DNA of 64,000 nt from Bacillus sp. 7884-1 (GTDB taxonomy: Bacteria; Bacillota; Bacilli; Bacillales; Cytobacillaceae). Made by a program: the position numbers and the translations under genes. The DNA is taken from assembly GCF_002272245.1 (NCBI RefSeq), contig NZ_NPDD01000016.1:1-64000 (forward strand), given 5' to 3'. Of the stretch, positions 1-64,000 are shown one piece after another. Each line of letters begins with the position of its first letter. The first letter of the stretch is position 1. Under the pieces are notes generated by a model. That model saw only the letters and a program-made list of their open reading frames with translations. It did no database searches and was not told the DNA's origin.

Positions 1-53
1 AAATCATGGGAATAAAATTCACACAAAATCTAGGACTTGACTGGAATTTTTAA
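1..53 (+). CDS. C-terminal end of an unidentified gene (partial)
   Basis: An open frame enters from the left edge (codons from base 3) and ends with TAA at 51-53. That stop overlaps the ATG of the next gene by one base (TAATG). Only about 16 codons are visible, ending in GLDWNF, too few to name a family. The overlap suggests translational coupling with the cupin gene, so the two probably form an operon. The upstream sequence would settle its identity. Confidence 0.5.
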   Translation, partial: IMGIKFTQNLGLDWNF

Positions 54-466
54 TGGCAAAACATGAAGATGTAATAAATGGCGTTATTTTCCCAGTAGGA
101 GAGAAAAATGAAGCATATGCACAATTTTTTGTGGGACAAAGTTATCTTAAATCATTAGTGTCTGATCCTAAAGTGAGTGTTGGTGTTGGGAATGTAACCT
201 TTGAGCCAGGATGCAGGAATAACTGGCATATCCATCGTGATGGATTTCAAATATTATTAGTAACTGGTGGCGAAGGTTTGTACCAAGAAGAAGGAAAACC
301 GGCTCAATTTTTAAAAACAGGTGATGTTATTGTCACCCATGATGGTGTAAAACACTGGCATGGCGATACGAAAGACAGCTGGTTTGAACATATCGCAATC
401 ACTGCAGGTAAGCCGGAATGGTTGGAACCTGTGGCAGATGAAGTATATGAAAATGCAACTAAATAA
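53..466 (+). CDS. Cupin-domain protein
   Basis: 137-residue single-domain cupin. The first cupin motif is visible around residues 57-75 (HIHRDGFQILLV, then GEG), with the metal-ligand histidines of NWHIHRDG. The second is around 91-103 (GDVIVTHDGVKHWHG). Proteins of this size are usually small metal-binding enzymes or sensors and are often found beside carboxymuconolactone-decarboxylase-like or oxidoreductase genes. The substrate cannot be inferred. The ATG overlaps the stop of the preceding frame, which explains the lack of a strong ribosome site. A terminator follows. Confidence 0.8.
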   Translation: MAKHEDVINGVIFPVGEKNEAYAQFFVGQSYLKSLVSDPKVSVGVGNVTFEPGCRNNWHIHRDGFQILLVTGGEGLYQEEGKPAQFLKTGDVIVTHDGVKHWHGDTKDSWFEHIAITAGKPEWLEPVADEVYENATK

Positions 467-540
467 ATTGTAGAATATGAGGCAAAGAAATAGATTAGTT
501 GATACACTTAATAATTAATAATAATTAATAATAATTAAAA

Positions 541-573
541 CAAAGTCTCTGGCTACCAAGTCAGAGACTTTGT
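541..573. terminator. Intrinsic terminator, probably bidirectional
   Basis: CAAAGTCTCTG pairs with CAGAGACTTTG across a short loop and is followed by TTTTT on the plus strand. An A-tract on the left could serve the minus-strand AraC gene. It separates the cupin gene from the convergent regulator. Confidence 0.8.
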
Positions 574-626
574 TTTTAAAACCTGATTTATCAAGTAACC
601 TGTAAAATCAACTAATTAGGGCACTA

Positions 627-1445
627 CTACTCTTTGGCCCGGACGCTTTGGCTGAACTCGCTTGGAGTCAGCCCAATATATTTGCGAAACTGCCGGGTAA
701 AGTGGTTGTAATTTTGAAAGCCTACGTCATGTGCCGCTTCCGTTGCATTTCGATTCGTATGTGCAAGAAGCAATGCAGCCTGCTTAATTCTCATGCGGTT
801 AAGTGCCTCCACAATCGATTCACCGGTGTTTTCTTTAAATAGGTGAGATAGTCGTGAAGCGGAGAGCCCAACACTACGGGCCAACTCCTCGACTCGAACA
901 CTCTCCTGCATCCGTTGGGCGAGCAAATACAGCGTTTCTTCAATCCGCGGGTCAAACCCGCTTGTATGCTGCTTTGCGAGCAGCATCAGGACCTCCCGCA
1001 GCGCGCCCAAGCACAGCTCGTGCCAATAAGCACCTTGTTCCCGGGAGTCAGACAGAATTCGGAGAAAAGCGTTGTAGATGCGATCCCTCACCGCTTGCTG
1101 CTCAATCTGACGGATGGTCAGCGCATCGAGTGGAAGTAGACTCGTGTCCATGAATCCGCCAGTAAAATGCGCCCAAACAAAATTCCAGTTTTTTCCTTTA
1201 GGTGTGCTGTAACGATGGGGTGTTCCCGGCTTCAACAGTGTTACGTCACCGGCCATTACGCGTTGCTCACAGCCATCTGCCTCGAAATAACCTTCACCGC
1301 CTAGCGTGTAAGTGATAAGCCAGTCACTCATTCCGTCCGGACGTACAATAGAATAGGTGTCGCTTTCATGGTAATGTCCTGCGATCACCATGCGGTAGGC
1401 AAATCCGCTATAGTTGGAGGGGCTGTCCAGCTCCATGGTGCTCAT
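627..1445 (-). CDS. AraC-family transcriptional regulator
   Basis: 272 residues with an AraC-type layout. An N-terminal cupin-like sensor spans roughly residues 15-110 (GGEGYFEA, GDVTLLKPGTPHRY). A C-terminal pair of helix-turn-helix motifs spans 165-265, including SVGLSASRLSHLFKENTGES and the signature GFQNYNHFTRQFRKYIGLTPSEF. It diverges from the PhyH-like dioxygenase and the TIM-barrel gene, so it probably controls them in response to a small sugar or related ligand; this role is inferred from position. The first ATG lies very close to an AAAAGG element, and the ATG three codons later (base 1436) is a possible alternative start. Confidence 0.9.
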   Translation of the reverse strand: MSTMELDSPSNYSGFAYRMVIAGHYHESDTYSIVRPDGMSDWLITYTLGGEGYFEADGCEQRVMAGDVTLLKPGTPHRYSTPKGKNWNFVWAHFTGGFMDTSLLPLDALTIRQIEQQAVRDRIYNAFLRILSDSREQGAYWHELCLGALREVLMLLAKQHTSGFDPRIEETLYLLAQRMQESVRVEELARSVGLSASRLSHLFKENTGESIVEALNRMRIKQAALLLAHTNRNATEAAHDVGFQNYNHFTRQFRKYIGLTPSEFSQSVRAKE

Positions 1446-1635
1446 CCTTTTCTAAATGGTATTTTATTAAGGATAGTTTAGCTTAACTGACGGCAGCATA
1501 CAAGTGTACTTGTGAAGAAATAGCAGAATCGTATGTGTTTTTAGCAAGATTCATCCTTCTTCTAACCTTTATTCCATCCGTATAATAAAGGTGTGATAAA
1601 AATCACTTACAGTAGAATTAGGGGAGGGTAAAGAC

Positions 1636-2445
1636 ATGGTGTATAACCATCGAATATTAACGCATGAACAAAAGCGACAGTTTGAAACGGAAGGTTATTT
1701 AGTAGTCAAAGGATTGTTTACGGAGGAGCAACTGTCGGAGATTGACAAAACCTTTGAGGACATCAGCAATCAGGTGATTCCGGGATATTTTGAACCCGAT
1801 TTGCAAAAGGAAACAACCGACCCGCTAAAGCGCTATCCAAGAGTTATGCATCCACACCGTTTTAATGAAAAAGCTAAACGGTATATGCTCCATCAACCGG
1901 TAATGGATGTGCTTGCTGATTTATATGAGGAAGAACCGTTGGCAGCCCAAAGCATGTTCTATTACAAGCCACCGGGCGCACGGGGACAGGCGCTTCATCA
2001 GGATAACTTTTACTTAAAGGTCGAGCCGGGCAACTGCATCGCTGCCTGGACGGCCATCGATCCGGCAGATGAGGAAAACGGCGGGTTGTTAGTTGTGCCA
2101 AAGACGAGTGCGTATGATATCGTATGTCCTGAATTATCCGATTCCAAGGAATCTTTCACAACACATTATGTGAAGCCTCCGAAGGATCAAAAGGCCATTC
2201 CCGCTGTTATGGAGAGGGGCGATGTGCTCTTTTTCAATGGGAATCTAATTCACGGCTCCTACCGCAATAAAACGAAAGATCGATTCCGCCGCTCGTTCAT
2301 ATGCCACTACGCTAACAGCTCGGCCACGCACATTGCCACACATTATCGCCCTCTGTTCCGTGTTGACGGTACAACGGTGGAACTAGAGAGCAATCCGGAT
2401 GGAGGTCCGTGCGGAGTTGAGTATGATTCACCGTATATCCACTAA
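1636..2445 (+). CDS. Phytanoyl-CoA dioxygenase (PhyH) family protein
   Basis: 269 residues, Fe(II)/2-oxoglutarate-dependent oxygenase fold. The iron ligands are visible: the HxD motif in ALHQDNF near residue 119, and a distal histidine in GNLIHGSYRNKT followed by the 2-oxoglutarate-binding arginine region RFRRSF. N-terminal FETEGYLVVKGLFTEEQL is typical of the family. Enzymes of this kind hydroxylate small molecules; the substrate here is unknown. An AGGGGAGGGT ribosome site precedes the ATG. It overlaps the next gene by 23 bases, so the two are probably cotranscribed, with control by the divergent AraC gene. Confidence 0.88.
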   Translation: MVYNHRILTHEQKRQFETEGYLVVKGLFTEEQLSEIDKTFEDISNQVIPGYFEPDLQKETTDPLKRYPRVMHPHRFNEKAKRYMLHQPVMDVLADLYEEEPLAAQSMFYYKPPGARGQALHQDNFYLKVEPGNCIAAWTAIDPADEENGGLLVVPKTSAYDIVCPELSDSKESFTTHYVKPPKDQKAIPAVMERGDVLFFNGNLIHGSYRNKTKDRFRRSFICHYANSSATHIATHYRPLFRVDGTTVELESNPDGGPCGVEYDSPYIH

Positions 2446-3334
2446 GCGTGAGCCACGGCTCGAAGTGCTAATGTCTTGGTGGGGGATGAGCGGACTGGGA
2501 GTTCAAAACGGCACTCGAAACGAATGGAGCATGGAGGAGAAGTTCCGGTCCATCGCCGAGGCGGGCTACGACGGCATTAACGGGATGCTGCCGGAGGGCA
2601 AGGAGGCTGAACAATGGCACCGGTTACTGGATCAATACAACCTTTCATACAGCGTAAACGCATATCCGAAAACGGTGGAGGAGCTGGATGATTTTCTTTG
2701 CAAGGCAAAATCGTTCGGAAGGGTCGATTTCGTCAACGTCCAGGTGATGAGACCGTTTCTGGTCGGAGATCAAGCGGTGAAACTGCTTGCGGACATGGCA
2801 GAGCTCTCGAGGTCAGCAGGCATCCCGGCGTTTATCGAAACGCACCGGGGCACGATCACGCAGGATCTGCTGCGCACGGTTGAGTATGCTCAACTCTTAC
2901 CTAGGATTGAATTGACGATCGACTTCTCACATTATGTGGTTGCTGGGGAAATGCATACGGTCTCGGACGAGGCAGAAGAGTTGCTCAAGACGCTACTCTC
3001 TCGGACGAAGAGCATACACGCTCGCGTATCGAACGGGGAGCAGGTACAGATCGATATACCCATGTTAGCTAGCTTGGATGGGAAGGGTGCAACTGAAATC
3101 GAGCACGAACACCCGATGTTGAAGCACTTTCAACGATGGTGGCTTGGAGGTATGCGCAGCTGGCGTCAAGGTGCAAAGAAAGACGAGGTGCTGCCGTTTA
3201 TCTGCGAGCTGGGCCCGCCACCTTATGCGATCACAGTGCGCGGCATGGACGGTGTGGAGTGCGAGGTAAGCGATCGCTGGACGCAAGCACTGCTGTTTGC
3301 AAGGATTGCCCGGTCCTTATGGGAACAGGTTTAA
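2423..3334 (+). CDS. Sugar phosphate isomerase/epimerase-like TIM-barrel protein
   Basis: About 303 residues from the ATG at 2423, chosen because GCGGAG lies seven bases upstream; an earlier in-frame ATG at 2399 would overlap the dioxygenase by 47 bases. Family features are AEAGYDGINGMLPEG near the N terminus, FIETHRGTITQDL, the acidic strand ELTIDFSHYVV, and a later histidine-rich stretch IEHEHPMLKHF. These fit the xylose-isomerase-like AP-endonuclease-2 fold with divalent metal ligands (Glu, Asp, His). With the PhyH-like enzyme it may process a sugar or inositol derivative. Base composition is notably GC-rich (36 of 60 at 2521-2580), unlike most of the window, suggesting transfer, perhaps from a Paenibacillus-like donor. 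Confidence 0.8.
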   Translation: MIHRISTKREPRLEVLMSWWGMSGLGVQNGTRNEWSMEEKFRSIAEAGYDGINGMLPEGKEAEQWHRLLDQYNLSYSVNAYPKTVEELDDFLCKAKSFGRVDFVNVQVMRPFLVGDQAVKLLADMAELSRSAGIPAFIETHRGTITQDLLRTVEYAQLLPRIELTIDFSHYVVAGEMHTVSDEAEELLKTLLSRTKSIHARVSNGEQVQIDIPMLASLDGKGATEIEHEHPMLKHFQRWWLGGMRSWRQGAKKDEVLPFICELGPPPYAITVRGMDGVECEVSDRWTQALLFARIARSLWEQV

Positions 3335-3401
3335 TTTAAGAGCAGGTTTATGTTTCGGTTTTAATATCTGTTCGCCAATTGGAAGGAGAAAATCGTTTTT
3401 C

Positions 3402-3458
3402 ATGAGAGCATATAGTATTGACGTCAAAAATACACCAAAAAGAGATATACCCACTTGA
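3402..3458 (+). other. Very short frame with a good ribosome site (possible gene remnant)
   Basis: An ATG at 3402 follows GGAAGGAG at a usable distance and opens an 18-codon frame that stops at TGA 3456-3458. The peptide begins MRAYSIDVKNT. It could be the start of a gene truncated by deletion, or a chance frame. I see no continuation in another frame. The rest of 3335-3630 is AT-rich and holds no convincing gene. Confidence 0.25.
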
Positions 3459-3636
3459 AACAAAGCTAGGTGGAACAAATATTGACAGGGAAAGATATAG
3501 CTTTACAAACTATTATATAGAAAGAATATAAAGAAAACCTATATTCTATTCGATTACAATAAAAATCAGTTGCTTCATTAACCAAAGAGCGCTTTTTTTC
3601 TCACCCAAGCCGAGCCGGAATTTTGCATATGTACAA

Positions 3637-3663
3637 ACTTCAAAACCTGTTGTGCATAAGTTA
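3637..3663 (+). promoter_or_regulatory. SigK-type sporulation promoter
   Basis: AC at 3637-3638, a 16-base spacer, then CATAAGTTA at 3655-3663 preceded by G. This fits the mother-cell SigK consensus (AC, 16-17 bases, GCATANNNTA). The predicted start of transcription is near 3670, about 25 bases before the ATG of the His/Trp/Gln repeat gene. The consensus match is read directly; the activity is inferred. Confidence 0.65.
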
Positions 3664-3695
3664 TTAAGGACTTATTTAAAAGGCAGGTGAATTTT

Positions 3696-3962
3696 ATGCA
3701 TTTTGGTCAATCCTGGCCGCAATGGCACCAGCAGCATCCTCACGGTACATGGCAACAGTGGCAGCAGCAACAACAGCATCATCAGCAACAGTTTCCGCAC
3801 GGCTCTTGGCAGCAGTGGCACCAGCAACATCCTCATGGTACATGGCAACAGTGGCAGCAACAGCATCATCCACATCTGCCATTCGTCCCTTGGCATCAAT
3901 GGCATCAGCAGCATCCTCACGGTACCTGGCAGCAGTGGCATCACATGTATCAAAGGAAATAA
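3696..3962 (+). CDS. His/Trp/Gln-rich repeat protein, probable spore coat component
   Basis: 88 residues from the ATG at 3696, seven bases after AGGCAGGTGA; a GTG at 3687 is the alternative but overlaps that ribosome site. Nearly the whole protein is built from W, H, Q, P and G, with three copies of a unit reading HQQHPHGTWQQW at codon-preserving distances of 93 and 84 bases. There is no signal peptide, membrane segment or catalytic motif. I do not recognise the family. The SigK-like promoter points to late mother-cell expression. His- and aromatic-rich low-complexity proteins are common in spore coats, where they may bind metal or cross-link, so a coat role is the best inference. Confidence 0.7.
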   Translation: MHFGQSWPQWHQQHPHGTWQQWQQQQQHHQQQFPHGSWQQWHQQHPHGTWQQWQQQHHPHLPFVPWHQWHQQHPHGTWQQWHHMYQRK

Positions 3963-4033
3963 TGAAATTATTGTATCACGGGTGAAAAATCGCCACCTAA
4001 ATATTTGAAGATTATCATCATACAATTTCAGGG

Positions 4034-4068
4034 GCGATGCTTCAATAACGAAGGATCGCTTTTTTTTT
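4034..4068 (+). terminator. Intrinsic terminator
   Basis: GCGATGCTT pairs with AAGGATCGC with one mismatch, followed by nine T residues. It ends the transcript of the His/Trp/Gln repeat gene. Confidence 0.75.
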
Positions 4069-4121
4069 ATTAAAGTAAGCTGCCTCTTTATTTTAATTGT
4101 TGGGATTAGTCATTTTTCATT

Positions 4122-4153
4122 GCCACAGATTTTTATTCTGTGGCGTTTTTTTT
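4122..4153 (+). terminator. Second intrinsic terminator
   Basis: GCCACAGA and TCTGTGGC form an eight-base stem followed by GTTTTTTTT. No gene lies between this and the preceding terminator, so it may be a backup or a leftover from a lost gene. Confidence 0.7.
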
Positions 4154-4285
4154 ATGGGTATCCAATGATTTGAAGTAAATCGATACTTGAAAAATACGGT
4201 TGCCTAATATGAGAGCTAGGTATTCCTATTTTTTTTGTCGTATTTAACAGAAATTTATTTTTAAAATCTGAATTAGAAGAGTTAG

Positions 4286-4317
4286 ACGATACGTTCATTC
4301 ATTGTTATACGATACGT
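4286..4317. repeat. Two direct copies of ACGATACGT upstream of the replication module
   Basis: ACGATACGT occurs at 4286-4294 and 4309-4317, 23 bases apart start to start. A purine-rich AT tract follows at 4321-4371. The setting upstream of DnaD- and DnaB-like genes is where initiator or repressor sites of a replication module would be expected. Otherwise 3963-4592 holds two terminators and no convincing gene. Confidence 0.4.
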
Positions 4318-4592
4318 AGGCAAAAAGAAAAAAGAATAAAAAAAAGAAAAAGAAAAACAAAAACAAGAAGTTCTCTACCGATTGCATAGAGAAAATATCC
4401 TAATCAGTAGAAGTAATTGTTGTATCTTTTTACACAATGTATCCAGAGCTTAAAAGAGGAGTCATAAGGAACCTTGGTTTTGTTTTGTCACAAACTATTC
4501 AAATCTATTTGAAAATCAACCTGTCCTTTTTCTTCTATTTTCCATATATAAACTATGAAAGATTTTAATAGAAGAAGGGTTAGTGATGGAAG

Positions 4593-5552
4593 ATGGCAAA
4601 GTTTAGAATGATACATATTGATTTTTGGAAGAACCCGATTGTGTTGGAAGAAATGAGCCCAGAGGACAAGTTATTTTACCTTTACCTTCTTACGAATGCA
4701 AATACAACTCAAATTGGAATCTATAAGATTACCAAAAAACAAATGTCGTTTGATTTGGGATTCTCCATGGAGAGTGTTCAAATAGTGATGGATCGATTCA
4801 TTCACCATCACAAGGTGATTCGTTACAATCCTGAGACGAGAGAACTCGCGATTAGAAACTGGGGGAAAGACAACCTGTATAAAGCAGGAAAACCAGTCAT
4901 GGATTGTATCACTAGCGAATTAAAGGAAGTCGAGGATACCTCACTGATTCAATATGTGTTAGAGCCCATTCAGAAACAGGAAATTCGTAGTTTGTATTTA
5001 TCTTTTTGTAAGCAAGTAAGAATGGTTAACATCAAGGAGGATATCAATCAAGATGAAGACGATACATATTTAGATTCTAACCTTGAAGAGGTTGACGATG
5101 TGAATTCTACTAGGCAAATAGAAAACCAACAACAAAAAGCTCTTGATCAAGATATAAAGAATAATTCTGATATGGGGAATCCCTTACAGCAGAATCAAAA
5201 CGATGTGAAAGAAATTATCGAGTTTTGGGATAGTAATGGATTTGGTTTTACCAACGTGAGTGCGAAACAGCAGCTGTTAGTTTGGTTAGATGATTCTAGT
5301 TTTTTACAGCCGAAAGAAATGATTTTAAAAGCCATGAATATTGCCTGTGCCAATAACAAGCGAAGGCTGAGCTATGTGGTTGGCATTCTGAAAAACTGGG
5401 AAAATGAATCGTTACTAACGATTGAAGAAATTGATTCCTACCATGAGAACCAAAAGCCCGTTCTAAAGCAGGGGAAATCAACCCAATCATTTCCTGCAGG
5501 TAGAGCGATTCCAGATGGATTTGAACTCGACCTTACGGCAGGTGAAGAGTGA
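4593..5552 (+). CDS. DnaD-domain replication protein (phage/plasmid type)
   Basis: 319 residues. The N-terminal third (FRMIHIDFWKNP, EDKLFYLYLLTN, then a winged-helix-like region) resembles the initiation domain of phage DnaD-like proteins. An acidic, Gln/Asn-rich linker covers about residues 130-205. The C-terminal DnaD/DnaB_2 domain is at about 208-290 (IIEFWDSNGFGF, NNKRRLSYVVGILKNW). Such proteins load the replicative helicase at an origin. Its stop codon overlaps the start of the DnaB-like gene by one base, confirming an initiator-helicase pair. Chromosomal dnaD lies elsewhere in Bacillaceae next to nth and asnS, so this is probably a mobile-element copy. Confidence 0.85.
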   Translation: MAKFRMIHIDFWKNPIVLEEMSPEDKLFYLYLLTNANTTQIGIYKITKKQMSFDLGFSMESVQIVMDRFIHHHKVIRYNPETRELAIRNWGKDNLYKAGKPVMDCITSELKEVEDTSLIQYVLEPIQKQEIRSLYLSFCKQVRMVNIKEDINQDEDDTYLDSNLEEVDDVNSTRQIENQQQKALDQDIKNNSDMGNPLQQNQNDVKEIIEFWDSNGFGFTNVSAKQQLLVWLDDSSFLQPKEMILKAMNIACANNKRRLSYVVGILKNWENESLLTIEEIDSYHENQKPVLKQGKSTQSFPAGRAIPDGFELDLTAGEE

Positions 5553-6796
5553 TGAGTATAGCAGAAAAAGCATTTTTAGGAAGCTTGATAAAAGCGGAAT
5601 ATTTACTCAAGGATACCGTGATCCAGCCTGAACAGCTGGAAAGTACACGGCATAAGGAAATCATGCGAAGGATGCTGGATTTAACACAGGCGGGTAAAAA
5701 TATAGATTTAATCTCATTCACAACCCTACCAGACCTCGAATCCTTAGGCGGAATGTCATACCTTTCTGAGCTGTTATCGTATGCAGATCTGGAGAGATTT
5801 GACGGGATAGAGAAGCTCATTCTTGATCTGTGGAAGGAACGGGAAAAGAGAAATATCTTAAATGTGGCAGCCATAAATGATTGGGAGATTGCTAAGGTCA
5901 TTGGTGAATTGGATAAAATTAACCAAGCAAAGATGGATGATCACACGTCCTTACATCAGGCATTATCAGATATCTATGAGGCACCATGGGAGGATCAACT
6001 AACGCTGAGAAGTGCAACTACGGGTATAAAAAAACTCGACGAAGTGACGGGAGGCTTTCAGGAGGGAGAAGTGACGATCTTAGCAGCAAGACCATCGATG
6101 GGAAAAACCGACGTCATGCTTCATTTTGCAAAAATGTCGGGCTGGGCGGGTTATTTGCCGCTACTATTCTCCCTAGAAATGCCTGAAAAGCTGATAACTT
6201 CCCGTTTAATTGCTTCGACAGGGGGATTTAACCGTGGGAAAATGAGGGATCCAAAAAGAATGTTGAATGAAAATCAAAAGAATAAATGGTCGGATGTGAT
6301 TGGAGATCTCAGTGATACGCATATACAAATTTTTGATGGGTCTGGACAAAGTATAGCCGAAATGAGAGCGAAAACGAGAAAAATGATGAATCAGTTTCCA
6401 CACAAGAAACCAATCCTTTTAATCGATTACTTAACACTGATTCATTCTGGTCAATTTTACGGAGGGAACGCCCATTTACAAGTAACGGAAATATCCAAAT
6501 CTCTTAAAGCGCTGGCGAAGGATTTTAACTGCCCCGTTATTTGTTTGGCGCAGCTTAATCGGTCGGTAGAATCAAGAGTGGATAAAAGGCCGATGATGTC
6601 TGATATCCGGGAATCGGGCAGTGTGGAACAGGATGCTGATGTCATATTGTTCTTGTATCGTGAGTCGTATTATGAAAAGGAAACTCAGAATCATGCACTT
6701 GAAATCATTGTTTCAAAAAACCGAAATGGTCCGGTAGCTACCATCCGAGTGAATTACAACGAGCATACAGGAAGAATTGAGGACCACAGGGAATAA
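5552..6796 (+). CDS. DnaB-like replicative helicase (mobile-element type)
   Basis: About 414 residues. The N-terminal DnaB domain (MSIAEKAFLGSLI, then LESLGGMSYLSEL) is followed by a RecA-like helicase core with Walker A AARPSMGKT, LLFSLEMPEKLI, Walker B-like PILLIDYLTLI, and the later SDIRESGSVEQDADVILFLYR with SKNRNG. These are the DnaB motifs in the correct order, and the gene looks intact. It is slightly shorter than chromosomal DnaB (about 450). The ATG at 5552 overlaps the TGA of the DnaD-like gene (TGATG), implying coupled translation. It unwinds DNA at the fork; here it most likely served a prophage or plasmid. Confidence 0.9.
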   Translation: MSIAEKAFLGSLIKAEYLLKDTVIQPEQLESTRHKEIMRRMLDLTQAGKNIDLISFTTLPDLESLGGMSYLSELLSYADLERFDGIEKLILDLWKEREKRNILNVAAINDWEIAKVIGELDKINQAKMDDHTSLHQALSDIYEAPWEDQLTLRSATTGIKKLDEVTGGFQEGEVTILAARPSMGKTDVMLHFAKMSGWAGYLPLLFSLEMPEKLITSRLIASTGGFNRGKMRDPKRMLNENQKNKWSDVIGDLSDTHIQIFDGSGQSIAEMRAKTRKMMNQFPHKKPILLIDYLTLIHSGQFYGGNAHLQVTEISKSLKALAKDFNCPVICLAQLNRSVESRVDKRPMMSDIRESGSVEQDADVILFLYRESYYEKETQNHALEIIVSKNRNGPVATIRVNYNEHTGRIEDHRE

Positions 6797-6865
6797 TGTC
6801 ATCTCCTTGTAAACATTCATTAACCATTTATGAATAATAAAAATCTATTACTGAGGTGTAGCCGC

Positions 6866-7294
6866 ATGCTTGTAAAAGATGCTTATTTTGATAGTTTACG
6901 TTTTCAAGAATCTGCGTTGGCCCATTACATCCATCATTTACTTGGAGAGATGAAAATTTCATTGGATGACGATATGTCCAAGCTAGACTTTCAACAGGCA
7001 GATCATCAGAAAGTAAGGGAAATGATACAAAACAATGTATTAGGTATACATAAAATTCGCATCTACTCACTGAAGATGAACCAGAAGGATTTTGTTTTTA
7101 TCTATGCAGCCAGCGAGCAAGAGGCCATCCAGTTCTATACTAAATCATTTCATCAAACCCCATTGAACTGTCACGAATATTCACTAGATTTTCAGCTTGC
7201 TAGAGGGAATGATGTGATTTCGTTTCGTGACATTAGAAAGGAATACGAGGATCTACCTGCCATAGCGGGGTATTTTAACAAGACATATAGCTAG
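6866..7294 (+). CDS. Hypothetical protein of the replication module
   Basis: About 142 residues from the ATG at 6866, chosen because GAGGTG lies seven bases upstream; an earlier in-frame ATG at 6830 has no such site. The protein is soluble and mixed alpha/beta with no membrane segment, cysteine cluster or enzyme motif that I recognise. It lies 70 bases after the helicase gene on the same strand and before a broken nuclease gene, so it probably belongs to the same mobile-element operon. Function unknown. Confidence 0.6.
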   Translation: MLVKDAYFDSLRFQESALAHYIHHLLGEMKISLDDDMSKLDFQQADHQKVREMIQNNVLGIHKIRIYSLKMNQKDFVFIYAASEQEAIQFYTKSFHQTPLNCHEYSLDFQLARGNDVISFRDIRKEYEDLPAIAGYFNKTYS

Positions 7295-7320
7295 GTAGTA
7301 ACTTGAAAGGGGGAATATTC

Positions 7321-7552
7321 ATGAGTAAACGAACGGGAACTATCGCCATGATCACAGCAGTTACCAGTATCGCATTCTATTCATTGACATCACAGAAAGA
7401 AGAAACGGCACATGAGATCAGTCTTCAGGTTACTGTAAATCAAGTGAGTGATGTACCTATTACGTTTGTCGATATCATTGATGGCGATACCATTATAGTG
7501 AATGTTTAAGAAAGTCCATGTCACCTCTCTACTAGTAAAACCAGCAGAATAA
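7321..7552 (+). pseudogene. Broken staphylococcal-nuclease-like (thermonuclease) gene
   Basis: The frame starts at ATG 7321 behind AAAGGGGG. It codes for an N-terminal hydrophobic segment and then FVDIIDGDTIIVNV, which matches the opening strand and the DGDT metal-site motif of SNase-fold nucleases. It stops at TAA 7507-7509. Shifting by one base restores similarity (KKVHVTSLLVKPAE, compare the family KVRLLLVDTPE), and this second piece stops at 7550-7552. The gene is therefore frameshifted and cut short, lacking the catalytic Arg/Glu region. It would have been a secreted or membrane-anchored nuclease. Confidence 0.7.
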
Positions 7553-7600
7553 ACTAACTTTACAAAAGATTTTTCCTACCCATTTCATTCTAAAAACCAT

Positions 7601-7633
7601 AAAAAGCCACACAGTTATATAAAAGCTGTGTGG
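7601..7633 (-). terminator. Intrinsic terminator of the ROK gene
   Basis: CCACACAG (7607-7614) and CTGTGTGG (7626-7633) form an eight-base stem. Read on the minus strand it is followed by CTTTTT, about 110 bases past the ROK stop codon. Confidence 0.7.
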
Positions 7634-7739
7634 TGAAATGAGAGGTATCTCTAGAAAAGTCCACAAATAAATATTTTTTGATTCAATTTTATCTTGTTTA
7701 TTCCAAAACGATTCAAAATGAATGGAAACAAACCACTTT

Positions 7740-8957
7740 TTATGGCAGTATTTCTTCAGTGAAATAATCCAGTACCATACATCCAGCTCCCTGGGCTACG
7801 ATGTTGTAGGCTGCGGTTGATTTTATAATCTGAACATGACTTTTAGGATAGTGCATGAGTCGATTCTTTGCTGTTTCAGAGACCACTTCGTAAAAAAGAG
7901 GTTTCGGGACCAAGGTTCCTCCGCAGACAACGATATCCGGTCGCAAAAGGAAAATTAGATTACTAAGGCCGATGCCAAAATAATAAGCTGCATCCTTCAC
8001 TACCTCAAGGCAAAGAGGGTCTTCTTGCTCAAGAGCATTTAAAATATGATGAAAATCGATTTCATCTACATCATTAATCCTATCTTGAAGGAAAGAAACA
8101 CGATCACGCTTCATCCGACGGACCACTTCGTTACGGATGGCTGGCAAGCTGCTATATGCTTGTAGACAACCATACGAGCCGCATGAGCAACGCCGTCCGT
8201 GTATATCAACTACTATATGTCCCATGGCATCATCCATCTCCATTTTATTACGAACCAATCTACCTTGTAAGATGGTACCGCAACGAATTCCCATATCACT
8301 TGAGACAAAAACTAAATTATCTGTTTCTTTCCAATAGTTTTTACGGTATTCAGCTAATGCTGCTAGATTTGTTCCGTTATCTATGAATACATTAGTATGA
8401 CTATATTGTTGTAAATAGTCGACGATGTTAAGGTTGTCCCAGCCCGCTGCAGGAAACAGCCGTGGGTTTATGATAACCCCAGTTTCTTTGTCAATTGGAT
8501 CAAGAACGCCAATTCCCATTCCCAGCAATTTCTCTCTTTGAATATTGTGTTTGGACAGTAGATCATCGACACATCGGGAGACAAAATTTAATGTGTACTC
8601 TCCCGTGCATTGTGAATCCATCCTTAATTTTTCACTGTCTACGATATCTAATTTTAAATCAAGGAGCAGCACTGTGGTGTATAGGTTGGTGATTTCAACA
8701 CCAATTAGATAATAAGCGCTAGGCTTGATGACATACATCAAAGGTTTACGTCCTCCACTTGACTCCCCAATTCCACTATCGTAGATAAGTCCTTCCTGAA
8801 CAAGCTCGTCCAGTAAACGTGTACATGTCACATGTTTGTATCCAGTAATTTCAGTAAGTGTATTAATCCTGACCGGTCCTAACTTACGAACTAGGCTATA
8901 TAAAAGTTTTAGACTCTTTGTTTTAGGTGATGTTAAGCCTGCAAATTGCTTGAACAT
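7740..8957 (-). CDS. ROK-family transcriptional regulator (XylR/NagC type)
   Basis: About 405 residues from the ATG at 8957, preceded by GGAGG six bases away; a TTG at 8975 is less likely. An N-terminal winged helix-turn-helix (residues about 10-70, ITGYKHVTCTRLLDELV) is followed by a ROK sugar-kinase-like domain with MGIGVLDPID, the zinc-binding CSCGSYGCLQA and a C-terminal GGTLVPKP. The kinase motif DxGxT is degenerate (GVEITNLYT), so the protein is a regulator and not a kinase. It probably senses a sugar. The adjacent divergent gene is a purine nucleoside phosphorylase, an unusual partner, so the target may be elsewhere. Confidence 0.88.
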   Translation of the reverse strand: MFKQFAGLTSPKTKSLKLLYSLVRKLGPVRINTLTEITGYKHVTCTRLLDELVQEGLIYDSGIGESSGGRKPLMYVIKPSAYYLIGVEITNLYTTVLLLDLKLDIVDSEKLRMDSQCTGEYTLNFVSRCVDDLLSKHNIQREKLLGMGIGVLDPIDKETGVIINPRLFPAAGWDNLNIVDYLQQYSHTNVFIDNGTNLAALAEYRKNYWKETDNLVFVSSDMGIRCGTILQGRLVRNKMEMDDAMGHIVVDIHGRRCSCGSYGCLQAYSSLPAIRNEVVRRMKRDRVSFLQDRINDVDEIDFHHILNALEQEDPLCLEVVKDAAYYFGIGLSNLIFLLRPDIVVCGGTLVPKPLFYEVVSETAKNRLMHYPKSHVQIIKSTAAYNIVAQGAGCMVLDYFTEEILP

Positions 8958-9198
8958 ATACTTCCTCCAAATCAATAAGGGTATTTTATATTTTAGCTGA
9001 TTAATTCATATAGGAGAAGATAATACGAAGAACTTTCTTCAATTTTGAAAAAAAGAAACCTGATAGATAGTGATTAACAGTATATTTGAAGATTTTTTAT
9101 ATAAACTTTTTTTCAAATCGGTATTTAGTTATTTACAAAGTCAGCAAAATCTATTACACTTTTTTTATAAATTGGTATGAAAAAAGGAGATATTTTTA

Positions 9199-10017
9199 AT
9201 GCATAAACTGCAAGATATTTTAGAAGCTAGAGATTTCATCATAAGTAAGACTGGCAATCGTCCAACGATTGGTATGATTTTAGGATCAGGATTAGGAACT
9301 CTTGCAGATGAAATCGCGAACCCTGTCACAATTCCTTATTCCGAGATTCCTCACTTCGCAAAATCTGAAGCAATTGGCCATGCAAACGAATTAGTAATCG
9401 GGGAACTAATGGGAAAGACCGTAGTGGCGATGAAGGGACGTTTTCATTATTATGAAGGCTTTACGTTAGATGAAGTCACTTTTCCAGTTCGTGTAATGAA
9501 GGCGTTGGGTGTAGAGAATCTACTCATTACGAATGCATGTGGTGCTATTAATACAAGCTTCAACCCAGGAGATTTAATGTTAATTACGGATCATATCAAT
9601 TTAGTCGGTACAAATCCATTGATTGGGCCAAATAATAATGAATTAGGAACCCGTTTCCCTGATGTTTCTCAAGTATATAATCGTGAATTACGAAATATTG
9701 CTGCTAATGTAGCAAAAGAACAAAATATCACCTTACAACAGGGCGTTTATGCTTGGTGGAGTGGACCAGCGTACGAAACTCCAGCTGAGATTCGTATGAT
9801 TCGAGCATTAGGAGCGGATGCTGTTGGTATGTCAACTGTCCCAGAGGCGATTGTAGCGATTCACGGAGGGTTGAAAGTACTTGGTATTTCCTGTTTAACC
9901 AATATGGCATGCGGGATTCTAGATCAACCATTAAGCCATGATGAAGTCATTGAAGTGGCTGCTATGGTAAGAGAGAAATTTATCAACCTAGTTAAGGAAA
10001 CCATTAATAGAATGTAA
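9199..10017 (+). CDS. pupG: Purine nucleoside phosphorylase
   Basis: 272 residues, full length for the PNP-II (PunA/PupG) class that phosphorolyses guanosine and inosine to base and ribose 1-phosphate. Motifs in order: ILGSGLGTLAD (phosphate loop), KGRFHYYEGF, ITNACGAIN, DHINLVGTNPL, the substrate loop GPAYETPAEIRM, VGMSTVPEAIVA, and SCLTNMACGI. All key positions appear present, though AWWSGPAYE has two tryptophans ahead of the loop. The ribosome site AAAAAGGAG precedes ATG by nine bases. In B. subtilis pupG follows drm; here it stands alone, diverging from a ROK regulator, so this may be a second, specialised copy. Confidence 0.9.
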   Translation: MHKLQDILEARDFIISKTGNRPTIGMILGSGLGTLADEIANPVTIPYSEIPHFAKSEAIGHANELVIGELMGKTVVAMKGRFHYYEGFTLDEVTFPVRVMKALGVENLLITNACGAINTSFNPGDLMLITDHINLVGTNPLIGPNNNELGTRFPDVSQVYNRELRNIAANVAKEQNITLQQGVYAWWSGPAYETPAEIRMIRALGADAVGMSTVPEAIVAIHGGLKVLGISCLTNMACGILDQPLSHDEVIEVAAMVREKFINLVKETINRM

Positions 10018-10032
10018 TCGTTATATTTTCAT

Positions 10033-10065
10033 GCTGACTTTTTATCATCATGATAAAAAGTCAGC
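10033..10065. terminator. Hairpin terminator between convergent genes
   Basis: A near-perfect palindrome, GCTGACTTTTTATCA with its complement, lies between the phosphorylase gene and the convergent SMR operon. The T run is internal to the stem, so its efficiency is uncertain; it can act in both directions. Confidence 0.6.
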
Positions 10066-10090
10066 TAAAGATGAATGATCTTTTCTACTT

Positions 10091-10405
10091 TTAGGAAACG
10101 AGTTTTAGTCCTATGGTTGCACCTAAAATCAATGCAATACAAGCAATTCTTCTCCAATCTTTTGATTCGCCGTAAATCATAATGCCTAACAGTGCACCAC
10201 CAGCTGAGCCAATTCCTGTCCATATTGCATATGCGGTCCCCATAGGTAGAGTTTTCATGGCGTAGGCAAGAAAAAGAAAACTAGATCCAAATCCGAGAAT
10301 TAATAGTAATAAGGATTGCCAATTACGACTGGTATTCAATTTATTTATGGTAACCACACCAAATGCTTCACATAATCCTGCGAAAATTAATGATATCCAC
10401 GCCAT
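10091..10405 (-). CDS. SMR-family guanidinium exporter, second subunit
   Basis: 104 residues with four predicted membrane segments, the size of SMR (EmrE/SugE/Gdx) transporters. The conserved glutamate is in segment 1 (SLIFAGLCEAFGVV), and GTAYAIWTGIGSAGGALLGI in segment 3 is the SMR signature. The ATG overlaps the stop of the preceding SMR gene (TAATG), so the products are made together and probably form a heterodimer like YkkC/YkkD. The ykkC guanidine-I riboswitch upstream identifies the likely substrate as guanidinium. Confidence 0.9.
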   Translation of the reverse strand: MAWISLIFAGLCEAFGVVTINKLNTSRNWQSLLLLILGFGSSFLFLAYAMKTLPMGTAYAIWTGIGSAGGALLGIMIYGESKDWRRIACIALILGATIGLKLVS

Positions 10406-10746
10406 TAGGACTCAGCCCCTTCTTGAGTATCGTCTTTTGTTAATAATTTCAATCCAAGAACACCAGCTAGTAAAAGTAAAATCAACATCATTTTTTCCAC
10501 CTTGATGGGTTCTCCAAAGAATATGATTTCAGATATCACCGTTCCTGCTGTCCCCAATCCTACAAAAACGGCATATACCGTACCGACAGGAAGTTTCCGT
10601 CCAGCCATTATGATTAAATAGAAACTCACAATAATCGAGATCACTGTTCCAGTCCAAGTCCAAAAACCATTTGCATGTTTTAGACCTATCACCCAAAACA
10701 CTTCAAAAAATGCCCCAATAAACACTTTCATCCAATTCGCATTCAT
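10405..10746 (-). CDS. SMR-family guanidinium exporter, first subunit
   Basis: 113 residues, four membrane segments. The segment-1 glutamate is in [17 protein letters not shown], and [22 protein letters not shown] is the SMR motif in segment 3. It is the first gene of a two-gene operon, with GGAGGTAATA upstream of the ATG. Paired SMR proteins in Bacillus export guanidinium in exchange for protons. The leader carries a guanidine-I riboswitch with its own terminator, so expression should rise when guanidine binds. It corresponds to ykkC or ykkD of B. subtilis; I cannot say which. Confidence 0.9.
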
Positions 10747-10780
10747 TACCTATTACCTCCAATAATAATTTTTTTAAAAC

Positions 10781-10826
10781 AAAAAAAGCCTGAGAGATCA
10801 CTGTTAAACAGTATCTCCCAGGCTTT
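10781..10826 (-). terminator. Riboswitch-controlled terminator
   Basis: Read on the minus strand, AGCCTGGGAGATACTG pairs with its near complement and ends in seven T residues, just before the SMR ribosome site. The left arm overlaps the 3' part of the aptamer, the normal expression platform of ykkC RNAs: ligand binding would keep the terminator from forming. Confidence 0.85.
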
Positions 10827-10903
10827 TATCCTTCCGTGACACAGCATGGCTGTGAGTTTTCTCTCGGACCAGACCAACACAGTGGTTGCGGAACCCTAGA
10901 AAA
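10814..10903 (-). ncRNA. Guanidine-I riboswitch (ykkC class) aptamer
   Basis: The minus strand contains the conserved ykkC pieces in order: TTCTAGGGTTCCG, GGTCTGGTCCGAGAGAAAAC, and ACGGAAGGATAAAAGCC. These match the known guanidine-I aptamer consensus. It lies directly upstream of two SMR exporter genes, the standard target. This is recognition by sequence; no folding was run. Confidence 0.93.
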
Positions 10904-11085
10904 CATTTACGTATACAATTACAATCGATTATATAGATATTTAATATTTATTCAATAGTAAAATATGTAAAAATGAGACTATAGGCAATAGAAGGAGGTA
11001 TTTCTGGTGACAATGATTTTCATGTTTCAAAAAAATATGATTATTGAATTGCTAACGTTCTAAATTTAATATAAATTACAGATAT

Positions 11086-11097
11086 CGAAACGTTTTT
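11086..11097. promoter_or_regulatory. LacI-type operator (imperfect), autoregulatory
   Basis: CGAAACGTTTTT lies 15 bases before the start of the LacI-family gene. It shares its left half and centre with the two perfect CGAAACGTTTCG palindromes downstream at 12312 and 12506, suggesting the regulator also controls its own gene. Confidence 0.6.
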
Positions 11098-11111
11098 GTG
11101 GAGGTTTTAAA

Positions 11112-12131
11112 ATGGCTACAATGAAAGATATATCAAAAAAAGCTAATGTTGCACTTTCTACCGTTTCAGCTGTCATTAATCAATCAGCATATGTCAGTCC
11201 GGAACTTACGAAAAGAGTGATGCAAGCTATCGAGGAACTAAATTACAGACCAAATGCAGTAGCACGAAGTTTGAAAAAGAAGAGCACCGACACCATTGGT
11301 TTCATCGTGACAGATATATTAAACCCATTTTATCCGCCAATGATCAAAGGGATTGAGGATGTAGCGTTTAATCATAATTTCAATGTTATCCTTTGTAATA
11401 CATCAAATGAACATTCTAAAATTTTGACCTATTTAGAACTAATGCTAGAAAAACAGGTTGATGGTCTCCTTTTAGCGAATATTGCTTTATCGGAGGATTT
11501 AATCGAAATTGAAAAATCAGGATTACCATATGTTCTCATTAATAGAAAACCCCCATTCTATGATAAGAATTTTGTTGGAGTGAATAATCCACTCAGTTCT
11601 GAAATAGCAGTTAATCAATTAGTTTCCCAGGGTTACAAAAGAATTGCTTATTTTGGAGGAGATTTGAAAATAAACACTGCAAGAGAAAGAAAAGCTGGAT
11701 TTATTAGCTGCATGACTCATCATGGTTTAGACCTGGATCCGATGCTTGTCTTTGATGGGGAATACACGTTGGAATCGGGATATTCCAATGTAAAACAGAT
11801 GCTCGAACAAGTGGAAACGTTACCTGATGCAATTTGTACGGTAAGCGACATAGTGGCTTTCGGAGTTATTAAAGGACTTAGAGATTCTGGGATTCGTGTT
11901 CCAGAGGATATTGCTGTCATCGGAAATGATAATAGCTCTTTTTCCGAAAACTTTCTTGTTCCGCTATCTAGTGTCGATCACTCTACATATGAAATGGGTA
12001 AATTATCGATGGAGTTGCTTTTACAGCTGATCAAGGATAAGAATGAAAAGGTGCCTAGACAAATAACACTTACTCCTTCTTTAGTTATTCGTGAAAGTTG
12101 CGGGTATACGAAAAATAGTGTCAATTATTGA
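11112..12131 (+). CDS. LacI-family transcriptional regulator
   Basis: 339 residues, full length. The N-terminal helix-turn-helix is MKDISKKANVALSTVSAVIN with the hinge NYRPNAVARSLKKK, followed by a periplasmic-binding-protein-like sensor domain (TIGFIVTDILNPFY, VDGLLLANI, AVIGNDNSSFSE). GTGGAGG precedes the ATG. It lies upstream of a beta-keto-acid cleavage operon on the same strand, and matching palindromes are found before both its own gene and the operon. It is therefore most likely the operon's substrate-responsive repressor. The inducer is unknown. Confidence 0.9.
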   Translation: MATMKDISKKANVALSTVSAVINQSAYVSPELTKRVMQAIEELNYRPNAVARSLKKKSTDTIGFIVTDILNPFYPPMIKGIEDVAFNHNFNVILCNTSNEHSKILTYLELMLEKQVDGLLLANIALSEDLIEIEKSGLPYVLINRKPPFYDKNFVGVNNPLSSEIAVNQLVSQGYKRIAYFGGDLKINTARERKAGFISCMTHHGLDLDPMLVFDGEYTLESGYSNVKQMLEQVETLPDAICTVSDIVAFGVIKGLRDSGIRVPEDIAVIGNDNSSFSENFLVPLSSVDHSTYEMGKLSMELLLQLIKDKNEKVPRQITLTPSLVIRESCGYTKNSVNY

Positions 12132-12270
12132 ACTTCTGCAGGTAAAAAAGTGAGACAGGAACAGAGAGAGGATACTTGTATGGTACATCTAAAAGCAAAG
12201 TATTTTACCTATTTACTCAATGTTTCGGTCTCATATAAAACATAGGTTTTACAATATTCAGAAAAAACTA

Positions 12271-12299
12271 TTGATTTTAAAATCAATTCTATTTATACT
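12271..12299 (+). promoter_or_regulatory. SigA-type promoter of the BKACE operon
   Basis: TTGATT at 12271-12276, a 17-base spacer, then TATACT at 12294-12299. The predicted start of transcription is near 12306, which leaves the first perfect operator (12312-12323) immediately downstream, a classical repression geometry. The 5' leader would be about 250 bases and includes the second operator. Confidence 0.6.
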
Positions 12300-12311
12300 A
12301 AATTCATGAAA

Positions 12312-12323
12312 CGAAACGTTTCG
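12312..12323. promoter_or_regulatory. LacI-type operator O1
   Basis: Perfect 12-base palindrome CGAAACGTTTCG, just downstream of the predicted start of transcription. LacI-family operators commonly have a central CG as here. Confidence 0.75.
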
Positions 12324-12505
12324 GTGAAAAAGAAACAAATAAACGGTTTCATCACTTTGGTTTTCTGTTTTCACAAGTTAGAAGTCTATTTTACTTTTTC
12401 CATATAGTTAATAGATCTATTGGACAGTAGGAAACCAGGTGTTTTGGACCAATAGAAGTAGTAGATATTTATCTTTGTTGAAATCTATTATTTTTTATTA
12501 TTGAA

Positions 12506-12517
12506 CGAAACGTTTCG
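12506..12517. promoter_or_regulatory. LacI-type operator O2
   Basis: Second perfect CGAAACGTTTCG, 194 bases downstream of the first and 38 bases before the TTG start of the BKACE gene. Two identical distant operators suggest DNA looping or a roadblock. Confidence 0.75.
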
Positions 12518-12554
12518 CTGAGTCTTAATGATGATACTAAATGGAGGGATTATT

Positions 12555-13412
12555 TTGGAAAAATTAATTATTACAGTTGCTCCAACTGGAGCTCAGACAA
12601 CACGCGAACATACCCCTTATGTGCCACTTTCACCAAAGGAAATCGCAGATTCCGTTTATGAAGCTTATCAAGCGGGAGCGTCCATCGCACATATTCACGT
12701 CAGAGATGAAAGCGGTAACAATACCCTTGACTTAGATACGTATATTGAGACAGTGAATCGTATACAGGACAAATGTGACATTATTATTAACTTAACGACG
12801 GCTGGTGGAGTGGCGATGGACGATGAAGATCGGCTGCGTGTATGTGAATTAGGCTCTGAGATGGCAACGTTTGATGCTGGTACTATGAATTTCGGAACTG
12901 ATGTCTTTTACAATACACCAACTTTTTTAGAGCGTTTGGCCATAAAAATGAAAGAATATCAGATAAAACCTGAAATTGAAATATTCGATGTTGGAATGAT
13001 TGAAAATACAATGCGAATTGTTAAAAAGGGCCTGATGGAACCTCCATTTCATTTCCAATTTGTATTAGGTATTCATGGCGGCATGCCGGCTACACCAAAA
13101 AATTTAATGTATTTAACGGAATCTATTCCACCTGGTTCAACCTGGTCAGCTATTGGAGCGAGTAAGGACCAACTAGCTATCAATACCATGAGTATTCTAT
13201 TGGGAGGACATGTCCGAGTAGGAATGGAAGACAGTGTTTATTATCGTCGGGGTGAATTAGCTAAAACAAATGCTCAATTTGTTGAAAGAATTGTAGATTT
13301 GTCTAGAACGTTAGGAAGAGAAATTGCTACACCAAACGAGGCAAGAGAAATTTTAGGACTGGATCCTACAAGAAATAGAAAACTGAAAAATGTGAGTAGT
13401 GTCCTTAAGTAA
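12555..13412 (+). CDS. Beta-keto acid cleavage enzyme (BKACE) family
   Basis: About 285 residues from a TTG at 12555, which follows GGAGGG by six bases and gives the family-typical N terminus MEKLIITVAPTGAQTT; the ATG at 12528 lies before that ribosome site. Motifs include AHIHVRDESG (zinc-binding His-x-His near residue 45), INLTTAGG, GTMNFGTDVFYNTP, PEIEIFDVGMI, FVLGIHGGMPA, and GGHVRVGMEDSVYY. BKACE enzymes condense a beta-keto acid with acetyl-CoA and cleave the product to acetoacetate and a new acyl-CoA; the founding member is Kce of lysine fermentation. The dehydrogenases that follow may produce the keto acid. Controlled by the upstream operators. Confidence 0.88.
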   Translation: MEKLIITVAPTGAQTTREHTPYVPLSPKEIADSVYEAYQAGASIAHIHVRDESGNNTLDLDTYIETVNRIQDKCDIIINLTTAGGVAMDDEDRLRVCELGSEMATFDAGTMNFGTDVFYNTPTFLERLAIKMKEYQIKPEIEIFDVGMIENTMRIVKKGLMEPPFHFQFVLGIHGGMPATPKNLMYLTESIPPGSTWSAIGASKDQLAINTMSILLGGHVRVGMEDSVYYRRGELAKTNAQFVERIVDLSRTLGREIATPNEAREILGLDPTRNRKLKNVSSVLK

Positions 13413-13469
13413 TACAGTAAGTGTTGTGGATTTATTAACTTGTCTAACACATTTCAAGGAGGAATACAT

Positions 13470-14516
13470 ATGAGAATTGCCATAATGGGTTCGGGTTCCT
13501 TAGGTACTATAATTGGGGCCTTGATTACTGCAGGAGGACAAGAAGTAGATTTAATTGATATTAATAAGGAACATGTAGCAGCACTAAATCATTATGGTGC
13601 GAAAATTACTGGTTTTATGGATCTTACTGTACCCGTTAGAGCATTGTTGCCTAATGAAATGACTGGTAAGTACGATTTAGTATTTTTACTGACCAAACAA
13701 GTATATAACCAAACTTCTTTAGAACAATTACTTCCACACCTCAATCCCGATAGTACCGTTTGTACGCTACAAAATGGTATACCTGAGGATTTTGTTTCTT
13801 CTTATATAGGGCGCGAAAGAACCATTGGGGGAGTAGTAGGATTTGGGGCAACATGGTTAGGACCTGGTGTTTCTGAACTCGCAACAGAAGTACATACGTT
13901 AGAAAATTATGCCTTTGACATTGGAGAACTAGATGGGAGGTTGACTTCACGTCTCGAGAAAGTAAAAAAGGTTTTGGATTTAGTAGGTCATTGTCATATC
14001 TCAGATAATATCATGGGAATCAAATGGTCAAAACTTTTAATGAATGTAACATTTAGTGGCATGTCAGCTGCATTAGGCTGCCTTTTTGGTGATGTTTTAG
14101 CTAGTGAGACAGCCATGCAAAGTTTAGCACATATTGCAGATGAAACCATAAAGGTTGCACGAGCACATGGAATTAAATTAGAACTCATGCAAGGAAAAGA
14201 TATGGAATTCCTTGAGCTCCAAGACGAAAGTGATATTCCGAATAAAATGGATTTTTATCAAGAAGTATGGGGCCCTCATAGTAATACAAAGGCGAGCATG
14301 CTGCAAGACTTGGAGAAGAATAGAAAGTCAGAAATTGACTATATCAACGGCTTCGTATCTAAAAAGGGAAGGGAAGTAGGAATTAAAACCCCTTACAATG
14401 ATCTTGTTGTCAAATTAGTGAAAGAATCTGAGAATCATGGTTGTCCTCCAGAGTTCACAGTGAATATTAAACATTTTGAGCCTAGTTTAGTAACTACGGT
14501 AATCGACCATGATTAA
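13470..14516 (+). CDS. Ketopantoate reductase-like 2-dehydropantoate reductase family protein
   Basis: About 348 residues from ATG 13470, preceded by AAGGAGG; an earlier in-frame start at 13440 precedes that site. The Rossmann motif MGSGSLGTIIGALI near the N terminus and DLVFLLTKQVYN, LQNGIPEDF and the later KWSKLLMNV helix (with the conserved Lys and Asn) are typical of the ApbA/PanE superfamily. The true panE is normally about 300 residues and sits with pantothenate genes; this longer copy within a BKACE operon more likely reduces or oxidises the pathway's own hydroxy/keto acid. Its stop overlaps the next gene by eight bases. Confidence 0.8.
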   Translation: MRIAIMGSGSLGTIIGALITAGGQEVDLIDINKEHVAALNHYGAKITGFMDLTVPVRALLPNEMTGKYDLVFLLTKQVYNQTSLEQLLPHLNPDSTVCTLQNGIPEDFVSSYIGRERTIGGVVGFGATWLGPGVSELATEVHTLENYAFDIGELDGRLTSRLEKVKKVLDLVGHCHISDNIMGIKWSKLLMNVTFSGMSAALGCLFGDVLASETAMQSLAHIADETIKVARAHGIKLELMQGKDMEFLELQDESDIPNKMDFYQEVWGPHSNTKASMLQDLEKNRKSEIDYINGFVSKKGREVGIKTPYNDLVVKLVKESENHGCPPEFTVNIKHFEPSLVTTVIDHD

Positions 14517-15486
14517 AAATATTGCTGTATTAGGTGCAGGTACCATGGGGCATGGCATAGCAGAAGCTTTTTCGATGTATGGATATGACGTTAATCTGTA
14601 TGATACAGACGAAAAAAGATTAAAGGATGCTCTAAAAGAAATTGAAGAAGAGCTAAAAATGTTGGTAGATGCCAACTTTATCGAGTCACAATCTGTACAG
14701 TTAACTCTGGAGCGAATTACAATATGCACGGATTTAAAGCAAAGTGTTGAAGATCGTGATTATGTCATTGAGGCTGTTCCTGAAATAATAGAGCTTAAGC
14801 AAAATCTTTTTAAGCAATTGGATGAATATTGTCCATCACATACGATTTTTGCCAGCAATACGTCGAGTCTGCCTTTAACCAGTATGATGGAATATATCAG
14901 TGACAAACGGAAAGAACAAACGATGGTAAACCATTGGTATAATCCAGGTCATTTGATGCCCCTCGTAGAACTATCATATTTTGGGAATATGCCAGATAGT
15001 ATTTTTAAGGAAGTAGAACAATTATATCATTCTATAAAAAAGCAAACGATTAAAGTTCTACAGGATATACCAGGACTAATAGCGAACAGAATTCAACAAG
15101 GCATCGCTAGGGAGGTTTTCTCTCTCATTGAAATGGGGGCTGCAACCCCAGATGATATTGATAAAGCACTAAAGTTTGGTCCAGCATTTAGATATGCTAC
15201 CACGGGACAATTAGAGATAACCGATTTAGGTGGTCTGGATATTTGGTGTACCGTTGGTGATAATTTGTTAAAGGTTATGGATCATTCTCAACATGCCAAC
15301 GAAATGTTAAGGCAAAAAGTTGAACAAGGAAAACTAGGTATTAAATCTGGTGAAGGATTTTTCGAATATAAACAGGATGAAATATCTGCAGTCAAGAAGA
15401 GGTTTGCGGAAAGACTTATCCATCAACTTAAAGCATCTGAGTCCTATATCGATAAATCCTCTATCAAAGAAGAAGTTACTAATTAA
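14509..15486 (+). CDS. 3-hydroxyacyl-CoA dehydrogenase family protein
   Basis: 325 residues. The NAD-binding motif VLGAGTMGHGIAEAFSMYGY is followed by DYVIEAVPEIIELKQNLF, the catalytic-region FASNTSSLPLTSM, VNHWYNPGHLMPLVE (catalytic His, although FNP is usual and YNP is present here), and a C-terminal helical dimerisation domain (PGLIANRIQQGIAREVFSLIE). The size is that of single-domain HBD and carnitine-dehydrogenase-like enzymes. Carnitine dehydrogenase genes are often paired with BKACE genes, so oxidation of a 3-hydroxy acid to a beta-keto acid for BKACE is the best reading. It overlaps the preceding gene by eight bases. Confidence 0.85.
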   Translation: MIKNIAVLGAGTMGHGIAEAFSMYGYDVNLYDTDEKRLKDALKEIEEELKMLVDANFIESQSVQLTLERITICTDLKQSVEDRDYVIEAVPEIIELKQNLFKQLDEYCPSHTIFASNTSSLPLTSMMEYISDKRKEQTMVNHWYNPGHLMPLVELSYFGNMPDSIFKEVEQLYHSIKKQTIKVLQDIPGLIANRIQQGIAREVFSLIEMGAATPDDIDKALKFGPAFRYATTGQLEITDLGGLDIWCTVGDNLLKVMDHSQHANEMLRQKVEQGKLGIKSGEGFFEYKQDEISAVKKRFAERLIHQLKASESYIDKSSIKEEVTN

Positions 15487-15513
15487 TACACAAAATAATA
15501 GTTTGAGCTATCC

Positions 15514-15546
15514 TATCCTAATAGGGAGACCTTCCCTATTAGGATA
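15514..15546 (+). repeat. Intercistronic 14-bp perfect hairpin
   Basis: TATCCTAATAGGGA (15514-15527) pairs exactly with TCCCTATTAGGATA (15533-15546) over a five-base loop. No T tract follows, so it is not an ordinary terminator. It lies between the dehydrogenase and the GntP permease of one operon and may stabilise the upstream message or reduce readthrough. Confidence 0.7.
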
Positions 15547-15601
15547 AACACGGAAGTGAGTAGAAAATACATAAATTAATCAAGGAATGGAGTGTTTATA
15601 C

Positions 15602-16924
15602 TTGCCACTTATAGCATTGGCTTTAGGAATCGTCATATTATTTATTTTAATCATAGTGTTCAAGCTTAATGCATTTTTATCTCTCATGCTATCCGCTTTA
15701 TCTGTGGGACTTATCCTTGGTATGGAACCACTAGTCATTGTCAAATCCATTGAAACGGGACTTGGAGGAACTCTAGGACATTTAGCCATCATCATTGGGT
15801 TGGGCGCCATTTTTGGAAAAATCATTTCTGAAGGTGGTGGAGCCAATAGAATCGCAACCTCTCTCATTAAAATTTTTGGTGAGAAAAGAGTGGATTGGGC
15901 GATTTGCATAGCCTCATTCTTGATGGGGGTCATATTATTCTATGAAGTTAGTTATATTCTAATCATACCAATCGTCTATACAGTTGCCATTGAAGCAAAA
16001 GTTAAGCTGTTGAAAGTGGGTCTCCCGTTTCTAGCAGCCATATCAATCACACATGTCTTTTTACCTCCGCATCCAGGACCAACTGCTATAGCAGGTGCAT
16101 TAGGGGCAAATTTAGGTGTTGTTCTGGGGTATGGCTTGATTCTAGCCATTCCAGCTGCCGTTATTTTTGGACCGCTATTTACAAAGTTATATAAAAATTG
16201 GGATATCGAAATTCCCATGCATTTAGTATCAAAGAAAGAATTCAACATGGATGAAGTCCCATCCTTTGCAACGTCCATATTAACCACTTTGTCGCCTGTT
16301 ATTTTGATTTTGATAGGTGTCATTGCGGAATTTTCATTACCTGAAACTTCTATCATTCGGAAAATTTTAACCTTCATTGGTAATGCTGATATGGCTTTAC
16401 TTATAGCGCTTTTTATCGCAGTATACGTATTTGGTTTGCATAAAAAAAGAAAGACGATGCCTCAAATCATGAAAATTGTAGAAGAAGCACTGATCGGAAT
16501 GGGAGGAATCATTTTCATTCTCGGTGGTGGCGGTGCCTTTAAACAAGTGATTCTTGATAGTGGAATGGCAGATTATATTGCTGATTTTACAAGTGGATGG
16601 AATATATCACCATTTATATTAGCGTGGCTTATTGCCCTTATCATACGGATTGCTGTTGGGTCTGCGACCGTTACTGTTTTAACTACCGCTGGAATTATGT
16701 TACCAATAGTAACAGCTACTGGTGTTAGTCCTGAACTGATGGTACTCGCGATTGGAAGTGCCTCCATTGCTTGGGCGCCACCAAGTGATGTATCTTTCTG
16801 GATGACAAAAGAATATCTTAACTTGACTATAGGACAAACAGTTAAAACGGTGTGTTTCATGTATACCCTTGTTGCGATTTATGGAATTCTTGGAGTACTA
16901 GCATTGAACATGATTGTTGGGTAA
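15602..16924 (+). CDS. GntP-family permease (organic acid/gluconate:H+ symporter)
   Basis: About 440 residues from TTG 15602, chosen because GGAG lies nine bases upstream and the family begins with MPLIALALGI; an ATG at 15587 overlaps that site. There are about 12 hydrophobic segments. Family stretches include GLGGTLGHLAIIIGLGAIFGKI, THVFLPPHPGPTAIAGALGANLG, RIAVGSATVTVLTTAGI and APPSDVSFWMTKEY. GntP proteins import gluconate, hydroxybutyrate and similar hydroxy acids. As the last gene of the BKACE operon it probably imports the hydroxy acid that the two dehydrogenases and BKACE break down. Confidence 0.9.
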   Translation: MPLIALALGIVILFILIIVFKLNAFLSLMLSALSVGLILGMEPLVIVKSIETGLGGTLGHLAIIIGLGAIFGKIISEGGGANRIATSLIKIFGEKRVDWAICIASFLMGVILFYEVSYILIIPIVYTVAIEAKVKLLKVGLPFLAAISITHVFLPPHPGPTAIAGALGANLGVVLGYGLILAIPAAVIFGPLFTKLYKNWDIEIPMHLVSKKEFNMDEVPSFATSILTTLSPVILILIGVIAEFSLPETSIIRKILTFIGNADMALLIALFIAVYVFGLHKKRKTMPQIMKIVEEALIGMGGIIFILGGGGAFKQVILDSGMADYIADFTSGWNISPFILAWLIALIIRIAVGSATVTVLTTAGIMLPIVTATGVSPELMVLAIGSASIAWAPPSDVSFWMTKEYLNLTIGQTVKTVCFMYTLVAIYGILGVLALNMIVG

Positions 16925-16992
16925 TTTTTTTAAGTTAAATAAAATTGTATTTTACCTGGTGTAAAAGAACAGATATCTTAAAATTAACGAAA

Positions 16993-17030
16993 ATACCTCC
17001 TTCCAGCGTTGAATGGAAGGGGGTATTATT
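16993..17030 (+). terminator. Terminator of the BKACE operon
   Basis: ATACCTCCTTCCA pairs with TGGAAGGGGGTAT (one G-T pair) and is followed by a T-rich ATTATTTATTT. It lies 70 bases after the permease stop. Confidence 0.7.
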
Positions 17031-17107
17031 TATTTCAATATATTAGATAGAACCCCAAACTCTATAAGCAATATTAATAACGTGTTTAATATTATACATT
17101 GATCCTC

Positions 17108-17242
17108 TTATGTTAAAATATTTCCTTCTTCTGTACTAGCAAAACCACATTGTGGACTTAATGCTAAGTTATCTAAAGGAATAGACTGGCTTGCATTATT
17201 GATTCGTGCTTGAATGGTGTCAGTATTTTCTAAATCGGCAAT
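17108..17242 (-). pseudogene. Remnant of a MetE-like (YxjG/YxjH) methyltransferase
   Basis: The minus strand has an open stretch of about 44 codons that ends with TAA at 17108-17110 and is bounded upstream by another stop. It contains PLDNLALSPQCGFASTEEGN, which is the conserved zinc-binding C-terminal region of cobalamin-independent methionine synthase-like proteins (compare LSPQCGFAST in YxjG). No start codon, catalytic core or ribosome site is present, and the usual C-terminal tail after EEGNILT is missing. This is a leftover of a deleted gene, and it fills the otherwise empty stretch before the EamA gene. Confidence 0.75.
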
Positions 17243-17304
17243 TTAATAGTTAAAATATAAAACACCTTAATCAAAAACTCAAACGGTAAGTGGTTTTGTT
17301 AGGG

Positions 17305-18318
17305 CTAGGATACACGTTCCTGTAAATATGTTTGAACATGATGATTGGATTCTTTCCTGTGTAACTTCCGTACAAAAATATTATTAGCCAAAAGTGAAAC
17401 GATGATAAATACCGTACCAAGGAGATCGAACATGGAGACAGGATTCCCTTGAAAGATTGAAATTAAAAGTGTTGTAACGGGAACAACGTTAATGAACAAC
17501 AGTCCATTTAATGGCGATAGTATACTCACACCGATATTCCAACCAAGTAACGCAATAACGCCAGGGAAGATTATCATAAACAATAAATGCGGGCTTACTG
17601 CTTTGATGTTACTTTCTGATGGAAGTGATATATATCCAAACAGCGTTGCCCCTGCTACAAGAACTATGGCCGTAATCGTTCCAAGTAAACAGCTTAATGT
17701 TGAATACCGTAAAACGGACCACCCGCTAAACTCACGACCACCCATCGTGTAAATAACCCATCCAATAACGGCCATTAATATGAGTATGAAAGGTATAAAA
17801 TGATCCGTGGCACCTAGAAATGCTTGAATATTACCTTTTGTTATCACTAACATGGCACCAATAAATGACACGAGCACACAAATTAATGTGAAGAAATGGG
17901 GGCGCTTTTTAAAAGTCAGCCATACAATCACAATGGAAATCATAGGCATAAGTGATTCCATTATGGAGGCCACCATCACTCCTGATTCACCTAATAAATC
18001 TTCTCCCCAGAAGATGAATAGATTATAGACAGTAAACGCCATTGTACCGAAAAACCACAATTTAAAACCTTTTCCTTCAAATCGAAAAGCCTTCATTCCT
18101 TCTTTCCATAGCAGTATTGGTAGTAGGATAAGTGTTACAGCTCCATAACGAATGACTGTAAAATAAAAGGGATCAATATATTTGAAAGCTGCATGTGCTA
18201 CAGGAAACATGGCTCCCCATGAAGCTGCAGCAATAAAACATAAAATCGCACCTAATAGAACATTGTTTTTCAATTTTCTGTTTCTCCTCTCTTCTCCCAA
18301 ATTAACTGAATTTATCAT
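17305..18318 (-). CDS. EamA/DMT-family transporter
   Basis: Up to 337 residues with ten predicted membrane segments in two EamA repeats (LCFIAAASWGAMFPVAHAAFKY in the first; PFILILMAVIGWVIYTMGGRE opening the second). DMT transporters export or import metabolites such as amino acids; the substrate is unknown. Two starts are possible: ATG 18318 with a weak ribosome site, or TTG 18273 behind GAGGAG, which removes 15 charged residues and fits the family better. It diverges from a LysR regulator about 100 bases away, the usual arrangement for a regulated exporter. Confidence 0.87.
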   Translation of the reverse strand: MINSVNLGEERRNRKLKNNVLLGAILCFIAAASWGAMFPVAHAAFKYIDPFYFTVIRYGAVTLILLPILLWKEGMKAFRFEGKGFKLWFFGTMAFTVYNLFIFWGEDLLGESGVMVASIMESLMPMISIVIVWLTFKKRPHFFTLICVLVSFIGAMLVITKGNIQAFLGATDHFIPFILILMAVIGWVIYTMGGREFSGWSVLRYSTLSCLLGTITAIVLVAGATLFGYISLPSESNIKAVSPHLLFMIIFPGVIALLGWNIGVSILSPLNGLLFINVVPVTTLLISIFQGNPVSMFDLLGTVFIIVSLLANNIFVRKLHRKESNHHVQTYLQERVS

Positions 18319-18421
18319 CTATCTTTTTGGTAATCTTGTAAAATGAATGTTTATAATGATTTCCATCATTTTTTTTGATATCATAAAATGAATAAGAATA
18401 CGGGTAAAGGGTTGAAAAATA

Positions 18422-19273
18422 GTGGAATTTAAGGACTTGGAGATTTTTCAGATGGTGGCCGAAAAGGGAACAATCACAGAAGTGGCTAAAGAGTTTAGAT
18501 ATGTGCAATCCAATATTACATCGAGAATTCAAAAACTCGAAACCGAGTTGAATACCCCTTTGTTTAACCGACATCGCCGCGGGATGAGTCTGACACCTGA
18601 AGGAAAAAAACTATTAACTTATAGTAAACAAATATTATTGTTATCAGATGAAATGAAAAAAGCCGTTCAAAGTAAAGATGAGCCGCATGGGAAATTAGAG
18701 ATTGGAACCATTGAAACAGTCTTTCATTTACCTGAAATATTATCTAAGTTCATTAAGAAATATAAGAATGTTGATTTATCACTATATACTGGTGTAACCG
18801 AAACATTAGAGGAAGATGTATTAAACCATAAGTTGGACGGAGCGTTTGTGACAGAATCAGAATTTCATCCCGATCTTGTATCACATGAAGTGTTTCAAGA
18901 GGAGCTTGTCTTAATCTCCGATATGCGCGCCTCCACATTAGAAGAGTTGAATGGGCAGCCTATTTTATGTTTTGGAGAAGGTTGTGGATACCGAGCACGT
19001 CTTAAGGCTTGGTATAAAGACCAAAACATAACACCTCAAAAAATAATGGAATTCGGTACATTAGAAACTATCTTGCGTAGTGTTTCGATGGGACTTGGTA
19101 TTACATTTGTTCCAAAGTCAACTGTCATCCATATGGAAAAAAGTGGACTCATCCAATGTCATTCACTTCCGGATCAATACAGTAAGATTAAAACCGTTTT
19201 TATTCGAAGAGCCGATACGTATTTAACTTCAACCATTGAAAAATTCATCGAAACATTTGAACCGAATAACTGA
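18422..19273 (+). CDS. LysR-family transcriptional regulator
   Basis: 283 residues starting with GTG, AAAGGG upstream. The N-terminal winged helix-turn-helix is FQMVAEKGTITEVAKEFRYV followed by SNITSRIQKLETEL and TPLFNRHRRGMSLTPEGK. The C-terminal effector domain (KLEIGTIETVFHLPEIL, VTETLEEDVLNHKLDGAFV, MGLGITFVPKS) is complete. LysR proteins typically act on divergent neighbours, here the EamA transporter gene. The effector is unknown. Confidence 0.9.
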   Translation: MEFKDLEIFQMVAEKGTITEVAKEFRYVQSNITSRIQKLETELNTPLFNRHRRGMSLTPEGKKLLTYSKQILLLSDEMKKAVQSKDEPHGKLEIGTIETVFHLPEILSKFIKKYKNVDLSLYTGVTETLEEDVLNHKLDGAFVTESEFHPDLVSHEVFQEELVLISDMRASTLEELNGQPILCFGEGCGYRARLKAWYKDQNITPQKIMEFGTLETILRSVSMGLGITFVPKSTVIHMEKSGLIQCHSLPDQYSKIKTVFIRRADTYLTSTIEKFIETFEPNN

Positions 19274-19342
19274 AAAAATAGAAGTGTCTAATAAATTCTT
19301 AAAATCTCCATATTGAAATAAATGGTATAATTTAACAACATT

Positions 19343-19389
19343 AAGGTGACAGGCACCATCCAGTAAAAATGGATGGTGCCTGTCACCTT
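19343..19389. repeat. Perfect 20-bp inverted repeat, GGTGACAGGCACC family
   Basis: AAGGTGACAGGCACCATCCA and its exact complement flank a seven-base loop (GTAAAAA); TT follows. The same core recurs at 60335-60347, and relatives occur at 49227-49239. It lies 70 bases after the LysR gene and could end its transcript, but its spread suggests a dispersed palindromic element. Confidence 0.8.
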
Positions 19390-19507
19390 TTATGCTTAAT
19401 GGAGGAATAAGAGATTCGTCCCATTAAGGGGTTTTTCCATGTGTTTAATATGATTTAGACCATTAATTTTAAATTTCAATAAAGTTGCACGAGTTCAGCG
19501 AATCTGT

Positions 19508-19585
19508 CAACGAACAACCATTACGATATCGCTTTCATTAATAAATACGAATGATTGGTTGAGTTTTAATTATTATCGTTCGTGT
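19508..19585 (+). promoter_or_regulatory. PurBox-like sites upstream of purT
   Basis: Three CGAAC/CGAAT-centred elements are present: AACGAACAAC near 19509, ATACGAATGATT near 19546, and the inverted ATCGTTCGTGTT at 19574-19585. They resemble PurR PurBoxes (core CGAA), which occur as inverted pairs before purine genes in Bacillus. A possible promoter (TTGTCA, 17 bases, TATTAT) follows near 19604-19632. Site assignment is by eye. Confidence 0.5.
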
Positions 19586-19664
19586 TTTGGTGAAAATTTC
19601 TACTTGTCATTGTTAAAAATATAGGATATTATAATCAAAAGACAAACGATAGGGGTTGTGTTAG

Positions 19665-20834
19665 GTGTTTGGTACCCAGACGAAAAAGGTAATGTTACTT
19701 GGATCAGGTGAACTTGGAAAAGAGACGATCATTGAGGCTCAGCGTCTTGGGCTGGAGACGATTGCGGTTGACCGTTATGAAAATGCTCCGGCGATGCAGG
19801 TGGCCCATCGTTCTTATGTTGTGGACATGCTTGATGGAGAAGCACTTCGTAGAGTGATAGAAAAAGAGAAACCAGATTTGGTGGTTCCCGAAATCGAGGC
19901 GATTGCTACCGAAACATTGGTGGACCTTGAAAACGAAGGTTTTCGTATCGTACCGACAGCTAAGGCTGTGAACCTGACCATGGATAGGGAAGGAATTCGC
20001 CGATTGGCAAGCGAAGAACTAGGGATTCCAACAGCGAAGTACGCTTTTGCGGACACACTATACGAACTACGGAATGCTGTACTGAAAATCGGCACTCCCT
20101 GCGTCATTAAACCCATCATGAGTTCTTCTGGAAAAGGGCAAACGGTTTGCCGTTCAATAGAGGATATAGAATGTTCATGGAATGAGGCGATGGCAGGTGG
20201 AAGAGGTAAAAAATCCCGAATGATCGTGGAGGAATTTATCCATTTTGATTCTGAAATCACTCTTTTAACAGTACGCTCTGCTTCTGGAACTACCTATTGT
20301 TCTCCTATTGGGCATGTGCAAAAAGATGGGGACTACATTGAATCTTGGCAGCCGCATGACATGTCGGAGGAACAAATTCTTGAGGCGCAAGCAATTGCAA
20401 AAAAAATCACCGATTCACTCGGCGGGTACGGAGTTTTTGGAGTGGAATTATTCCTTTCTTCAAATGGTGTCTATTTTAGTGAAGTGTCACCACGACCACA
20501 TGATACGGGGATGGTTACCATGGTTACCCAAGATTTATCCGAATTTGCCTTACATGTAAGGGCCATTTTAGGCTATCCGATTCCGGATGTTCAGCTATTG
20601 AAACCAGGTGCAAGTCATACGATTAAGGCCACAAAAGAAAGTATGACCTACCAAATATCTGGTGTAGCTGAAAGCTTATCGTTCCCTCAAACACAGGTTA
20701 GAGTATTTGGAAAACCAGAAACAAAAGTGGGACGACGAATGGCGGTAGTGTTAAGTAACGGGGAATCTGTAAATGAGGCTAGAGAACGGGCGGAATTAGC
20801 AACTTCTAAAATAATGATAACATATGAAGATTAA
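19665..20834 (+). CDS. purT: Formate-dependent phosphoribosylglycinamide formyltransferase (GART 2)
   Basis: 389 residues, full length for PurT, an ATP-grasp enzyme that forms formyl-GAR from formate, ATP and GAR in purine synthesis. An N-terminal Rossmann-like domain ([20 protein letters not shown]) is followed by the ATP-grasp core with [68 protein letters not shown], and a C-terminal [18 protein letters not shown]. The start is GTG 19665 behind AGGGG. It stands alone, outside the purine operon, as in B. subtilis, with PurBox-like sites upstream. Confidence 0.95.
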
Positions 20835-20882
20835 CTCTTTGGAATCAACAAGACCATACTATGTGGAAAGAGGGATGGATGT

Positions 20883-22172
20883 ATGCATACAAAAAATCGT
20901 TGGTTAATCGCTTTGTCGGCGGTTGGAATACATATTTCGATTGGTTCGGTTTACGCTTGGAGTGTTTTCACAAAACCACTTCAACAAGAAATGGGCTGGG
21001 GATTAAAGCAGATTTCCTTTACGTTTAGTTTGGCCATTCTATTCTTAGGGTTATCTGCAGCCTTTTTAGGGCATTTTGTAGAGAAGTTTGGTCCGAGAGC
21101 AGCAGGAACACTAAGTGCTTTGTTTTTTGGGGCTGGAGTTGCAGGGGCAGGTTTTGCCATTCAAGTAGAATCATTGCTATTACTCTATTTATTTTATGGA
21201 ATGATCGCTGGAATTGGGTTGGGAGTTGGGTATATTACACCTGTTTCTACACTGGTAAAGTGGTTCCCTGACAGAAGAGGTCTTGCTACAGGGCTAGCGA
21301 TTATGGGGTTTGGATTTGCTTCCTTAATCAGCAGTCCGATTATGAATTATTTAATCGTGAATTATGGAATTTCGAATACCTTTTATCTATTAGGAGCGGC
21401 CTACTTCATTATCATATTTTGTTCTGCTCAATATCTTGCTCCGCCGAAAGCGGGCTGGGTACCGAAGGGTACCGAGGCAGCAGGCCATAAATCAGGCGGT
21501 TTGAAAATAAAACAGGATTTGCGTCAGTTAACTGCCAATGAAGCAGTCAAAACAAGACAGTTTTGGGCATTATGGTTGATGTTATTTATCAATGTTACCT
21601 GTGGAATTGCGATTCTTTCTGTTGCATCGCCGATGGCGCAAGAGTTAGTAGGAATGTCAGCAACCGGGGCAGCAACAATGGTTGGAATCATGGGGTTATT
21701 TAACGGCGGTGGAAGGATTGTCTGGGCTACCATCTCTGATTACATTGGCAGACCAAATGTCTACACACTATTTTTTGCTTTTCAAATTTTTGCTTTTTTT
21801 ATGCTTCCAAATATAACAGTAGCTATTCTATTTTCTATAATCGTTTATATGATCATGACTTGTTATGGAGGAGGCTTTTCTTCCATACCTGCCTATATCG
21901 GTGATTTGTTTGGAACGAAGCAGCTTGGGGCTATACATGGATATATTTTAACTGCATGGGCAGCAGCCGGTCTAGCAGGACCCATTTTTGTATCATGGGT
22001 CAGGGAAACAACCGGAAGCTATCAAGGGACATTAGTCATTTTTTCAGGAATCTTTATTGTCGCTCTAACCGTTTCAATCCTCATCCGTCTTGATATCAAG
22101 AAAATAAGGACCATGAGTGAAAATCAAATGATGAAAAATGCGGGGGAATTTTTAGAAAGTGAGCTTACTTAA
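20883..22172 (+). CDS. OFA-family MFS transporter (oxalate/formate antiporter type)
   Basis: 429 residues, 12 membrane segments. The N-terminal SAVGIHISIGSVYAWSVFTKPL is the OFA signature, followed by GVGYITPVSTLVKWFPDRRGLATGLAIMGFGF and the central loop with PPKAGW. OFA members exchange small carboxylates such as oxalate and formate; many are of unknown substrate. It follows purT by about 50 bases. PurT consumes formate, so import of formate is an attractive but unproven link. A terminator follows directly. Confidence 0.88.
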   Translation: MHTKNRWLIALSAVGIHISIGSVYAWSVFTKPLQQEMGWGLKQISFTFSLAILFLGLSAAFLGHFVEKFGPRAAGTLSALFFGAGVAGAGFAIQVESLLLLYLFYGMIAGIGLGVGYITPVSTLVKWFPDRRGLATGLAIMGFGFASLISSPIMNYLIVNYGISNTFYLLGAAYFIIIFCSAQYLAPPKAGWVPKGTEAAGHKSGGLKIKQDLRQLTANEAVKTRQFWALWLMLFINVTCGIAILSVASPMAQELVGMSATGAATMVGIMGLFNGGGRIVWATISDYIGRPNVYTLFFAFQIFAFFMLPNITVAILFSIIVYMIMTCYGGGFSSIPAYIGDLFGTKQLGAIHGYILTAWAAAGLAGPIFVSWVRETTGSYQGTLVIFSGIFIVALTVSILIRLDIKKIRTMSENQMMKNAGEFLESELT

Positions 22173-22182
22173 GTCTTTTTGC

Positions 22183-22212
22183 AAAAAGCTGCCAATTGGG
22201 CAGCTTTTTCTG
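22183..22212 (+). terminator. Intrinsic terminator
   Basis: AAAAGCTGCC and GGCAGCTTTT form a ten-base stem around a short loop and are followed by further T residues. It ends the purT-OFA transcript. Confidence 0.85.
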
Positions 22213-22235
22213 TTCACCTCACATCTAAGTTGCTT

Positions 22236-22691
22236 TTAGATGAGATGATTTTTATCAAGCTTTACAAAATCACCTTCTTTGATTTGATTCTTTTGAAACC
22301 ATCCAAGATTCATTTCGAGAGCATAATGATAATAAATTAATGGATCATAGGTAGGACATATCTCCTCTTTACATGGCACCATATCTAGTATTTTTAGAAT
22401 TCTCCCATCCGAATCAAGAAATGCAATTGATAAAGGAATTAAGGTGTTTTTCATCCAGAAACCGCCATATGTTTCTTCTGAAAACACAAATAGCATCCCC
22501 TCGTTTTCGGGTAACTTTTCTACAAACATTAAGCCCTTGTCTCTTATTTTTGGAGTATCTGCAACTTGAACAGTGATGTTGATTGTCCTTTCTCCACTGT
22601 AAACTTTAATCATTTTCGTTTGAAGACTTGTTTCTTTTTTTGGACGAAATAGAAAACCAAATAATTTAATTCTATTTTTCAATTTATTCAC
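22236..22691 (-). CDS. DUF192 family protein
   Basis: Up to 151 residues. The DUF192 core is clear: [48 protein letters not shown], and a C-terminal ALEMNLGWF. Most members are small exported or membrane-attached proteins of unknown function. Here the N terminus is basic and short with no clear signal peptide. The first codon is GTG 22691, which overlaps AAGGTGAG; a TTG three codons later fits that ribosome site better. The gene converges with the OFA transporter. Confidence 0.85.
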
Positions 22692-22914
22692 TCACCTTGT
22701 CTTTTACCTTTCATATAAAAAGGTAGAAAGTTGGAGATAAAACTCCTTTTCACTTCCACTACCTATGTTATGGTTTAAATATTAACTTTGATAAGTAAAA
22801 AAAGTGTAAGTACGACCTAATCTCCTTCTGACATAATCGATTCTTATATTAGATTTTTTTTACCCGAATTTCATGATATCCTAATTAAGTATAAGAATAG
22901 CAGGAGGTAGTAAA

Positions 22915-23217
22915 ATGGCGATAGTCGATATTACAGTGATTCCGGTTGGGACAGGCACACCAAGTGTCAGTGAGTATGTAGCTGAAATACAAAAAGTTCT
23001 TCAACAGTATGAGGGAAAAGTGAAGTATCAGTTAACCCCAATGAGTACGCTAATTGAAGGTGATTTAAAATTATTGCTTGAGATTGTTCAAGAACTACAT
23101 GAAGTACCATTTCAAAAAGGTTTGCAAAGAGTATGTACGAATGTTCGAATTGATGATCGGCGCGACAAAGAAAATACAATGGAGCGTAAGCTACAATCGG
23201 TTCAGGCAAAAATATAG
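22915..23217 (+). CDS. MTH1187-family thiamine-binding protein (DUF77)
   Basis: 100 residues, the normal length of this one-domain family related to YkoF and YqgV. The N-terminal strand IVDITVIPVGTGTPSVSEYV and the central YQLTPMSTLIEGDL are the conserved ligand-site stretches; FQKGLQRVCTNVRIDDR ends the domain. Members bind thiamine or its precursor hydroxymethylpyrimidine. An AGGAGG ribosome site lies ten bases before the ATG. No thi-box riboswitch or transport gene is next to it. Confidence 0.88.
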   Translation: MAIVDITVIPVGTGTPSVSEYVAEIQKVLQQYEGKVKYQLTPMSTLIEGDLKLLLEIVQELHEVPFQKGLQRVCTNVRIDDRRDKENTMERKLQSVQAKI

Positions 23218-23253
23218 CGTGACGAAGTGTTTATATAAATAATGATGCAATAC

Positions 23254-23273
23254 ATAATAATATTATGTTAACT
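23254..23273. repeat. 20-bp direct repeat, left copy
   Basis: ATAATAATATTATGTTAACT occurs here and, identically and in the same orientation, at 24061-24080. The two copies bracket the alkD-like gene. Their centre is also palindromic (AATAATATT). Confidence 0.85.
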
Positions 23274-23333
23274 GGATATTTTTTTATATTTTACATCATT
23301 AAATAGATGATGAAAAGGAGGGAGTGCAACACA

Positions 23334-24041
23334 ATGGATTTTGAAACGGTAATGCAGGAATTGGAAGCTCTCAGCAATGAAAGATTGAAAAAGATGTACA
23401 TAGGAAATGGTGCGCAGGAACCGCTTTTTGGTGTAGCTACAGGTAAAATGAAGCCGATTGCAAAAAAAATTAAGATAAATCAGCCATTGGCCGAGCAGCT
23501 TTACGCTACTAGGAACTACGATGCCATGTATTTTGCCGGCATCATTGCGGACCCAATGGCAATGACGGAGGCTGATTTTGATCGTTGGATGGATGGTGCG
23601 TATTTTTATATGCTGTCAGATTATGTAGTCGCAGTCACTTTGGCAGAAGCTGATATTGCACAAGTTATTGCCGATAAATGGATCGCAAGCGGTGAAGAAC
23701 TTAGAATGTCGGCAGGCTGGAGCTGTTACTGCTGGCTTTTGGGTAATCGCCCGGATAGTGAATTTAGCTCAAGCAAGCTTGCCAGTATGCTTGACCAGGT
23801 GGAAAAAACGATTCACGATTCTCCTGATCGAACGAAATCTGCTATGAATAATTTTATTTACACAGTCGCAATTTCCTATCTGCCGCTCCATGAAAAGGCA
23901 ATTGAAACCGCAAAGTCAATTGGCCCAGTTGAGATGAAGAGGGGTAAGAAAAAACCCAGCATCCTGCTAGCTTCAGAAAATATTCAAAAGGAATTAGATA
24001 GAGGGAAGCTTGGGTTCAAACGCAAATATGTAAGGTGTTAG
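23334..24041 (+). CDS. DNA alkylation repair protein (AlkD-like glycosylase)
   Basis: About 235 residues from ATG 23334, twelve bases after GGAGGG; an earlier in-frame ATG (23307) precedes that site. The protein is made of HEAT-like helical repeats. Family stretches are FGVATGKMKPIAKKIK, YDAMYFAGIIADPMAMTEADFDRWMD, and SAGWSCYCWLLGNRP. AlkD enzymes remove bulky or charged alkylated purines without base flipping. The gene is flanked by two identical 20-bp direct repeats and carries its own terminator, so it may be a mobile or excisable single-gene cassette. Confidence 0.88.
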   Translation: MDFETVMQELEALSNERLKKMYIGNGAQEPLFGVATGKMKPIAKKIKINQPLAEQLYATRNYDAMYFAGIIADPMAMTEADFDRWMDGAYFYMLSDYVVAVTLAEADIAQVIADKWIASGEELRMSAGWSCYCWLLGNRPDSEFSSSKLASMLDQVEKTIHDSPDRTKSAMNNFIYTVAISYLPLHEKAIETAKSIGPVEMKRGKKKPSILLASENIQKELDRGKLGFKRKYVRC

Positions 24042-24060
24042 CATAGTTTGTAGAGTAAAT

Positions 24061-24080
24061 ATAATAATATTATGTTAACT
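24061..24080. repeat. 20-bp direct repeat, right copy
   Basis: Identical to 23254-23273, 19 bases after the alkD-like stop codon. The outer flanks of the two copies differ. Confidence 0.85.
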
Positions 24081-24103
24081 TGAATAATAAAAGCCAACTA
24101 GAG

Positions 24104-24140
24104 CCAGGAACTATCCTAATTAAGGATGTTCCTGGTTTTT
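24104..24140 (+). terminator. Intrinsic terminator of alkD
   Basis: CCAGGAAC (24104-24111) and GTTCCTGG (24128-24135), with an inner CCT/AGG pairing, are followed by TTTTT. Confidence 0.85.
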
Positions 24141-24210
24141 CAATGGATTATTTTGTCAAATCTAGTAGAATAGTAAGAGGAAGTAGCATGATTGTAAGGA
24201 GTCTTTCAAA

Positions 24211-25179
24211 GTGAAAAATATTATTATCGTTACAATTTTTATAATGATTTGTATAACCGTTGCCACATTCTTTTTCGAAATGCACCCAGAATTAACTACG
24301 CCAGGAATGAATCAACCAATTGAAGAGCATGAGGCGAAAGAATCAGAACCACTTCAAACAAGCCCATTACTGCCAATTTATGAAGACGACTCAATCGGAT
24401 ACTCGCTACAAAACGATCAATTACAAATCACCTTCAATAAAGGAAGAGATTGGATCTTAGTCCCCGTTGAAAAAGAGAAATTATTTGCAGGAGAATATAA
24501 TGGGAACGAGCAAGAACTAATTGGAAATAGCTATATCCTTACGAAAAATCGTGCTGCCTTTTTATATTCAGAAGGCAACAGCATCAAATTGAAATATTCT
24601 CTAAACCATGGAGAAACATGGGAAGATAGTGTTGTGACGGCTCAATATCCTCCAATCCGTTTCCGAAAGGTTGAATTTTTAAATGAAAAGTTTGGTTATG
24701 TCATCATCTCAGGTGATCGAACCATGTCACAAGAATGGACGACCGTATATATCACGAATGATGGCGGTAAGCATTGGAAAGGGACAACCCATTCAAATGT
24801 CACTAGATTAATTTATGATGGAGGCTTTGTTGACGAAAACACAGGCTTCCTTTCATTCGGAATCCTTAATCCTGTTGAGCCAGATCTTTACATCACACAA
24901 GATAGTGGGAATTCATGGAGTAAAGCAAATATTACGATTCCAGAAAAGTATCATGAAATCTTTGTGATGGCTGAAGTCCCTTTTAAAGAAGAAGACCATT
25001 TGGCCGTTTATATCAATCAAGGGCCTAATGGGGACTATGAAGGTGGGAAAATAAAGGGGAAATTTATTTCAAACGATAATGGCAACCCTTGGGAGTTTTC
25101 TATGGAGGTCCGCCAAATGAATCTGAATAAGAAGAAAATAGGAGGCTGGTTGTTTTTCTTTAATGCCATTTGGCTCTGA
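24211..25179 (+). CDS. Membrane-anchored BNR/beta-propeller-like protein
   Basis: 322 residues from GTG 24211, nine bases after AAGGAG. An N-terminal membrane segment (IIIVTIFIMICITVATFFF) is followed by an acidic linker and repeated beta-strand units with Asp-box-like turns: SLNHGETWEDS, TNDGGKHWKGT, TQDSGNSWSKA, SNDNGNPWEFS. These are BNR (sialidase-type) repeats as in YCF48-like proteins, without the catalytic residues of a sialidase. It is probably displayed outside the cell; the role is unknown. The last residues (FFFNAIWL) depart from the repeat pattern and may follow a small deletion. Confidence 0.75.
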   Translation: MKNIIIVTIFIMICITVATFFFEMHPELTTPGMNQPIEEHEAKESEPLQTSPLLPIYEDDSIGYSLQNDQLQITFNKGRDWILVPVEKEKLFAGEYNGNEQELIGNSYILTKNRAAFLYSEGNSIKLKYSLNHGETWEDSVVTAQYPPIRFRKVEFLNEKFGYVIISGDRTMSQEWTTVYITNDGGKHWKGTTHSNVTRLIYDGGFVDENTGFLSFGILNPVEPDLYITQDSGNSWSKANITIPEKYHEIFVMAEVPFKEEDHLAVYINQGPNGDYEGGKIKGKFISNDNGNPWEFSMEVRQMNLNKKKIGGWLFFFNAIWL

Positions 25180-25265
25180 TGAACCCTAATGGGCTACTTC
25201 TTTTTACAATCGAAATAAAATGTAGAGTAAACAGACAATCGAATTTTTAAATACGATTGTTTGCA

Positions 25266-25296
25266 GCCGAAACCACATATGGATTTCGGCTTTTAT
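25266..25296. terminator. Intrinsic terminator between convergent genes
   Basis: GCCGAAA pairs with TTTCGGC, followed by TTTTATTTT on the plus strand. It lies between the BNR protein and the convergent metallo-hydrolase gene. Confidence 0.75.
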
Positions 25297-25298
25297 TT

Positions 25299-26123
25299 TC
25301 ATTGTTCAATAAATTTTTGTTCTTGAATAATCGAGTTTATAATATGAATAGATTCCCATTCGCCTCTAGAAAGAAAGGTGATGGGATATTTTTTTGGAAA
25401 AAGGGTTTTGCTAATTTGATTAGGTGACAAACCAACTTCGGAGAGCTTGATAATTTTTCCTTGGAGTTCCAACAAATAATCTAGCTTTCTCTGTAAAGCA
25501 GCACGCCCATCCTTTAAAAAGCCTGCATGGCAGCAAAATACCTCCCCAAAATCATAGGTTAATACTCTCTGTAAGGAGTCAATAATGGTTGGAATGCTTT
25601 CTTCACGTAAAATAACCTTTGTCTTTTCCTGGCAATACAAATCCCCCGTAAACAGTTGACCAGTTTCCCGATTTAAAAAAGCCAAATGATCAATCGCATG
25701 ACCAGGTGTATCAATTACGTCCCATATGGCATTGCGGGATGAAAAAGTTTTTCCAATTGCCTTTGCATGAAAAGGATGGCGCTTCCCCCAGAAAACCTTT
25801 CGATACAACGGATAATCTGGCTTCTGTTTACAATAATCCAGTTTCATATTATTCATATAAATTGGCAACTGCAATTCTTTTTGTAAATAAGCCGCACAGC
25901 CTGTATGATCTTCATGAAAATGTGTGATAACCACTTGGTCAATATCTAGTTGTTTGAAAAATGGTTGGAACTCCTTTTCTAATGAAGCTGCACCCGTATC
26001 AATGAGAACACCGTCTGCGGCGAAGCTATGAACATTTAATTTTACCCCTTGAAATGCAACAGTACCGTTTCCAGCTTGAACCCCATTTATCGTCTGCTGG
26101 CTGAAATTCTTCTTAAGCAACAT
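25299..26123 (-). CDS. MBL-fold metallo-hydrolase
   Basis: About 274 residues from ATG 26123, nine bases after GGGGAGG; in-frame starts at 26141 and 26168 are less well placed. The metallo-beta-lactamase motifs are present in order: ITHFHEDHTGC, the later histidine in TPGHAIDHLAFL, the bridging aspartate in LFTGDLYCQ, and CHAGFLKDG. The family hydrolyses diverse esters and thioesters; the substrate is not evident. A C-terminal helical region (LSPNQISKTLF) follows, as in glyoxalase-II-like and RNase-Z-like relatives. Confidence 0.87.
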   Translation of the reverse strand: MLLKKNFSQQTINGVQAGNGTVAFQGVKLNVHSFAADGVLIDTGAASLEKEFQPFFKQLDIDQVVITHFHEDHTGCAAYLQKELQLPIYMNNMKLDYCKQKPDYPLYRKVFWGKRHPFHAKAIGKTFSSRNAIWDVIDTPGHAIDHLAFLNRETGQLFTGDLYCQEKTKVILREESIPTIIDSLQRVLTYDFGEVFCCHAGFLKDGRAALQRKLDYLLELQGKIIKLSEVGLSPNQISKTLFPKKYPITFLSRGEWESIHIINSIIQEQKFIEQ

Positions 26124-26349
26124 AAAATGAAACCTCCCCATAACCTTCCCTTTGAAAAATTTTAACACAAAATGAATAGTTATTCATTAAAATAAAAGAA
26201 TTATCAAACTATTTCTATTCAGAGGTACAAACTCATTTAGCACTCAAGGTTAGGCGTTTTTCATTCAAAAGGAGGGGGTACAAATCCTCACGCTTCTATA
26301 CGACTGACAGAATAAATTGACTATAAAGTCAGAAGTATGGAGGAGAAAA

Positions 26350-27204
26350 ATGAAAACAGGTAAATTGATTTGGGTTATTTTGATAAGTGTTATACTGGTT
26401 CTCCCAATACTCCTTGTTTCTTTTCATCAAAATATCATGCCAACAACTACAGAGCCTAAGAAAGAACCACAAACTGTAACAGAGAGAAGTAAAGAAGGGG
26501 AGTCGCCAGATAAACAACCTCAGACACAACCTCAACAACAAGAACCAGAACCTCAACCTGCACCGCCACCACAGGAGCAGCCCCAAATATTATGGGGAGT
26601 TGATACCGCTAGTAAGCTAGACCAAGCATTTTTACAATGTGTTGTGGATAACTATGGGAATCCTGCTGTCTTTGGAAGATATTTGGAGACCAAAGAAGGG
26701 GTATCGACTGGTTTGACACCAGAAGAAGTGGAGCTTCTTCATAAGCAGGGAATAAAAATTATCCCCATTTACAACCACTTTACAAATGCAGCAACTTATG
26801 AAAATGGCACTCAAGAGGCTCAAGCGGCGATAGCCTATGCACAACAGATAGGAATCCCGGAGGGGAAAGCGATTTTCGCAGATATTGAACCGACTTACCC
26901 AGTTGATGAAGCGTTTATCCAAGGCTGGGTCGACACCTTACTTGGCTCGCCTTATGAGCCTGGTATCTATGGGGTTTTTACCAACGATAGTGAACTTACC
27001 GCTGCCTATCAGGCAGCTATTGCATCCAATCAAAATGTTCAATCTCAAACAATCATCTGGAGTAGCAACCCGGACCCTGGCGTAACTCCACAGGCCAATG
27101 CCCCTGAATACCAGCCAGGCGCACCCGAAAATGTACCAGTCTCGATTTGGCAATATGGAATTGATGGAGAAACCTGTAACATCGATACGAATCTAATATC
27201 TTAG
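26350..27204 (+). CDS. Secreted glycoside-hydrolase-like protein (DUF1906, Rv2525c type)
   Basis: About 284 residues from ATG 26350, which follows GGAGGAGA; upstream in-frame starts lack a ribosome site. A hydrophobic N terminus (LIWVILISVILVLPILLV) is a signal or anchor. A Pro/Gln/Glu-rich linker follows (residues about 35-80), then a TIM-barrel-like domain starting WGVDTAS, with IKIIPIYNHF, AIFADIEPTYP and SIWQYGIDGETCNIDTN. The domain resembles GH25-like muramidases and Rv2525c-type proteins, with an acidic pair in ADIEP. A cell-wall hydrolase role is possible but not shown. Confidence 0.83.
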   Translation: MKTGKLIWVILISVILVLPILLVSFHQNIMPTTTEPKKEPQTVTERSKEGESPDKQPQTQPQQQEPEPQPAPPPQEQPQILWGVDTASKLDQAFLQCVVDNYGNPAVFGRYLETKEGVSTGLTPEEVELLHKQGIKIIPIYNHFTNAATYENGTQEAQAAIAYAQQIGIPEGKAIFADIEPTYPVDEAFIQGWVDTLLGSPYEPGIYGVFTNDSELTAAYQAAIASNQNVQSQTIIWSSNPDPGVTPQANAPEYQPGAPENVPVSIWQYGIDGETCNIDTNLIS

Positions 27205-27230
27205 ATTTTTTATGGTAGTGTATTGTTGTT

Positions 27231-27265
27231 AAAAGAGAGTCTATTCTTAAGGCTCTCTTTTAATT
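27231..27265 (+). terminator. Intrinsic terminator
   Basis: AAAAGAGAG pairs with CTCTCTTTT nine over nine, followed by T-rich sequence. It ends the DUF1906 transcript. Confidence 0.7.
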
Positions 27266-27376
27266 TATTAAAATTAAAATAGTTTGAATTTTGCGGAGAA
27301 TCTAGTAGTATAATGATGAAATCTAGTAAAATAGGAAAAGAGTTGCCCCAGGATTAAACTTTTAGGAGGTTTTCGC

Positions 27377-27940
27377 ATGAACACAAAAGATAAATGGAAT
27401 CTGAAACATATGGATCGATTAACTCAGCTAAAGGAACCTCAACCAAACCCACGATTAATGAAGCTAGCCTCTTATTTTAAGGAAGGCGGTACGGCCTTGG
27501 ATATAGCTTGTGGTCTTGGTGGAAACAGTTTGTTCCTTGCAGGAATGAACAATCAAGTCGAGGCAATTGATATTTCAGACGTTGCAATTAACTATGTCCA
27601 AGAACAGGCAGCCAAAGATAATCTCAGTGTACAGCCACGTGTAACAGATCTAACAGATTTGGATACATTAAATTGGCCAAATAACCCCTTTGACTTTATT
27701 GTTATGTCCTATTACCTAGATCGCTCACTGTTTCCCATTGTAAAAAACGTTTTAAAGGATGGGGGTTATTTCTTTATGGAAACCTACTATCAATCACCGT
27801 ACATAGAGGAAAAAGGAGTATCTGACCAATATAAACTAAAGTCAAATGAGTTGTTAGCAGAATTTGGAGATTGGAAGGTTCTTTATTTTGAAGAGAACGA
27901 ACAAGAAGGTTGGCAATCGATCTTTTGTCAGAAACGCTAA
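27377..27940 (+). CDS. Class I SAM-dependent methyltransferase
   Basis: 187 residues, the length of TehB-like methyltransferases. Motif I is ALDIACGLGGNSLFLA; motif II region VEAIDISDVAINYVQEQA; motif IV region PFDFIVMSYYLDRSLF; then LKDGGYFFMETYYQ. The acceptor is unknown; relatives include tellurite-resistance and thiopurine-type methyltransferases. An AGGAGG site precedes the ATG. The gene appears to be a single-gene transcript. Confidence 0.87.
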   Translation: MNTKDKWNLKHMDRLTQLKEPQPNPRLMKLASYFKEGGTALDIACGLGGNSLFLAGMNNQVEAIDISDVAINYVQEQAAKDNLSVQPRVTDLTDLDTLNWPNNPFDFIVMSYYLDRSLFPIVKNVLKDGGYFFMETYYQSPYIEEKGVSDQYKLKSNELLAEFGDWKVLYFEENEQEGWQSIFCQKR

Positions 27941-28011
27941 ATAATTGTATATAGAAAAGTATTAACTACAAAAATGGGGGAAATTATAGATAAAAACCTG
28001 GAGTGGAAAAA

Positions 28012-28505
28012 ATGCTCTTAATATATGTCGCCCTTTTCTTATTTGCAGCAATAAAATGGGGTAGGGTAATTGGAGAAAATGGCGTGAGTATTATCCAACC
28101 ATCTTATTTTTTATGGTCGGTGACCTATTAAAGAATTTTTTATTCTATAATTATTGGATGTGGACGTATAAAGAAACAATGTTCCTGGAAAATATACTCC
28201 GAAATCATACCATTATTAACCTAATCATTATTTTTATTGGGTACCCATCAACGATATTGCTTTTCTTAGGGCGTTTTCCAAATAGTAAATGGAAACAAGG
28301 AATGTGGGTTTCATTCTGGGTATTTCTTTATTCCATACTGGAATACATAAATCTTCATTATCTATACTTAATAAGGCATCATAACGGCTGGAGTATGACA
28401 TGGTCAGTAGTATTTAATGTCGTTATGTTTCCAATGTTGATTATACATCATAAAAAACCTCTATTAGCTTGGGGATTATCGGTTATTTGGATTCTATTTT
28501 TGTAA
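28012..28505 (+). pseudogene. CBO0543-family membrane protein, frameshifted
   Basis: An ATG at 28012 behind GGAG opens a frame coding for a membrane segment (LIYVALFLFAAIKWG) that ends at TAA near 28129. From about 28070 a second frame contains WRKWREYYPTILFFMVGDLL and continues through several hydrophobic segments to 28505. Together the two pieces give one continuous CBO0543-type protein of about 160 residues with the family's KWG...W..YYPTILF order. A one-base change near 28055-28075 splits them. It may be a real pseudogene or a sequencing error. Function of the family is unknown. Confidence 0.75.
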
Positions 28506-28572
28506 AAGATGTTTCCTATCCCCCTTGAAAAAATGAAATAAAGTTATTTTTTCTCTACTACTTAGCAACTTA

Positions 28573-28618
28573 TTGTCCACCTTTATTCAATTAATTATGG
28601 AAAAGGTGGACAATTTTT
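28573..28618 (+). terminator. Intrinsic terminator
   Basis: TTGTCCACCTT (28573-28583) and AAGGTGGACAA (28603-28613) pair perfectly and are followed by TTTTTG. Confidence 0.85.
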
Positions 28619-28677
28619 GTCTGTTACAAAAGAGGCGGGCATAATAGTAGAATAAGTTTATATAGGAGGTATAAATA

Positions 28678-29331
28678 GTGGAAATGAATAATCTCCCTCC
28701 AATGCTGCTAGATAACATTATCTCTCGTGCGGAGAAACTTAATACAACATTACTAAGTGATGCGATGGGCTGTACGGGTGGTATGGATTATCGAATCAGT
28801 CCTGTTGCAGCTGGGATGAAAGTAGTCGGGACTGCTACCACATTATCCCTTAAGCCTAGTGATAACGTTTCTTTACACGATGCTATTTACTCCGCAAAGG
28901 AAGGGTACGTACTCGTCATAGACGGAAAAGGTGAAACCTCACACGCTTATTTGGGAGAACTATTAACAAGAGCAGCTAAAGCCGTTGGTTTGAAAGGAAT
29001 TGTGATTGATGGGGCTGTCAGGGATAAGGAAGAGCTAGGGGCATTAGGCTTTCCCGTTTTTGCAAAGGGATTTGTTCCGAATGGTCCATTGAAACTTGGC
29101 GGCGGAGAAATAAATGTAACGATAACCTGTGGAGACGTCACCGTTAACCCAGGAGATTTGGTAGTAGGCGATGCAGACGGTGTCACGATCGTACCTAGAC
29201 AACAAATAGAAGAAGTATTTCTTAAGGCAGAAAAAAAGTTAGAATATGAGAAAAATAGAATTCTGGAATTTACATTGTACGAAGAAAAAAGAAAGCGCGG
29301 AGAAACTCAAGAACCTCTTAAAAGAAAATAA
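28678..29331 (+). CDS. RraA-family protein (HMG/CHA aldolase-like)
   Basis: 217 residues starting at GTG 28678 behind TAGGAGGT. Family motifs are STLLSDAMGCTGG-like region near the N terminus (TTLLSDAMG), VVGTATTL, HDAIYSAKEGYVLVIDG, AYLGELLTRAAKAVGLKGIVIDGAVRD and GDLVVGDADGVTIVP. The GELLTRAAK...GAVRD segment holds the metal and pyruvate-enolate residues of 4-hydroxy-4-methyl-2-oxoglutarate/oxaloacetate aldolases. Many RraA-like proteins are misnamed menaquinone methyltransferases. The substrate here is unknown; class II pyruvate aldolase or oxaloacetate decarboxylase activity is plausible. Confidence 0.87.
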   Translation: MEMNNLPPMLLDNIISRAEKLNTTLLSDAMGCTGGMDYRISPVAAGMKVVGTATTLSLKPSDNVSLHDAIYSAKEGYVLVIDGKGETSHAYLGELLTRAAKAVGLKGIVIDGAVRDKEELGALGFPVFAKGFVPNGPLKLGGGEINVTITCGDVTVNPGDLVVGDADGVTIVPRQQIEEVFLKAEKKLEYEKNRILEFTLYEEKRKRGETQEPLKRK

Positions 29332-29371
29332 AGAAAATGAAGTGAAACTGCATACGTCATTTTCTTTATTT
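29326..29371. terminator. Bidirectional terminator overlapping the rraA-like stop
   Basis: AAATAAAGAAAATGA (29326-29340) pairs perfectly with TCATTTTCTTTATTT (29357-29371). The A- and T-rich arms can act in both directions, for this gene and for the convergent deacetylase. Confidence 0.65.
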
Positions 29372-29453
29372 AAAGGGTTTTTTGAAAGGAGAGGTCCACC
29401 ATTCTGTTCTTCCCAATCATGTAGTTTTGGTAAAGACCTCTAGTTAAATGTTT

Positions 29454-31955
29454 CTAGTTATTTGAACCGTAGCTGATTAAATTCGTGAAAATTCGATATC
29501 CACCAGGAACCTGGGCATTGATTTGACGGTAGAATACTAGGTTGGTGTATAGGAATGTTCCTTCCCCGTATTTAGCCATTAGGATTCCACTGTTGAAAGG
29601 TTCTTCACCAGGGTCTGCCATGGTTACGAATGTTTCATAGTTCGTATCCCATGCAGTTGGGAAGTACAGAGCTCTTTCTTGTACCCATCCATCCCAGTCA
29701 GTATCGTTAATCACATTTGGTTGGTTAAAGAGTTCATGTTCCGGTTGAGTAACTGTAACCTTAGCGTTTTCGTCGGTTACTCGGACACGAATGGAAGGTG
29801 ATCCTATTTCTAATGGATATGGTGGTGTGAATGCACCTCTATTCCATGGATCCCCAGAAGTAACATACTGCATGACTAAATGTCCACCGTTTTCCACATA
29901 TTCAAGCAAACGTGTATTATTTTGCAATACGTCTGGTCTTCCAAGTGTCGACCTGATACCAGCGACAATTGTATCATATTGTGAAAGATTACCAGCTGCT
30001 AGATCTTCAGGTGTTATCTTCGAAATATCAAATCCAGCATTTTGTAATGAATCCGCAATCGTATCAAAGCCGCTGTCAATATAACCAACCTTCAGATTAT
30101 CTGGCTTTAATAACTCAAATGCCACACCATTTATGTTAGATGGATACATAAAGTAAGAGTCATTAATGTGATCATATTTAATTTCTTGTACGGTAGTATC
30201 AAATGTCTTACCATCTGCTTCTGCAATCGCTGCGATGGTGAAATTACCATCATCAACTGTAGAAGGAGGAACTAGCGTGAACGACACTTCTTTTTCTTCA
30301 AATCTTTTAGTAAAGTTCACATTTTCCGCTGCTGGTTCACTCGTCCAGCCTTCAGGAAGTTTTAAAGAAACCGCAGCGTTTTTAGAGCTATTCGCATAGT
30401 TTTTCACTCGAACAGTGACCGGAATTTCATCTTGAACATCCGCAGTGTTAACTGTGATATTCACTGGGTCCGGTGTAACTCCTAATTCAGGGAGTACACT
30501 CACTGTATTGTCTAAGTCGATGACAGAAGTTGTTTTCACACCGTTTTCCTTAAATGTTAGTTGTGCCTTTATGACAGCATCTCCATAAGGTTGGTAATAT
30601 TCTGCATCAGAAGGAACCGTGACATTAAAGGTAACAGTTTTGGATTCACCTGGCTTTAGGTGCTTTACTTGATTTACACCTTCATGTTTCCAATTATCAG
30701 GAGTAAGTAAAGCTGCTTCAATATGTTGGATTTTTTCCTTTCCTTCATTTGTAACCTTAACAGCCACTTGAGTTTTTTCACCTTGAGTCAATACATAAGA
30801 ACTGATTTCCATATCAACAGCAAGGCTGGAAGAAACGAAACTTACCTGTTGCAGCTGTTCTGCTTTTAGTTCGAGCTTGTGGAGCAAGTCGTTTTTAACA
30901 CTAGCATCCAATTTCGCTGAGTTTGTACTAGCTATTAATTTTTGAACAGCCCCTAAAGCCTTTTGGGATTCAGGTAAAATCGCTTCACGGTCTGGATACA
31001 GCTTAATAATACCTTCTAATTGGTTTTGTAATGTATCCAACTGCTCGCTTATGTTCGCAGCAGGAATGATATCTGCCCATGCATGGAAGTCATAAGGAAT
31101 TCCAGCAAATAAATCATTTGAATCTGTTTGAACAGCTGATTTAATTAATTTTTGATGGGATAGTCTTGGAGCAACGGGAATATCATTTCCCATACCTTGG
31201 CTCTTGTGCAGATACCTAGATGCTTCACCAAGCTGTGGGTAACTCATTCCGTAGATAGGATCAAAGTCACCAATTTCAATTGATGTGGTGGCAGTTCCAG
31301 CATTAGCCGGTAAATAAAACTTTTTGATTTGCCAAGGCTCTAATCCATTTTCCAATTGTTCAGGGAATACGTTCGGATCAGCAGCATCTTTAAATGCTTT
31401 TTCTGATAATACAGCCATCAATCGATGGTGTCCATGTTGGCTGTCAACATTTTCGAAAGAAGGCATCACAATATCTGGCTGATACGTTCTAATAAATTTG
31501 ATGAGACGTTCGTACGTAACTTCTTCTCCCCACTTTTCAAGGGTTTCATCTGGTGACTTTGAAAAACCAAAATCATAGATCGCATCGGATGTTGTTTCAC
31601 TTAAATGATAGGCTTTAACACCATTTACCTTGGCTGCTTCAATCATTTCATTGGAGCGAATAATTCCAAGGGCATTTCCTAATTCATTCCCAATGGCATT
31701 TTGACCACCTTCACCACGGTTAGCAATTAAACTAGCTGTTTTAACTCCTAATCCACGTGATAAATAGGCAAGTAAATCACTGCGTTCATCGTCGGGATGT
31801 GCTCCTGTGTTTAAGAAAGTAACGGTAGTATCTAGAGGTTTAACAACATTCCAAAGCTCAACATCAGCTTCACTTTGTTCTTGTGCAAGACTAATTGGAG
31901 GTAGTAGGGAAGCAAGTAATAGAATGGACATTAATAAACAGAAAAGTTTCCTCAA
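29454..31955 (-). CDS. Secreted PIG-L/LmbE-family deacetylase with C-terminal accessory domains
   Basis: 833 residues from a TTG start behind GAAAGGGG. A signal peptide (LFCLLMSILLLASLLPPISLA) is followed by the PIG-L domain at about residues 40-330: zinc motif GAHPDDER, and the later histidines of DSQHGHHRL. Two beta-sandwich (NEW3/CARDB-like) stretches follow at about 380-590 (ALLTPDNWKHEG, LKLPEGWTSEP), then a ThuA/glutamine-amidotransferase-like domain to the end (VGYIDSGFDTIADSLQ, YDTIVAGIR, GGHLVMQY). PIG-L enzymes remove acetyl groups from N-acetylglucosaminyl compounds. It diverges from the ROK/ABC operon, with a shared operator type, so it probably trims the operon's substrate outside the cell. 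Confidence 0.87.
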   Translation of the reverse strand: MRKLFCLLMSILLLASLLPPISLAQEQSEADVELWNVVKPLDTTVTFLNTGAHPDDERSDLLAYLSRGLGVKTASLIANRGEGGQNAIGNELGNALGIIRSNEMIEAAKVNGVKAYHLSETTSDAIYDFGFSKSPDETLEKWGEEVTYERLIKFIRTYQPDIVMPSFENVDSQHGHHRLMAVLSEKAFKDAADPNVFPEQLENGLEPWQIKKFYLPANAGTATTSIEIGDFDPIYGMSYPQLGEASRYLHKSQGMGNDIPVAPRLSHQKLIKSAVQTDSNDLFAGIPYDFHAWADIIPAANISEQLDTLQNQLEGIIKLYPDREAILPESQKALGAVQKLIASTNSAKLDASVKNDLLHKLELKAEQLQQVSFVSSSLAVDMEISSYVLTQGEKTQVAVKVTNEGKEKIQHIEAALLTPDNWKHEGVNQVKHLKPGESKTVTFNVTVPSDAEYYQPYGDAVIKAQLTFKENGVKTTSVIDLDNTVSVLPELGVTPDPVNITVNTADVQDEIPVTVRVKNYANSSKNAAVSLKLPEGWTSEPAAENVNFTKRFEEKEVSFTLVPPSTVDDGNFTIAAIAEADGKTFDTTVQEIKYDHINDSYFMYPSNINGVAFELLKPDNLKVGYIDSGFDTIADSLQNAGFDISKITPEDLAAGNLSQYDTIVAGIRSTLGRPDVLQNNTRLLEYVENGGHLVMQYVTSGDPWNRGAFTPPYPLEIGSPSIRVRVTDENAKVTVTQPEHELFNQPNVINDTDWDGWVQERALYFPTAWDTNYETFVTMADPGEEPFNSGILMAKYGEGTFLYTNLVFYRQINAQVPGGYRIFTNLISYGSNN

Positions 31956-32023
31956 TTTTTGAAACCCCTTTCATTATTAACAGAATTAATCTACCCAATT
32001 CTCCTTTCCTATATGTATTTTAG

Positions 32024-32044
32024 TTAGTTAGGATTACTAACTAA
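32024..32044. promoter_or_regulatory. Probable ROK operator, deacetylase side
   Basis: TTAGTTA, seven bases, TAACTAA: a palindrome about 70 bases upstream of the deacetylase start. The same half-sites with the same spacing recur at 32287-32307 in front of the ROK gene. Confidence 0.75.
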
Positions 32045-32248
32045 TGAGACAAAAGCATTTACAACTATGATTATATTACCTTTCAGAATATTGTAAATAT
32101 TACCAAAAGACTATCTAATATTTGGAAATAGGTCCATGGGAGGAGTGATAAAGTAATGGGTACCAGTATTCATGCAGGTTTAAGAATATGGGTTTTACAC
32201 CATTTTTACCTAATTAATCTTAATTATCTAAATTTTTCAAATTGTGTA

Positions 32249-32277
32249 TTGTGGACGTTTCCAAATTAAGGTATAGT
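32249..32277 (+). promoter_or_regulatory. SigA-type promoter of the ROK/ABC operon
   Basis: TTGTGG at 32249-32254, 17 bases, then TATAGT at 32272-32277. The predicted start of transcription (about 32284) lies directly in front of the second palindrome, which is where a repressor would block. Confidence 0.6.
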
Positions 32278-32286
32278 GAAGTTAAA

Positions 32287-32307
32287 TTAGTTAAACTTAC
32301 TAACTAA
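32287..32307. promoter_or_regulatory. Probable ROK operator, operon side
   Basis: TTAGTTA-N7-TAACTAA, matching 32024-32044 in both half-sites, in spacing and in four of the seven spacer bases (TTAC ends both spacers). It lies at about +3 to +23 of the predicted promoter. Confidence 0.78.
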
Positions 32308-32333
32308 CAATTAGAATTAAGGCCGTGATGATG

Positions 32334-33545
32334 ATGAATAAGAAACTATCTAATGCAGAAATACGGATAAATAATAAAAAGATTGTACTGCAATGTATAA
32401 AAAATCATCAACCTATTTCTAGAGCAGAAATCGCGGAAAAGGTCCTTTTTAGTAAGCCAACCATTTCCTTACTGGTCGATGAATTAGTTAGAGAGAATTG
32501 GGTTCACGAAAAAGGTATCGGAGAATCCTCTTCACAGGGTGGCAGGAGACCTATTCATCTTTATTTTAATGAAAAGGCTGCCTATGTCATCGGGGTGGAT
32601 ATCGGTGGCACCAAAGTAAAAACCGTCATTACTGATCTTGGGGGAACGATTATTTGTGCAAGCAGCTTTCATACTAGGAAACATTTAGAAAATGGGTTAT
32701 TTAAACAAATTCAAAAAGAAGTACAAGAGATGATTCTAAGGAATCAGTTGGATAAAGGTTTGATTCTCGGCATGGGAGTAGGAGTACCAGGTATCACTGA
32801 AACGAAAACGGGGGTTGTTGTTGAAGCTCCAAGCTTAAAATGGGTTCGTTATCCGTTTTTAATAGAAGCTGAACGATTCTTTTCCTTCCCTGTATATGTT
32901 GATAATGATGTCAATATAGCCGTTCTTGGCGAACAATGGTTAGGCAGGGCTAAAAATAAGGAGAATGTACTGTTTATATCTGTGGGAACAGGGATCGGCA
33001 GTGGAATTATTATTCATAATCAGCTATATCGAGGATCCTCTTATGCGTCTGGAGAGCTAGGATATATGGTTACAGATAAAAATGATATGAAAAATGAGTT
33101 CAAACCTATCTTTCATCGATATGGTTACCTAGAAAGTGTTGCAGGTGGAAAAGCGATTGGGAGAAAATTCACACAGCTTGTCCAGCAAAACAAGAGTCAT
33201 CCTTTATGTAAAGAAGCGGCAGAAACGGAGCTGACGGGTGAGCAGGCTTTCTTGTTTGCGAAATCAGGAGATGTAACCGCTCTTTCTGTTGTGGAAAATG
33301 CCATTGAGCATTTAGCCTATGGAATCATCAATGCTGCTTCTCTATTAAATCCAGAAGTTATTATTCTCGATGGAGGAGTGATGAAATCAGCTGATTTCAT
33401 TCTTCCAAGATTACAAAAAATTGTTTATCAATACCTTCCTAGTTCGGTAGAAATATATCGTTCACAATTAGGGGAAAATGCAGGTGTTTTAGGAGCTGTT
33501 TCATTGTTCCTGCGGGAACACGACAGCATCTTAAATGAGGTTTAA
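32334..33545 (+). CDS. ROK-family transcriptional regulator (NagC/Mlc type)
   Basis: About 403 residues. Four start codons lie in a row (GTG 32325, ATG 32328, 32331, 32334); the last best fits AAGG. An N-terminal winged helix (ISRAEIAEKVLFSKPTISLLVDELV) is joined to a ROK domain with VIGVDIGGTKVKTVI (a complete ATP-site DxGGTK, unlike the ROK protein at 7740), GVGVPGITETKTG, VYVDNDVNIAVLGEQWLG and VGTGIGSGIII. The usual CxCGxxGC zinc cluster is absent; the corresponding region reads FHRYGYLESVAGG. It heads the ABC/creatininase/lyase/kinase operon and most likely represses it and the divergent deacetylase. Confidence 0.88.
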   Translation: MNKKLSNAEIRINNKKIVLQCIKNHQPISRAEIAEKVLFSKPTISLLVDELVRENWVHEKGIGESSSQGGRRPIHLYFNEKAAYVIGVDIGGTKVKTVITDLGGTIICASSFHTRKHLENGLFKQIQKEVQEMILRNQLDKGLILGMGVGVPGITETKTGVVVEAPSLKWVRYPFLIEAERFFSFPVYVDNDVNIAVLGEQWLGRAKNKENVLFISVGTGIGSGIIIHNQLYRGSSYASGELGYMVTDKNDMKNEFKPIFHRYGYLESVAGGKAIGRKFTQLVQQNKSHPLCKEAAETELTGEQAFLFAKSGDVTALSVVENAIEHLAYGIINAASLLNPEVIILDGGVMKSADFILPRLQKIVYQYLPSSVEIYRSQLGENAGVLGAVSLFLREHDSILNEV

Positions 33546-33639
33546 ATTGGTAACTTTTTGGATGTTTTTACTTTGGTTCTTAGTGGGGAATATTTGCCTA
33601 CTTTAAGAATAAATAAATTTCATTTATAGGGGGAGTAGT

Positions 33640-34728
33640 ATGTTTAAGAAGAAAAATTTATTGGTGTTCTTGATAGCTGTACTGATGCTTTTCGTGTCAG
33701 CCTGTTCGAGCAGTTCCTCTGGCGGGGAAAAGCCAGCGAAAGAAAATGATAGTGGAAAAAAAGAAGAAACAGTTGAACCTAGTGGTAACCTTGTTATTTA
33801 TACTGCCCGTGACCAAACGATTGTCGACAAAGTGGTTGATATGTTCAACGAAAAATACCCTGATGTTCAGGTAGATGTATTAACCATGGGAGCACAGCAA
33901 GTTCTTGAACGTGTTCGTGGAGAAAAGGCCAATCCTCAAGCTGACTTTTGGTGGGGTGGAACACAATCTGCTTTTATGACAGCAGCAAATGAAGATCTGT
34001 TAGAACCATTTAAACCAAGCTTTGATGCAAGTATTTTACCAGAACATAAGGATTCAAAAGGCCTTTGGTATGGAGAAATGCTGCTGCCAGAAGTAATCAT
34101 GTACAACTCTGACATGCTTAAGAAAGACGAAGCTCCACAGGATTGGGATGATTTACTTGATTCTAAATGGAAAGACCAAATCATCATTCGTGGTGTATTA
34201 GCATCAGGAACAATGAGAACCATCTACTCTGCTATGATTCATGAACAAGGTGCCGATAATCCTGAAGCGGGCTATGAGTGGCTTAAAAAGCTTGATGCCA
34301 ATACAAAAGAATATGCACAAGATCCAACAAACCTATACTTAAAGCTTGCTCGTCAAGAAGGTTCTATTTCTCTTTGGAATCTACAAGATATTCTAATCCA
34401 AAAAAATCAGCACAACCAACCATTTGATTTCGTGTATCCAGAAAGTGGAGCACCAATTTTAGTTGATGCTGTTGGTCTTGTAAAGAAAGCGAAAAACCTG
34501 GAAAACGCAAAATTATTCTATGAATTCTTGTTTGACCCAGAAACTCGTACCACTTTGGCTGAAGATTTATACCAAATTCCTACTCGTACAGACATCGACA
34601 AATCCAAAATGCCAGATTGGTATCAAGAGCTTGATTTGAAGGCATTAGATCTTGACTGGGAAGTAATGGCGGGAAAAGAAGCTGAGTGGATGCAGCATTG
34701 GGATGAAAATATTAAAGGTAAAAATTAA
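33640..34728 (+). CDS. ABC transporter substrate-binding lipoprotein (Fe3+/AfuA-type)
   Basis: 362 residues. The lipoprotein signal ends in LMLFVSACSS, so Cys-22 region is lipidated. After a Ser/Glu/Lys-rich linker the binding domain begins LVIYTARDQTIVDKVVDMF and continues through PQADFWWGGTQSAF, LLPEVIMYNSDML and PILVDAVGLVKKAKN. This is the cluster of Fe(III)-type binding proteins, members of which carry ferric iron, phosphonates or sugar phosphates. The iron-ligand tyrosine pair is not evident, so an organic ligand is more likely. It is the first transporter gene and is followed by two strong hairpins, suggesting that it is expressed more than the ATPase and permease. Confidence 0.9.
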   Translation: MFKKKNLLVFLIAVLMLFVSACSSSSSGGEKPAKENDSGKKEETVEPSGNLVIYTARDQTIVDKVVDMFNEKYPDVQVDVLTMGAQQVLERVRGEKANPQADFWWGGTQSAFMTAANEDLLEPFKPSFDASILPEHKDSKGLWYGEMLLPEVIMYNSDMLKKDEAPQDWDDLLDSKWKDQIIIRGVLASGTMRTIYSAMIHEQGADNPEAGYEWLKKLDANTKEYAQDPTNLYLKLARQEGSISLWNLQDILIQKNQHNQPFDFVYPESGAPILVDAVGLVKKAKNLENAKLFYEFLFDPETRTTLAEDLYQIPTRTDIDKSKMPDWYQELDLKALDLDWEVMAGKEAEWMQHWDENIKGKN

Positions 34729-34743
34729 TAGAATACCATGAAA

Positions 34744-34772
34744 GGGGTGAAGGAGTTTTTTCACCCTCTTTT
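34744..34772 (+). terminator. Terminator-like hairpin after the binding-protein gene
   Basis: GGGTGAA (34745-34751) and TTCACCC (34760-34766) form a stem followed by TCTTTTA. It is probably a partial terminator within the operon. Confidence 0.6.
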
Positions 34773-34813
34773 ACAAGGTAGGAAGGCATGGTTGCTTTCC
34801 TACCTTGTAAAAG
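34768..34813 (+). repeat. 17-bp perfect intercistronic hairpin
   Basis: CTTTTACAAGGTAGGAA (34768-34784) pairs exactly with its complement at 34797-34813 over a 12-base loop. It overlaps the tail of the preceding terminator-like hairpin. Such structures after binding-protein genes protect the message end and set subunit ratios. Confidence 0.8.
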
Positions 34814-34874
34814 AATAAGCCCTATTAAAGGCTTTTCTTTATGGCTCATTTTTAAGAACAGCGAGGTGTTAGTG

Positions 34875-35945
34875 TTGAAAAGTGTAAGACTTGACCACGT
34901 TAGTAAAATGTTTGGAACCGCCATTGGAGTAGAGAACGTTGATATCGATGTGAAACCTGGAGAGTTTTTTACCTTTTTAGGTCCATCTGGATGTGGAAAA
35001 ACAACGACATTACGGATGATTGCGGGATTCTATTATCCGTCAAAAGGGAAGATTCTTTTTGATAACAAGGATGTCACTACCCTGCAGCCTAATAAACGGA
35101 ATATTGGAATGGTCTTTCAAAACTATGCCCTTTTTCCTCATATGACGGTCTTTGAAAATATTGCATTCGGTCTTGAAGTTCGTAAAATGTCAAAAGCGGT
35201 GATAAAAGAAAAAGTCGAACGTGCCCAAAAGCTTGTTCATCTTGAAAAATATGGGACTCGAAAAATTAATGAACTTTCAGGTGGTCAACAACAGCGTGTT
35301 GCCTTAGCTCGCGCGTTAGTCATTGAACCAGATATTCTTCTTCTTGATGAACCGCTATCCAACTTAGATGCGAAATTGCGTGAGGAAACGAGATTAGAGA
35401 TTAAAAGACTTCAAGTTGAACTAGGTGTGACGACTATATATGTTACCCACGATCAGACAGAAGCCATGACGATGTCCGATCGAATTATGGTTATGAAGGA
35501 AGGAGTCGTACAACAAATTGGCACACCGCAAGAAATTTATAACCTACCTACCAATCATTTTGTTGCTTCCTTTATTGGAGAATCAAATATCCTTGAAGCT
35601 GAAGTCGTTGAAGTCAAAGCTGATGCCGTCAAGGTGAAATTGGATGACGACATCTTCGTTCAAGGAAGTATGACACAATCTGCAAATGGAAAAAAGCTAA
35701 AGGTAGGAGAATCTATTAAAGTTTCGATTCGTCCTGAAACGGTGTATGAGGGAACCGGTCCTAATCAGGTGACAGGCACCGTTCAATTTGTGGAATTTAC
35801 CGGGGTAAGTATCAATTATGTTGTTAAAGTAGGTTCTAACATCATGAAGGTCATGATTATCAATAAAGGAAATGAAATCCTTAAGCGCGGTGATTCTATT
35901 ACCCTTCACGTACCTGAAAAAGGAATCTACTTAATTGGCGAATAG
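34875..35945 (+). CDS. ABC transporter ATP-binding protein (PotA/FbpC type)
   Basis: About 356 residues from TTG 34875, six bases after GAGGTG; the frame remains open upstream to 34788 but that part lies in the intercistronic hairpin. Walker A GPSGCGKTT, Q-loop MVFQNYALFPHMTV, signature LSGGQQQRVALARAL, Walker B ILLLDEPLSNLDAKLR and switch His in VTHDQTEAMT are all intact. The C-terminal third (about residues 240-356) is a TOBE-type regulatory domain. It powers import through the fused permease that follows 11 bases later. Confidence 0.93.
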   Translation: MKSVRLDHVSKMFGTAIGVENVDIDVKPGEFFTFLGPSGCGKTTTLRMIAGFYYPSKGKILFDNKDVTTLQPNKRNIGMVFQNYALFPHMTVFENIAFGLEVRKMSKAVIKEKVERAQKLVHLEKYGTRKINELSGGQQQRVALARALVIEPDILLLDEPLSNLDAKLREETRLEIKRLQVELGVTTIYVTHDQTEAMTMSDRIMVMKEGVVQQIGTPQEIYNLPTNHFVASFIGESNILEAEVVEVKADAVKVKLDDDIFVQGSMTQSANGKKLKVGESIKVSIRPETVYEGTGPNQVTGTVQFVEFTGVSINYVVKVGSNIMKVMIINKGNEILKRGDSITLHVPEKGIYLIGE

Positions 35946-35956
35946 GATGTGAAAGA

Positions 35957-37684
35957 ATGAGTGCAAATCAAAATAGGGCCGTGCACGATAACTGGTGGTC
36001 TCGGCTGACACGTTCAAAATATTTTGTCTATGTTTTAATTTCACCACTGTTTTTAGTTCTTTTAGCGTATGTTATTTATCCATTTTACCAAACCTTTCTT
36101 CAAAGTGTAGTGGGTGAAGAAGGAGGAACTCTCGAAAATTACCAACGCTTTTTTGGTTTAACAAGTACTGCCAACCTTGAAGCGCTTTGGACAAGTGTAT
36201 ATATTTCGGTCATCAGTGTGATTACCTGTGCTATTGTTGGTGTCACCATGGCTTTTTTAATGGAACGATACGAGTTTCCAGGAAGAAAACTGCTTTCGGT
36301 CTTAATTCTGGTGCCGATGGCATTGCCTCCGCTTGTAGGTGTGTTATCTTTTACCTTTCTTTATGGTGAAAGTGGTATTATCCCAAGGGCTTTTCAAGTA
36401 CTACTTGATCTTGAAAAAGTACCGTTTTCATTAAAAGGTGTTATGGGTGTCATCGTTGTTCATACCTTCACCATGTACACGTACTTTTATCTAACTGCAG
36501 CAGCAGCGATTAAAGGTCTCGATCCTTCCTTGGAAGAAGCAGCAACAAGCCTTGGGTCCGGAAGAATCCGCATTTGGTTGAAGGTTATCCTGCCTATGTT
36601 AACTCCGGCGTTAATCGCATCTTCCTTACTTGTATTTATGATTTCAATGGCGTCCTACACTGCTCCATTAATGTTTGGTGTGGAACGGACGATGACGATG
36701 CAAATCTATTTATCTCGTACAAATGGAAGTCTCGATATGGCAGCAACACAATCTACTATTCTTTCGATTGTATCCATTTCCTTCTTAATTTTAATGAGAT
36801 GGTACCAAGGACGACGGAACTATCAAAACCAAAGTAAGGGAATCAGTGTTCATCGCACCGAATTACGTTCCCAATTTGCAAAATACATGTCTATGTTTCT
36901 TTCATTTATAGGAGTCATTATATTAATGCTTCCAATCCTTGTTCTTGTCCTGATTTCTTTTTCCGTAGACGGGGAATGGACGGTTCAAGTGATTCCAACT
37001 GCTTATACATTGCAGCACTATATTGATTTATTTACGGATGAGCGAACATGGCGTCCAATATGGAACAGTTTACAGATGAGTTTTGTGGCAACAGCCGGAA
37101 ATATTTTGTTCGGTGTGGCGGCTGCCTATGCCATGGTACGTACGAGGTTTAAAGGAAAAGCCTTACTGGATATTTTAATTATGGTTCCATGGGCACTTCC
37201 TGGTACCGTTGTAGCGGTTAACTTAATTGCTGCATTTAGTGAACCTAGTGTATTCAGCTTTAATCAAGTCTTAATTGGTACTTTTTGGATTTTACCATTA
37301 GCGTATTTTGTCCGGCATTTACCACTTATTTTCCGTTCGACCTCCGCAGCATTGATGCAAATGGATGAATCTATAGAGGAAGCGGCACGAAGCTTAGGTG
37401 CAAATTGGTGGTACACGTTTAGAAGAGTGGTTGTTCCAATGGCCTTCTCGGGTATTCTCGCAGGAACCTTGCTGGCTTTGGTTCAAGGGATAGGGGAATT
37501 TGTTGCCTCCATCTTAATTTATAGTACCTCAACTATGCCGTTATCTGTTGCGATTTTCCAAAAAATGTATGCCTTCCAATTCGGAACAGCTTGCGCCTAC
37601 GGTGTGCTGCAAATCATTCTGATTATTATAGTACTTTTTGTTTCGCAAAAAATAACAGATGGAAAAGCAGGATCAGCCATTTAA
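35957..37684 (+). CDS. ABC transporter permease, two fused domains (FbpB/PhnU-like)
   Basis: 575 residues, about 12 membrane segments in two homologous halves joined near residue 300. Each half carries an EAA loop that meets the ATPase: SLEEAATSLGSGRIRIWLKVILP in the first, and SIEEAARSLGANWWYTFRRVVVP in the second. This fused layout is typical of Fe(III)-type and 2-aminoethylphosphonate importers. GATGTGAAAGA lies before the ATG. It is part of the seven-gene run beginning at the ROK regulator. Confidence 0.93.
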   Translation: MSANQNRAVHDNWWSRLTRSKYFVYVLISPLFLVLLAYVIYPFYQTFLQSVVGEEGGTLENYQRFFGLTSTANLEALWTSVYISVISVITCAIVGVTMAFLMERYEFPGRKLLSVLILVPMALPPLVGVLSFTFLYGESGIIPRAFQVLLDLEKVPFSLKGVMGVIVVHTFTMYTYFYLTAAAAIKGLDPSLEEAATSLGSGRIRIWLKVILPMLTPALIASSLLVFMISMASYTAPLMFGVERTMTMQIYLSRTNGSLDMAATQSTILSIVSISFLILMRWYQGRRNYQNQSKGISVHRTELRSQFAKYMSMFLSFIGVIILMLPILVLVLISFSVDGEWTVQVIPTAYTLQHYIDLFTDERTWRPIWNSLQMSFVATAGNILFGVAAAYAMVRTRFKGKALLDILIMVPWALPGTVVAVNLIAAFSEPSVFSFNQVLIGTFWILPLAYFVRHLPLIFRSTSAALMQMDESIEEAARSLGANWWYTFRRVVVPMAFSGILAGTLLALVQGIGEFVASILIYSTSTMPLSVAIFQKMYAFQFGTACAYGVLQIILIIIVLFVSQKITDGKAGSAI

Positions 37685-37699
37685 AAGGGGGGGATCTCA

Positions 37700-38431
37700 T
37701 TGAAAGCATGTGATGTTCATGGAAGAGACCTACATTCGCTTGCGCAGGCAACATTTGCTGTTGTTCCATTAGGGAGTTTTGAGTACCACGGTCCGCATTC
37801 CCCTTTAGGGACGGATATTGTTCTAGCAGAAGGATTTGCAAATCTGATTGATTCTAGCTTAGGCGGTGCCGTGTTCCCAACGGTTCCTTATACAGCTTGT
37901 CCTGGAAAAACCAACAAATATAAAGGGACCATTCCGATTCGTCCAAGCATAATTCAAGAATATTTAATTGATATTACGCTGGGAATTATTGAGCAGGGCA
38001 TTAAGAAACTTATTCTACTGAATGCACATGACGGAAATATGGGAGTTTCTCGAACGGTAGCGGAATATGTAACAGGCAAGCATCCGGACGCAAGCTTCTT
38101 ATTAGTGAACTGGTGGCAAATGGTTGCAATCGACGCTGCAGAAGAAATTGGTTTTGAAGGTACAAAAGGCAGAGGGCATGGCGGACCATACGAAATGTCT
38201 GCTGTGAAAGCGTTTCGTCCTGATTTAGTACATGTAATCGATGCGGATAAAGAGTTTAAAGAGGAGCATCCTCTCTCTAATTACCCATACATTCTTGTAG
38301 AAGGAACTCCAAAGGCATGGGATGGTTATACAGGGCTTATTCAGCAAACCTCTTATGAAAAAGGCAAGGTAATTGTTGAAAAAGCATCGGTAAATATGAA
38401 TGATTTAATCAAAAACTGGCTTGAATACTAA
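37700..38431 (+). CDS. Creatininase-family amidohydrolase
   Basis: 243 residues from TTG 37700 behind GGGGGG. Metal-binding motifs of the family are all present: GSFEYHGPHSPLGTDIVLAEGF near residue 24 (Glu, His, Asp), LILLNAHDGNMG (a variant of NGHGGN, with Asp in place of the first Gly), and GRGHGGPYEMS (Glu). Members hydrolyse cyclic or linear amides, for example creatinine, formamidopyrimidines and the mycofactocin precursor. Here the gene sits between an importer and a lyase, so it probably cleaves an amide bond in the imported compound. The variant residues suggest an unusual substrate. Confidence 0.87.
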   Translation: MKACDVHGRDLHSLAQATFAVVPLGSFEYHGPHSPLGTDIVLAEGFANLIDSSLGGAVFPTVPYTACPGKTNKYKGTIPIRPSIIQEYLIDITLGIIEQGIKKLILLNAHDGNMGVSRTVAEYVTGKHPDASFLLVNWWQMVAIDAAEEIGFEGTKGRGHGGPYEMSAVKAFRPDLVHVIDADKEFKEEHPLSNYPYILVEGTPKAWDGYTGLIQQTSYEKGKVIVEKASVNMNDLIKNWLEY

Positions 38432-38454
38432 TCAACTCGAAGGGATTGACCAAT

Positions 38455-39978
38455 GTGAAACCCTCACTTAGAGAGCTAATTTTAAAAAAAGAAGGTACAA
38501 CTTTTCCTTCTAAAACCTATACATCCATGGTTCTTGAACCAGCCTATGATGAAGCAAAGCAACAATTTATTGAATCAATGGTGGAGATTCATAATGCCCA
38601 TTTGATCATGCTCGTAGAACAAGGGCTTGTTGGAAGAGAAGAGGCTCAAAAAATTGCGAAAGCCGTTTCTAACTTGGATATGGAAGATGTTAAAAGAAGA
38701 AGCTACACTGGTGAATTTGAGGACTTATTTTTTGAAGTCGAGCATTCTTTAATTGAAGATGCAGGAGATATTGCTGGAAACCTTCATATTGCAAGAAGCA
38801 GAAATGATATGGGTATTGCGATTTACCGCATGACCCTGCGTAAGAAGCTTTTAGTATTGGTGGAAAAGGCGTTAAACCTTCGCGAGGCCCTTATCGAATT
38901 GACAGATGAACATAAAGAAACCGTGATGATCGGTTATACACATACCCAGCAGGCGCAGCCAACAACATTGAGTCATTATTTAAATGCGATGACCGATATG
39001 CTTACACGTGATATCTATCGGATGCAGGCAGCCTACAAAACGGTCAATCGCAGTAGTATGGGAGCAGCTGCCTTAACAACATCAGGATTTGCGATTAATC
39101 GAGAACGTATGAAAGAACTCCTTGGTTTCGAGGAGATGATTGATAATGCTTGGGATGCTGTTGCAGGCGCAGATTATATAGCGGAGAGTGCTACCGCTGT
39201 TCAGTTATCAGCACTAAATTTAGGAAGATCCATGCAAGACTTCTTATTATGGGGTACACAGGAGTATGGTGCATTTCTTCTTTCGGCACCATACGTGCAA
39301 ATTAGTTCAATCATGCCGCAAAAACGAAACCCGGTTTCAATTGAGCATATGAGGGCCCTTTTATCTAGTGTAGCAGGGGATTGTCAAACAGTCTTACTAA
39401 TGGTCCATAATACACCCTTTGGAGATATTGTTGATACAGAGGATGATATGCAGCCTTATATCTGGAAAGCAATTGAAAGATTAGGCGGAATTTATGATTT
39501 ATTAACGTCTGTTTTACTCACGATGGAGGTTAATAAAGAAACCCTTCTGAAAAGAGCAAAAGAAAGCTTTGCAAATGTGACTGAATTGGCCGATACCATT
39601 GTCCGAAAAGATGGATTATCCTTCCGTCAGGCCCACCATGTGGTTAGTTTAACGGTTAAGGAATTGATGAATAACGGAAAAACATCATTAGAATCCTTAA
39701 CTTTGGAACTTTTAAACGATCAATCAAAAAATGTAGCAGGAAAGAAATCTGTTCTAACAGAAGAAGAATTAAAACAATGCCTAAGCCCTGAATACTTTGT
39801 TCAAATCCGTGATTTACAAGGTGGACCTAGCCCAAGCAGAATGGAAAAAACAATTCAAGTCCGAATACAGGAACAGGAAGAATTAGCAAGCTGGTTAAAT
39901 GAGAGACAAGATCACCTTACTTCATCCACTTTAAAGGTTAAGGAGATTATTACGAATTGGACTGGAGCACATGAATAA
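38455..39978 (+). CDS. Argininosuccinate lyase-like enzyme (aspartase/fumarase superfamily)
   Basis: About 507 residues from GTG 38455, nine bases after AAGGGA; TTG 38446 abuts that site. The family motifs are NLHIARSRNDMGIAIYRM, GYTHTQQAQPTTLSHY (catalytic His) and SSIMPQKRNPVSIEHMRA (catalytic Ser loop). Biosynthetic ArgH is about 460 residues and reads QKKNP, so this is a divergent paralogue, and no arginine genes are nearby. The superfamily releases fumarate from N- or O-linked succinyl/malyl groups; EDDS lyase is an ArgH-like member that degrades an aminopolycarboxylate. Its stop overlaps the kinase gene by eight bases. Confidence 0.85.
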   Translation: MKPSLRELILKKEGTTFPSKTYTSMVLEPAYDEAKQQFIESMVEIHNAHLIMLVEQGLVGREEAQKIAKAVSNLDMEDVKRRSYTGEFEDLFFEVEHSLIEDAGDIAGNLHIARSRNDMGIAIYRMTLRKKLLVLVEKALNLREALIELTDEHKETVMIGYTHTQQAQPTTLSHYLNAMTDMLTRDIYRMQAAYKTVNRSSMGAAALTTSGFAINRERMKELLGFEEMIDNAWDAVAGADYIAESATAVQLSALNLGRSMQDFLLWGTQEYGAFLLSAPYVQISSIMPQKRNPVSIEHMRALLSSVAGDCQTVLLMVHNTPFGDIVDTEDDMQPYIWKAIERLGGIYDLLTSVLLTMEVNKETLLKRAKESFANVTELADTIVRKDGLSFRQAHHVVSLTVKELMNNGKTSLESLTLELLNDQSKNVAGKKSVLTEEELKQCLSPEYFVQIRDLQGGPSPSRMEKTIQVRIQEQEELASWLNERQDHLTSSTLKVKEIITNWTGAHE

Positions 39979-40924
39979 GAACACCATTAAACTGCTCGCG
40001 GTCGATGGTGGCGGCACGAAAACATTGGCTGTCCTTGTTAATGAAAATGGAACAATTCTTGGTAAAGGAAAGGCAGGTGCTTCTAATTATCAGGTAGTAG
40101 GGGTGGAAGCTGCCAAAGAGGCTTTGGTTGAAGCTATTCTTGCTGCCTTTAAAGACGCAGGTGGTTTGATGGCTGTGGAAAAAGCAGTATTTGCACTAGC
40201 TGGAATTGATACGGCAAAGGATGAAAAAGTCGTAGCAGATGTGGTTCAGCATGCAGTTAATGAATTGTCGATCGAGATTGGAAGTTTAGTAGTAGAAAAT
40301 GATTGCCTATCTGCCTTATTAGGAGCTACCCAAGATAAAGCTGGCATCCTCTTAATCGCCGGAACAGGCTCTATTGTGTACGCTCATGACGGGAATAAAC
40401 AAATTGTCCGTTCAGGTGGGTGGGGACACCGAGTTGGTGATGAAGGAAACGGCTATTGGATTGGAAAACAAGCCATTCAGTCTGTTTTAAAAATGCAGGA
40501 TGGACGTGGAGAAGAAACGATTTTGTCTCGGCTTGTATTGGATAAATTTAGTTTCGATAAAATTGAGGATTTATATAATTGGACTTATAGTGAATCCTAT
40601 TCTGTTGACGATGTTGGAGCCCTTGCTGCTGTAGTGGATGAGGCTTATCGTTTAGGGGATGCAGTTAGTATACGAATCTTAGATCATGCAGTGAATGAAC
40701 TAATACTGCTCCTAAAAACAGCTATTGTAAAAGGTGGTATCGAGCAGGATGATTTTGAATTAATTTTGCAAGGCGGAGTTTTCTTTCACAATGCTTATAT
40801 AAAAGACCAAGTTAGTGAAAGAATTCAACAAATTGCTCCAAATGTAAAAATCATCACATCTATCGAAGAACCGATTTGTTACATTATCAAGCGTGGTTTG
40901 AATTACTGTAGCAGTCTGCAGTAA
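39971..40924 (+). CDS. N-acetylglucosamine kinase-like protein (BadF/BadG/BcrA family)
   Basis: 317 residues, full length for the family. The N-terminal phosphate loop is LLAVDGGGTKTLAVLV, followed by FALAGIDTAKDE, VVENDCLSALLGA, GILLIAGTGSIVYAHDG, and RSGGWGHRVGDEGNGYWIG. These match eukaryotic NAGK-like and bacterial MurK-type kinases that phosphorylate N-acetylglucosamine, N-acetylmuramic acid or glucosamine. It is the last gene of the operon and would turn the released amino sugar into its 6-phosphate for central metabolism. No nagA or nagB lies nearby. Confidence 0.88.
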   Translation: MNKNTIKLLAVDGGGTKTLAVLVNENGTILGKGKAGASNYQVVGVEAAKEALVEAILAAFKDAGGLMAVEKAVFALAGIDTAKDEKVVADVVQHAVNELSIEIGSLVVENDCLSALLGATQDKAGILLIAGTGSIVYAHDGNKQIVRSGGWGHRVGDEGNGYWIGKQAIQSVLKMQDGRGEETILSRLVLDKFSFDKIEDLYNWTYSESYSVDDVGALAAVVDEAYRLGDAVSIRILDHAVNELILLLKTAIVKGGIEQDDFELILQGGVFFHNAYIKDQVSERIQQIAPNVKIITSIEEPICYIIKRGLNYCSSLQ

Positions 40925-40957
40925 GTGGGAAAAAGATGAATGAGGGTTATGAAAAAT

Positions 40958-41008
40958 GAGTGCTTCATCGGTGTCAAGAAAACCGTGAAACACTCGTTTT
41001 TATTTTTT
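40958..41008 (+). terminator. Terminator of the ROK/ABC operon
   Basis: GAGTG...TTCA pairs with TGAA...CACTC, with an inner GGT/ACC pairing, and is followed by GTTTTTATTTTTT. The sequence resembles the hairpin at 49213-49258, which suggests the same dispersed element. Confidence 0.7.
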
Positions 41009-41064
41009 AAGGTCGAACCTTAGAAAATCGCTGCAATTTATTATCCCCGCACTTCCAATACTGC

Positions 41065-41166
41065 TTATTTTTCCCTCGTCATTTTTACAAGCGTAATAAT
41101 ATCTTGTGAAACGGTATCATATGGAACGGAGTCTGCTTTTAAATTGTTTTTAATCTTTTCAATCAT
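41065..41166 (-). CDS. Small unknown frame with a strong ribosome site
   Basis: 33 codons on the minus strand from ATG 41166, seven bases after GGGGGG, to TAA 41065-41067. The peptide begins MIEKIKNNLKADSVPYDTV and ends LVKMTREK. It is amphipathic and has no membrane segment. I do not recognise it. It may be a small protein, or the start of a gene truncated when the neighbouring GMC oxidoreductase gene was lost. It is the only coding candidate between 40925 and 41222. Confidence 0.35.
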   Translation of the reverse strand: MIEKIKNNLKADSVPYDTVSQDIITLVKMTREK

Positions 41167-41222
41167 GAGAGGTCCCCCCATGTTTATCCGTTGTTTGTCT
41201 TTTTTCCCCCAATGTTAGACGC

Positions 41223-42017
41223 GTGTTGAAATCCGGTAATAAATCAACCAGAGTCATGTGTATGGATACAACAACGGGGGAAGAAATTGAACAGCCTGCA
41301 GATATTGTGGTGTTAACAAGCTATGTATTTAATAATGTTCGGTTATTATTACAATCGGGCGTTGGCCGTCCATATGACCCGGTGTCTGGGACTGGGGTGA
41401 TTGGGAAAAATTATGCCTACCAAGTCCAAAAAGGAAGTGCAACCGGCTTCTTTGAAAAGGAAGAATTTAATACTTTTGCTGGTGCAGGTGCACTCGGCAT
41501 GACGGTGGATGATTTTAACAAGGTCCCAAAAGGTACTCCTTCATGGGGTAAAGAATTTAAAGCTAATTCGGTCAAATATGCAAATCGGGTTTTATCCGTT
41601 GGCGGACAAGGAGCAAGTATGCCATTTAAGCATCATTATCTTGACCTTGATCCGACATACAAGGATGAATTTGGCGATCCGTTAATTCGGATTACCTATG
41701 ATTTTGAAGAGCAAGACCGCCAACTAGCTAAGTATTTATCGGAACGATGCAAAGAAATCATGAACGAAATGGGCGCGGATCATATCGATAAGATGGAGGA
41801 ACTGTGTCCTTATAATATTACCACCTATCAATCCACTCATAACACAGGCGGTATCATCATGGGCGCAGACCCAAATTCATCTGCCGTAAATAATTATTCG
41901 CAAATATGGGAAGCTGAAAATGTGTTTGTAGTTGGCGCCTCAGAGTTTGGAAAAACATTATCCGAATTTAGACGAACAGCCACTTCGATCATCGATGAAG
42001 AAGAGGAAATCTTCTAA
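41223..42017 (+). pseudogene. C-terminal remnant of a GMC-family oxidoreductase
   Basis: 264 codons matching the C-terminal half of Bacillus GMC oxidoreductases: QPADIVVLTSYVFNNVRLLL, SGTGVIGKNYAYQVQKGSATGFF, THNTGGIIMGADPNSSAVNN, and ENVFVVGASEF. The N-terminal FAD-binding half with GxGxxG is absent, and 41180-41222 contains no upstream coding continuation. The end departs from the family after GASEF (normally N-x-G-x-NPTGT), so the 3' end is also damaged. It lacks a ribosome site. It cannot be a functional FAD enzyme and is most likely a decaying fragment. Confidence 0.85.
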
Positions 42018-42049
42018 AATAGTAAAAATCAGCAGCCATAACCATAGGG

Positions 42050-42103
42050 AGACCAAAGACTTAACCATTGCAAAAACTTGGTTTAGGCTTTGATTTTTTT
42101 GGT
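42050..42103 (+). terminator. Terminator-like hairpin
   Basis: AAAGACTTAACCA pairs imperfectly with TGGTTTAGGCTTT and is followed by GATTTTTTTGG. It probably belonged to the GMC oxidoreductase gene. Confidence 0.55.
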
Positions 42104-42281
42104 TCTTAGAACTTGTTGAGGACTTCTCTCTTTTTAAATCTTTTAAATAATTTATAATTATCATATAATAGTATATAATTAATTTATAAATCATGTAATA
42201 CACTTTAATATAGTGGTAAAAGAGGCTGAAAAGGCGTGTAACACCTATATTTTTCAAATTTTAGTGTAAAGGTTGATAAAA

Positions 42282-43781
42282 ATGAGCAACGGAGAAACTA
42301 AAACAGACGTCATATTAATTGGCGCCGGAATCATGAGTGCCACTTTAGGGACCATCTTAAAAGAATTAGTACCAGAATGGGAAATAAAAGTATTTGAGAA
42401 ACTCGAAAACGCGGGAGAAGAAAGCTCAAACGAATGGAATAATGCGGGAACTGGGCATGCAGCACTGTGCGAGCTTAACTACACGACCGAAAAACCGGAT
42501 GGATCTGTAGATATTAGTAAAGCGATAAAAATTAATGAGCAGTTCCAGGTATCCATGCAATTTTGGTCCTACCTTGTAAACAGCGGGCTGATACAGAATC
42601 CGCAGGGATTTATCAGACAATTGCCTCATATGAGTATGGTACAAGGTGAACAAAATGTAGCTTTTTTAAAGAAACGTTTTGAAGCGCTCACAAAAAATCC
42701 TCTTTTCCAAGGGATGGAATTTTCGGAAGACCCGGAAAAACTGATGGAATGGATTCCGCTTATTATGGAAGGTCGCGTATGGAATGAACCTATTGCGGCA
42801 ACAAAAATTGACTCTGGAACGGACATCAACTTTGGTGCATTAACGCGCATGTTATTTAACCATTTAGAGAGTAAAAATGTAGATATTAAGTACAATCATA
42901 GTGTTAATGATATTAAACGCACCAGCGATGGCTTGTGGGAATTGAAAGTGCAGAATCGATTTAGCAGTACTGTCAAACGCCATACTGCAAAATTCGTCTT
43001 CATCGGAGGCGGAGGAGGCAGTCTGCATTTACTGCAAAAATCCGGTATACCTGAGGGGAAAAATATTGGTGGTTTCCCAGTAAGTGGAATATTTATGGTG
43101 TGTAATAATCCTGATGTTGTAGAGCAGCATCATGCAAAGGTATACGGAAAAGCGAAGGTTGGCGCTCCGCCAATGTCTGTGCCTCATCTTGATACAAGAT
43201 TTATCGACAATAAGAAATCATTGTTATTTGGACCATTTGCCGGATTCTCACCAAAATTCCTAAAAACGGGTTCAATGCTCGATTTAGTAACCTCCGTAAA
43301 GCCGAATAATGTGTTAACGATGTTAGCTGCTGGTGCAAAAGAAATGCCATTGACCAAATACTTGATTCAGCAAGTGATGTTATCAAAAGAGCAGCGCATG
43401 GAAGAGTTACGTGAATTTATCCCGAGCGCTAAAAGTGAGGATTGGGATTTAGTCGTGGCGGGCCAGCGTGTACAGGTAATTAAAGATACTGAGGCAGGCA
43501 AAGGAACGCTTCAATTTGGTACGGAAGTCATTACTTCTTCTGATGGCTCGATCGCAGCATTACTAGGAGCTTCTCCGGGTGCTTCTACTGCCGTTCAGGT
43601 AATGCTTGAAGTAATCAAAAAATGCTTCCCACAACATATTAATGAGTGGGAATCGAAAATCAAAGAAATGATTCCTTCTTACGGCGTGTCACTTATGAAA
43701 AATCCAGATTTGCTTCGCGAAATTCATTCATCGACTGAGCAGTCGCTCGGTCTAACAGAAAAAGAGCTGGCTTATAGTTAG
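42282..43781 (+). CDS. mqo: Malate:quinone oxidoreductase
   Basis: About 499 residues from ATG 42282, nine bases after AAAGG; a TTG at 42273 is a weaker alternative. The FAD motif [21 protein letters not shown] is followed by [19 protein letters not shown], the Mqo signature, and later [12 protein letters not shown] and [16 protein letters not shown]. Mqo is a membrane-associated flavoprotein that oxidises malate to oxaloacetate and passes electrons to quinone, bypassing NAD malate dehydrogenase. Length fits the family. A strong terminator follows. It stands alone. Confidence 0.95.
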
Positions 43782-43820
43782 GTCATTTGCTGCTGAAAAT
43801 AATGAGCAAAATAATCAAAG

Positions 43821-43873
43821 AGCAGAAAATTTGCAAGTTTTTATTCCCAACTTGTAAATTTTCTGCTTTTTTA
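43821..43873 (+). terminator. Strong intrinsic terminator of mqo
   Basis: A 19-base stem, AGCAGAAAATTTGCAAGTT with its near-perfect complement, is followed by TTTTTT. Confidence 0.9.
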
Positions 43874-43959
43874 TATTCAATTCCAAATACTATAAAACCA
43901 TTGTTCTATTTAATTGTAACTATAGATATTTATAACTATAGCGATTAGGAGGCAGATGA

Positions 43960-44946
43960 ATGAAAGCCATTGTTTATACAAAGTATGGTCCCCCAGATGT
44001 TCTTCAATTGAAAGAGATAGAAAAACCTATTCCTAAAGAAAATGAAATATTGGTCAAAATAAAAGCGACAACTGTAACAGTAGCAGATATTCGGTCAAGA
44101 GGTTTTATTGTTCCCTCGGCTTTTTGGTTGCCGGCACGTATAACTCTTGGGTTCAAGCAACCGAAAAAAGAAGTATTGGGGATGGAGTTAGCTGGAGTAG
44201 TCGAGTCAGTTGGGAAGGATGTCAAAAGATTTAAGGAAGGTGACCAGGTTTTTGCTGCATCTCTAACAGGTTTCGGTGCTTATGCCGAATATAAGTGTCT
44301 GCAGGAAGATGGTCCTGTCGCAATAAAACCTTCTAATATCACTTATGAGGAAGCAGCTGCCATTCCGATAGGAGCCCGTACTGCCTTATTTTTTCTTAGA
44401 AAAGCTGACATCCAGAGAGGAGAAAAGGTTCTGGTCTATGGTGCTTCAGGAAGTGTAGGGAGTTACGCAGTACAGCTTGCAAAGTATTTTGGAGCTAAAG
44501 TTACAGGGGTTTGCAGTACTTCGAATCTAGCGTTAGTAAAATCACTTGGCGCTGATCAGGTAATAGATTACACCACAGAAGATTTTTCTAGTAACAGTGA
44601 AACGTATGATGTCATCTTTGAAGCGGTAAACAAGAGTTCCTTTACAAATTGCATGAAACTGTTAAAGAAAGACGGTACCTATATTAATGTCACTGAACCG
44701 CTGCCAAGCGCTAGAATGCTATGGACACAATTGACAACCAGCAAGAAATTAATATTGAGTCGAAATTCACCTGAGACTGCAGAAGCATTAAACTTCCTTA
44801 AAGAACTAGTGGAAAACGGCAGTGTAAAAGTGGTCATTGATAGAAACTATAGGTTCGAAGAAATCGTTGAAGCCCATAGATATGTCGAGCAAGGACACAA
44901 AAAGGGAAATGTCGTCATAACTGTAGAAGATTATAATAAATCCTAA
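43960..44946 (+). CDS. MDR-family NAD(P)-dependent oxidoreductase (quinone oxidoreductase-like)
   Basis: 328 residues. The N-terminal GroES-like domain ([46 protein letters not shown]) is joined to a Rossmann domain ([43 protein letters not shown]). The structural- and catalytic-zinc cysteines of alcohol dehydrogenases are absent, placing it with zinc-independent quinone or enoyl reductases. The substrate is unknown. AGGAGG precedes the ATG and a terminator follows, so it is a single-gene unit. Confidence 0.87.
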
Positions 44947-44977
44947 GATCATAATATAGCTATCAAATAACTAACGA

Positions 44978-45012
44978 AGCATTTCTTCATGAAGGAGAAA
45001 TGCTTTTTTTTT
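44978..45012 (+). terminator. Intrinsic terminator
   Basis: AGCATTTCT pairs with AGAAATGCT and is followed by eight T residues. Confidence 0.88.
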
Positions 45013-45064
45013 GTAGAAGTAAAGGAACATGTTAGTACTTTAATTTTTTAGGAGGAAAGGCAAA

Positions 45065-45091
45065 ATGATTGAGAGAGCGAAACAAAACTAA
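45065..45091 (+). other. Nine-codon frame behind a perfect ribosome site (gene start remnant)
   Basis: TTAGGAGGAAAGG lies just before an ATG whose frame reads MIERAKQN and stops. No continuation is visible in another frame. It looks like the preserved translation start of a deleted gene or a leader peptide for the methyltransferase 130 bases downstream. Confidence 0.25.
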
Positions 45092-45219
45092 ATACGATTA
45101 TGACCTTAAGTGTATAACTTCTATATATAATTTATCTGAAAGAGTTTTAATATTAGTTATTCCGTTTTTATGGCATTTTCGTTAATCGAGGACCTTATCA
45201 TGCGAAGGAGGAATTTCAT

Positions 45220-45975
45220 ATGAAACCAACAGATAAATTCAGCGGGAAGGCAGATGTGTATTCAAAATCTCGCCCTAGTTACCCAACTGAGTATATCGAT
45301 TATTTACTTTCAGTAAATTCTTTGAATGAGACTAGTAGGGTTGCAGATATTGGTTCAGGGACAGGCATTCTAACACGGCAGCTACTTGAGAGAGGAATCA
45401 GCGTTGTAGCGGTGGAACCAAATGATGACATGAGAAAAAAAGCTGAACAAGACCTACAACAGTATGAACTTTTTACTTCTATTAAAGGGTCAGCTGAAGC
45501 AACTTCTTTACCGGACAAAAGTATCGACCTGGTTATAGCAGCTCAGGCATTTCATTGGTTTGACCAAGAGAAGTTCAAATTAGAGTGTAAACGGATTTTG
45601 AAGCAGGAAGCAAAGGTGGCGCTTGTTTGGAATAGCAGGGATTTTACCAGCCTGCTGATTAAGGAAAATGCTGAGATTATTAAAAAATATTGTCCGAATT
45701 TTTATGGGTTTAGCGGTGGAATCGGAGAAGGAGGGGAAATATTTAATCAATTTTTTCGGGATGGACAATTTGAATATACAAAGATTCCTAATGATTTAGT
45801 CATGGATTTTGAAGGATTCTTGGGCAGGAACCTCTCAGCTTCCTATTCACTTAAAGAATCAGACAAGGAATTTGAATTCTTTGTTGAAGCCATCACAAAT
45901 CTATTTGAAAAATACAGCCATAATGGAAAAATCGTCATGCCGAATTATACTCGAAGTTATCTAGGAAAAGTGTAA
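45220..45975 (+). CDS. Class I SAM-dependent methyltransferase
   Basis: 251 residues, UbiE/Tam-like. Motif I is VADIGSGTGILTRQLLERG, followed by VVAVEPNDDMRKKAEQ, SAEATSLPDKSIDLVIAAQAFHWFDQEKF and LKQEAKVALVWNSRD. The AFHWF stretch is typical of small-molecule methyltransferases of the Bacillus YxbB kind. The C-terminal region is helical. The acceptor is unknown. GAAGGAGG precedes the ATG. Confidence 0.88.
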   Translation: MKPTDKFSGKADVYSKSRPSYPTEYIDYLLSVNSLNETSRVADIGSGTGILTRQLLERGISVVAVEPNDDMRKKAEQDLQQYELFTSIKGSAEATSLPDKSIDLVIAAQAFHWFDQEKFKLECKRILKQEAKVALVWNSRDFTSLLIKENAEIIKKYCPNFYGFSGGIGEGGEIFNQFFRDGQFEYTKIPNDLVMDFEGFLGRNLSASYSLKESDKEFEFFVEAITNLFEKYSHNGKIVMPNYTRSYLGKV

Positions 45976-46009
45976 GGTAAATAAATATCAATCCATAAAC
46001 AATATATAA

Positions 46010-46045
46010 GCAGAGTAATTCATATCTATGAATTTGCTCTGCTTT
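46010..46045 (+). terminator. Hairpin, probable terminator
   Basis: GCAGAGTAATTCATA pairs with TATGAATTTGCTCTGC with one bulge, followed by TTTCTT. It lies 35 bases after the methyltransferase stop. Confidence 0.65.
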
Positions 46046-46186
46046 CTTACTGAATCTAGGATATGGAAATAATATAATAAAACCTTCAAGTAAAGACAGA
46101 TATTCCCTATTAGAGGTTTGTTTAGTTTATAATGTTTTTAACAGCTAGATAGTGTTGAAAAATACAAACGGAAGAGGATTTTAAAA

Positions 46187-47455
46187 ATGAACAAACAGGA
46201 AAGCAGCTATAGATGGGTCGTTTTTAGTACCGTCTTATTGGCTTATTTTATCATATTAAGCCAGAGAACTGCTCCAGGACTTATAACGGATCAGTTAATG
46301 AAGGATTTTCATGTTTCAGCGGCTGTTATAGGTCTTATGAGTAGTTTTCAATTTTTTGCTTATGCAGGATTTCAAATACCGGTTGGCTTATTATCAGACA
46401 GATATGGTCCCAATCGATTTCTTATTTTGGGCACCATTCTTACTGGATTAGGCTGCATTATTTACAATTTTTCGCCAAATGAATATGTTTTGATTTTCTC
46501 TCGGTTTTTGGTTGGTATAGGAGATTCGATGATTTTTGTCAATCTGGTTATCATTTTGAGCCAGTGGTTTAAAGCCAACGAATTTGTAAAATTATTGGGT
46601 GTGATCTCGCTTTTTTCGAGCCTAGGCTCATTAATGGCTACTGTTCCCTTTTCTGTGTGGATTTCATTCGCAGGTTGGAGAACACCTTTTCTCACGATAG
46701 GTATCATTTTAGTATTATTATCTTATTTTCTATATACAGTCCTTGTATTGAAACCTAAAAGAATCTTTAATGTTGATATCGAAATGAAAAAGAAAAGTGC
46801 CAAAAATAGAGAAAGTGTTTGGGTGATTCTACGTCGAACTATTGCCGCACGTCAAGCTTGGGCAACGTTTCTATGTCACTTTGGGCTAGTTGGAGCGTAT
46901 GTGGGATTTATCGGTTCATGGGGAGTTCCGTATGGAATCCATGTACTGGATTTATCCCGTTCAGAAGCGAGCCAGCTAATGATGTATGGTCTTTTTGGAG
47001 CCATTCTTGGCGGCCCTTTAATTAGCTGGATTACAAGCAGACTAGGGGCTATGAAAAAAGTTTATACCTTTGTTCACATCGTTACCTTTTTAAGTTGGGG
47101 AGGATTGGTTCTATCAGGTGTGAACCCTTCATTTATATTAGTAGTCATTTTGTTATTCCTCATAGGTTTTGGAAATGGTGCAAGTGCACTGACATTTGCC
47201 GTGGTGCGTAAATCCTTTCCTATTGAAGAGGTAGGGGTTGTGACAGGATTCTCCAATATGGGTGGATTTATAAGTGCTGTTTTGCTGCCGATTGTTTTCG
47301 GAAAGGTACTAGATTTTTTTCCTCAAGATTCTATCAATATTGGATATCATTATGGGTTTATCATTCCTGTTCTGTTTTCTCTGATGGGATTGGTAGGGGT
47401 CATCATGATCAAAGAGGAAAAAACGGAAGAAAAAGTCGTGTTAAATGCTTTATAA
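46187..47455 (+). CDS. MFS transporter
   Basis: 422 residues, 12 membrane segments. The MFS signature between segments 2 and 3 is GLLSDRYGPNRFLILG. The N terminus (LLAYFIILSQRTAPGLITDQLMKDF) and the helix with RFLVGIGDSMIFVNLVIILSQWF resemble the anion/organic-acid clade of MFS carriers. The substrate is unknown. GAAGAGGA lies before the ATG. No partner gene is evident; an acetyltransferase follows 57 bases later. Confidence 0.85.
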   Translation: MNKQESSYRWVVFSTVLLAYFIILSQRTAPGLITDQLMKDFHVSAAVIGLMSSFQFFAYAGFQIPVGLLSDRYGPNRFLILGTILTGLGCIIYNFSPNEYVLIFSRFLVGIGDSMIFVNLVIILSQWFKANEFVKLLGVISLFSSLGSLMATVPFSVWISFAGWRTPFLTIGIILVLLSYFLYTVLVLKPKRIFNVDIEMKKKSAKNRESVWVILRRTIAARQAWATFLCHFGLVGAYVGFIGSWGVPYGIHVLDLSRSEASQLMMYGLFGAILGGPLISWITSRLGAMKKVYTFVHIVTFLSWGGLVLSGVNPSFILVVILLFLIGFGNGASALTFAVVRKSFPIEEVGVVTGFSNMGGFISAVLLPIVFGKVLDFFPQDSINIGYHYGFIIPVLFSLMGLVGVIMIKEEKTEEKVVLNAL

Positions 47456-47512
47456 TGAATTACGTGATTCGTGACTGACACAATGTAAGAAAGGTACAAG
47501 GGGGATATGTAT

Positions 47513-47971
47513 ATGAAAATTGTTGAGCTTCAAAAGGGGAATGAATTTTTGAAGGAAGGCATTGAGGTATTTTGGAACGTTTGGGGGACAGAAGATAATT
47601 ATAAGTTTTACGAGGATTGTATTCTTCATTCCGCTGAAACATCAGAAGACCTTCCAAGATTCTATGTCGCAGTAGATAATCGAAATATTATTGGCTCATA
47701 TGCTATCTTGAGAAATGATATTAATAGCCGCCAGGATTTATGTCCTTGGCTTGCATGCCTATTCGTCGATAAAGAATATCGGGGGCAAGAAATCGGCGCG
47801 AAGCTTTTGGAACACGGTTTGAGTGAGGCTGCTAAACATGGGTATAAGAAGCTTTATTTGACAACGGATCTTGAAAATTATTATGAAAAATACGGATGGG
47901 AACCAAACGGGATTGCCTATGGACCAAGTGGAGGGCATTTGAAAATTTATGAAAAAAGTACTGGTATTTAA
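47513..47971 (+). CDS. GNAT-family N-acetyltransferase
   Basis: About 152 residues from ATG 47513, eight bases after AGGGGG; ATG 47507 is too close to it. The GNAT acetyl-CoA motif A is LACLFVDKEYRGQEIGAKLLEHGL, and motif B region is KLYLTTDLENYYEKYGWEPNG. It is complete. The substrate could be an amine antibiotic, amino acid or protein; nothing in the context decides. A second GNAT gene follows after three bases, so they are cotranscribed. Confidence 0.87.
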   Translation: MKIVELQKGNEFLKEGIEVFWNVWGTEDNYKFYEDCILHSAETSEDLPRFYVAVDNRNIIGSYAILRNDINSRQDLCPWLACLFVDKEYRGQEIGAKLLEHGLSEAAKHGYKKLYLTTDLENYYEKYGWEPNGIAYGPSGGHLKIYEKSTGI

Positions 47972-47974
47972 GAG

Positions 47975-48403
47975 ATGAACGGCGTGAGAATAGTAGACGC
48001 GGCCACCATTCATCCCTCCATTATACAACTACTATCCTTAGCCACCTCAAAGGAAAAAGTCGAAATAGAATATGAGAATTACATAAATTTCCCGAACAGA
48101 ACCTTATTTGCATTCGAGTTGGAAGGGGAAACCTTAGGCTGTATTGGGGTTGAGATTAGTAGTTTAAATCTATGCGAAATTAAACATATTGCTGTTTCTT
48201 CTGAGCAAAGAGGAAAAGGGATTGGCAGTAAAATGATCAGTTTTATTTTGATGATGTACCCATCGGTATCTGCCGAAACTGATACCGAGCTGTTGAATTC
48301 AAGATACAGGGAGAAGGAAAGTCGGAAGGATTGGGGAGCAATTCATTATGGCTTTGTCTTTGTAGGGGTAACCGTTCACAGGTTTTTCAAACCTACTAAA
48401 TAA
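47975..48403 (+). CDS. GNAT-family N-acetyltransferase, C terminus doubtful
   Basis: 142 residues. Motif A is clear (IKHIAVSSEQRGKGIGSKMISFIL), followed by SAETDTE. Family members then read roughly AVxFYxxxGF; the expected AVEF appears only if the frame is shifted by one base near 48290, and the present frame continues with SRYREKESRKDWG before a late GFVFVGV. A frameshift is possible, or the C terminus has simply diverged. The start ATG lies just after the stop of the preceding GNAT gene. Confidence 0.7.
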   Translation: MNGVRIVDAATIHPSIIQLLSLATSKEKVEIEYENYINFPNRTLFAFELEGETLGCIGVEISSLNLCEIKHIAVSSEQRGKGIGSKMISFILMMYPSVSAETDTELLNSRYREKESRKDWGAIHYGFVFVGVTVHRFFKPTK

Positions 48404-48410
48404 TACTGAT

Positions 48411-48445
48411 ACGCATTTCTTTATACAGGAGAAATGTTCTTTTTA
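48411..48445 (+). terminator. Terminator-like hairpin
   Basis: CATTTCT pairs with AGAAATG over a loop of about nine bases and is followed by TTCTTTTTATG. Confidence 0.6.
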
Positions 48446-48513
48446 TGGAGTAAAAGGAAATTTTTTTCTATTAAATCGTATACTAGTTTATTTTAGAAAG
48501 CGAGGAGTTCAAT

Positions 48514-48796
48514 ATGGATTAGTTTTTTGGGGATCGGTGTAGGTTTAGCAGCTTTGGGATATTTTATTGGCGATGGTTTAAAGTATTTTAAAAATCCAAA
48601 AGGTAGTTTCTTAGGCTATCCCAAATTAATAAAAGAAAATGAATTACATCTTTATTTAGGGCAAAGGAAAGATGAAGTCAATGAATTACTGATCAAATAT
48701 CCGGAAGTACCCAAAATTGAATTGAAAGGTACTACATATTATCAATACCAACAATTTAGAGAATGGTATTCATCTATTAATGCGAATAGAAAATAG
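48514..48796 (+). pseudogene. Excisionase-like DNA-binding protein with a shifted start codon
   Basis: A good ribosome site (GAGGAG) is followed by ATG 48514, whose frame stops two codons later (ATG GAT TAG). In the next frame an intact protein of about 90 residues runs to 48796: a hydrophobic N terminus (FLGIGVGLAALGYFIGDGLKYF) and then a winged-helix-like segment (YLGQRKDEVNELLIKYPEVP, IELKGTTYYQYQQFREWY) like phage or plasmid DNA-binding proteins. A one-base deletion at the start codon would explain it; alternatively TTG 48527 or an ATT is used. The body of the gene is not decayed. Confidence 0.6.
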
Positions 48797-48820
48797 ACAT
48801 ATAAGGATTGGAGAGTATGA

Positions 48821-49171
48821 ATGAATCCTATAATAAACCAGGTCGGAACCATTTTTATACCGGTCAGTAATATTGAAAAAGCACGTAATTGGTATTGTGA
48901 CATCTTGGGGTTAGAAAGCAGTGGAGAGATATTATTCGGACATTTATTTATTGTTCCCATGATCGGGACTGGAATCGTACTAGATAGTAAGATTTATTCT
49001 GAGGAAACAATACTCAAAACTCCTCTTTTTCATTTTAATACGAATAATATAGAACAAGCCTATGAGTATATGAAAAGCAAGAATGTCGAACTAACAACAG
49101 CTATCGAGCATGATCATTGGTTTAATTGTAAAGACCCTGATGGAAATCATTTAATGGTTTGTCAGTGTTGA
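48821..49171 (+). CDS. VOC-family (glyoxalase-like) protein
   Basis: 116 residues, one glyoxalase/bleomycin-resistance fold unit. The N-terminal strand QVGTIFIPVSNIEKARNWYCDILGLE and the C-terminal metal-site strand DHWFNCKDPDGNHLMVCQ are clear, with the last acidic ligand replaced by Cys-Gln after MV (usually E). Such proteins are dioxygenases, glyoxalases, or drug-binding proteins; none can be singled out. GGAGAG precedes the ATG. Confidence 0.87.
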   Translation: MNPIINQVGTIFIPVSNIEKARNWYCDILGLESSGEILFGHLFIVPMIGTGIVLDSKIYSEETILKTPLFHFNTNNIEQAYEYMKSKNVELTTAIEHDHWFNCKDPDGNHLMVCQC

Positions 49172-49212
49172 TTTATTTTACGGTCAATAATTAATAACGT
49201 GGAAAAAAACTA

Positions 49213-49258
49213 AGGAGTGTTTCATCGGTGCCAGGCACCACGAAACACTCCTTTTTAT
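49213..49258. terminator. Bidirectional terminator containing the GGTGCCAGGCACC palindrome
   Basis: AAGGAGTGTTTC pairs with GAAACACTCCTT around GGTGCCAGGCACC (49227-49239), followed by TTTTATTATT. It separates the VOC gene from the convergent yisL-like gene and belongs to the dispersed palindrome group of this genome. Confidence 0.8.
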
Positions 49259-49611
49259 TATTTTATTAGATCAAATCCCTGTGGGAGTGTGAATCCAAGA
49301 ACAAAGAGGATAACAAAGACGATAGAGAATGCAACCCAAATTAGGTCTGTTTTCTTTCCTTTTTGTTTCCGGACAATCACCATTTCAAAAAGACCAATCA
49401 TAAATATACCGAGTATTGCCTTTAAATAGTAAGATAACGGAATGGAATAAGCTGCAAAGAAGAGAATACAACCTGTTACAATCAAGAAAATGTATGTAGC
49501 TCGCAAAAACATATGCCATATTTTAATATTTTTACCTTTGTTTTGAAGTACGGTAATGATGATTAGGAAAATTAGTGACAATACGAGAGATGTTAAGTGT
49601 GCATGTGTCAT
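49258..49611 (-). CDS. yisL: YisL-family membrane protein (UPF0344/DUF1516)
   Basis: 117 residues with four membrane segments, the standard length. The N terminus MTHAHLTSLVLSLIFLIIIT and the following WHMFLRATYIFLIVTGCILF are diagnostic for YisL. Family function is unknown. The stop codon is embedded in the bidirectional terminator. It lies divergent from the leuA leader. Confidence 0.88.
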   Translation of the reverse strand: MTHAHLTSLVLSLIFLIIITVLQNKGKNIKIWHMFLRATYIFLIVTGCILFFAAYSIPLSYYLKAILGIFMIGLFEMVIVRKQKGKKTDLIWVAFSIVFVILFVLGFTLPQGFDLIK

Positions 49612-49839
49612 TTGAAATTACTCCTTTAATGATATAAATGTTTTGTTCTACAAACACTAGTCTAATAGGAAAATATAAAAGGATTCTAAACTAAGTATTA
49701 AATTTTTCTTAAATAGTTAAGGTCAGAAAAATCAGTTTTACGATAATTTTCAAAAATTGAACAATATGTCTTGGAAATTATCTGAATTTACTATAAAATA
49801 GAGAAAATAATAAAATTCAAATAATGAAAACACAATGAT

Positions 49840-50067
49840 TGGGAGTAATAAGGAATATTTATTGCCCAGAGAGCTGTCGGATGGTGAAAGACAGTCAATA
49901 AATTCCCCAACTCGCCCAGGAGTGGTAAGGCTGATATGTAGGTCTTAACGGTTGACCGCCGTCACCAAGTCTTAAAGTGGGTTCGTTTGTTTCTAAACGA
50001 ACCAAAAAGAGTGGTACCACGAAGGCAAAGCCTATCGTCTCTTATGAGATGATAGGCTTTTTTATGT
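49840..50067 (+). ncRNA. T-box leader, probably leucine-specific
   Basis: The leader of leuA contains the T-box sequence AGAGTGGTACCACG at 50008-50021 and the stem I elements AGAGAG and GGTGAAAG near 49868-49890. The specifier region CCCAACTCGCCC offers CTC (Leu) at 49911-49913. A terminator stem follows. Uncharged tRNA-Leu should relieve termination. The specifier codon is assigned by eye, supported by the downstream gene. The rest of 49612-49839 is AT-rich with no gene. Confidence 0.88.
50027..50063 (+). terminator. T-box-controlled terminator
   Basis: AAAGCCTATCGTCTC pairs with GAGATGATAGGCTTT and is followed by TTTT. It lies just after the T-box sequence, the standard position. Confidence 0.9.
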
Positions 50068-50100
50068 TTATAAAATTATCAAAAAAGGTGGTTGTTTTGA

Positions 50101-51807
50101 ATGAGAAATATTGAAAAGTACTCTAGAGGATATTTTATGCCCCCAGTCAAAAGTTTGAAATGGACAGAGAAGGAGTACATAACGGAGGCTCCTACTTGGT
50201 GCAGTGTGGATTTGAGAGATGGAAATCAAGCGTTAGTTGTCCCTATGAGTCTGGAAGAAAAATTAGAATATTTTCAGCTGCTGTTGGAAGTAGGTTTCAA
50301 GGAAATAGAAGTTGGCTTTCCTGCTGCATCCGAAACAGAATTTCAATTTTTACGGACATTGATTGAACAGGATTTGATTCCGGAGGATGTTACCGTCCAA
50401 GTGTTAACACAATCTAGAGAAGCGATTATTAAAAAGACATTTGAAGCGCTTGAAGGTGTGAACAAAGCGGTGGTGCACCTATATAATTCTACATCAGTAG
50501 CACAGCGTGTGCAGGTATTTAAAAAATCGAATGATGAGATAATCGATATTGCCTTAACAGGTGCGAAATTGCTTAAAAAATATGCTGCTGAGACAGAAGG
50601 GAACTTCCAGTTCCAGTATTCACCAGAAAGTTTTACGGGTACAGAGATGGAATTTGCACTGGATATTTGTAACCGGGTACTTGATATTTGGCAGCCTACT
50701 GCTGAGAACAAAGTGATAATAAATCTCCCGGCTACTGTGTCTATGTCCATGCCCCATGTTTATGCAAGCCAAATTGAATTTATGGGAGATCATCTAAATT
50801 ACCGGGACAGTGTAATCCTGTCACTCCATCCGCATAATGACAGAGGAACGGGAGTTGCTGATGCAGAGCTAGGAATGCTCGCCGGAGCGCAGAGAGTCGA
50901 AGGTACACTGTTTGGAAATGGTGAAAGAACAGGTAACGTAGACATCGTAACCCTTGCATTAAACATGTATTCACATGGGGTCGATCCTCAGCTTAATTTT
51001 GTAAATATCCGTGAAACTATCAAGAAGTGTGAAAAATTAACAAAAATGAAAGTTCATGAAAGACACCCATATGGCGGCGACCTCGTCTTTACTGCATTCT
51101 CAGGATCCCATCAGGATGCTATTTCCAAGGGGATGAAATGGCGTGAGGAAGAAGAACGTCAGTACTGGACAGTACCTTATCTATTAATTGATCCAAAGGA
51201 TATTGGCAGAGAATATGAAGGAGATATCATCCGAATTAACAGCCAATCTGGTAAAGGGGGTATTGGCTATATCCTTGAGCAGCATTATGGGCTTGATATG
51301 CCTGCAAAAATGCGTGAAAACTTCGGATATAAAGTGAAAGATGAATCTGATCGAATGCACAAGGAAATTAAGCCAGATGAAATCTATGAAATTTTTACTC
51401 ATGAATATGTGAATATTAGTGCTCCGCTCACGTTTATCAATTACCGCCCTACCCAAGGTAATCATTATGAAACGATTGTATCAATCAGTATAGATAACGT
51501 AGACCATGAATTCACGGGTGACGGGAATGGAAGACTTGACGCCATCAGTAACATTCTTCAAACTCAACTGGATATCTCATATAAAGATTTAGTTTATAAG
51601 GAGCATGCGCTAGAAAGTGGGTCCCGATCAAACGCTGTTTCTTATGTAGGTATTACTTCTATGGATGGTGCTGAATATTGGGGCTGCGGGATTGACGCTG
51701 ATATTATGACGTCCTCTGTAAAAGCTTTGTTTAGTGCCGTTAACAACATGATAACCACCCTCAATGTACCAATAGGAAAAGGATTTTCACTAAATAAAAG
51801 AAGATAA
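50101..51807 (+). CDS. leuA: 2-isopropylmalate synthase (long, LeuA type 2)
   Basis: 568 residues. The catalytic barrel starts with WCSVDLRDGNQALVVPM and contains EVGFPAASETEF, SLHPHNDRGTGVADAELGMLAGAQRVEGTLFGNGERTGNVD, the conserved metal and substrate residues. A C-terminal LeuA allosteric domain lies from about residue 430 (FINYRPTQGNHYETIVSISI, VSYVGITSMDGAEYWGCGID). It condenses 2-oxoisovalerate with acetyl-CoA in leucine synthesis. Bacillus leuA of the ilv-leu operon is the shorter type (about 510 residues); this is the long type seen in actinobacteria and some Bacillaceae, standing alone under its own T-box. It may be an extra or replacing copy. Confidence 0.94.
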   Translation: MRNIEKYSRGYFMPPVKSLKWTEKEYITEAPTWCSVDLRDGNQALVVPMSLEEKLEYFQLLLEVGFKEIEVGFPAASETEFQFLRTLIEQDLIPEDVTVQVLTQSREAIIKKTFEALEGVNKAVVHLYNSTSVAQRVQVFKKSNDEIIDIALTGAKLLKKYAAETEGNFQFQYSPESFTGTEMEFALDICNRVLDIWQPTAENKVIINLPATVSMSMPHVYASQIEFMGDHLNYRDSVILSLHPHNDRGTGVADAELGMLAGAQRVEGTLFGNGERTGNVDIVTLALNMYSHGVDPQLNFVNIRETIKKCEKLTKMKVHERHPYGGDLVFTAFSGSHQDAISKGMKWREEEERQYWTVPYLLIDPKDIGREYEGDIIRINSQSGKGGIGYILEQHYGLDMPAKMRENFGYKVKDESDRMHKEIKPDEIYEIFTHEYVNISAPLTFINYRPTQGNHYETIVSISIDNVDHEFTGDGNGRLDAISNILQTQLDISYKDLVYKEHALESGSRSNAVSYVGITSMDGAEYWGCGIDADIMTSSVKALFSAVNNMITTLNVPIGKGFSLNKRR

Positions 51808-51826
51808 AACATAGATTATAAAATAG

Positions 51827-51866
51827 AACCAACAGCAAGTATTATTCATGCTGTTGGTTTTTTAGT
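51827..51866 (+). terminator. Intrinsic terminator of leuA
   Basis: AACCAACAGC pairs with GCTGTTGGTT and is followed by TTTTAG. Confidence 0.87.
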
Positions 51867-52008
51867 GCAGTTTACTCTTATTATACGAAACTTTCCGCAT
51901 ACAGGTGAATAGCATGTAGGCAAAAGGGATCGCCCATGTTGTTCAGTCAGCAGAACTGGAATTGAGGTGAGTCCATCAAAAAGTAATGGATAGATTGGAG
52001 GTAAGTTG

Positions 52009-53823
52009 ATGCAGTTATTTTACACAGTCCGTCATGGGGATACACTTTATCAGATTGCGAGACGCTGGGAGCTGCCGGTAGAGTCGCTGATTGCGGCGAA
52101 TAATCTTTCCTCGCCAAACTCGATATTCGCGGGGCAGCAGCTTTCCGTTCCTCCTGGTGTTAATGTCATTCGTGTGAAAACAGGAGATACGGTTTATCAA
52201 ATTTCTAAAAACTTTGGGGTTCCAACTTCGGTTATTATCCAAAACAATCAGCTACAGCCGCCTTACCTAATCCAAACTGGTCAATTGTTGAAAGTACCAC
52301 CTGGTGTTCCATATTACGTGGTTCAGCCTGGAGATACCTTATTCCAAATCGCAAGCCGCTTTAACGTCATAACAGGGGACCATAGCAACTTCGAGTTACT
52401 AATGAAAGTTAATAACCTGTCTTCTAACGTTATTTCACCAGGTATGCAACTCATCATTCCATACGCTCCTCCTGGTGACAGAGGTTTAATTGCTTATACC
52501 ACCAATCGAAGTGGCAGCTATGATATTTGGATCTATAATCCTAGTAACGGTGTGAACCAACAGATCACTAATGGATTAGCAGAATCTTATTCAACTCCGT
52601 TTTGGTCACCTGACAGCACAAAGATCGCCTTTATCGGAAAAAATGCAATCCTTATGATTCTTAATTTAGCTGATAACCGTATCGCTCAAATTGATCAGTT
52701 TGCTGACGGCTTGGGTGTTTTCCTAGATTGGTCTCCTAATAGCCAAGAGATCGTTTATACAAAACCAAATGGTTTGGTCATTTACAATGTATTTACTCAT
52801 CGAGCACGAATCCTAAATGCTCCTGGTTCAACAGACGCACAATGGTTTCCGAGCGGTACGGATTTGCTATTTCAACAAGCAGATACAAAGGGAGTAAGCC
52901 AGCTTTTTCGTATTAAAACCAATGGAACTGGCAAAATGCAAGTCACTCGAAATACAGGTGGACGACTTAATAATGTTCGACTATCTCCTGACGGAACCTA
53001 TGCTTTATATACGACCCCAGGTGCTAGTATCTCAATCATTTACAGTGTAAACCTTACAACTGGAAACGTAATAGAAGTAAAAGGAGGTCCATTAGCGAAA
53101 AATTACTTCCCGACCTGGTCACCTGATTCCTCAAGCATGGCATTTAGTGCAACTGCTTTTGAAAACCTTGGATATTTCTCGCTGTTAAGGACAGCGGGTA
53201 GACAGGGAATGAACGAAGTAACGAGAGCGATTTCCGATTGCTTTGCCACCCCTATGACCTGGTCGCCAGATAACAGGAAAATTGCCTATCTTTCTGGATG
53301 TAAACAACAAGGTAGTTCCAGTGAAATCTGGCTGATGGATTTATCTCATCCCGTTCCAATACAACTAGTAGAAGGTGGGGAAATTACAGCCTTGCAATGG
53401 TCACCGTTACCAATTACTTCCCTCAAAAAAACATACTCCAATTCAGTATATAAAGTTCGTTTTCAATATCCATCCCATTGGCAGCGAGTGACCGATGAAA
53501 GATACGAAGGAGCAGGTGGTTTCTTTCAAATTGCAGCTATAGCCTCTGACCAATCGATCGAAGTGGTTTGTCAAAATGAAGCCTTCCACCAACTGAACCC
53601 ATATGGCACCCAACCGGGCATCCAACACACACAAGTCCAAAATCAACCGGCATGCTTCATTTATCCGTCCCAAGACCAGCCAGCCGAAATGAGAAATCAA
53701 GCAGCACTCATCATTGAATATCCAACACCAATTTTAATAGATGGAACAGAATATAATTACTTTATTCTTTGGGCAGATCAGAACCATATAAGGGAAATTA
53801 GTACATCACTTACATTTCTGTAA
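52009..53823 (+). CDS. LysM protein with TolB-like beta-propeller
   Basis: About 604 residues; ATG 52009 follows GGAGGTAAG. Three N-terminal LysM domains (residues about 4-47, 52-96, 101-160), each with YxVxxGDTLxxIA-type starts (VRHGDTLYQIARRW; VKTGDTVYQISKNF; VQPGDTLFQIASRF), bind peptidoglycan. Residues about 165-460 form PD40/TolB-like propeller blades (SYSTPFWSPDSTKIAFIG, FLDWSPNSQEIVYT, YFPTWSPDSSSMAFSA, TPMTWSPDNRKIAYLS). The last 140 residues are a separate domain. There is no signal peptide, as in several spore-associated LysM proteins. Probably a cell-wall or spore-cortex sensor or scaffold. Confidence 0.88.
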   Translation: MQLFYTVRHGDTLYQIARRWELPVESLIAANNLSSPNSIFAGQQLSVPPGVNVIRVKTGDTVYQISKNFGVPTSVIIQNNQLQPPYLIQTGQLLKVPPGVPYYVVQPGDTLFQIASRFNVITGDHSNFELLMKVNNLSSNVISPGMQLIIPYAPPGDRGLIAYTTNRSGSYDIWIYNPSNGVNQQITNGLAESYSTPFWSPDSTKIAFIGKNAILMILNLADNRIAQIDQFADGLGVFLDWSPNSQEIVYTKPNGLVIYNVFTHRARILNAPGSTDAQWFPSGTDLLFQQADTKGVSQLFRIKTNGTGKMQVTRNTGGRLNNVRLSPDGTYALYTTPGASISIIYSVNLTTGNVIEVKGGPLAKNYFPTWSPDSSSMAFSATAFENLGYFSLLRTAGRQGMNEVTRAISDCFATPMTWSPDNRKIAYLSGCKQQGSSSEIWLMDLSHPVPIQLVEGGEITALQWSPLPITSLKKTYSNSVYKVRFQYPSHWQRVTDERYEGAGGFFQIAAIASDQSIEVVCQNEAFHQLNPYGTQPGIQHTQVQNQPACFIYPSQDQPAEMRNQAALIIEYPTPILIDGTEYNYFILWADQNHIREISTSLTFL

Positions 53824-53840
53824 GATGTTATTATAAATCG

Positions 53841-53871
53841 AGTTGCTCTATCTTTAGAGCAACTTTTTACA
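53841..53871 (+). terminator. Intrinsic terminator
   Basis: GTTGCTCT and AGAGCAAC form a stem with a short loop and are followed by TTTTTAC. Confidence 0.82.
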
Positions 53872-53917
53872 AAGTAAATAGTCCCCATGTCATAAGAGAG
53901 GAAGACTATTTTATTAA

Positions 53918-54628
53918 TTATGTAATATTTTGTTTAGCCTTCATGTAGACCTCTTCGTACGGTTGGATAACAACAAAGCCGTCACCTTCAAATTTCATTT
54001 GAATCGACTCTCCACTGCCTCTTCCCAAAAATGTTTTTAATGTAATATCAGTTTGGAAGGTTGGCATGAGATTACCAGACCATGCTACTGTTGCATTTGG
54101 ATCAGTAATAACTGGGTTTCCTGGAGTTACCCTTAATGTGATTGGTTCATAATGCGCAGTAAAGGCAATCATTCCAGTTCCTTCGCAGCGAACATTAAAT
54201 AATCCGCCAGCAAGCATCCCGGCAATACGCTTCATTAATTTAATTTCCCATTTAATACTAGGTTCAAAGGCTAATAGGTCATTCCCATTTATGAAGATGG
54301 AATCGTTTTGTAAATTTAGGATAATAATTTTCTTTCCACTATCGGCAAGATATAATTTACCTCTCCCGTTCGCTTTCATCAAAGAGGCGCCTTCACCCGT
54401 AAACGCCTTTTTGAATGCAGTTCCGAGCCCATGTTCTAAAATTCCTTCACGGACAAACTTTATCTCTCCGTGGTATGCTACCATTGATCCAGCTTTGGCC
54501 CATACCATCCCGTCTAAGTTTACCTCCAACATTCGAGGAGTCTCTAACTCAAAAAAACCTTCTCCTTTATCTTTCTGCTCCGTTTGCTTGATAAATTCTT
54601 CAATTGAGTATCTGCTCAATGCTCCCAC
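53918..54628 (-). CDS. AIM24-family protein (TIGR00266-like)
   Basis: 236 residues; the start is given as GTG 54628 just behind GGAAGG, and a TTG four codons later is possible. The all-beta AIM24 domain contains MLEVNLDGMVWAKAGSMVAYHGEIKF, EGASLMKANGRGKLYLAD, NGNDLLAFEPSIKWEIKLM, and GNPVITDPNATVAWSGNLMP. The family is widespread and of unknown biochemical function (named from yeast mitochondrial Aim24). It forms no obvious operon; a small unknown gene lies upstream on the same strand. Confidence 0.87.
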   Translation of the reverse strand: MGALSRYSIEEFIKQTEQKDKGEGFFELETPRMLEVNLDGMVWAKAGSMVAYHGEIKFVREGILEHGLGTAFKKAFTGEGASLMKANGRGKLYLADSGKKIIILNLQNDSIFINGNDLLAFEPSIKWEIKLMKRIAGMLAGGLFNVRCEGTGMIAFTAHYEPITLRVTPGNPVITDPNATVAWSGNLMPTFQTDITLKTFLGRGSGESIQMKFEGDGFVVIQPYEEVYMKAKQNIT

Positions 54629-54682
54629 ATCCTTCCATACTATTAGTACGAATACCCGAGTGTTTATGTTTCACTTTTATAA

Positions 54683-54720
54683 AAAAGAACCCACTGCAGC
54701 GGTCCGTTTAGTGGGCTCTA
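54683..54720 (-). terminator. Intrinsic terminator of the small unknown gene
   Basis: Read on the minus strand, AGCCCACT pairs with AGTGGGTT and is followed by CTTTTTT. Confidence 0.78.
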
Positions 54721-54754
54721 AAAAAGGTTTATTTTTGCTGCTAAACTAGTAAAT

Positions 54755-54988
54755 TCATTGTTTCTTTTTTACTAATAGAGAATGGGCATTTCCGACTTTT
54801 TCTTCTAGGTAACTTAAAGAGTAGTTTCCGGAAGGGTCTGTTAAGTCACCAACAGCACGTGATAGGTTATCGATTACCATTGTTAGGAGTTTAGGTGGAA
54901 TTTGTACTTCTCTCAAATTTACCTCATCCATAATTTCATGAGCAAGCCTCTGGATTTTTCGTAAGCGCATACCCTCAGATGTCATCAT
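54755..54988 (-). CDS. Small hypothetical protein
   Basis: 77 residues, ATG behind GGAGG. It is predicted to be alpha-helical, highly charged and soluble (LRKIQRLAHEIMDEVNLREV; LLTMVIDNLSRAVGDL), with no cysteine motif or membrane segment. I do not recognise the family. It carries its own terminator and is divergent from the Fur-box gene with about 110 bases between the starts and the Fur box, so cross-regulation is possible. Confidence 0.65.
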   Translation of the reverse strand: MMTSEGMRLRKIQRLAHEIMDEVNLREVQIPPKLLTMVIDNLSRAVGDLTDPSGNYSLSYLEEKVGNAHSLLVKKKQ

Positions 54989-55099
54989 TTTTCATGTCCT
55001 CCTTCAATATCATCCTGCCAAAAATATATGTGGCTCGAACAAATTCTTGCCAAAAATTTAATAATTCAATTAATTTAGTATCTAAATTTATGAAATTGA

Positions 55100-55129
55100 T
55101 TGACATTGATAATCATTATCAATTATTAT
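55100..55129 (+). promoter_or_regulatory. Promoter with an embedded Fur box
   Basis: TTGACA at 55100-55105 and TATTAT at 55124-55129 are separated by 18 bases. Within that spacer lies TGATAATCATTATCA (55107-55121), a perfect 7-1-7 inverted Fur box as defined for B. subtilis. Iron-loaded Fur bound there would block RNA polymerase. It drives the PD-(D/E)XK-like gene. Confidence 0.85.
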
Positions 55130-55161
55130 CAAATTAAATAGATTTTTTGCGGGGGATGTAA

Positions 55162-55914
55162 ATGAATCAAATACAGACAATAACAGAAGAGAACTTAAAA
55201 GATTTCATCACCTGTCCCTATAAATTTTATTTTGAGTTTATTGAGAAGAGAAAAAAATCGATAAACTGGAGGCAAGTCGTCCAACATGTCGTGAATAAAG
55301 TTATATATTCCGTTTATCAGCTTCCAGCCGAACACCGTCATTCAGGTAAAGTGTTAAGGTTGATTGATGAATATTGGAGTAAGGTCTCTCCCCAAATATT
55401 TGAATCAAGGATTCACTATTATTTGGTCATCGCAAAAATAACAGATTATCTAATGGAAAATATCACAGCCGAATCGAAGAGAACACCACCCTTATTTTTG
55501 TTTGAAAAACTAAATACATATATTGAGGAACTGGAAGTTGATTTATCATTAACGCTTGATGTTGCTGAGTGGTCTGATTCCTCCTTTGTAATAAAAAAGT
55601 ACTTAGTCGACGCTTCGCCAGAAATGTTAACGCTTTACTATCATTTGTCAATCGTTTTTTCTGAGAAGGTATTAAAAAGAACTCCGAAGAGAGTAGAAGT
55701 GGTTACACTTCTGGACGGAAAGAAGCATGTCTTTACCCCGACCAAAGAGGATTTACAGCAAGGTCTTAACTACCTGCAAGTAATGAAGTACTCAATTGAG
55801 GATTCTTCTAACTACTTTAAGACGAACAATGTAAATGAATGCAATATATGTCCATTTCTAGAGGAATGTGATCACGAAGCAAGAGAGTTTACGCAAAAAA
55901 AGTACTTGTCATAA
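55162..55914 (+). CDS. PD-(D/E)XK nuclease-fold protein with a Cas4/AddB-type Fe-S cluster
   Basis: 250 residues, GGGGGATG-type ribosome site. One N-terminal cysteine (FITCPYKFYFEF, near residue 18) and three C-terminal cysteines (NECNICPFLEECD, near 230-240) give the 1+3 pattern that holds a 4Fe-4S cluster in Cas4 and AddB-type nucleases. The middle part fits the fold (LTLDVAEWSDSSFVIKKYLVDA; VEVVTLLDGKKHVF), but the usual GxID...DYKT catalytic motif is degraded, with IKKY in the lysine strand. It may be an inactive or altered nuclease. It stands alone, with no cas genes, under a Fur-box promoter, which is unusual for this family. Confidence 0.78.
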   Translation: MNQIQTITEENLKDFITCPYKFYFEFIEKRKKSINWRQVVQHVVNKVIYSVYQLPAEHRHSGKVLRLIDEYWSKVSPQIFESRIHYYLVIAKITDYLMENITAESKRTPPLFLFEKLNTYIEELEVDLSLTLDVAEWSDSSFVIKKYLVDASPEMLTLYYHLSIVFSEKVLKRTPKRVEVVTLLDGKKHVFTPTKEDLQQGLNYLQVMKYSIEDSSNYFKTNNVNECNICPFLEECDHEAREFTQKKYLS

Positions 55915-56118
55915 TCTAATTTTTAAATAGGCGAAGGGTCCATAAAATTATATGAGACCAATCATGCTTATTGTTAATAAATTCCTAAGCTGGGACACAT
56001 TGGTTGTGTTTTATTATTCATTTAGTTGTAAATGTTGTTCTGGAGACCCCATTTCATGTAAAATAGGTTGATGGACTGAAATATTAATTGTAAATAAACA
56101 AAGCATGGGGGACATAAA

Positions 56119-57069
56119 GTGTCGTATCAATTGAATAAAAAGTTTAAATTGTTTTCATTAAATTCAAATCAAAGTCTGGCAAAAGAAATAGCTGCACATT
56201 TAGGCTGTGAGGTTGGGAAGAGCTCGGTCAAACAATTTAGTGATGGGGAAATCCAGGTGAATATAGAGGAAAGCGTGCGGGGCTGTGATGTATATGTTGT
56301 TCAATCGACTTCACATCCAAATAATGATCATATCATGGAGCTGCTCATTATGATTGATGCTTTGAAAAGAGCTTCAGCCAAAATGATTAACGTTGTTATC
56401 CCTTATTACAGCTATGCACGTCAGGATCGTAAAGCAAGATCAAGGGAACCAATTACAGCCAAATTAATTGCGAACCTTCTAGAAAAATCAGGTGCAACCA
56501 GGGTATTGACGATGGACTTTCATTCACCACAGGTCCAGGGCTTTTTTGATATTCCAGTGGATCAGTTAGTTGGAATTCCGATTCTAACCGAGTATTTTGA
56601 GAAAAAGGGACTTGAGGATGTGGTTGTTGTTGCACCACATAATGGTGCTGTTGGGAGAGCAAGGAAAATGGCCAATATTTTAAATGCCCCCATTGCCCTC
56701 ATTGATCGACGACGTCCTGAACCTAATGTTTCCGAAATATTTGAGATCATTGGGAATGTTGAAGGGAAAAATACGATTATTGTTGATGATTTAATTAATA
56801 CTGCTACAACGCAGACTTTAGCTGCCAATGCCTTAGTAGAGCATGGGGCAAAAGCAGTTTACGCTTGCTGTACACATGCTGTTCTCTCACAATCTGCTGT
56901 TGAAAAAATTGAATCATCAGCTATTCAAGAATTAGTGATAACGAACACGATTGAGCAGACCGAAGAAAAGATGATTAATAAAATTACGATGTTGTCTGTA
57001 GCCCCATTACTAGCAGACGCAATTGACCGAATTCATAATGAAAGAGCAGTGAGTCCATTATTTGAATAG
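56119..57069 (+). CDS. prs: Ribose-phosphate pyrophosphokinase (PRPP synthetase)
   Basis: 316 residues, full length, from GTG 56119 behind GGGGG. Motifs: [84 protein letters not shown] (flexible loop region) and the PRPP-binding [14 protein letters not shown]. In the family the last reads DDxxxTGGT; here the TGGT is replaced by NTAT-like residues, and APHNG replaces the usual SPDxGG. It makes PRPP from ribose 5-phosphate and ATP. The main prs lies with glmU in Bacillaceae; this lone, slightly divergent copy is probably a paralogue, possibly regulatory. Confidence 0.87.
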
Positions 57070-57079
57070 GAAAATAATA

Positions 57080-57106
57080 AAGAGCCGTGACAACACGGCT
57101 CTTTTG
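57080..57106 (+). terminator. Intrinsic terminator
   Basis: AGAGCCGTG pairs with CACGGCTCT around a three-to-four-base loop and is followed by TTTGCTT. Confidence 0.8.
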
Positions 57107-57189
57107 CTTGGGCTTTTCAATCATTAAACTAGGTTAAATACATAAAGTGACTACCGATTTGATGGATTCGGGCATTTTTATCAACACTT

Positions 57190-58017
57190 TTATAAACCAA
57201 TTTTCTTTTCAAATATTCCTGGCGTTTTAGTTCCTTCAATTACGGTGTATTCATTCTTCTTATATGCAAACCAATACGCCATACCGATAAACAGTGCGCC
57301 GCCAACGGCATTGCCTAAGAAGACAGGGATGAAATTATTTAAATAATCCATCCAGGTAAGGTGTCCAGCAAATATTGCTGCTGGGATGACGAACATGTTG
57401 GCAACCACGTGTTGAAATCCAATCGCGACAAATGCCATAGTTGGAAACCAAATGCCTGCAATTTTTCCAATCATATCTTCACTTCCATAGGATAGCCACA
57501 CAGCTGCAGCTACAAGCCAGTTACAGCCGATACCTGAGACAAAAGCCTGAAGAAAGGTTGCATCTATTTTGTGTTCAGCAATATGAACTGTACTTTCCAA
57601 ATAGACGCCTGTTTCCGTTAAACCTACAATATGTCCAAAAAAGTATGCCACGAAGATGGCGCCTAGAAAATTGCTGACCGTGATAAGAAGCCAATTTTGC
57701 ATAACCTGTTTCGTTTTAATTTTATTTGAGAATCTTGCCAGCGGAACTACCATCATATTCCCAGTAAGCAGCTCTCCGCCTGCAATTAATGTAAGGATTA
57801 GTCCGATTGGGAAGACTGAGGCACCTAAAATCGCGCTAAGCCCGGATAAACCTTCGGACAGCGGTGCTGTCACACGTATATATAGCAGGAATCCTAATGA
57901 AATAAATGCACCTGCTTGGAATCCTAATAGAAGGGTGGTTAATAATGGATAACTGGTCTTTTTTATTCCATTTTTAATTGATATTTCTAGTATTTGATCG
58001 GGTTTGTATAGTGACAT
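57190..58017 (-). CDS. Formate/nitrite transporter family channel
   Basis: 275 residues, six membrane segments, the FNT (FocA/NirC) layout. Typical stretches are LLLGFQAGAFISLGFLLYIRV, GLILTLIAGGELLTGNMMVVPLA, NFLGAIFVAYFF, GIGCNWLVAAAVWLSYGSEDMIGKIAGIWFPTMAFVAIGFQHVVANMFVIPAAIF and NAVGGALFIGMAYW. The conserved lumen histidine is in GFQHVVAN. FNT channels pass formate, nitrite, lactate or hydrosulphide. A TGTGA-N6-TCACA box lies 30 bases upstream of the start, pointing to oxygen or nitrite control through Fnr. Confidence 0.9.
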   Translation of the reverse strand: MSLYKPDQILEISIKNGIKKTSYPLLTTLLLGFQAGAFISLGFLLYIRVTAPLSEGLSGLSAILGASVFPIGLILTLIAGGELLTGNMMVVPLARFSNKIKTKQVMQNWLLITVSNFLGAIFVAYFFGHIVGLTETGVYLESTVHIAEHKIDATFLQAFVSGIGCNWLVAAAVWLSYGSEDMIGKIAGIWFPTMAFVAIGFQHVVANMFVIPAAIFAGHLTWMDYLNNFIPVFLGNAVGGALFIGMAYWFAYKKNEYTVIEGTKTPGIFEKKIGL

Positions 58018-58046
58018 GACTGTTTTTCCTTTCTAACTGCAAATAT

Positions 58047-58062
58047 TGTGAAGTTCATCACA
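58047..58062. promoter_or_regulatory. Fnr-type box
   Basis: TGTGA, six bases, TCACA: an exact match to the B. subtilis Fnr consensus. It lies between the FNT start codon and any upstream promoter. Its nearness to the ATG suggests repression or a leader site and not classical activation at -41.5; a promoter upstream was not clearly found. Confidence 0.6.
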
Positions 58063-58260
58063 TATTTATTTGTCTTCATTTTAACGCAATACAGCACAAT
58101 ATGCTGTGAACATTTCTTTAACTTTTTTATGAATTATTAAGTTGTTTTTTTTCACAGGGTGGATATTCGTTAGTGCGGTTTTTTATTCAGTTAACAAGTC
58201 CCCAATTTTGGGTTAAAATTAGATTATTAATATTGGTACTGCTTTTTGGAGGAATGGTTT

Positions 58261-58758
58261 ATGGCTGTTGTTAAATCCGTAAAAATTGATGGGGAGAATA
58301 TACATATCTTTAATAGTGCGATTTATATCTTCGAATCAAATTCGGGTTACACGCTTGAATTGGATTTGATTGTAAGTGAGGTTACGGAGAGAAAATATAA
58401 AAAAGAGCAAAATCTAATTATTGAGATAGAGCTAGAAAATGGCAGACTGATAGATTCCATCATGCATCTAAAAACCCTTTCGGGAGGATTGCCGCAGCTT
58501 AATTTATTCTGTGACCTCGAGACAATAGATGAGTACGGAGATCTTGATCGGGTGAATGAGAGTAGTTCATGGTTTCCCAATGTTGAAGAGGGAGTATCGT
58601 TAGAAGAAATTAGAAAAGTAGAAATGCCTAATGAAAACATTAGCCTAAAATTAAATCTGCCCATCAATCAGGTCGAATGGTTAAAAAAGCAAAAAAAGGC
58701 GAGTTTAAATGAATTGATGCAAGACTTTATATCTGAATATTGGAAAAAGCAGGAATGA
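58261..58758 (+). CDS. Hypothetical protein
   Basis: About 165 residues from ATG 58261, eight bases after GGAGG; upstream in-frame start 58246 overlaps that site. It is mainly beta-strand and acidic (ELDLIVSEVTERKYKKEQ; IIEIELENGRLIDSIMHL), with a helical C terminus (INQVEWLKKQKKASLNELM). No membrane segment or motif. I do not recognise the family. It lies 40 bases before the NUDIX gene, with which it is probably cotranscribed. Confidence 0.65.
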   Translation: MAVVKSVKIDGENIHIFNSAIYIFESNSGYTLELDLIVSEVTERKYKKEQNLIIEIELENGRLIDSIMHLKTLSGGLPQLNLFCDLETIDEYGDLDRVNESSSWFPNVEEGVSLEEIRKVEMPNENISLKLNLPINQVEWLKKQKKASLNELMQDFISEYWKKQE

Positions 58759-58796
58759 AATGAGTGTTTTTTAAAAATAGTGGGGGTGGAACTTCG

Positions 58797-59486
58797 ATGG
58801 CAGCAACACCAAAACCGGCTTCAACCGTTGTATTGATGGACGAATCATCAAGGGTGTATTTAACAAAACGGCCAACCACGATGAGGTTTATGGGGGGATT
58901 TCACGTTTTTCCCGGAGGAGCCGTAGAAAAATATGATGCATTTATTGAAAATGATTATGTGAATACCAATGAAACACAGCTTTCTATTAGTCTTTCATAT
59001 TATGTCGCTGCAGCAAGAGAATTATTTGAAGAAGTTGGGATTTTGTTGGGTAACAAGAAAGACGGTTCACCTGTTCAATTGCCAATGGAAAAGGTAGAAA
59101 AATATCGAAAAGATCTTCTAGAAGGTGAAATACCTTTTATTCGAGTGTTAGAACAAGAAAATCTTTATTTTGATCCTCAATGTTTAAGATATTTCGGTCA
59201 AATTATCACACCTGAGGAAAGTCCGATTCGTTTTGATACCCGTTTCTTTCTAGCGAAGCTACCAGAAGGTCAAAATCCAGAACCAGATCAAAAGGAAATT
59301 GATGAAGCCGCCTGGATCAAGCCAGAAGAAGCATTAGCTGCATTTCAAAATAAAGAAATAAAACTTGCACCACCTACCATTCTCACACTTCAAGCAATCA
59401 TTGACTTCCAAAAAAGCGGTATCTTAAAGTTGTCCGTATCCAAAGACGATTTGATGCGTTTAATTCATTTGATAAAAAATTTATAG
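58797..59486 (+). CDS. NUDIX hydrolase (NUDT19/RNase-L-inhibitor-like)
   Basis: About 229 residues from ATG 58797 behind GGGGGTGG. The NUDIX box is present in split form: the glycine start at GGFHVFPGGAVEKYD and, after an insert, the helix AAARELFEEVGILLG (RELxEEVG). This separated box is typical of the NUDT19 (CoA-diphosphatase-like) subfamily. Members cleave nucleoside diphosphates such as CoA or ADP-ribose. The C-terminal PEEALAAFQNKEIKLAPPTI is conserved in that group. Probable operon with the gene before it and the GNAT gene after. Confidence 0.85.
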   Translation: MAATPKPASTVVLMDESSRVYLTKRPTTMRFMGGFHVFPGGAVEKYDAFIENDYVNTNETQLSISLSYYVAAARELFEEVGILLGNKKDGSPVQLPMEKVEKYRKDLLEGEIPFIRVLEQENLYFDPQCLRYFGQIITPEESPIRFDTRFFLAKLPEGQNPEPDQKEIDEAAWIKPEEALAAFQNKEIKLAPPTILTLQAIIDFQKSGILKLSVSKDDLMRLIHLIKNL

Positions 59487-59524
59487 TATATTGTTTATTC
59501 TTCATGCAGAAGGGGACCTGGTTC

Positions 59525-60277
59525 ATGCAAATTACATTTGAAAATATCTTTATTCATAGTCATGTAGTAGCTGAGAATAATCTATATAAACATTTTCACT
59601 TTCCAGAAATGTTATCAAGATATGATAGTAATTATATTGAGTTTAAAACCTTTCCTACACTGGGTGAATTCAAAAACACAGAAAGTTATTTAAGAGAGTA
59701 CCATCAAAGAAATGGTCAGAAACACGTAAAATTCAAATTTCCTGTTGATAAAAAAGTCCCAGCTGAGGTAGTGAATTACTTAAATCAAGCAAATTATGAT
59801 ATTGGTTTTCTCGAACTATATGCTATTCAACCAAATCGGTTTCCAGGCGTGAAGGATAACCCAGACATTGAGGTTCAAATCATAACAGAAAAAAACCTGA
59901 GGGATTTTCTTTCCTTACAGTATCAGCAGGATATCGTATTTGGCAGTGATTTTGCCAATCAAAAGGTAGAGTTAAATAAACGTATCTTTGAAGACCCTAC
60001 TATCATGCAACTGCTAGCCTTATATAAAGGTACTCCGGCGGGGGCAGTGGATGTAATCATTTCGAAGGACACTGCCGAAATTGATAATCTAGGAGTCGAT
60101 GAAGCCTTTCAAAAGAAAGGAATCGGAAGCAGAATACAAAAATTTGTGATGGATACCTTCCATGATAAGACCGTTATCCTCGTCGCGGATGGTCAGGACA
60201 CACCAAAAGAAATGTATAAAAGGCAAAACTATCAATATCTTGGTTATCAATATTACACCCAAAAAGTTGAAGATTAA
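59525..60277 (+). CDS. GNAT-family N-acetyltransferase
   Basis: About 250 residues from ATG 59525 behind AGGGG; earlier in-frame start 59504 lies before it. The N-terminal 100 residues (NLYKHFHFPEMLSRYDSNYIEF) are an added domain; the GNAT core follows with GAVDVIISKDTAEIDNLGVDEAFQKKGIGSRIQKFVMD (acetyl-CoA loop QKKGIGS). The layout resembles Bacillus YesJ-like acetyltransferases with a leading domain. Acceptor unknown. A terminator follows directly. Confidence 0.82.
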   Translation: MQITFENIFIHSHVVAENNLYKHFHFPEMLSRYDSNYIEFKTFPTLGEFKNTESYLREYHQRNGQKHVKFKFPVDKKVPAEVVNYLNQANYDIGFLELYAIQPNRFPGVKDNPDIEVQIITEKNLRDFLSLQYQQDIVFGSDFANQKVELNKRIFEDPTIMQLLALYKGTPAGAVDVIISKDTAEIDNLGVDEAFQKKGIGSRIQKFVMDTFHDKTVILVADGQDTPKEMYKRQNYQYLGYQYYTQKVED

Positions 60278-60278
60278 G

Positions 60279-60314
60279 AAAGAAGAAGGACTGGAGAGCC
60301 AGTCCTTCTTCGCG
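60279..60314 (+). terminator. Hairpin terminator
   Basis: GAAGAAGGACTGG pairs with CCAGTCCTTCTTC over a four-base loop (13-base perfect stem). The T residues are in the stem's own end. Confidence 0.72.
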
Positions 60315-60323
60315 TTATAACTT

Positions 60324-60395
60324 GGTGCCAACTAGGTGCCTGTCACCGGCCGTGGACACTGTCCACCTCAGGCGGACAGTTGGATGGCACATTCA
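60324..60395. repeat. Dispersed palindromic element with GGTGCCTGTCACC core
   Basis: GGTGCCTGTCACC at 60335-60347 is the same core as the arms at 19343-19389. It is followed by GGACACTGTCCACC and further short inverted pieces ending at GATGGCAC. No gene lies in 60278-60448. Confidence 0.7.
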
Positions 60396-60411
60396 TGCTC
60401 ACCATATGAAA

Positions 60412-60447
60412 AAGCCAAACCTTTAATATATGGGTTTGGCTTTTTTG
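60412..60447 (-). terminator. Terminator of the acetolactate-synthase-like gene
   Basis: AAAAAGCCAAACC pairs with GGTTTGGCTTTTT. The T and A runs on both sides allow termination on either strand; it lies right after the minus-strand stop. Confidence 0.8.
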
Positions 60448-60448
60448 T

Positions 60449-62110
60449 TTAGCGAGATAGTATGGTTTGGTGGTTGTTTTGGTTTGGCGGTACCATCGGA
60501 TAGACGTTTTCTTCTTCTATTATATTAAACTCCATGAGAACAGGTCCTGTACGCTGAAAGACCTCCGCAATTATCGCACGGGCTTCTTCTTCAGTCTTGG
60601 CCTTAAAACCTTCTACACCATAGGCTTGAGCGAGCTGTGCGAATTCAGGAGAAATCATTTTGACTGCTGAATATCGTCCCTGATAAAACAGTTCCTGCCA
60701 TTGACGCACCATGCCAAGATAGCCATTATTTAAAATGGCAATTTTGATTGGAAGTTGATACTTTGCTATTGTAATTAACTCCTGGAGGTTCATTTGAAAG
60801 CTTCCATCTCCAGATACACAAATAACGGATTTTCCAGGATGCGCGGCAGCTGCTCCAATAGCTGCCGGCAGTCCGTAGCCCATCGTTCCTAAACCGCCGG
60901 ATGTAATGAGAGTTCTAGGCTGAGTAAATGCATAATGATGAGCGGTCCATATTTGATGCTGTCCCACATCTGTAACTACCACGGTATATTGATTGGAATA
61001 GTCACTTAATAGTCGGATTACCGTTTGAGGTTTAAGCAGACTATTTGATTTATCAAATCGAGGAACTGTCCGTTTCCATTCCACCACTTCGTTTGTCCAA
61101 ATTTCCGTATTTCTTTTAATTTGTTGATAATCTAGTTTATTTTTTATATTAAGAATGAACTCTTTTGCATCGCTGACAACAGGTAAGTCTACAGCAATAA
61201 TTTTATTGATTTCAGCAGGGTCAATATCAACATGAATCTTTATCGACTTTGGTGAAAAACCGCTAATTCTTCCTGTCACACGGTCACTAAAACGAACTCC
61301 AATACAAATTAAAAGGTCAGCATGGTGTACAGCTTTATTGGCAGAAAATGTCCCATGCATCCCTAACATCCCTAAATATAATGGGTTTCCTGCTTCCATT
61401 GAGCCAATTCCCAAAAGGGAACTTACGACCGGGATTCGAGACCGTTCCACTATCTCTCTTAATTCATGTGCCGCTCCTGAAGCAATAATACCGCCACCGA
61501 CAAAGAGTACAGGTTTTCTGGCATTTTCAACTAAATCTTTTGCGATTTTAATTGATTTTTCTAATTTGGACTGGTTGACTTTTGTTGGACTATGTCGTTG
61601 GGTTGGAAGATCCGTTACAGTAGTATCTGTGGTGAGTTCAATTAAAACAGGACCTGGTCTGCCATTAGCTGCAATCGCTATTGCTTTTTTAAGAACATCT
61701 TTAAGACCATTCATGGCGTTAATTTTAAAAGCGTGCTTAGTAATGGCCATTGTGAGACCTGAAATATCTAATTCTTGAAGTGCTTCTTTTTTTATCGGAT
61801 CCTGCCCAAGGTGACCTGCTATAATGACCAACGGTACGGAATCACTAAAGGCAGTTGCAATCCCTGTAACTCCATTGGTGATTCCGGAAGCGGATGTAAG
61901 CAGGACTACCCCGGGGTTACCTGTTGCTCGTGCGTAACCATCAGCAGCATGAACGGCAGCCTGCTCATGCATCATCTGATAAAAACGGACTTTGGAGTCT
62001 TTCGAGAACATAACTCCTTGTGCATCACTCCCAAAGAAACATTCCACTCCAAGAGAACTAAAAGATTTTAATAATACTTCTACATCCGAATATTCTTTTA
62101 CTAATGTCAT
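60449..62110 (-). CDS. Acetolactate synthase large-subunit-like ThDP enzyme
   Basis: 553 residues, behind a GGTGAAGG-type site. ThDP-enzyme layout: FFGSDAQGVMF, MHEQAAVHAADGYARATG (catalytic Glu), TSASGITNGVTGIATAFSDSVPLVIIAGH, central FAD-site-like domain (LFVGGGII, GMLGMHGTFSANKAV), and cofactor motif VICVSGDGSFQMNLQELITIAKYQLPIKIAILNN. This matches biosynthetic IlvB, but the first loop TSASGITN differs from TSGPGATN and no ilvN, ilvC or alsD lies nearby. It may be a catabolic or specialised 2-oxoacid ligase/decarboxylase. No T-box was seen upstream. Confidence 0.85.
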   Translation of the reverse strand: MTLVKEYSDVEVLLKSFSSLGVECFFGSDAQGVMFSKDSKVRFYQMMHEQAAVHAADGYARATGNPGVVLLTSASGITNGVTGIATAFSDSVPLVIIAGHLGQDPIKKEALQELDISGLTMAITKHAFKINAMNGLKDVLKKAIAIAANGRPGPVLIELTTDTTVTDLPTQRHSPTKVNQSKLEKSIKIAKDLVENARKPVLFVGGGIIASGAAHELREIVERSRIPVVSSLLGIGSMEAGNPLYLGMLGMHGTFSANKAVHHADLLICIGVRFSDRVTGRISGFSPKSIKIHVDIDPAEINKIIAVDLPVVSDAKEFILNIKNKLDYQQIKRNTEIWTNEVVEWKRTVPRFDKSNSLLKPQTVIRLLSDYSNQYTVVVTDVGQHQIWTAHHYAFTQPRTLITSGGLGTMGYGLPAAIGAAAAHPGKSVICVSGDGSFQMNLQELITIAKYQLPIKIAILNNGYLGMVRQWQELFYQGRYSAVKMISPEFAQLAQAYGVEGFKAKTEEEARAIIAEVFQRTGPVLMEFNIIEEENVYPMVPPNQNNHQTILSR

Positions 62111-62351
62111 TCCTTCACCTGATTTCTATTTTTAAAGAATATTCTAAATTATCACGAATGAATTGTATGTGAAATAAATCATGGTTTCAAAGTTTTTAGA
62201 GTATTTCTAAGTTTTCAAATGAAATAATTTAAGTAAAAGGAGTAAAATTAATATGGGGGTGGTTTTGTGAATTTGAATTTATTCATTTCCATTGACCTGC
62301 TTATGTTTTGTTAAGTAAAGAAGAAATAGTAGAGAGGAAGTGCCGAGAATA

Positions 62352-62816
62352 ATGGATAAAAAATTATTTGATAGGCTCATCCAAGATCTTGAAGAATTAT
62401 CTGGTGAAATAGGGGATAAAAACAGTAAAAGGCTAAATATTAGTCAATTAATACGCATCATAAAAAGATTGGAATCTTTTTCGGAGGACTGTGAAGGGTG
62501 TAGGGACAACCTTTTGGAGTTAAGTAGACTAGTTGAGGAAATGAAGAATATACACGGTCATCTTGAAAAACAAGAATTAAAGGAACATCAACAGAAAGTG
62601 AATAATATTATTTCGCATTTACAAAAAATACACAAATTGGTAACAGAAGGCACCTACTTGGCAATTTACATGTCCATCGGTATGAGTTTAGGTTTGGTAT
62701 TTGGACTGCTCCTTTTAGATAATCTTGCCATGGGATTCCCTTTAGGTATGTTTTTTGGTGTGGCCATTGGAGTAACATTAGATGAGAACGCAAAGAAGAA
62801 GGGACTAACGATATAA
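62352..62816 (+). CDS. Hypothetical protein with a coiled coil and two membrane segments
   Basis: About 154 residues from ATG 62352; GTG 62340 abuts the only purine-rich site (AGAGGAAG), so the later ATG is preferred. Residues about 1-100 are charged, predicted helical or coiled-coil (LIQDLEELSGEIGD, HLEKQELKEHQQKVNNIISHLQ) and include CEGC near residue 46. The C terminus has two glycine-rich membrane segments (MSIGMSLGLVFGLLLLDNLAMGFPLGMFFGVAIGV). The tail resembles glycine-zipper-like proteins of Bacillus. Function unknown. Confidence 0.65.
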   Translation: MDKKLFDRLIQDLEELSGEIGDKNSKRLNISQLIRIIKRLESFSEDCEGCRDNLLELSRLVEEMKNIHGHLEKQELKEHQQKVNNIISHLQKIHKLVTEGTYLAIYMSIGMSLGLVFGLLLLDNLAMGFPLGMFFGVAIGVTLDENAKKKGLTI

Positions 62817-62841
62817 AAAGTTCCTTCAAGTGTTGCTGACA

Positions 62842-62880
62842 CCACCCGTGGACAAAACGCTATTTTTTGTCCATGGGTGG
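62842..62880. repeat. Inverted repeat CCACCCGTGGACAAAA
   Basis: CCACCCGTGGACAAAA (62842-62857) pairs with TTTTTTGTCCATGGGTGG (62863-62880), one mismatch. The GTGGACA piece also occurs near 60350. It lies 26 bases after the preceding stop and may end transcription; the rest of 62817-63171 is AT-rich and has no gene. Confidence 0.65.
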
Positions 62881-63171
62881 ATAGTTTATGCTCTGAAGTT
62901 TTACATTTTTGTGAATTATTAATTATTATATATCCGTCCTAATCTTATAGTGCTATACTTCTGTTATTATTCAGTACTCTTCAAATACTCCTCTAAATAT
63001 CTTCATTTTGATTTCCAACGTATTTTAAACAACTGAGATCTCATTTCCTTTTTTATCATGTTTATCCAATTAAAATCTTACTTTATTTATAGGAGGTGTT
63101 TATCAAAAAAATCATACAAGTTTACTAGAAGATTTTCTATTTAAAAATTTATATTTTTTAGGAGGATAATT

Positions 63172-63672
63172 ATGGGACTTGATATGCATTTATATTCTTT
63201 TCCAAGGATTGAAGGAATGAATTTGGCTGAAATTCGTTCAGCTGACATCCATCTAAGTGAGCTAGAAGCAGCAAAGGGCGCTATCTATGAGAAGATAAAG
63301 GATCACATTAAGCACTTTGAGGAATTAGAATTCTCCTGGCGGTGTCTTCGAACTGAAATTGCTACATGGCGAAAAGCAAATCAAATTCATCATTGGTTTG
63401 TTGAAACTGTCCAAAATGGAAAAGATGATATGTGTTCCTATGAAGTATTTAAGGAAAACCTGCAGGAATTATATACCTCATGCGAAAACGTTTTATTAAA
63501 GCGAAAAACACCACATAATGAATTACCCACAAGGACAGGTCCATTTTTCGGAAGTACCTCTTATGATGATTATTATTACTGGGAAGTAGACAGGACCAAA
63601 ACCATTCTTGAAAATCTCCTCAAAAATTTCAATTTTGATACCCACTATATGGTGTACTGTGCCGATTGGTAA
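63172..63672 (+). CDS. Hypothetical protein, phage-associated family type
   Basis: 166 residues from ATG 63172 behind TAGGAGGA. It begins MGLDMHLY, a start shared by a family of small soluble proteins common in phages and in cellular genomes (MGLDMYLY in the family). It has a central WRKANQIHHWFVETVQNG stretch, a CENV-containing helix, and ends DTHYMVYCADW. No enzyme motif is recognised, though conserved His and Trp are consistent with a binding role. It is followed by a terminator. Confidence 0.72.
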   Translation: MGLDMHLYSFPRIEGMNLAEIRSADIHLSELEAAKGAIYEKIKDHIKHFEELEFSWRCLRTEIATWRKANQIHHWFVETVQNGKDDMCSYEVFKENLQELYTSCENVLLKRKTPHNELPTRTGPFFGSTSYDDYYYWEVDRTKTILENLLKNFNFDTHYMVYCADW

Positions 63673-63762
63673 AATCCTTAAATTAAATAATTAAATAAAC
63701 TTGAAAGAAAATTTGATGAGAATTTGCATGATGATTAGGTGATCTGATAGTTAATGTCAAAA

Positions 63763-63797
63763 CAAAACCCTATCTGCTAACGAGGTAGGGTTTTGTT
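63763..63797. terminator. Bidirectional terminator
   Basis: ACAAAACCCTA and TAGGGTTTTGT form an 11-base stem. It lies between this gene and the convergent cytochrome c remnant. Confidence 0.72.
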
Positions 63798-63842
63798 AAT
63801 GGAAAATTAGAGGGTTTATCTTAAGAGGGTAGTTAAATAATG

Positions 63843-64000
63843 TTACTGTTTCTGCGCCAACCATTCTGCAACAATTTTTGCTTCTTCTGGAGTAATGACC
63901 CCTGCGGGCATTGCTCCTTTTCTATTTTTAATAATTTTTTCGATATCGTTTTGGGCCGTCCAGAAAACCCAAAAGAACCGTCCCCTTGGTCCCACCCTTG
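63843..64000 (-). pseudogene. Cytochrome c C terminus, apparently joined to repeat sequence (partial)
   Basis: Minus-strand codons ending in TAA 63843-63845 read DIEKIIKNRKGAMPAGVITP then EEAKIVAEWLAQKQ, which matches the C terminus of Bacillus cytochrome c551-type proteins, including the heme-ligand Met of GAMPAG. Upstream of about 63948 the frame stays open but reads RFFWVFWTAQ, unlike the expected NKVGSKLS region. This stretch contains ACCGTCCCCTTGGTCCCACC, an intergenic-type sequence of the kind scattered in such genomes. The CXXCH heme site is outside the window. The gene is probably truncated by the repeat; only sequence past the right edge can confirm. Confidence 0.6.

Follow-up and report, generated by a model that had tools for sequence, protein, structure and literature searches.

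In a soil-type bacterium, a conserved gene set most likely serves to import the portion of bacillithiol made up of sugar and malate and to cleave it into fumarate and an amino sugar that the cell can use. Bacillithiol (Cys-GlcN-malate), which many Gram-positive bacteria use as their chief protective thiol, has GlcNAc-malate as its precursor. On balance, we read the module as one for carbon scavenging of N-acylglucosaminyl-malates, i.e., bacillithiol, bacillithiol conjugates or GlcNAc-malate, an assignment that we hold slightly more probable than its negation and for which we infer the substrates and reactions. The genes lie in the window, the whole 64,000-nucleotide stretch of DNA that was analysed, at 29454..40924, where an ORF check found eight open reading frames with a concordant Pfam assignment for each:

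29454..31955, minus strand: secreted PIG-L (LmbE-type) deacetylase/amidase, 833 aa (Pfam PIG-L 57.7 bits, NPCBM_assoc 65.8)
32020..32044, no strand: ROK-type palindrome on the PIG-L side (TTAGTTAG..CTAACTAA), from a pattern search of intergenic regions
32249..32263, plus strand: degenerate CcpA cre-like position
32287..32307, no strand: second ROK-type palindrome, immediately 5' of ROK (pattern search)
32325..33545, plus strand: ROK-family regulator with MarR-type DNA-binding domain (Pfam ROK 177.7 bits, MarR 29.7)
33640..34728, plus strand: substrate-binding lipoprotein (SBP_bac_6)
34788..35945, plus strand: ABC transporter ATPase (ABC_tran, TOBE_2)
35957..37684, plus strand: fused ABC permease with 2 BPD_transp_1 stretches (Pfam)
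37700..38431, plus strand: creatininase-family amidohydrolase (Pfam Creatininase, PF02633, 144.6 bits)
38446..39978, plus strand: ArgH-like fumarate lyase, proposed GlcN-malate lyase (Lyase_1 146.7 bits, ASL_C2 59)
39971..40924, plus strand: BadF-type sugar kinase, proposed GlcN kinase (BcrAD_BadFG 159.2 bits)

Eight genes form a conserved module

As described in the original prediction, the PIG-L gene is divergent from a tight operon running from ROK to the kinase. The gaps measure 15 (permease-creatininase), 14 (creatininase-lyase) and -8 bases (lyase-kinase). The annotated ATPase ORF probably starts too early, with the true start further in, since its relatives are mostly 359-367 aa long. 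An RraA gene at 28678-29331 was rejected as a module member, being unmatched in 24 lyase loci, many of which extend only approximately 1 kb beyond PIG-L.

Among 398 Bacilli genomes, PIG-L is present in 56 and the lyase in 73; 54 of the 56 PIG-L genomes have both, and in 51 of these 54 the two genes are at most 15 kb apart. The large secreted PIG-L occurs in 11 family groups of Bacilli. At 24 loci of named genomes, collected with the lyase as the only query, we found the full set (PIG-L, ROK, lipoprotein, ATPase, permease, creatininase and kinase) 11 times, the full set minus the kinase 3 times, the kinase only 3 times, PIG-L only once and no partner 6 times. These partner counts, at loci picked by the lyase alone, show that the arrangement is not due to chance; the eight genes form a real module, bearing out the expectation that the neighbours would be conserved together. 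By locus context counts, the lyase and the BadF kinase recur as a unit.

A wider collection comprised 87 lyase ORFs from hand-chosen stretches, in which the same strain is possibly present twice. Context was counted with a simple ORF caller, and a long antisense ORF can mask a gene (lyases in L159, L168, L178 and L192; BshB2-like genes in L186 and L190). For 37 of the 87, PIG-L, ROK, lipoprotein, permease, creatininase and kinase are all absent within 11 kb, a count that speaks against a bacillithiol pathway. These 37 include 4 deletion remnants (L038, L039, L043 and L088), 5 members of a DctM-linked clade (L084, L085, L086 and two in L181), one distant lyase (L087), and L068, which has BshB2 and an importer. 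Lone lyases of approximately 50% identity in the genus give no context, since the neighbours at the several that were scanned are unrelated (RCC1 repeats, spore permease, XylR_N, formyl transferase). Cluster subtype II, without creatininase and kinase, also counts against bacillithiol.

ROK-type palindromes sit at both divergent promoters in the window, and 16 of 18 chosen relatives likewise have the pattern in their PIG-L/ROK intergenic region (either side counted; shuffle mean 0.003). The ROK protein may bind them and would govern both divergent units. The CcpA cre consensus is matched in 8 of the 18 PIG-L/ROK intergenic regions with both strands counted; the window's own position does not match it, a further point on the negative side for bacillithiol.

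The ArgH-like lyase

The lyase keeps the catalytic motifs of fumarate lyases with a changed leaving-group loop. The superfamily signatures SRND, YTHTQ and SSIMPQKRNP are found at 118, 164 and 287, and SRND, TH.Q and SSIMPQK are retained in all 87 related ORFs. In place of the ArgH loop YNKDxQEDK, which we take to be the arginine-binding (leaving-group) loop, and of NPD, the window lyase has GDIVDTEDDMQP and NPV. Loop and NPD are found in 0/87 related lyase ORFs, and the loop does occur in the genome's own ArgH. The lyase scores 348.2 bits against TIGR00838 (ArgH), above the cut-off of 279.5, which counts against bacillithiol and favours a second argininosuccinate lyase with unrelated neighbours. 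We regard the latter as very improbable: the genome has a separate argG-argH pair scoring 565 and 666.6 bits, none of the related lyase ORFs has the ArgH loop, and the neighbours of the lyase are conserved.

Among solved chains, the lyase comes closest to 6rx8 (1.2e-66) and 6g3d (5.5e-66), with 2e9f (2e-56) next; the structure files label all three argininosuccinate lyase, and we take 6g3d and 6rx8 to be EDDS lyase. That identity, together with an importer similar to iron-type importers, fits the earlier suggestion that the lyase cleaves a natural aminopolycarboxylate, e.g., an EDDS-like chelator. However, the positions of EDDS lyase D290 and Y320, which differ between 6rx8 and 6g3d and presumably form the amine pocket, align with V and I in the window lyase. 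No gene context supports such a substrate, and PIG-L, the kinase and the BshB2 links described below are left without explanation; we regard the suggestion as most improbable.

Partner enzymes and the probable link to bacillithiol

The window PIG-L carries HPDD (residue 53) and HGHH (residue 174), in agreement with the HxDD plus downstream His motif of LmbE/PIG-L metallohydrolases in an excerpt of PMC4101496, as well as an NPCBM-associated domain; its signal peptide was judged by eye. The best NCBIfam match is TIGR03446, mycothiol-conjugate amidase, at 42.7 bits (cut-off 277). By profile, the protein is neither BshB1 nor BshB2 (TIGR04001 19.1 against a cut-off of 182.5; TIGR04000 absent among the matches). 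Its structure, predicted without an alignment, had a pLDDT of 35.8 and was left unused.

By sequence and by fold, the solved structures nearest to the lipoprotein (model pLDDT 87.5) are P5PA, AfuA and VcA0625. It is closest to sugar-phosphate and PLP binders, which we count in favour of a bacillithiol module; AfuA H205 and E229 (PMC4546632) are not retained, which we count against it. The kinase has the MurNAc/GlcNAc kinase 8zo3 as nearest solved relative (E 1.3e-41) and scores 112.2 against the NagK model NF046058, below the cut-off of 370. A small gene 3' of the kinase, guessed to be NagB, proved to be a PIG-L. The creatininase-like protein belongs to family PF02633 (144.6; cut-off 31.3) and falls below the creatininase equivalog TIGR04448 (84.4; cut-off 235). 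The idea that it cuts the amide is weakened by its absence from 22 of the 37 loci carrying both PIG-L and lyase. Its place in the module is unexplained, to the detriment of the bacillithiol assignment.

In three relatives from two families (L068, L070 and L179), genes for BshB2 (deacetylase/conjugate amidase; 284-295 bits, cut-off 195) and DUF1806 adjoin the lyase, presumably paralleling the yojF-yojG pairing in B. subtilis. A bshB2 gene above cut-off is present in 190 of 193 family genomes, with two matches only in G113 and G116, from which L068 and L070 come; each of the two has one copy at the lyase. A BshB2-family or BshB2-like PIG-L lies inside the cluster at 11 loci, and by coordinates also in G474, G234 and G386. 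In G500, where the lyase is unmatched, a GH4 glycosidase gene with ROK and a sugar-type importer is divergent from PIG-L; this GH4 is nearest to the alpha-galactosidase subfamily, below that subfamily's cut-off. Genome G457 has PIG-L with neither lyase nor GH4 nearby and counts against bacillithiol. BshC is present in 71 of 73 lyase genomes (Fisher p 1.6e-4, uncorrected for kinship), but with 334 of 398 Bacilli genomes having BshC the excess is weak, and we rejected it as a strong test.

Gene context (bshB2 and DUF1806, the second bshB2, GH4, the lyase-kinase unit and the palindromes) supports the proposal that an amino-sugar conjugate is imported and dismantled, with GlcNAc-malate or a bacillithiol-like molecule as candidate, for which the reactions and substrates are as we infer them. 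Succinated thiols, e.g., S-(2-succino)bacillithiol, salvaged by a lyase that removes S-(2-succino) groups like 2SL, are an improbable alternative. A lyase class I enzyme acts in this way on N-acetyl-2SC in an excerpt of PMC9706529, and a BshB2-type amidase could release the cysteine adduct; by contrast, acetyltransferase/peptidase-type genes were not found in the window set by Pfam, and the kinase, the sugar-type importers and GH4 would go unexplained. Another amino-sugar conjugate, with an N- or O-linked succinyl group, not derived from bacillithiol and handled in a similar enzyme order, is unlikely, though worth serious consideration. Kinase, PIG-L, ROK and sugar-type importers indicate an amino sugar and leave the aglycone unnamed, and two genomes with lyase clusters (G205 and G241) lack both BshC and BshB2, which also counts directly against bacillithiol. 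On the other side, the bshB2 copies adjoining the lyase indicate bacillithiol, and a further natural amino sugar of this kind, with a malyl or succinyl group, is not known to us.

For the bacillithiol pathway, the secreted PIG-L would strip the N-acyl group outside the cell and the ABC importer would take up GlcN-malate. The lyase may then eliminate the sugar from the malyl C2, yielding fumarate and glucosamine, which the BadF-type kinase would convert to glucosamine-6-phosphate. Inside the cell, N-acyl groups would be taken off in relatives by a BshB2-type cytosolic amidase, and in the window perhaps by the creatininase-like enzyme. It is an even call, in our estimate, whether the lyase is the founding member of a subfamily of fumarate lyases in which elimination from the malate side opens a glycoside (GlcN-malate giving GlcN and fumarate) and, with the secreted PIG-L, importer and kinase, makes up the first bacillithiol catabolic pathway, in which thiol scavenged from other bacteria would supply carbon, nitrogen or, via freed cysteine, sulfur. 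If true, a dedicated breakdown route would point to low-molecular-weight thiols as nutrients that pass from one bacterium to another, a lyase-type route for opening a glycoside would be added, and "argininosuccinate lyase" and "creatininase" annotations in such clusters would need correcting.

Comparison with known systems

Bacillithiol synthesis and conjugate detoxification have been described, and GlcN-malate is presumably recycled according to excerpts of that literature. The LmbE-type enzymes so far characterised work on an N-acylglucosamine core (excerpt of PMC4101496), and BshA joins GlcNAc to L-malate (excerpt of PMC4360819). The excerpted bacillithiol papers have GlcN-malate made or presumed recycled and leave the enzyme breaking the malate-sugar link unnamed. 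A literature search of openly licensed PMC papers found no description of a GlcN-malate lyase or of bacillithiol catabolism, and no pathway with such a gene set, in line with the original prediction.

The importer resembles AfuABC and P5PA importers in lipoprotein sequence and fold, with AfuA D206 and the SGT site retained, and the kinase, of predicted substrate, has its nearest solved relative in the BadF family (8zo3). EDDS lyase (6g3d and 6rx8) offers the closest solved sequences within a common fumarate-releasing superfamily; the window lyase differs at two pocket positions and in gene neighbourhood. With ArgH (TIGR00838), it shares the superfamily, SRND, TH.Q and SSIMPQK and a score above the model cut-off, whereas NPD and the YNKDxQEDK loop are missing in 87/87 and the genome has a separate argH. 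With 2SL of the yxe loci, compared by window gene context alone, it has the superfamily and catabolic fumarate release in common, but its partners are sugar-related rather than yxe genes. The bacillithiol system (BshA, BshB1/BshB2, BshC and Bca) has PIG-L family enzymes in common with the module, and BshB2 and DUF1806 beside the lyase in three relatives add to the likeness; in the excerpted literature recycling of GlcN-malate is presumed, whereas here we propose that the malate-sugar bond is broken.

Gene set and conservation

All eight genes of the original prediction (a ROK regulator, lipoprotein, ATPase, fused permease, creatininase-like enzyme, ArgH-like lyase and BadF-type kinase, with a divergent secreted PIG-L gene) are present in the window, part of a 6.0 Mb genome, as listed, and each family was confirmed by Pfam. 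A GMC oxidoreductase gene at 41223-42017 comprises the C-terminal part only (264 aa, Pfam scan); at the related locus L040, the stretch from the kinase to the next shared gene contains an ORF of 571 aa plus two others, so that the window strain may have undergone a deletion directly after the kinase.

With the lyase as sole query, 24 loci were retrieved from named genomes. Of these, 11 have the full set of PIG-L, ROK, lipoprotein, ATPase, permease, creatininase and kinase, and three lack just the kinase; the kinase is the sole partner in three others (Ureibacillus), PIG-L in one, and six have no partner. Among named relatives with the cluster, kinase present or absent, are Neobacillus niacini, Fredinandcohnia, Robertmurraya, Cytobacillus, Bacillus timonensis, B. 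methanolicus and Paenibacillus sedimenti, and by this range of relatives the window's genome resembles Neobacillus. In P. sedimenti (L057), PIG-L lies within the operon, flanked by permease and creatininase, a position that links it to the other genes without recourse to the divergent promoter.

Across 398 Bacilli genomes (E up to 1e-60 for PIG-L, 1e-85 for the lyase), PIG-L occurs in 56, the lyase in 73 and both in 54 (Fisher p = 9e-48, uncorrected for kinship); just G457 and G500 have PIG-L without a lyase match. The two genes start at most 15 kb apart in 51 of the 54 (exceptions G366, G562 and G332; the G365 distance was taken from its second PIG-L copy). The large secreted PIG-L is tandemly duplicated in L184, L185 and further genomes, and in L155 (genome G205) a stop codon splits it into two ORFs in an otherwise complete cluster.

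The lyase and its partners

We compared 87 lyase ORFs (>440 aa) from hand-chosen stretches. SRND, TH.Q and SSIMPQK are kept in all 87, and a motif scan found the ArgH loop YNKDxQEDK and NPD in none. The loop is present in the genome's own ArgH, whose argG-argH pair sits apart from the lyase operon. The signature HNTP[FY]GDI[VN]DTEDD[ML]QP occurs in 76, a DctM-linked clade providing 5 of the 11 exceptions.

Because some genes were masked by the simple ORF caller, partner counts are rough. The six partners scored (PIG-L, ROK, lipoprotein, permease, creatininase, kinase) are all near 12 lyases, three lack only the kinase, nine have PIG-L, ROK and importer without creatininase and kinase, seven have the kinase alone of the six (L070 and L179 among these have another importer), 19 show other mixtures, and 37 have no such partner within 11 kb. 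The core of the module appears to consist of PIG-L, importer and lyase, with kinase and creatininase optional.

Other neighbourhoods were also seen. An EamA-type transporter gene adjoins the lyase or shares its gene run at the PIG-L-less loci L055, L182, L080, L175 and L093 (scanned), and likewise, assigned by sequence cluster, at L054, L056 and L173. An Amidohydro_2 gene and sugar-type importer follow the lyase in L060 (scanned) and in L059, L174 and L180 (by cluster). A separate ArgH-like clade with the loop GHSRD or similar (L084, L085, L086, L181) is accompanied by a GntR regulator, NMT1-like binding protein and DctM-type permease (L085 scanned, the others by cluster). In L062, a ThuA-domain gene (8165-8890) is divergent from the lyase, which importer permease genes follow.

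Five loci (L038, L039, L043, L051 and L088), read as remnants of deletions, have kept the lyase without importer, creatininase and kinase. Their lyases nest in a 17-row set with 11 full-operon lyases and that of the window (support 96; inner branching poorly supported), and in L051 and L043 the last creatininase codons, identified by eye, still precede the lyase. Given this nesting and pairwise dN/dS of 0.06-0.14 (operon and lone lyases pooled), the lyase stayed under purifying selection after importer loss. Its retention would fit use on an intracellularly made substrate.

Proposed link to bacillithiol

Fumarate-lyase superfamily substrates are S-configured, which suits the L-malate of bacillithiol. 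That L-malate is part of bacillithiol is stated in PMC4360819.

Three lyase loci, L068 and L070 from the genus group of the window and L179 from a different family group (f22), have a PIG-L gene that scores above the BshB2 cut-off (284-295 bits versus 195), accompanied by a DUF1806 gene. In B. subtilis, yojF (DUF1806) adjoins yojG/bshB2. A bshB2 above cut-off is present in 190 of 193 family genomes; of the 193, only G113 and G116, the genomes of L068 and L070, have two matches. G417, carrying L179, has three, one at the lyase. Another eight loci have a small PIG-L gene adjoining the kinase that is nearest BshB2, below its cut-off (98-120 bits), and coordinates place three more BshB2-like genes about 1 kb from the lyase (G474, G234) or 1 kb after it (G386). 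Among called loci, 11 have a BshB2-type or BshB2-like gene and 16 a creatininase, and since just two have both, this hints at related jobs.

In G500, a GH4 gene (nearest the alpha-galactosidase subfamily, 341 bits, below the cut-off of 486) stands first in an operon that also encodes ROK and a sugar-type importer and runs divergently from PIG-L. This single case of a GH4 glycosidase in place of the missing lyase fits a glycoside substrate. Genome searches found neither BshC nor BshB2 in G205 and G241, both with lyase clusters; these would be pure scavengers, or the module substrate would be another compound.

Regulation and import

Of 18 chosen intergenic regions between PIG-L and ROK, 16 contain palindromes of the form TTAGTTAG..CTAACTAA (shuffle mean 0.003), a count whose independence is overstated since the pattern was derived from the same related regions; eight regions carry them at both promoters. 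Matches to a cre-like (CcpA site) consensus occur in 8 of 18 regions with both strands counted (shuffle 0.03); six of them are forward-strand sites 77-84 bases upstream of ROK, and the window's own region has no match. Both elements fit a catabolic unit that is inducible and under carbon repression.

In sequence and in fold, the lipoprotein is similar to P5PA, AfuA and VcA0625. In the alignment, AfuA D206 and the SGT site are kept as D250 and S189-T191, invariant in 28 of 28, whereas H205 is replaced by Q and E229 by L. Given the roles of these residues described in PMC4546632, the two replacements suggest that hexose-6-phosphate is not the likely ligand.
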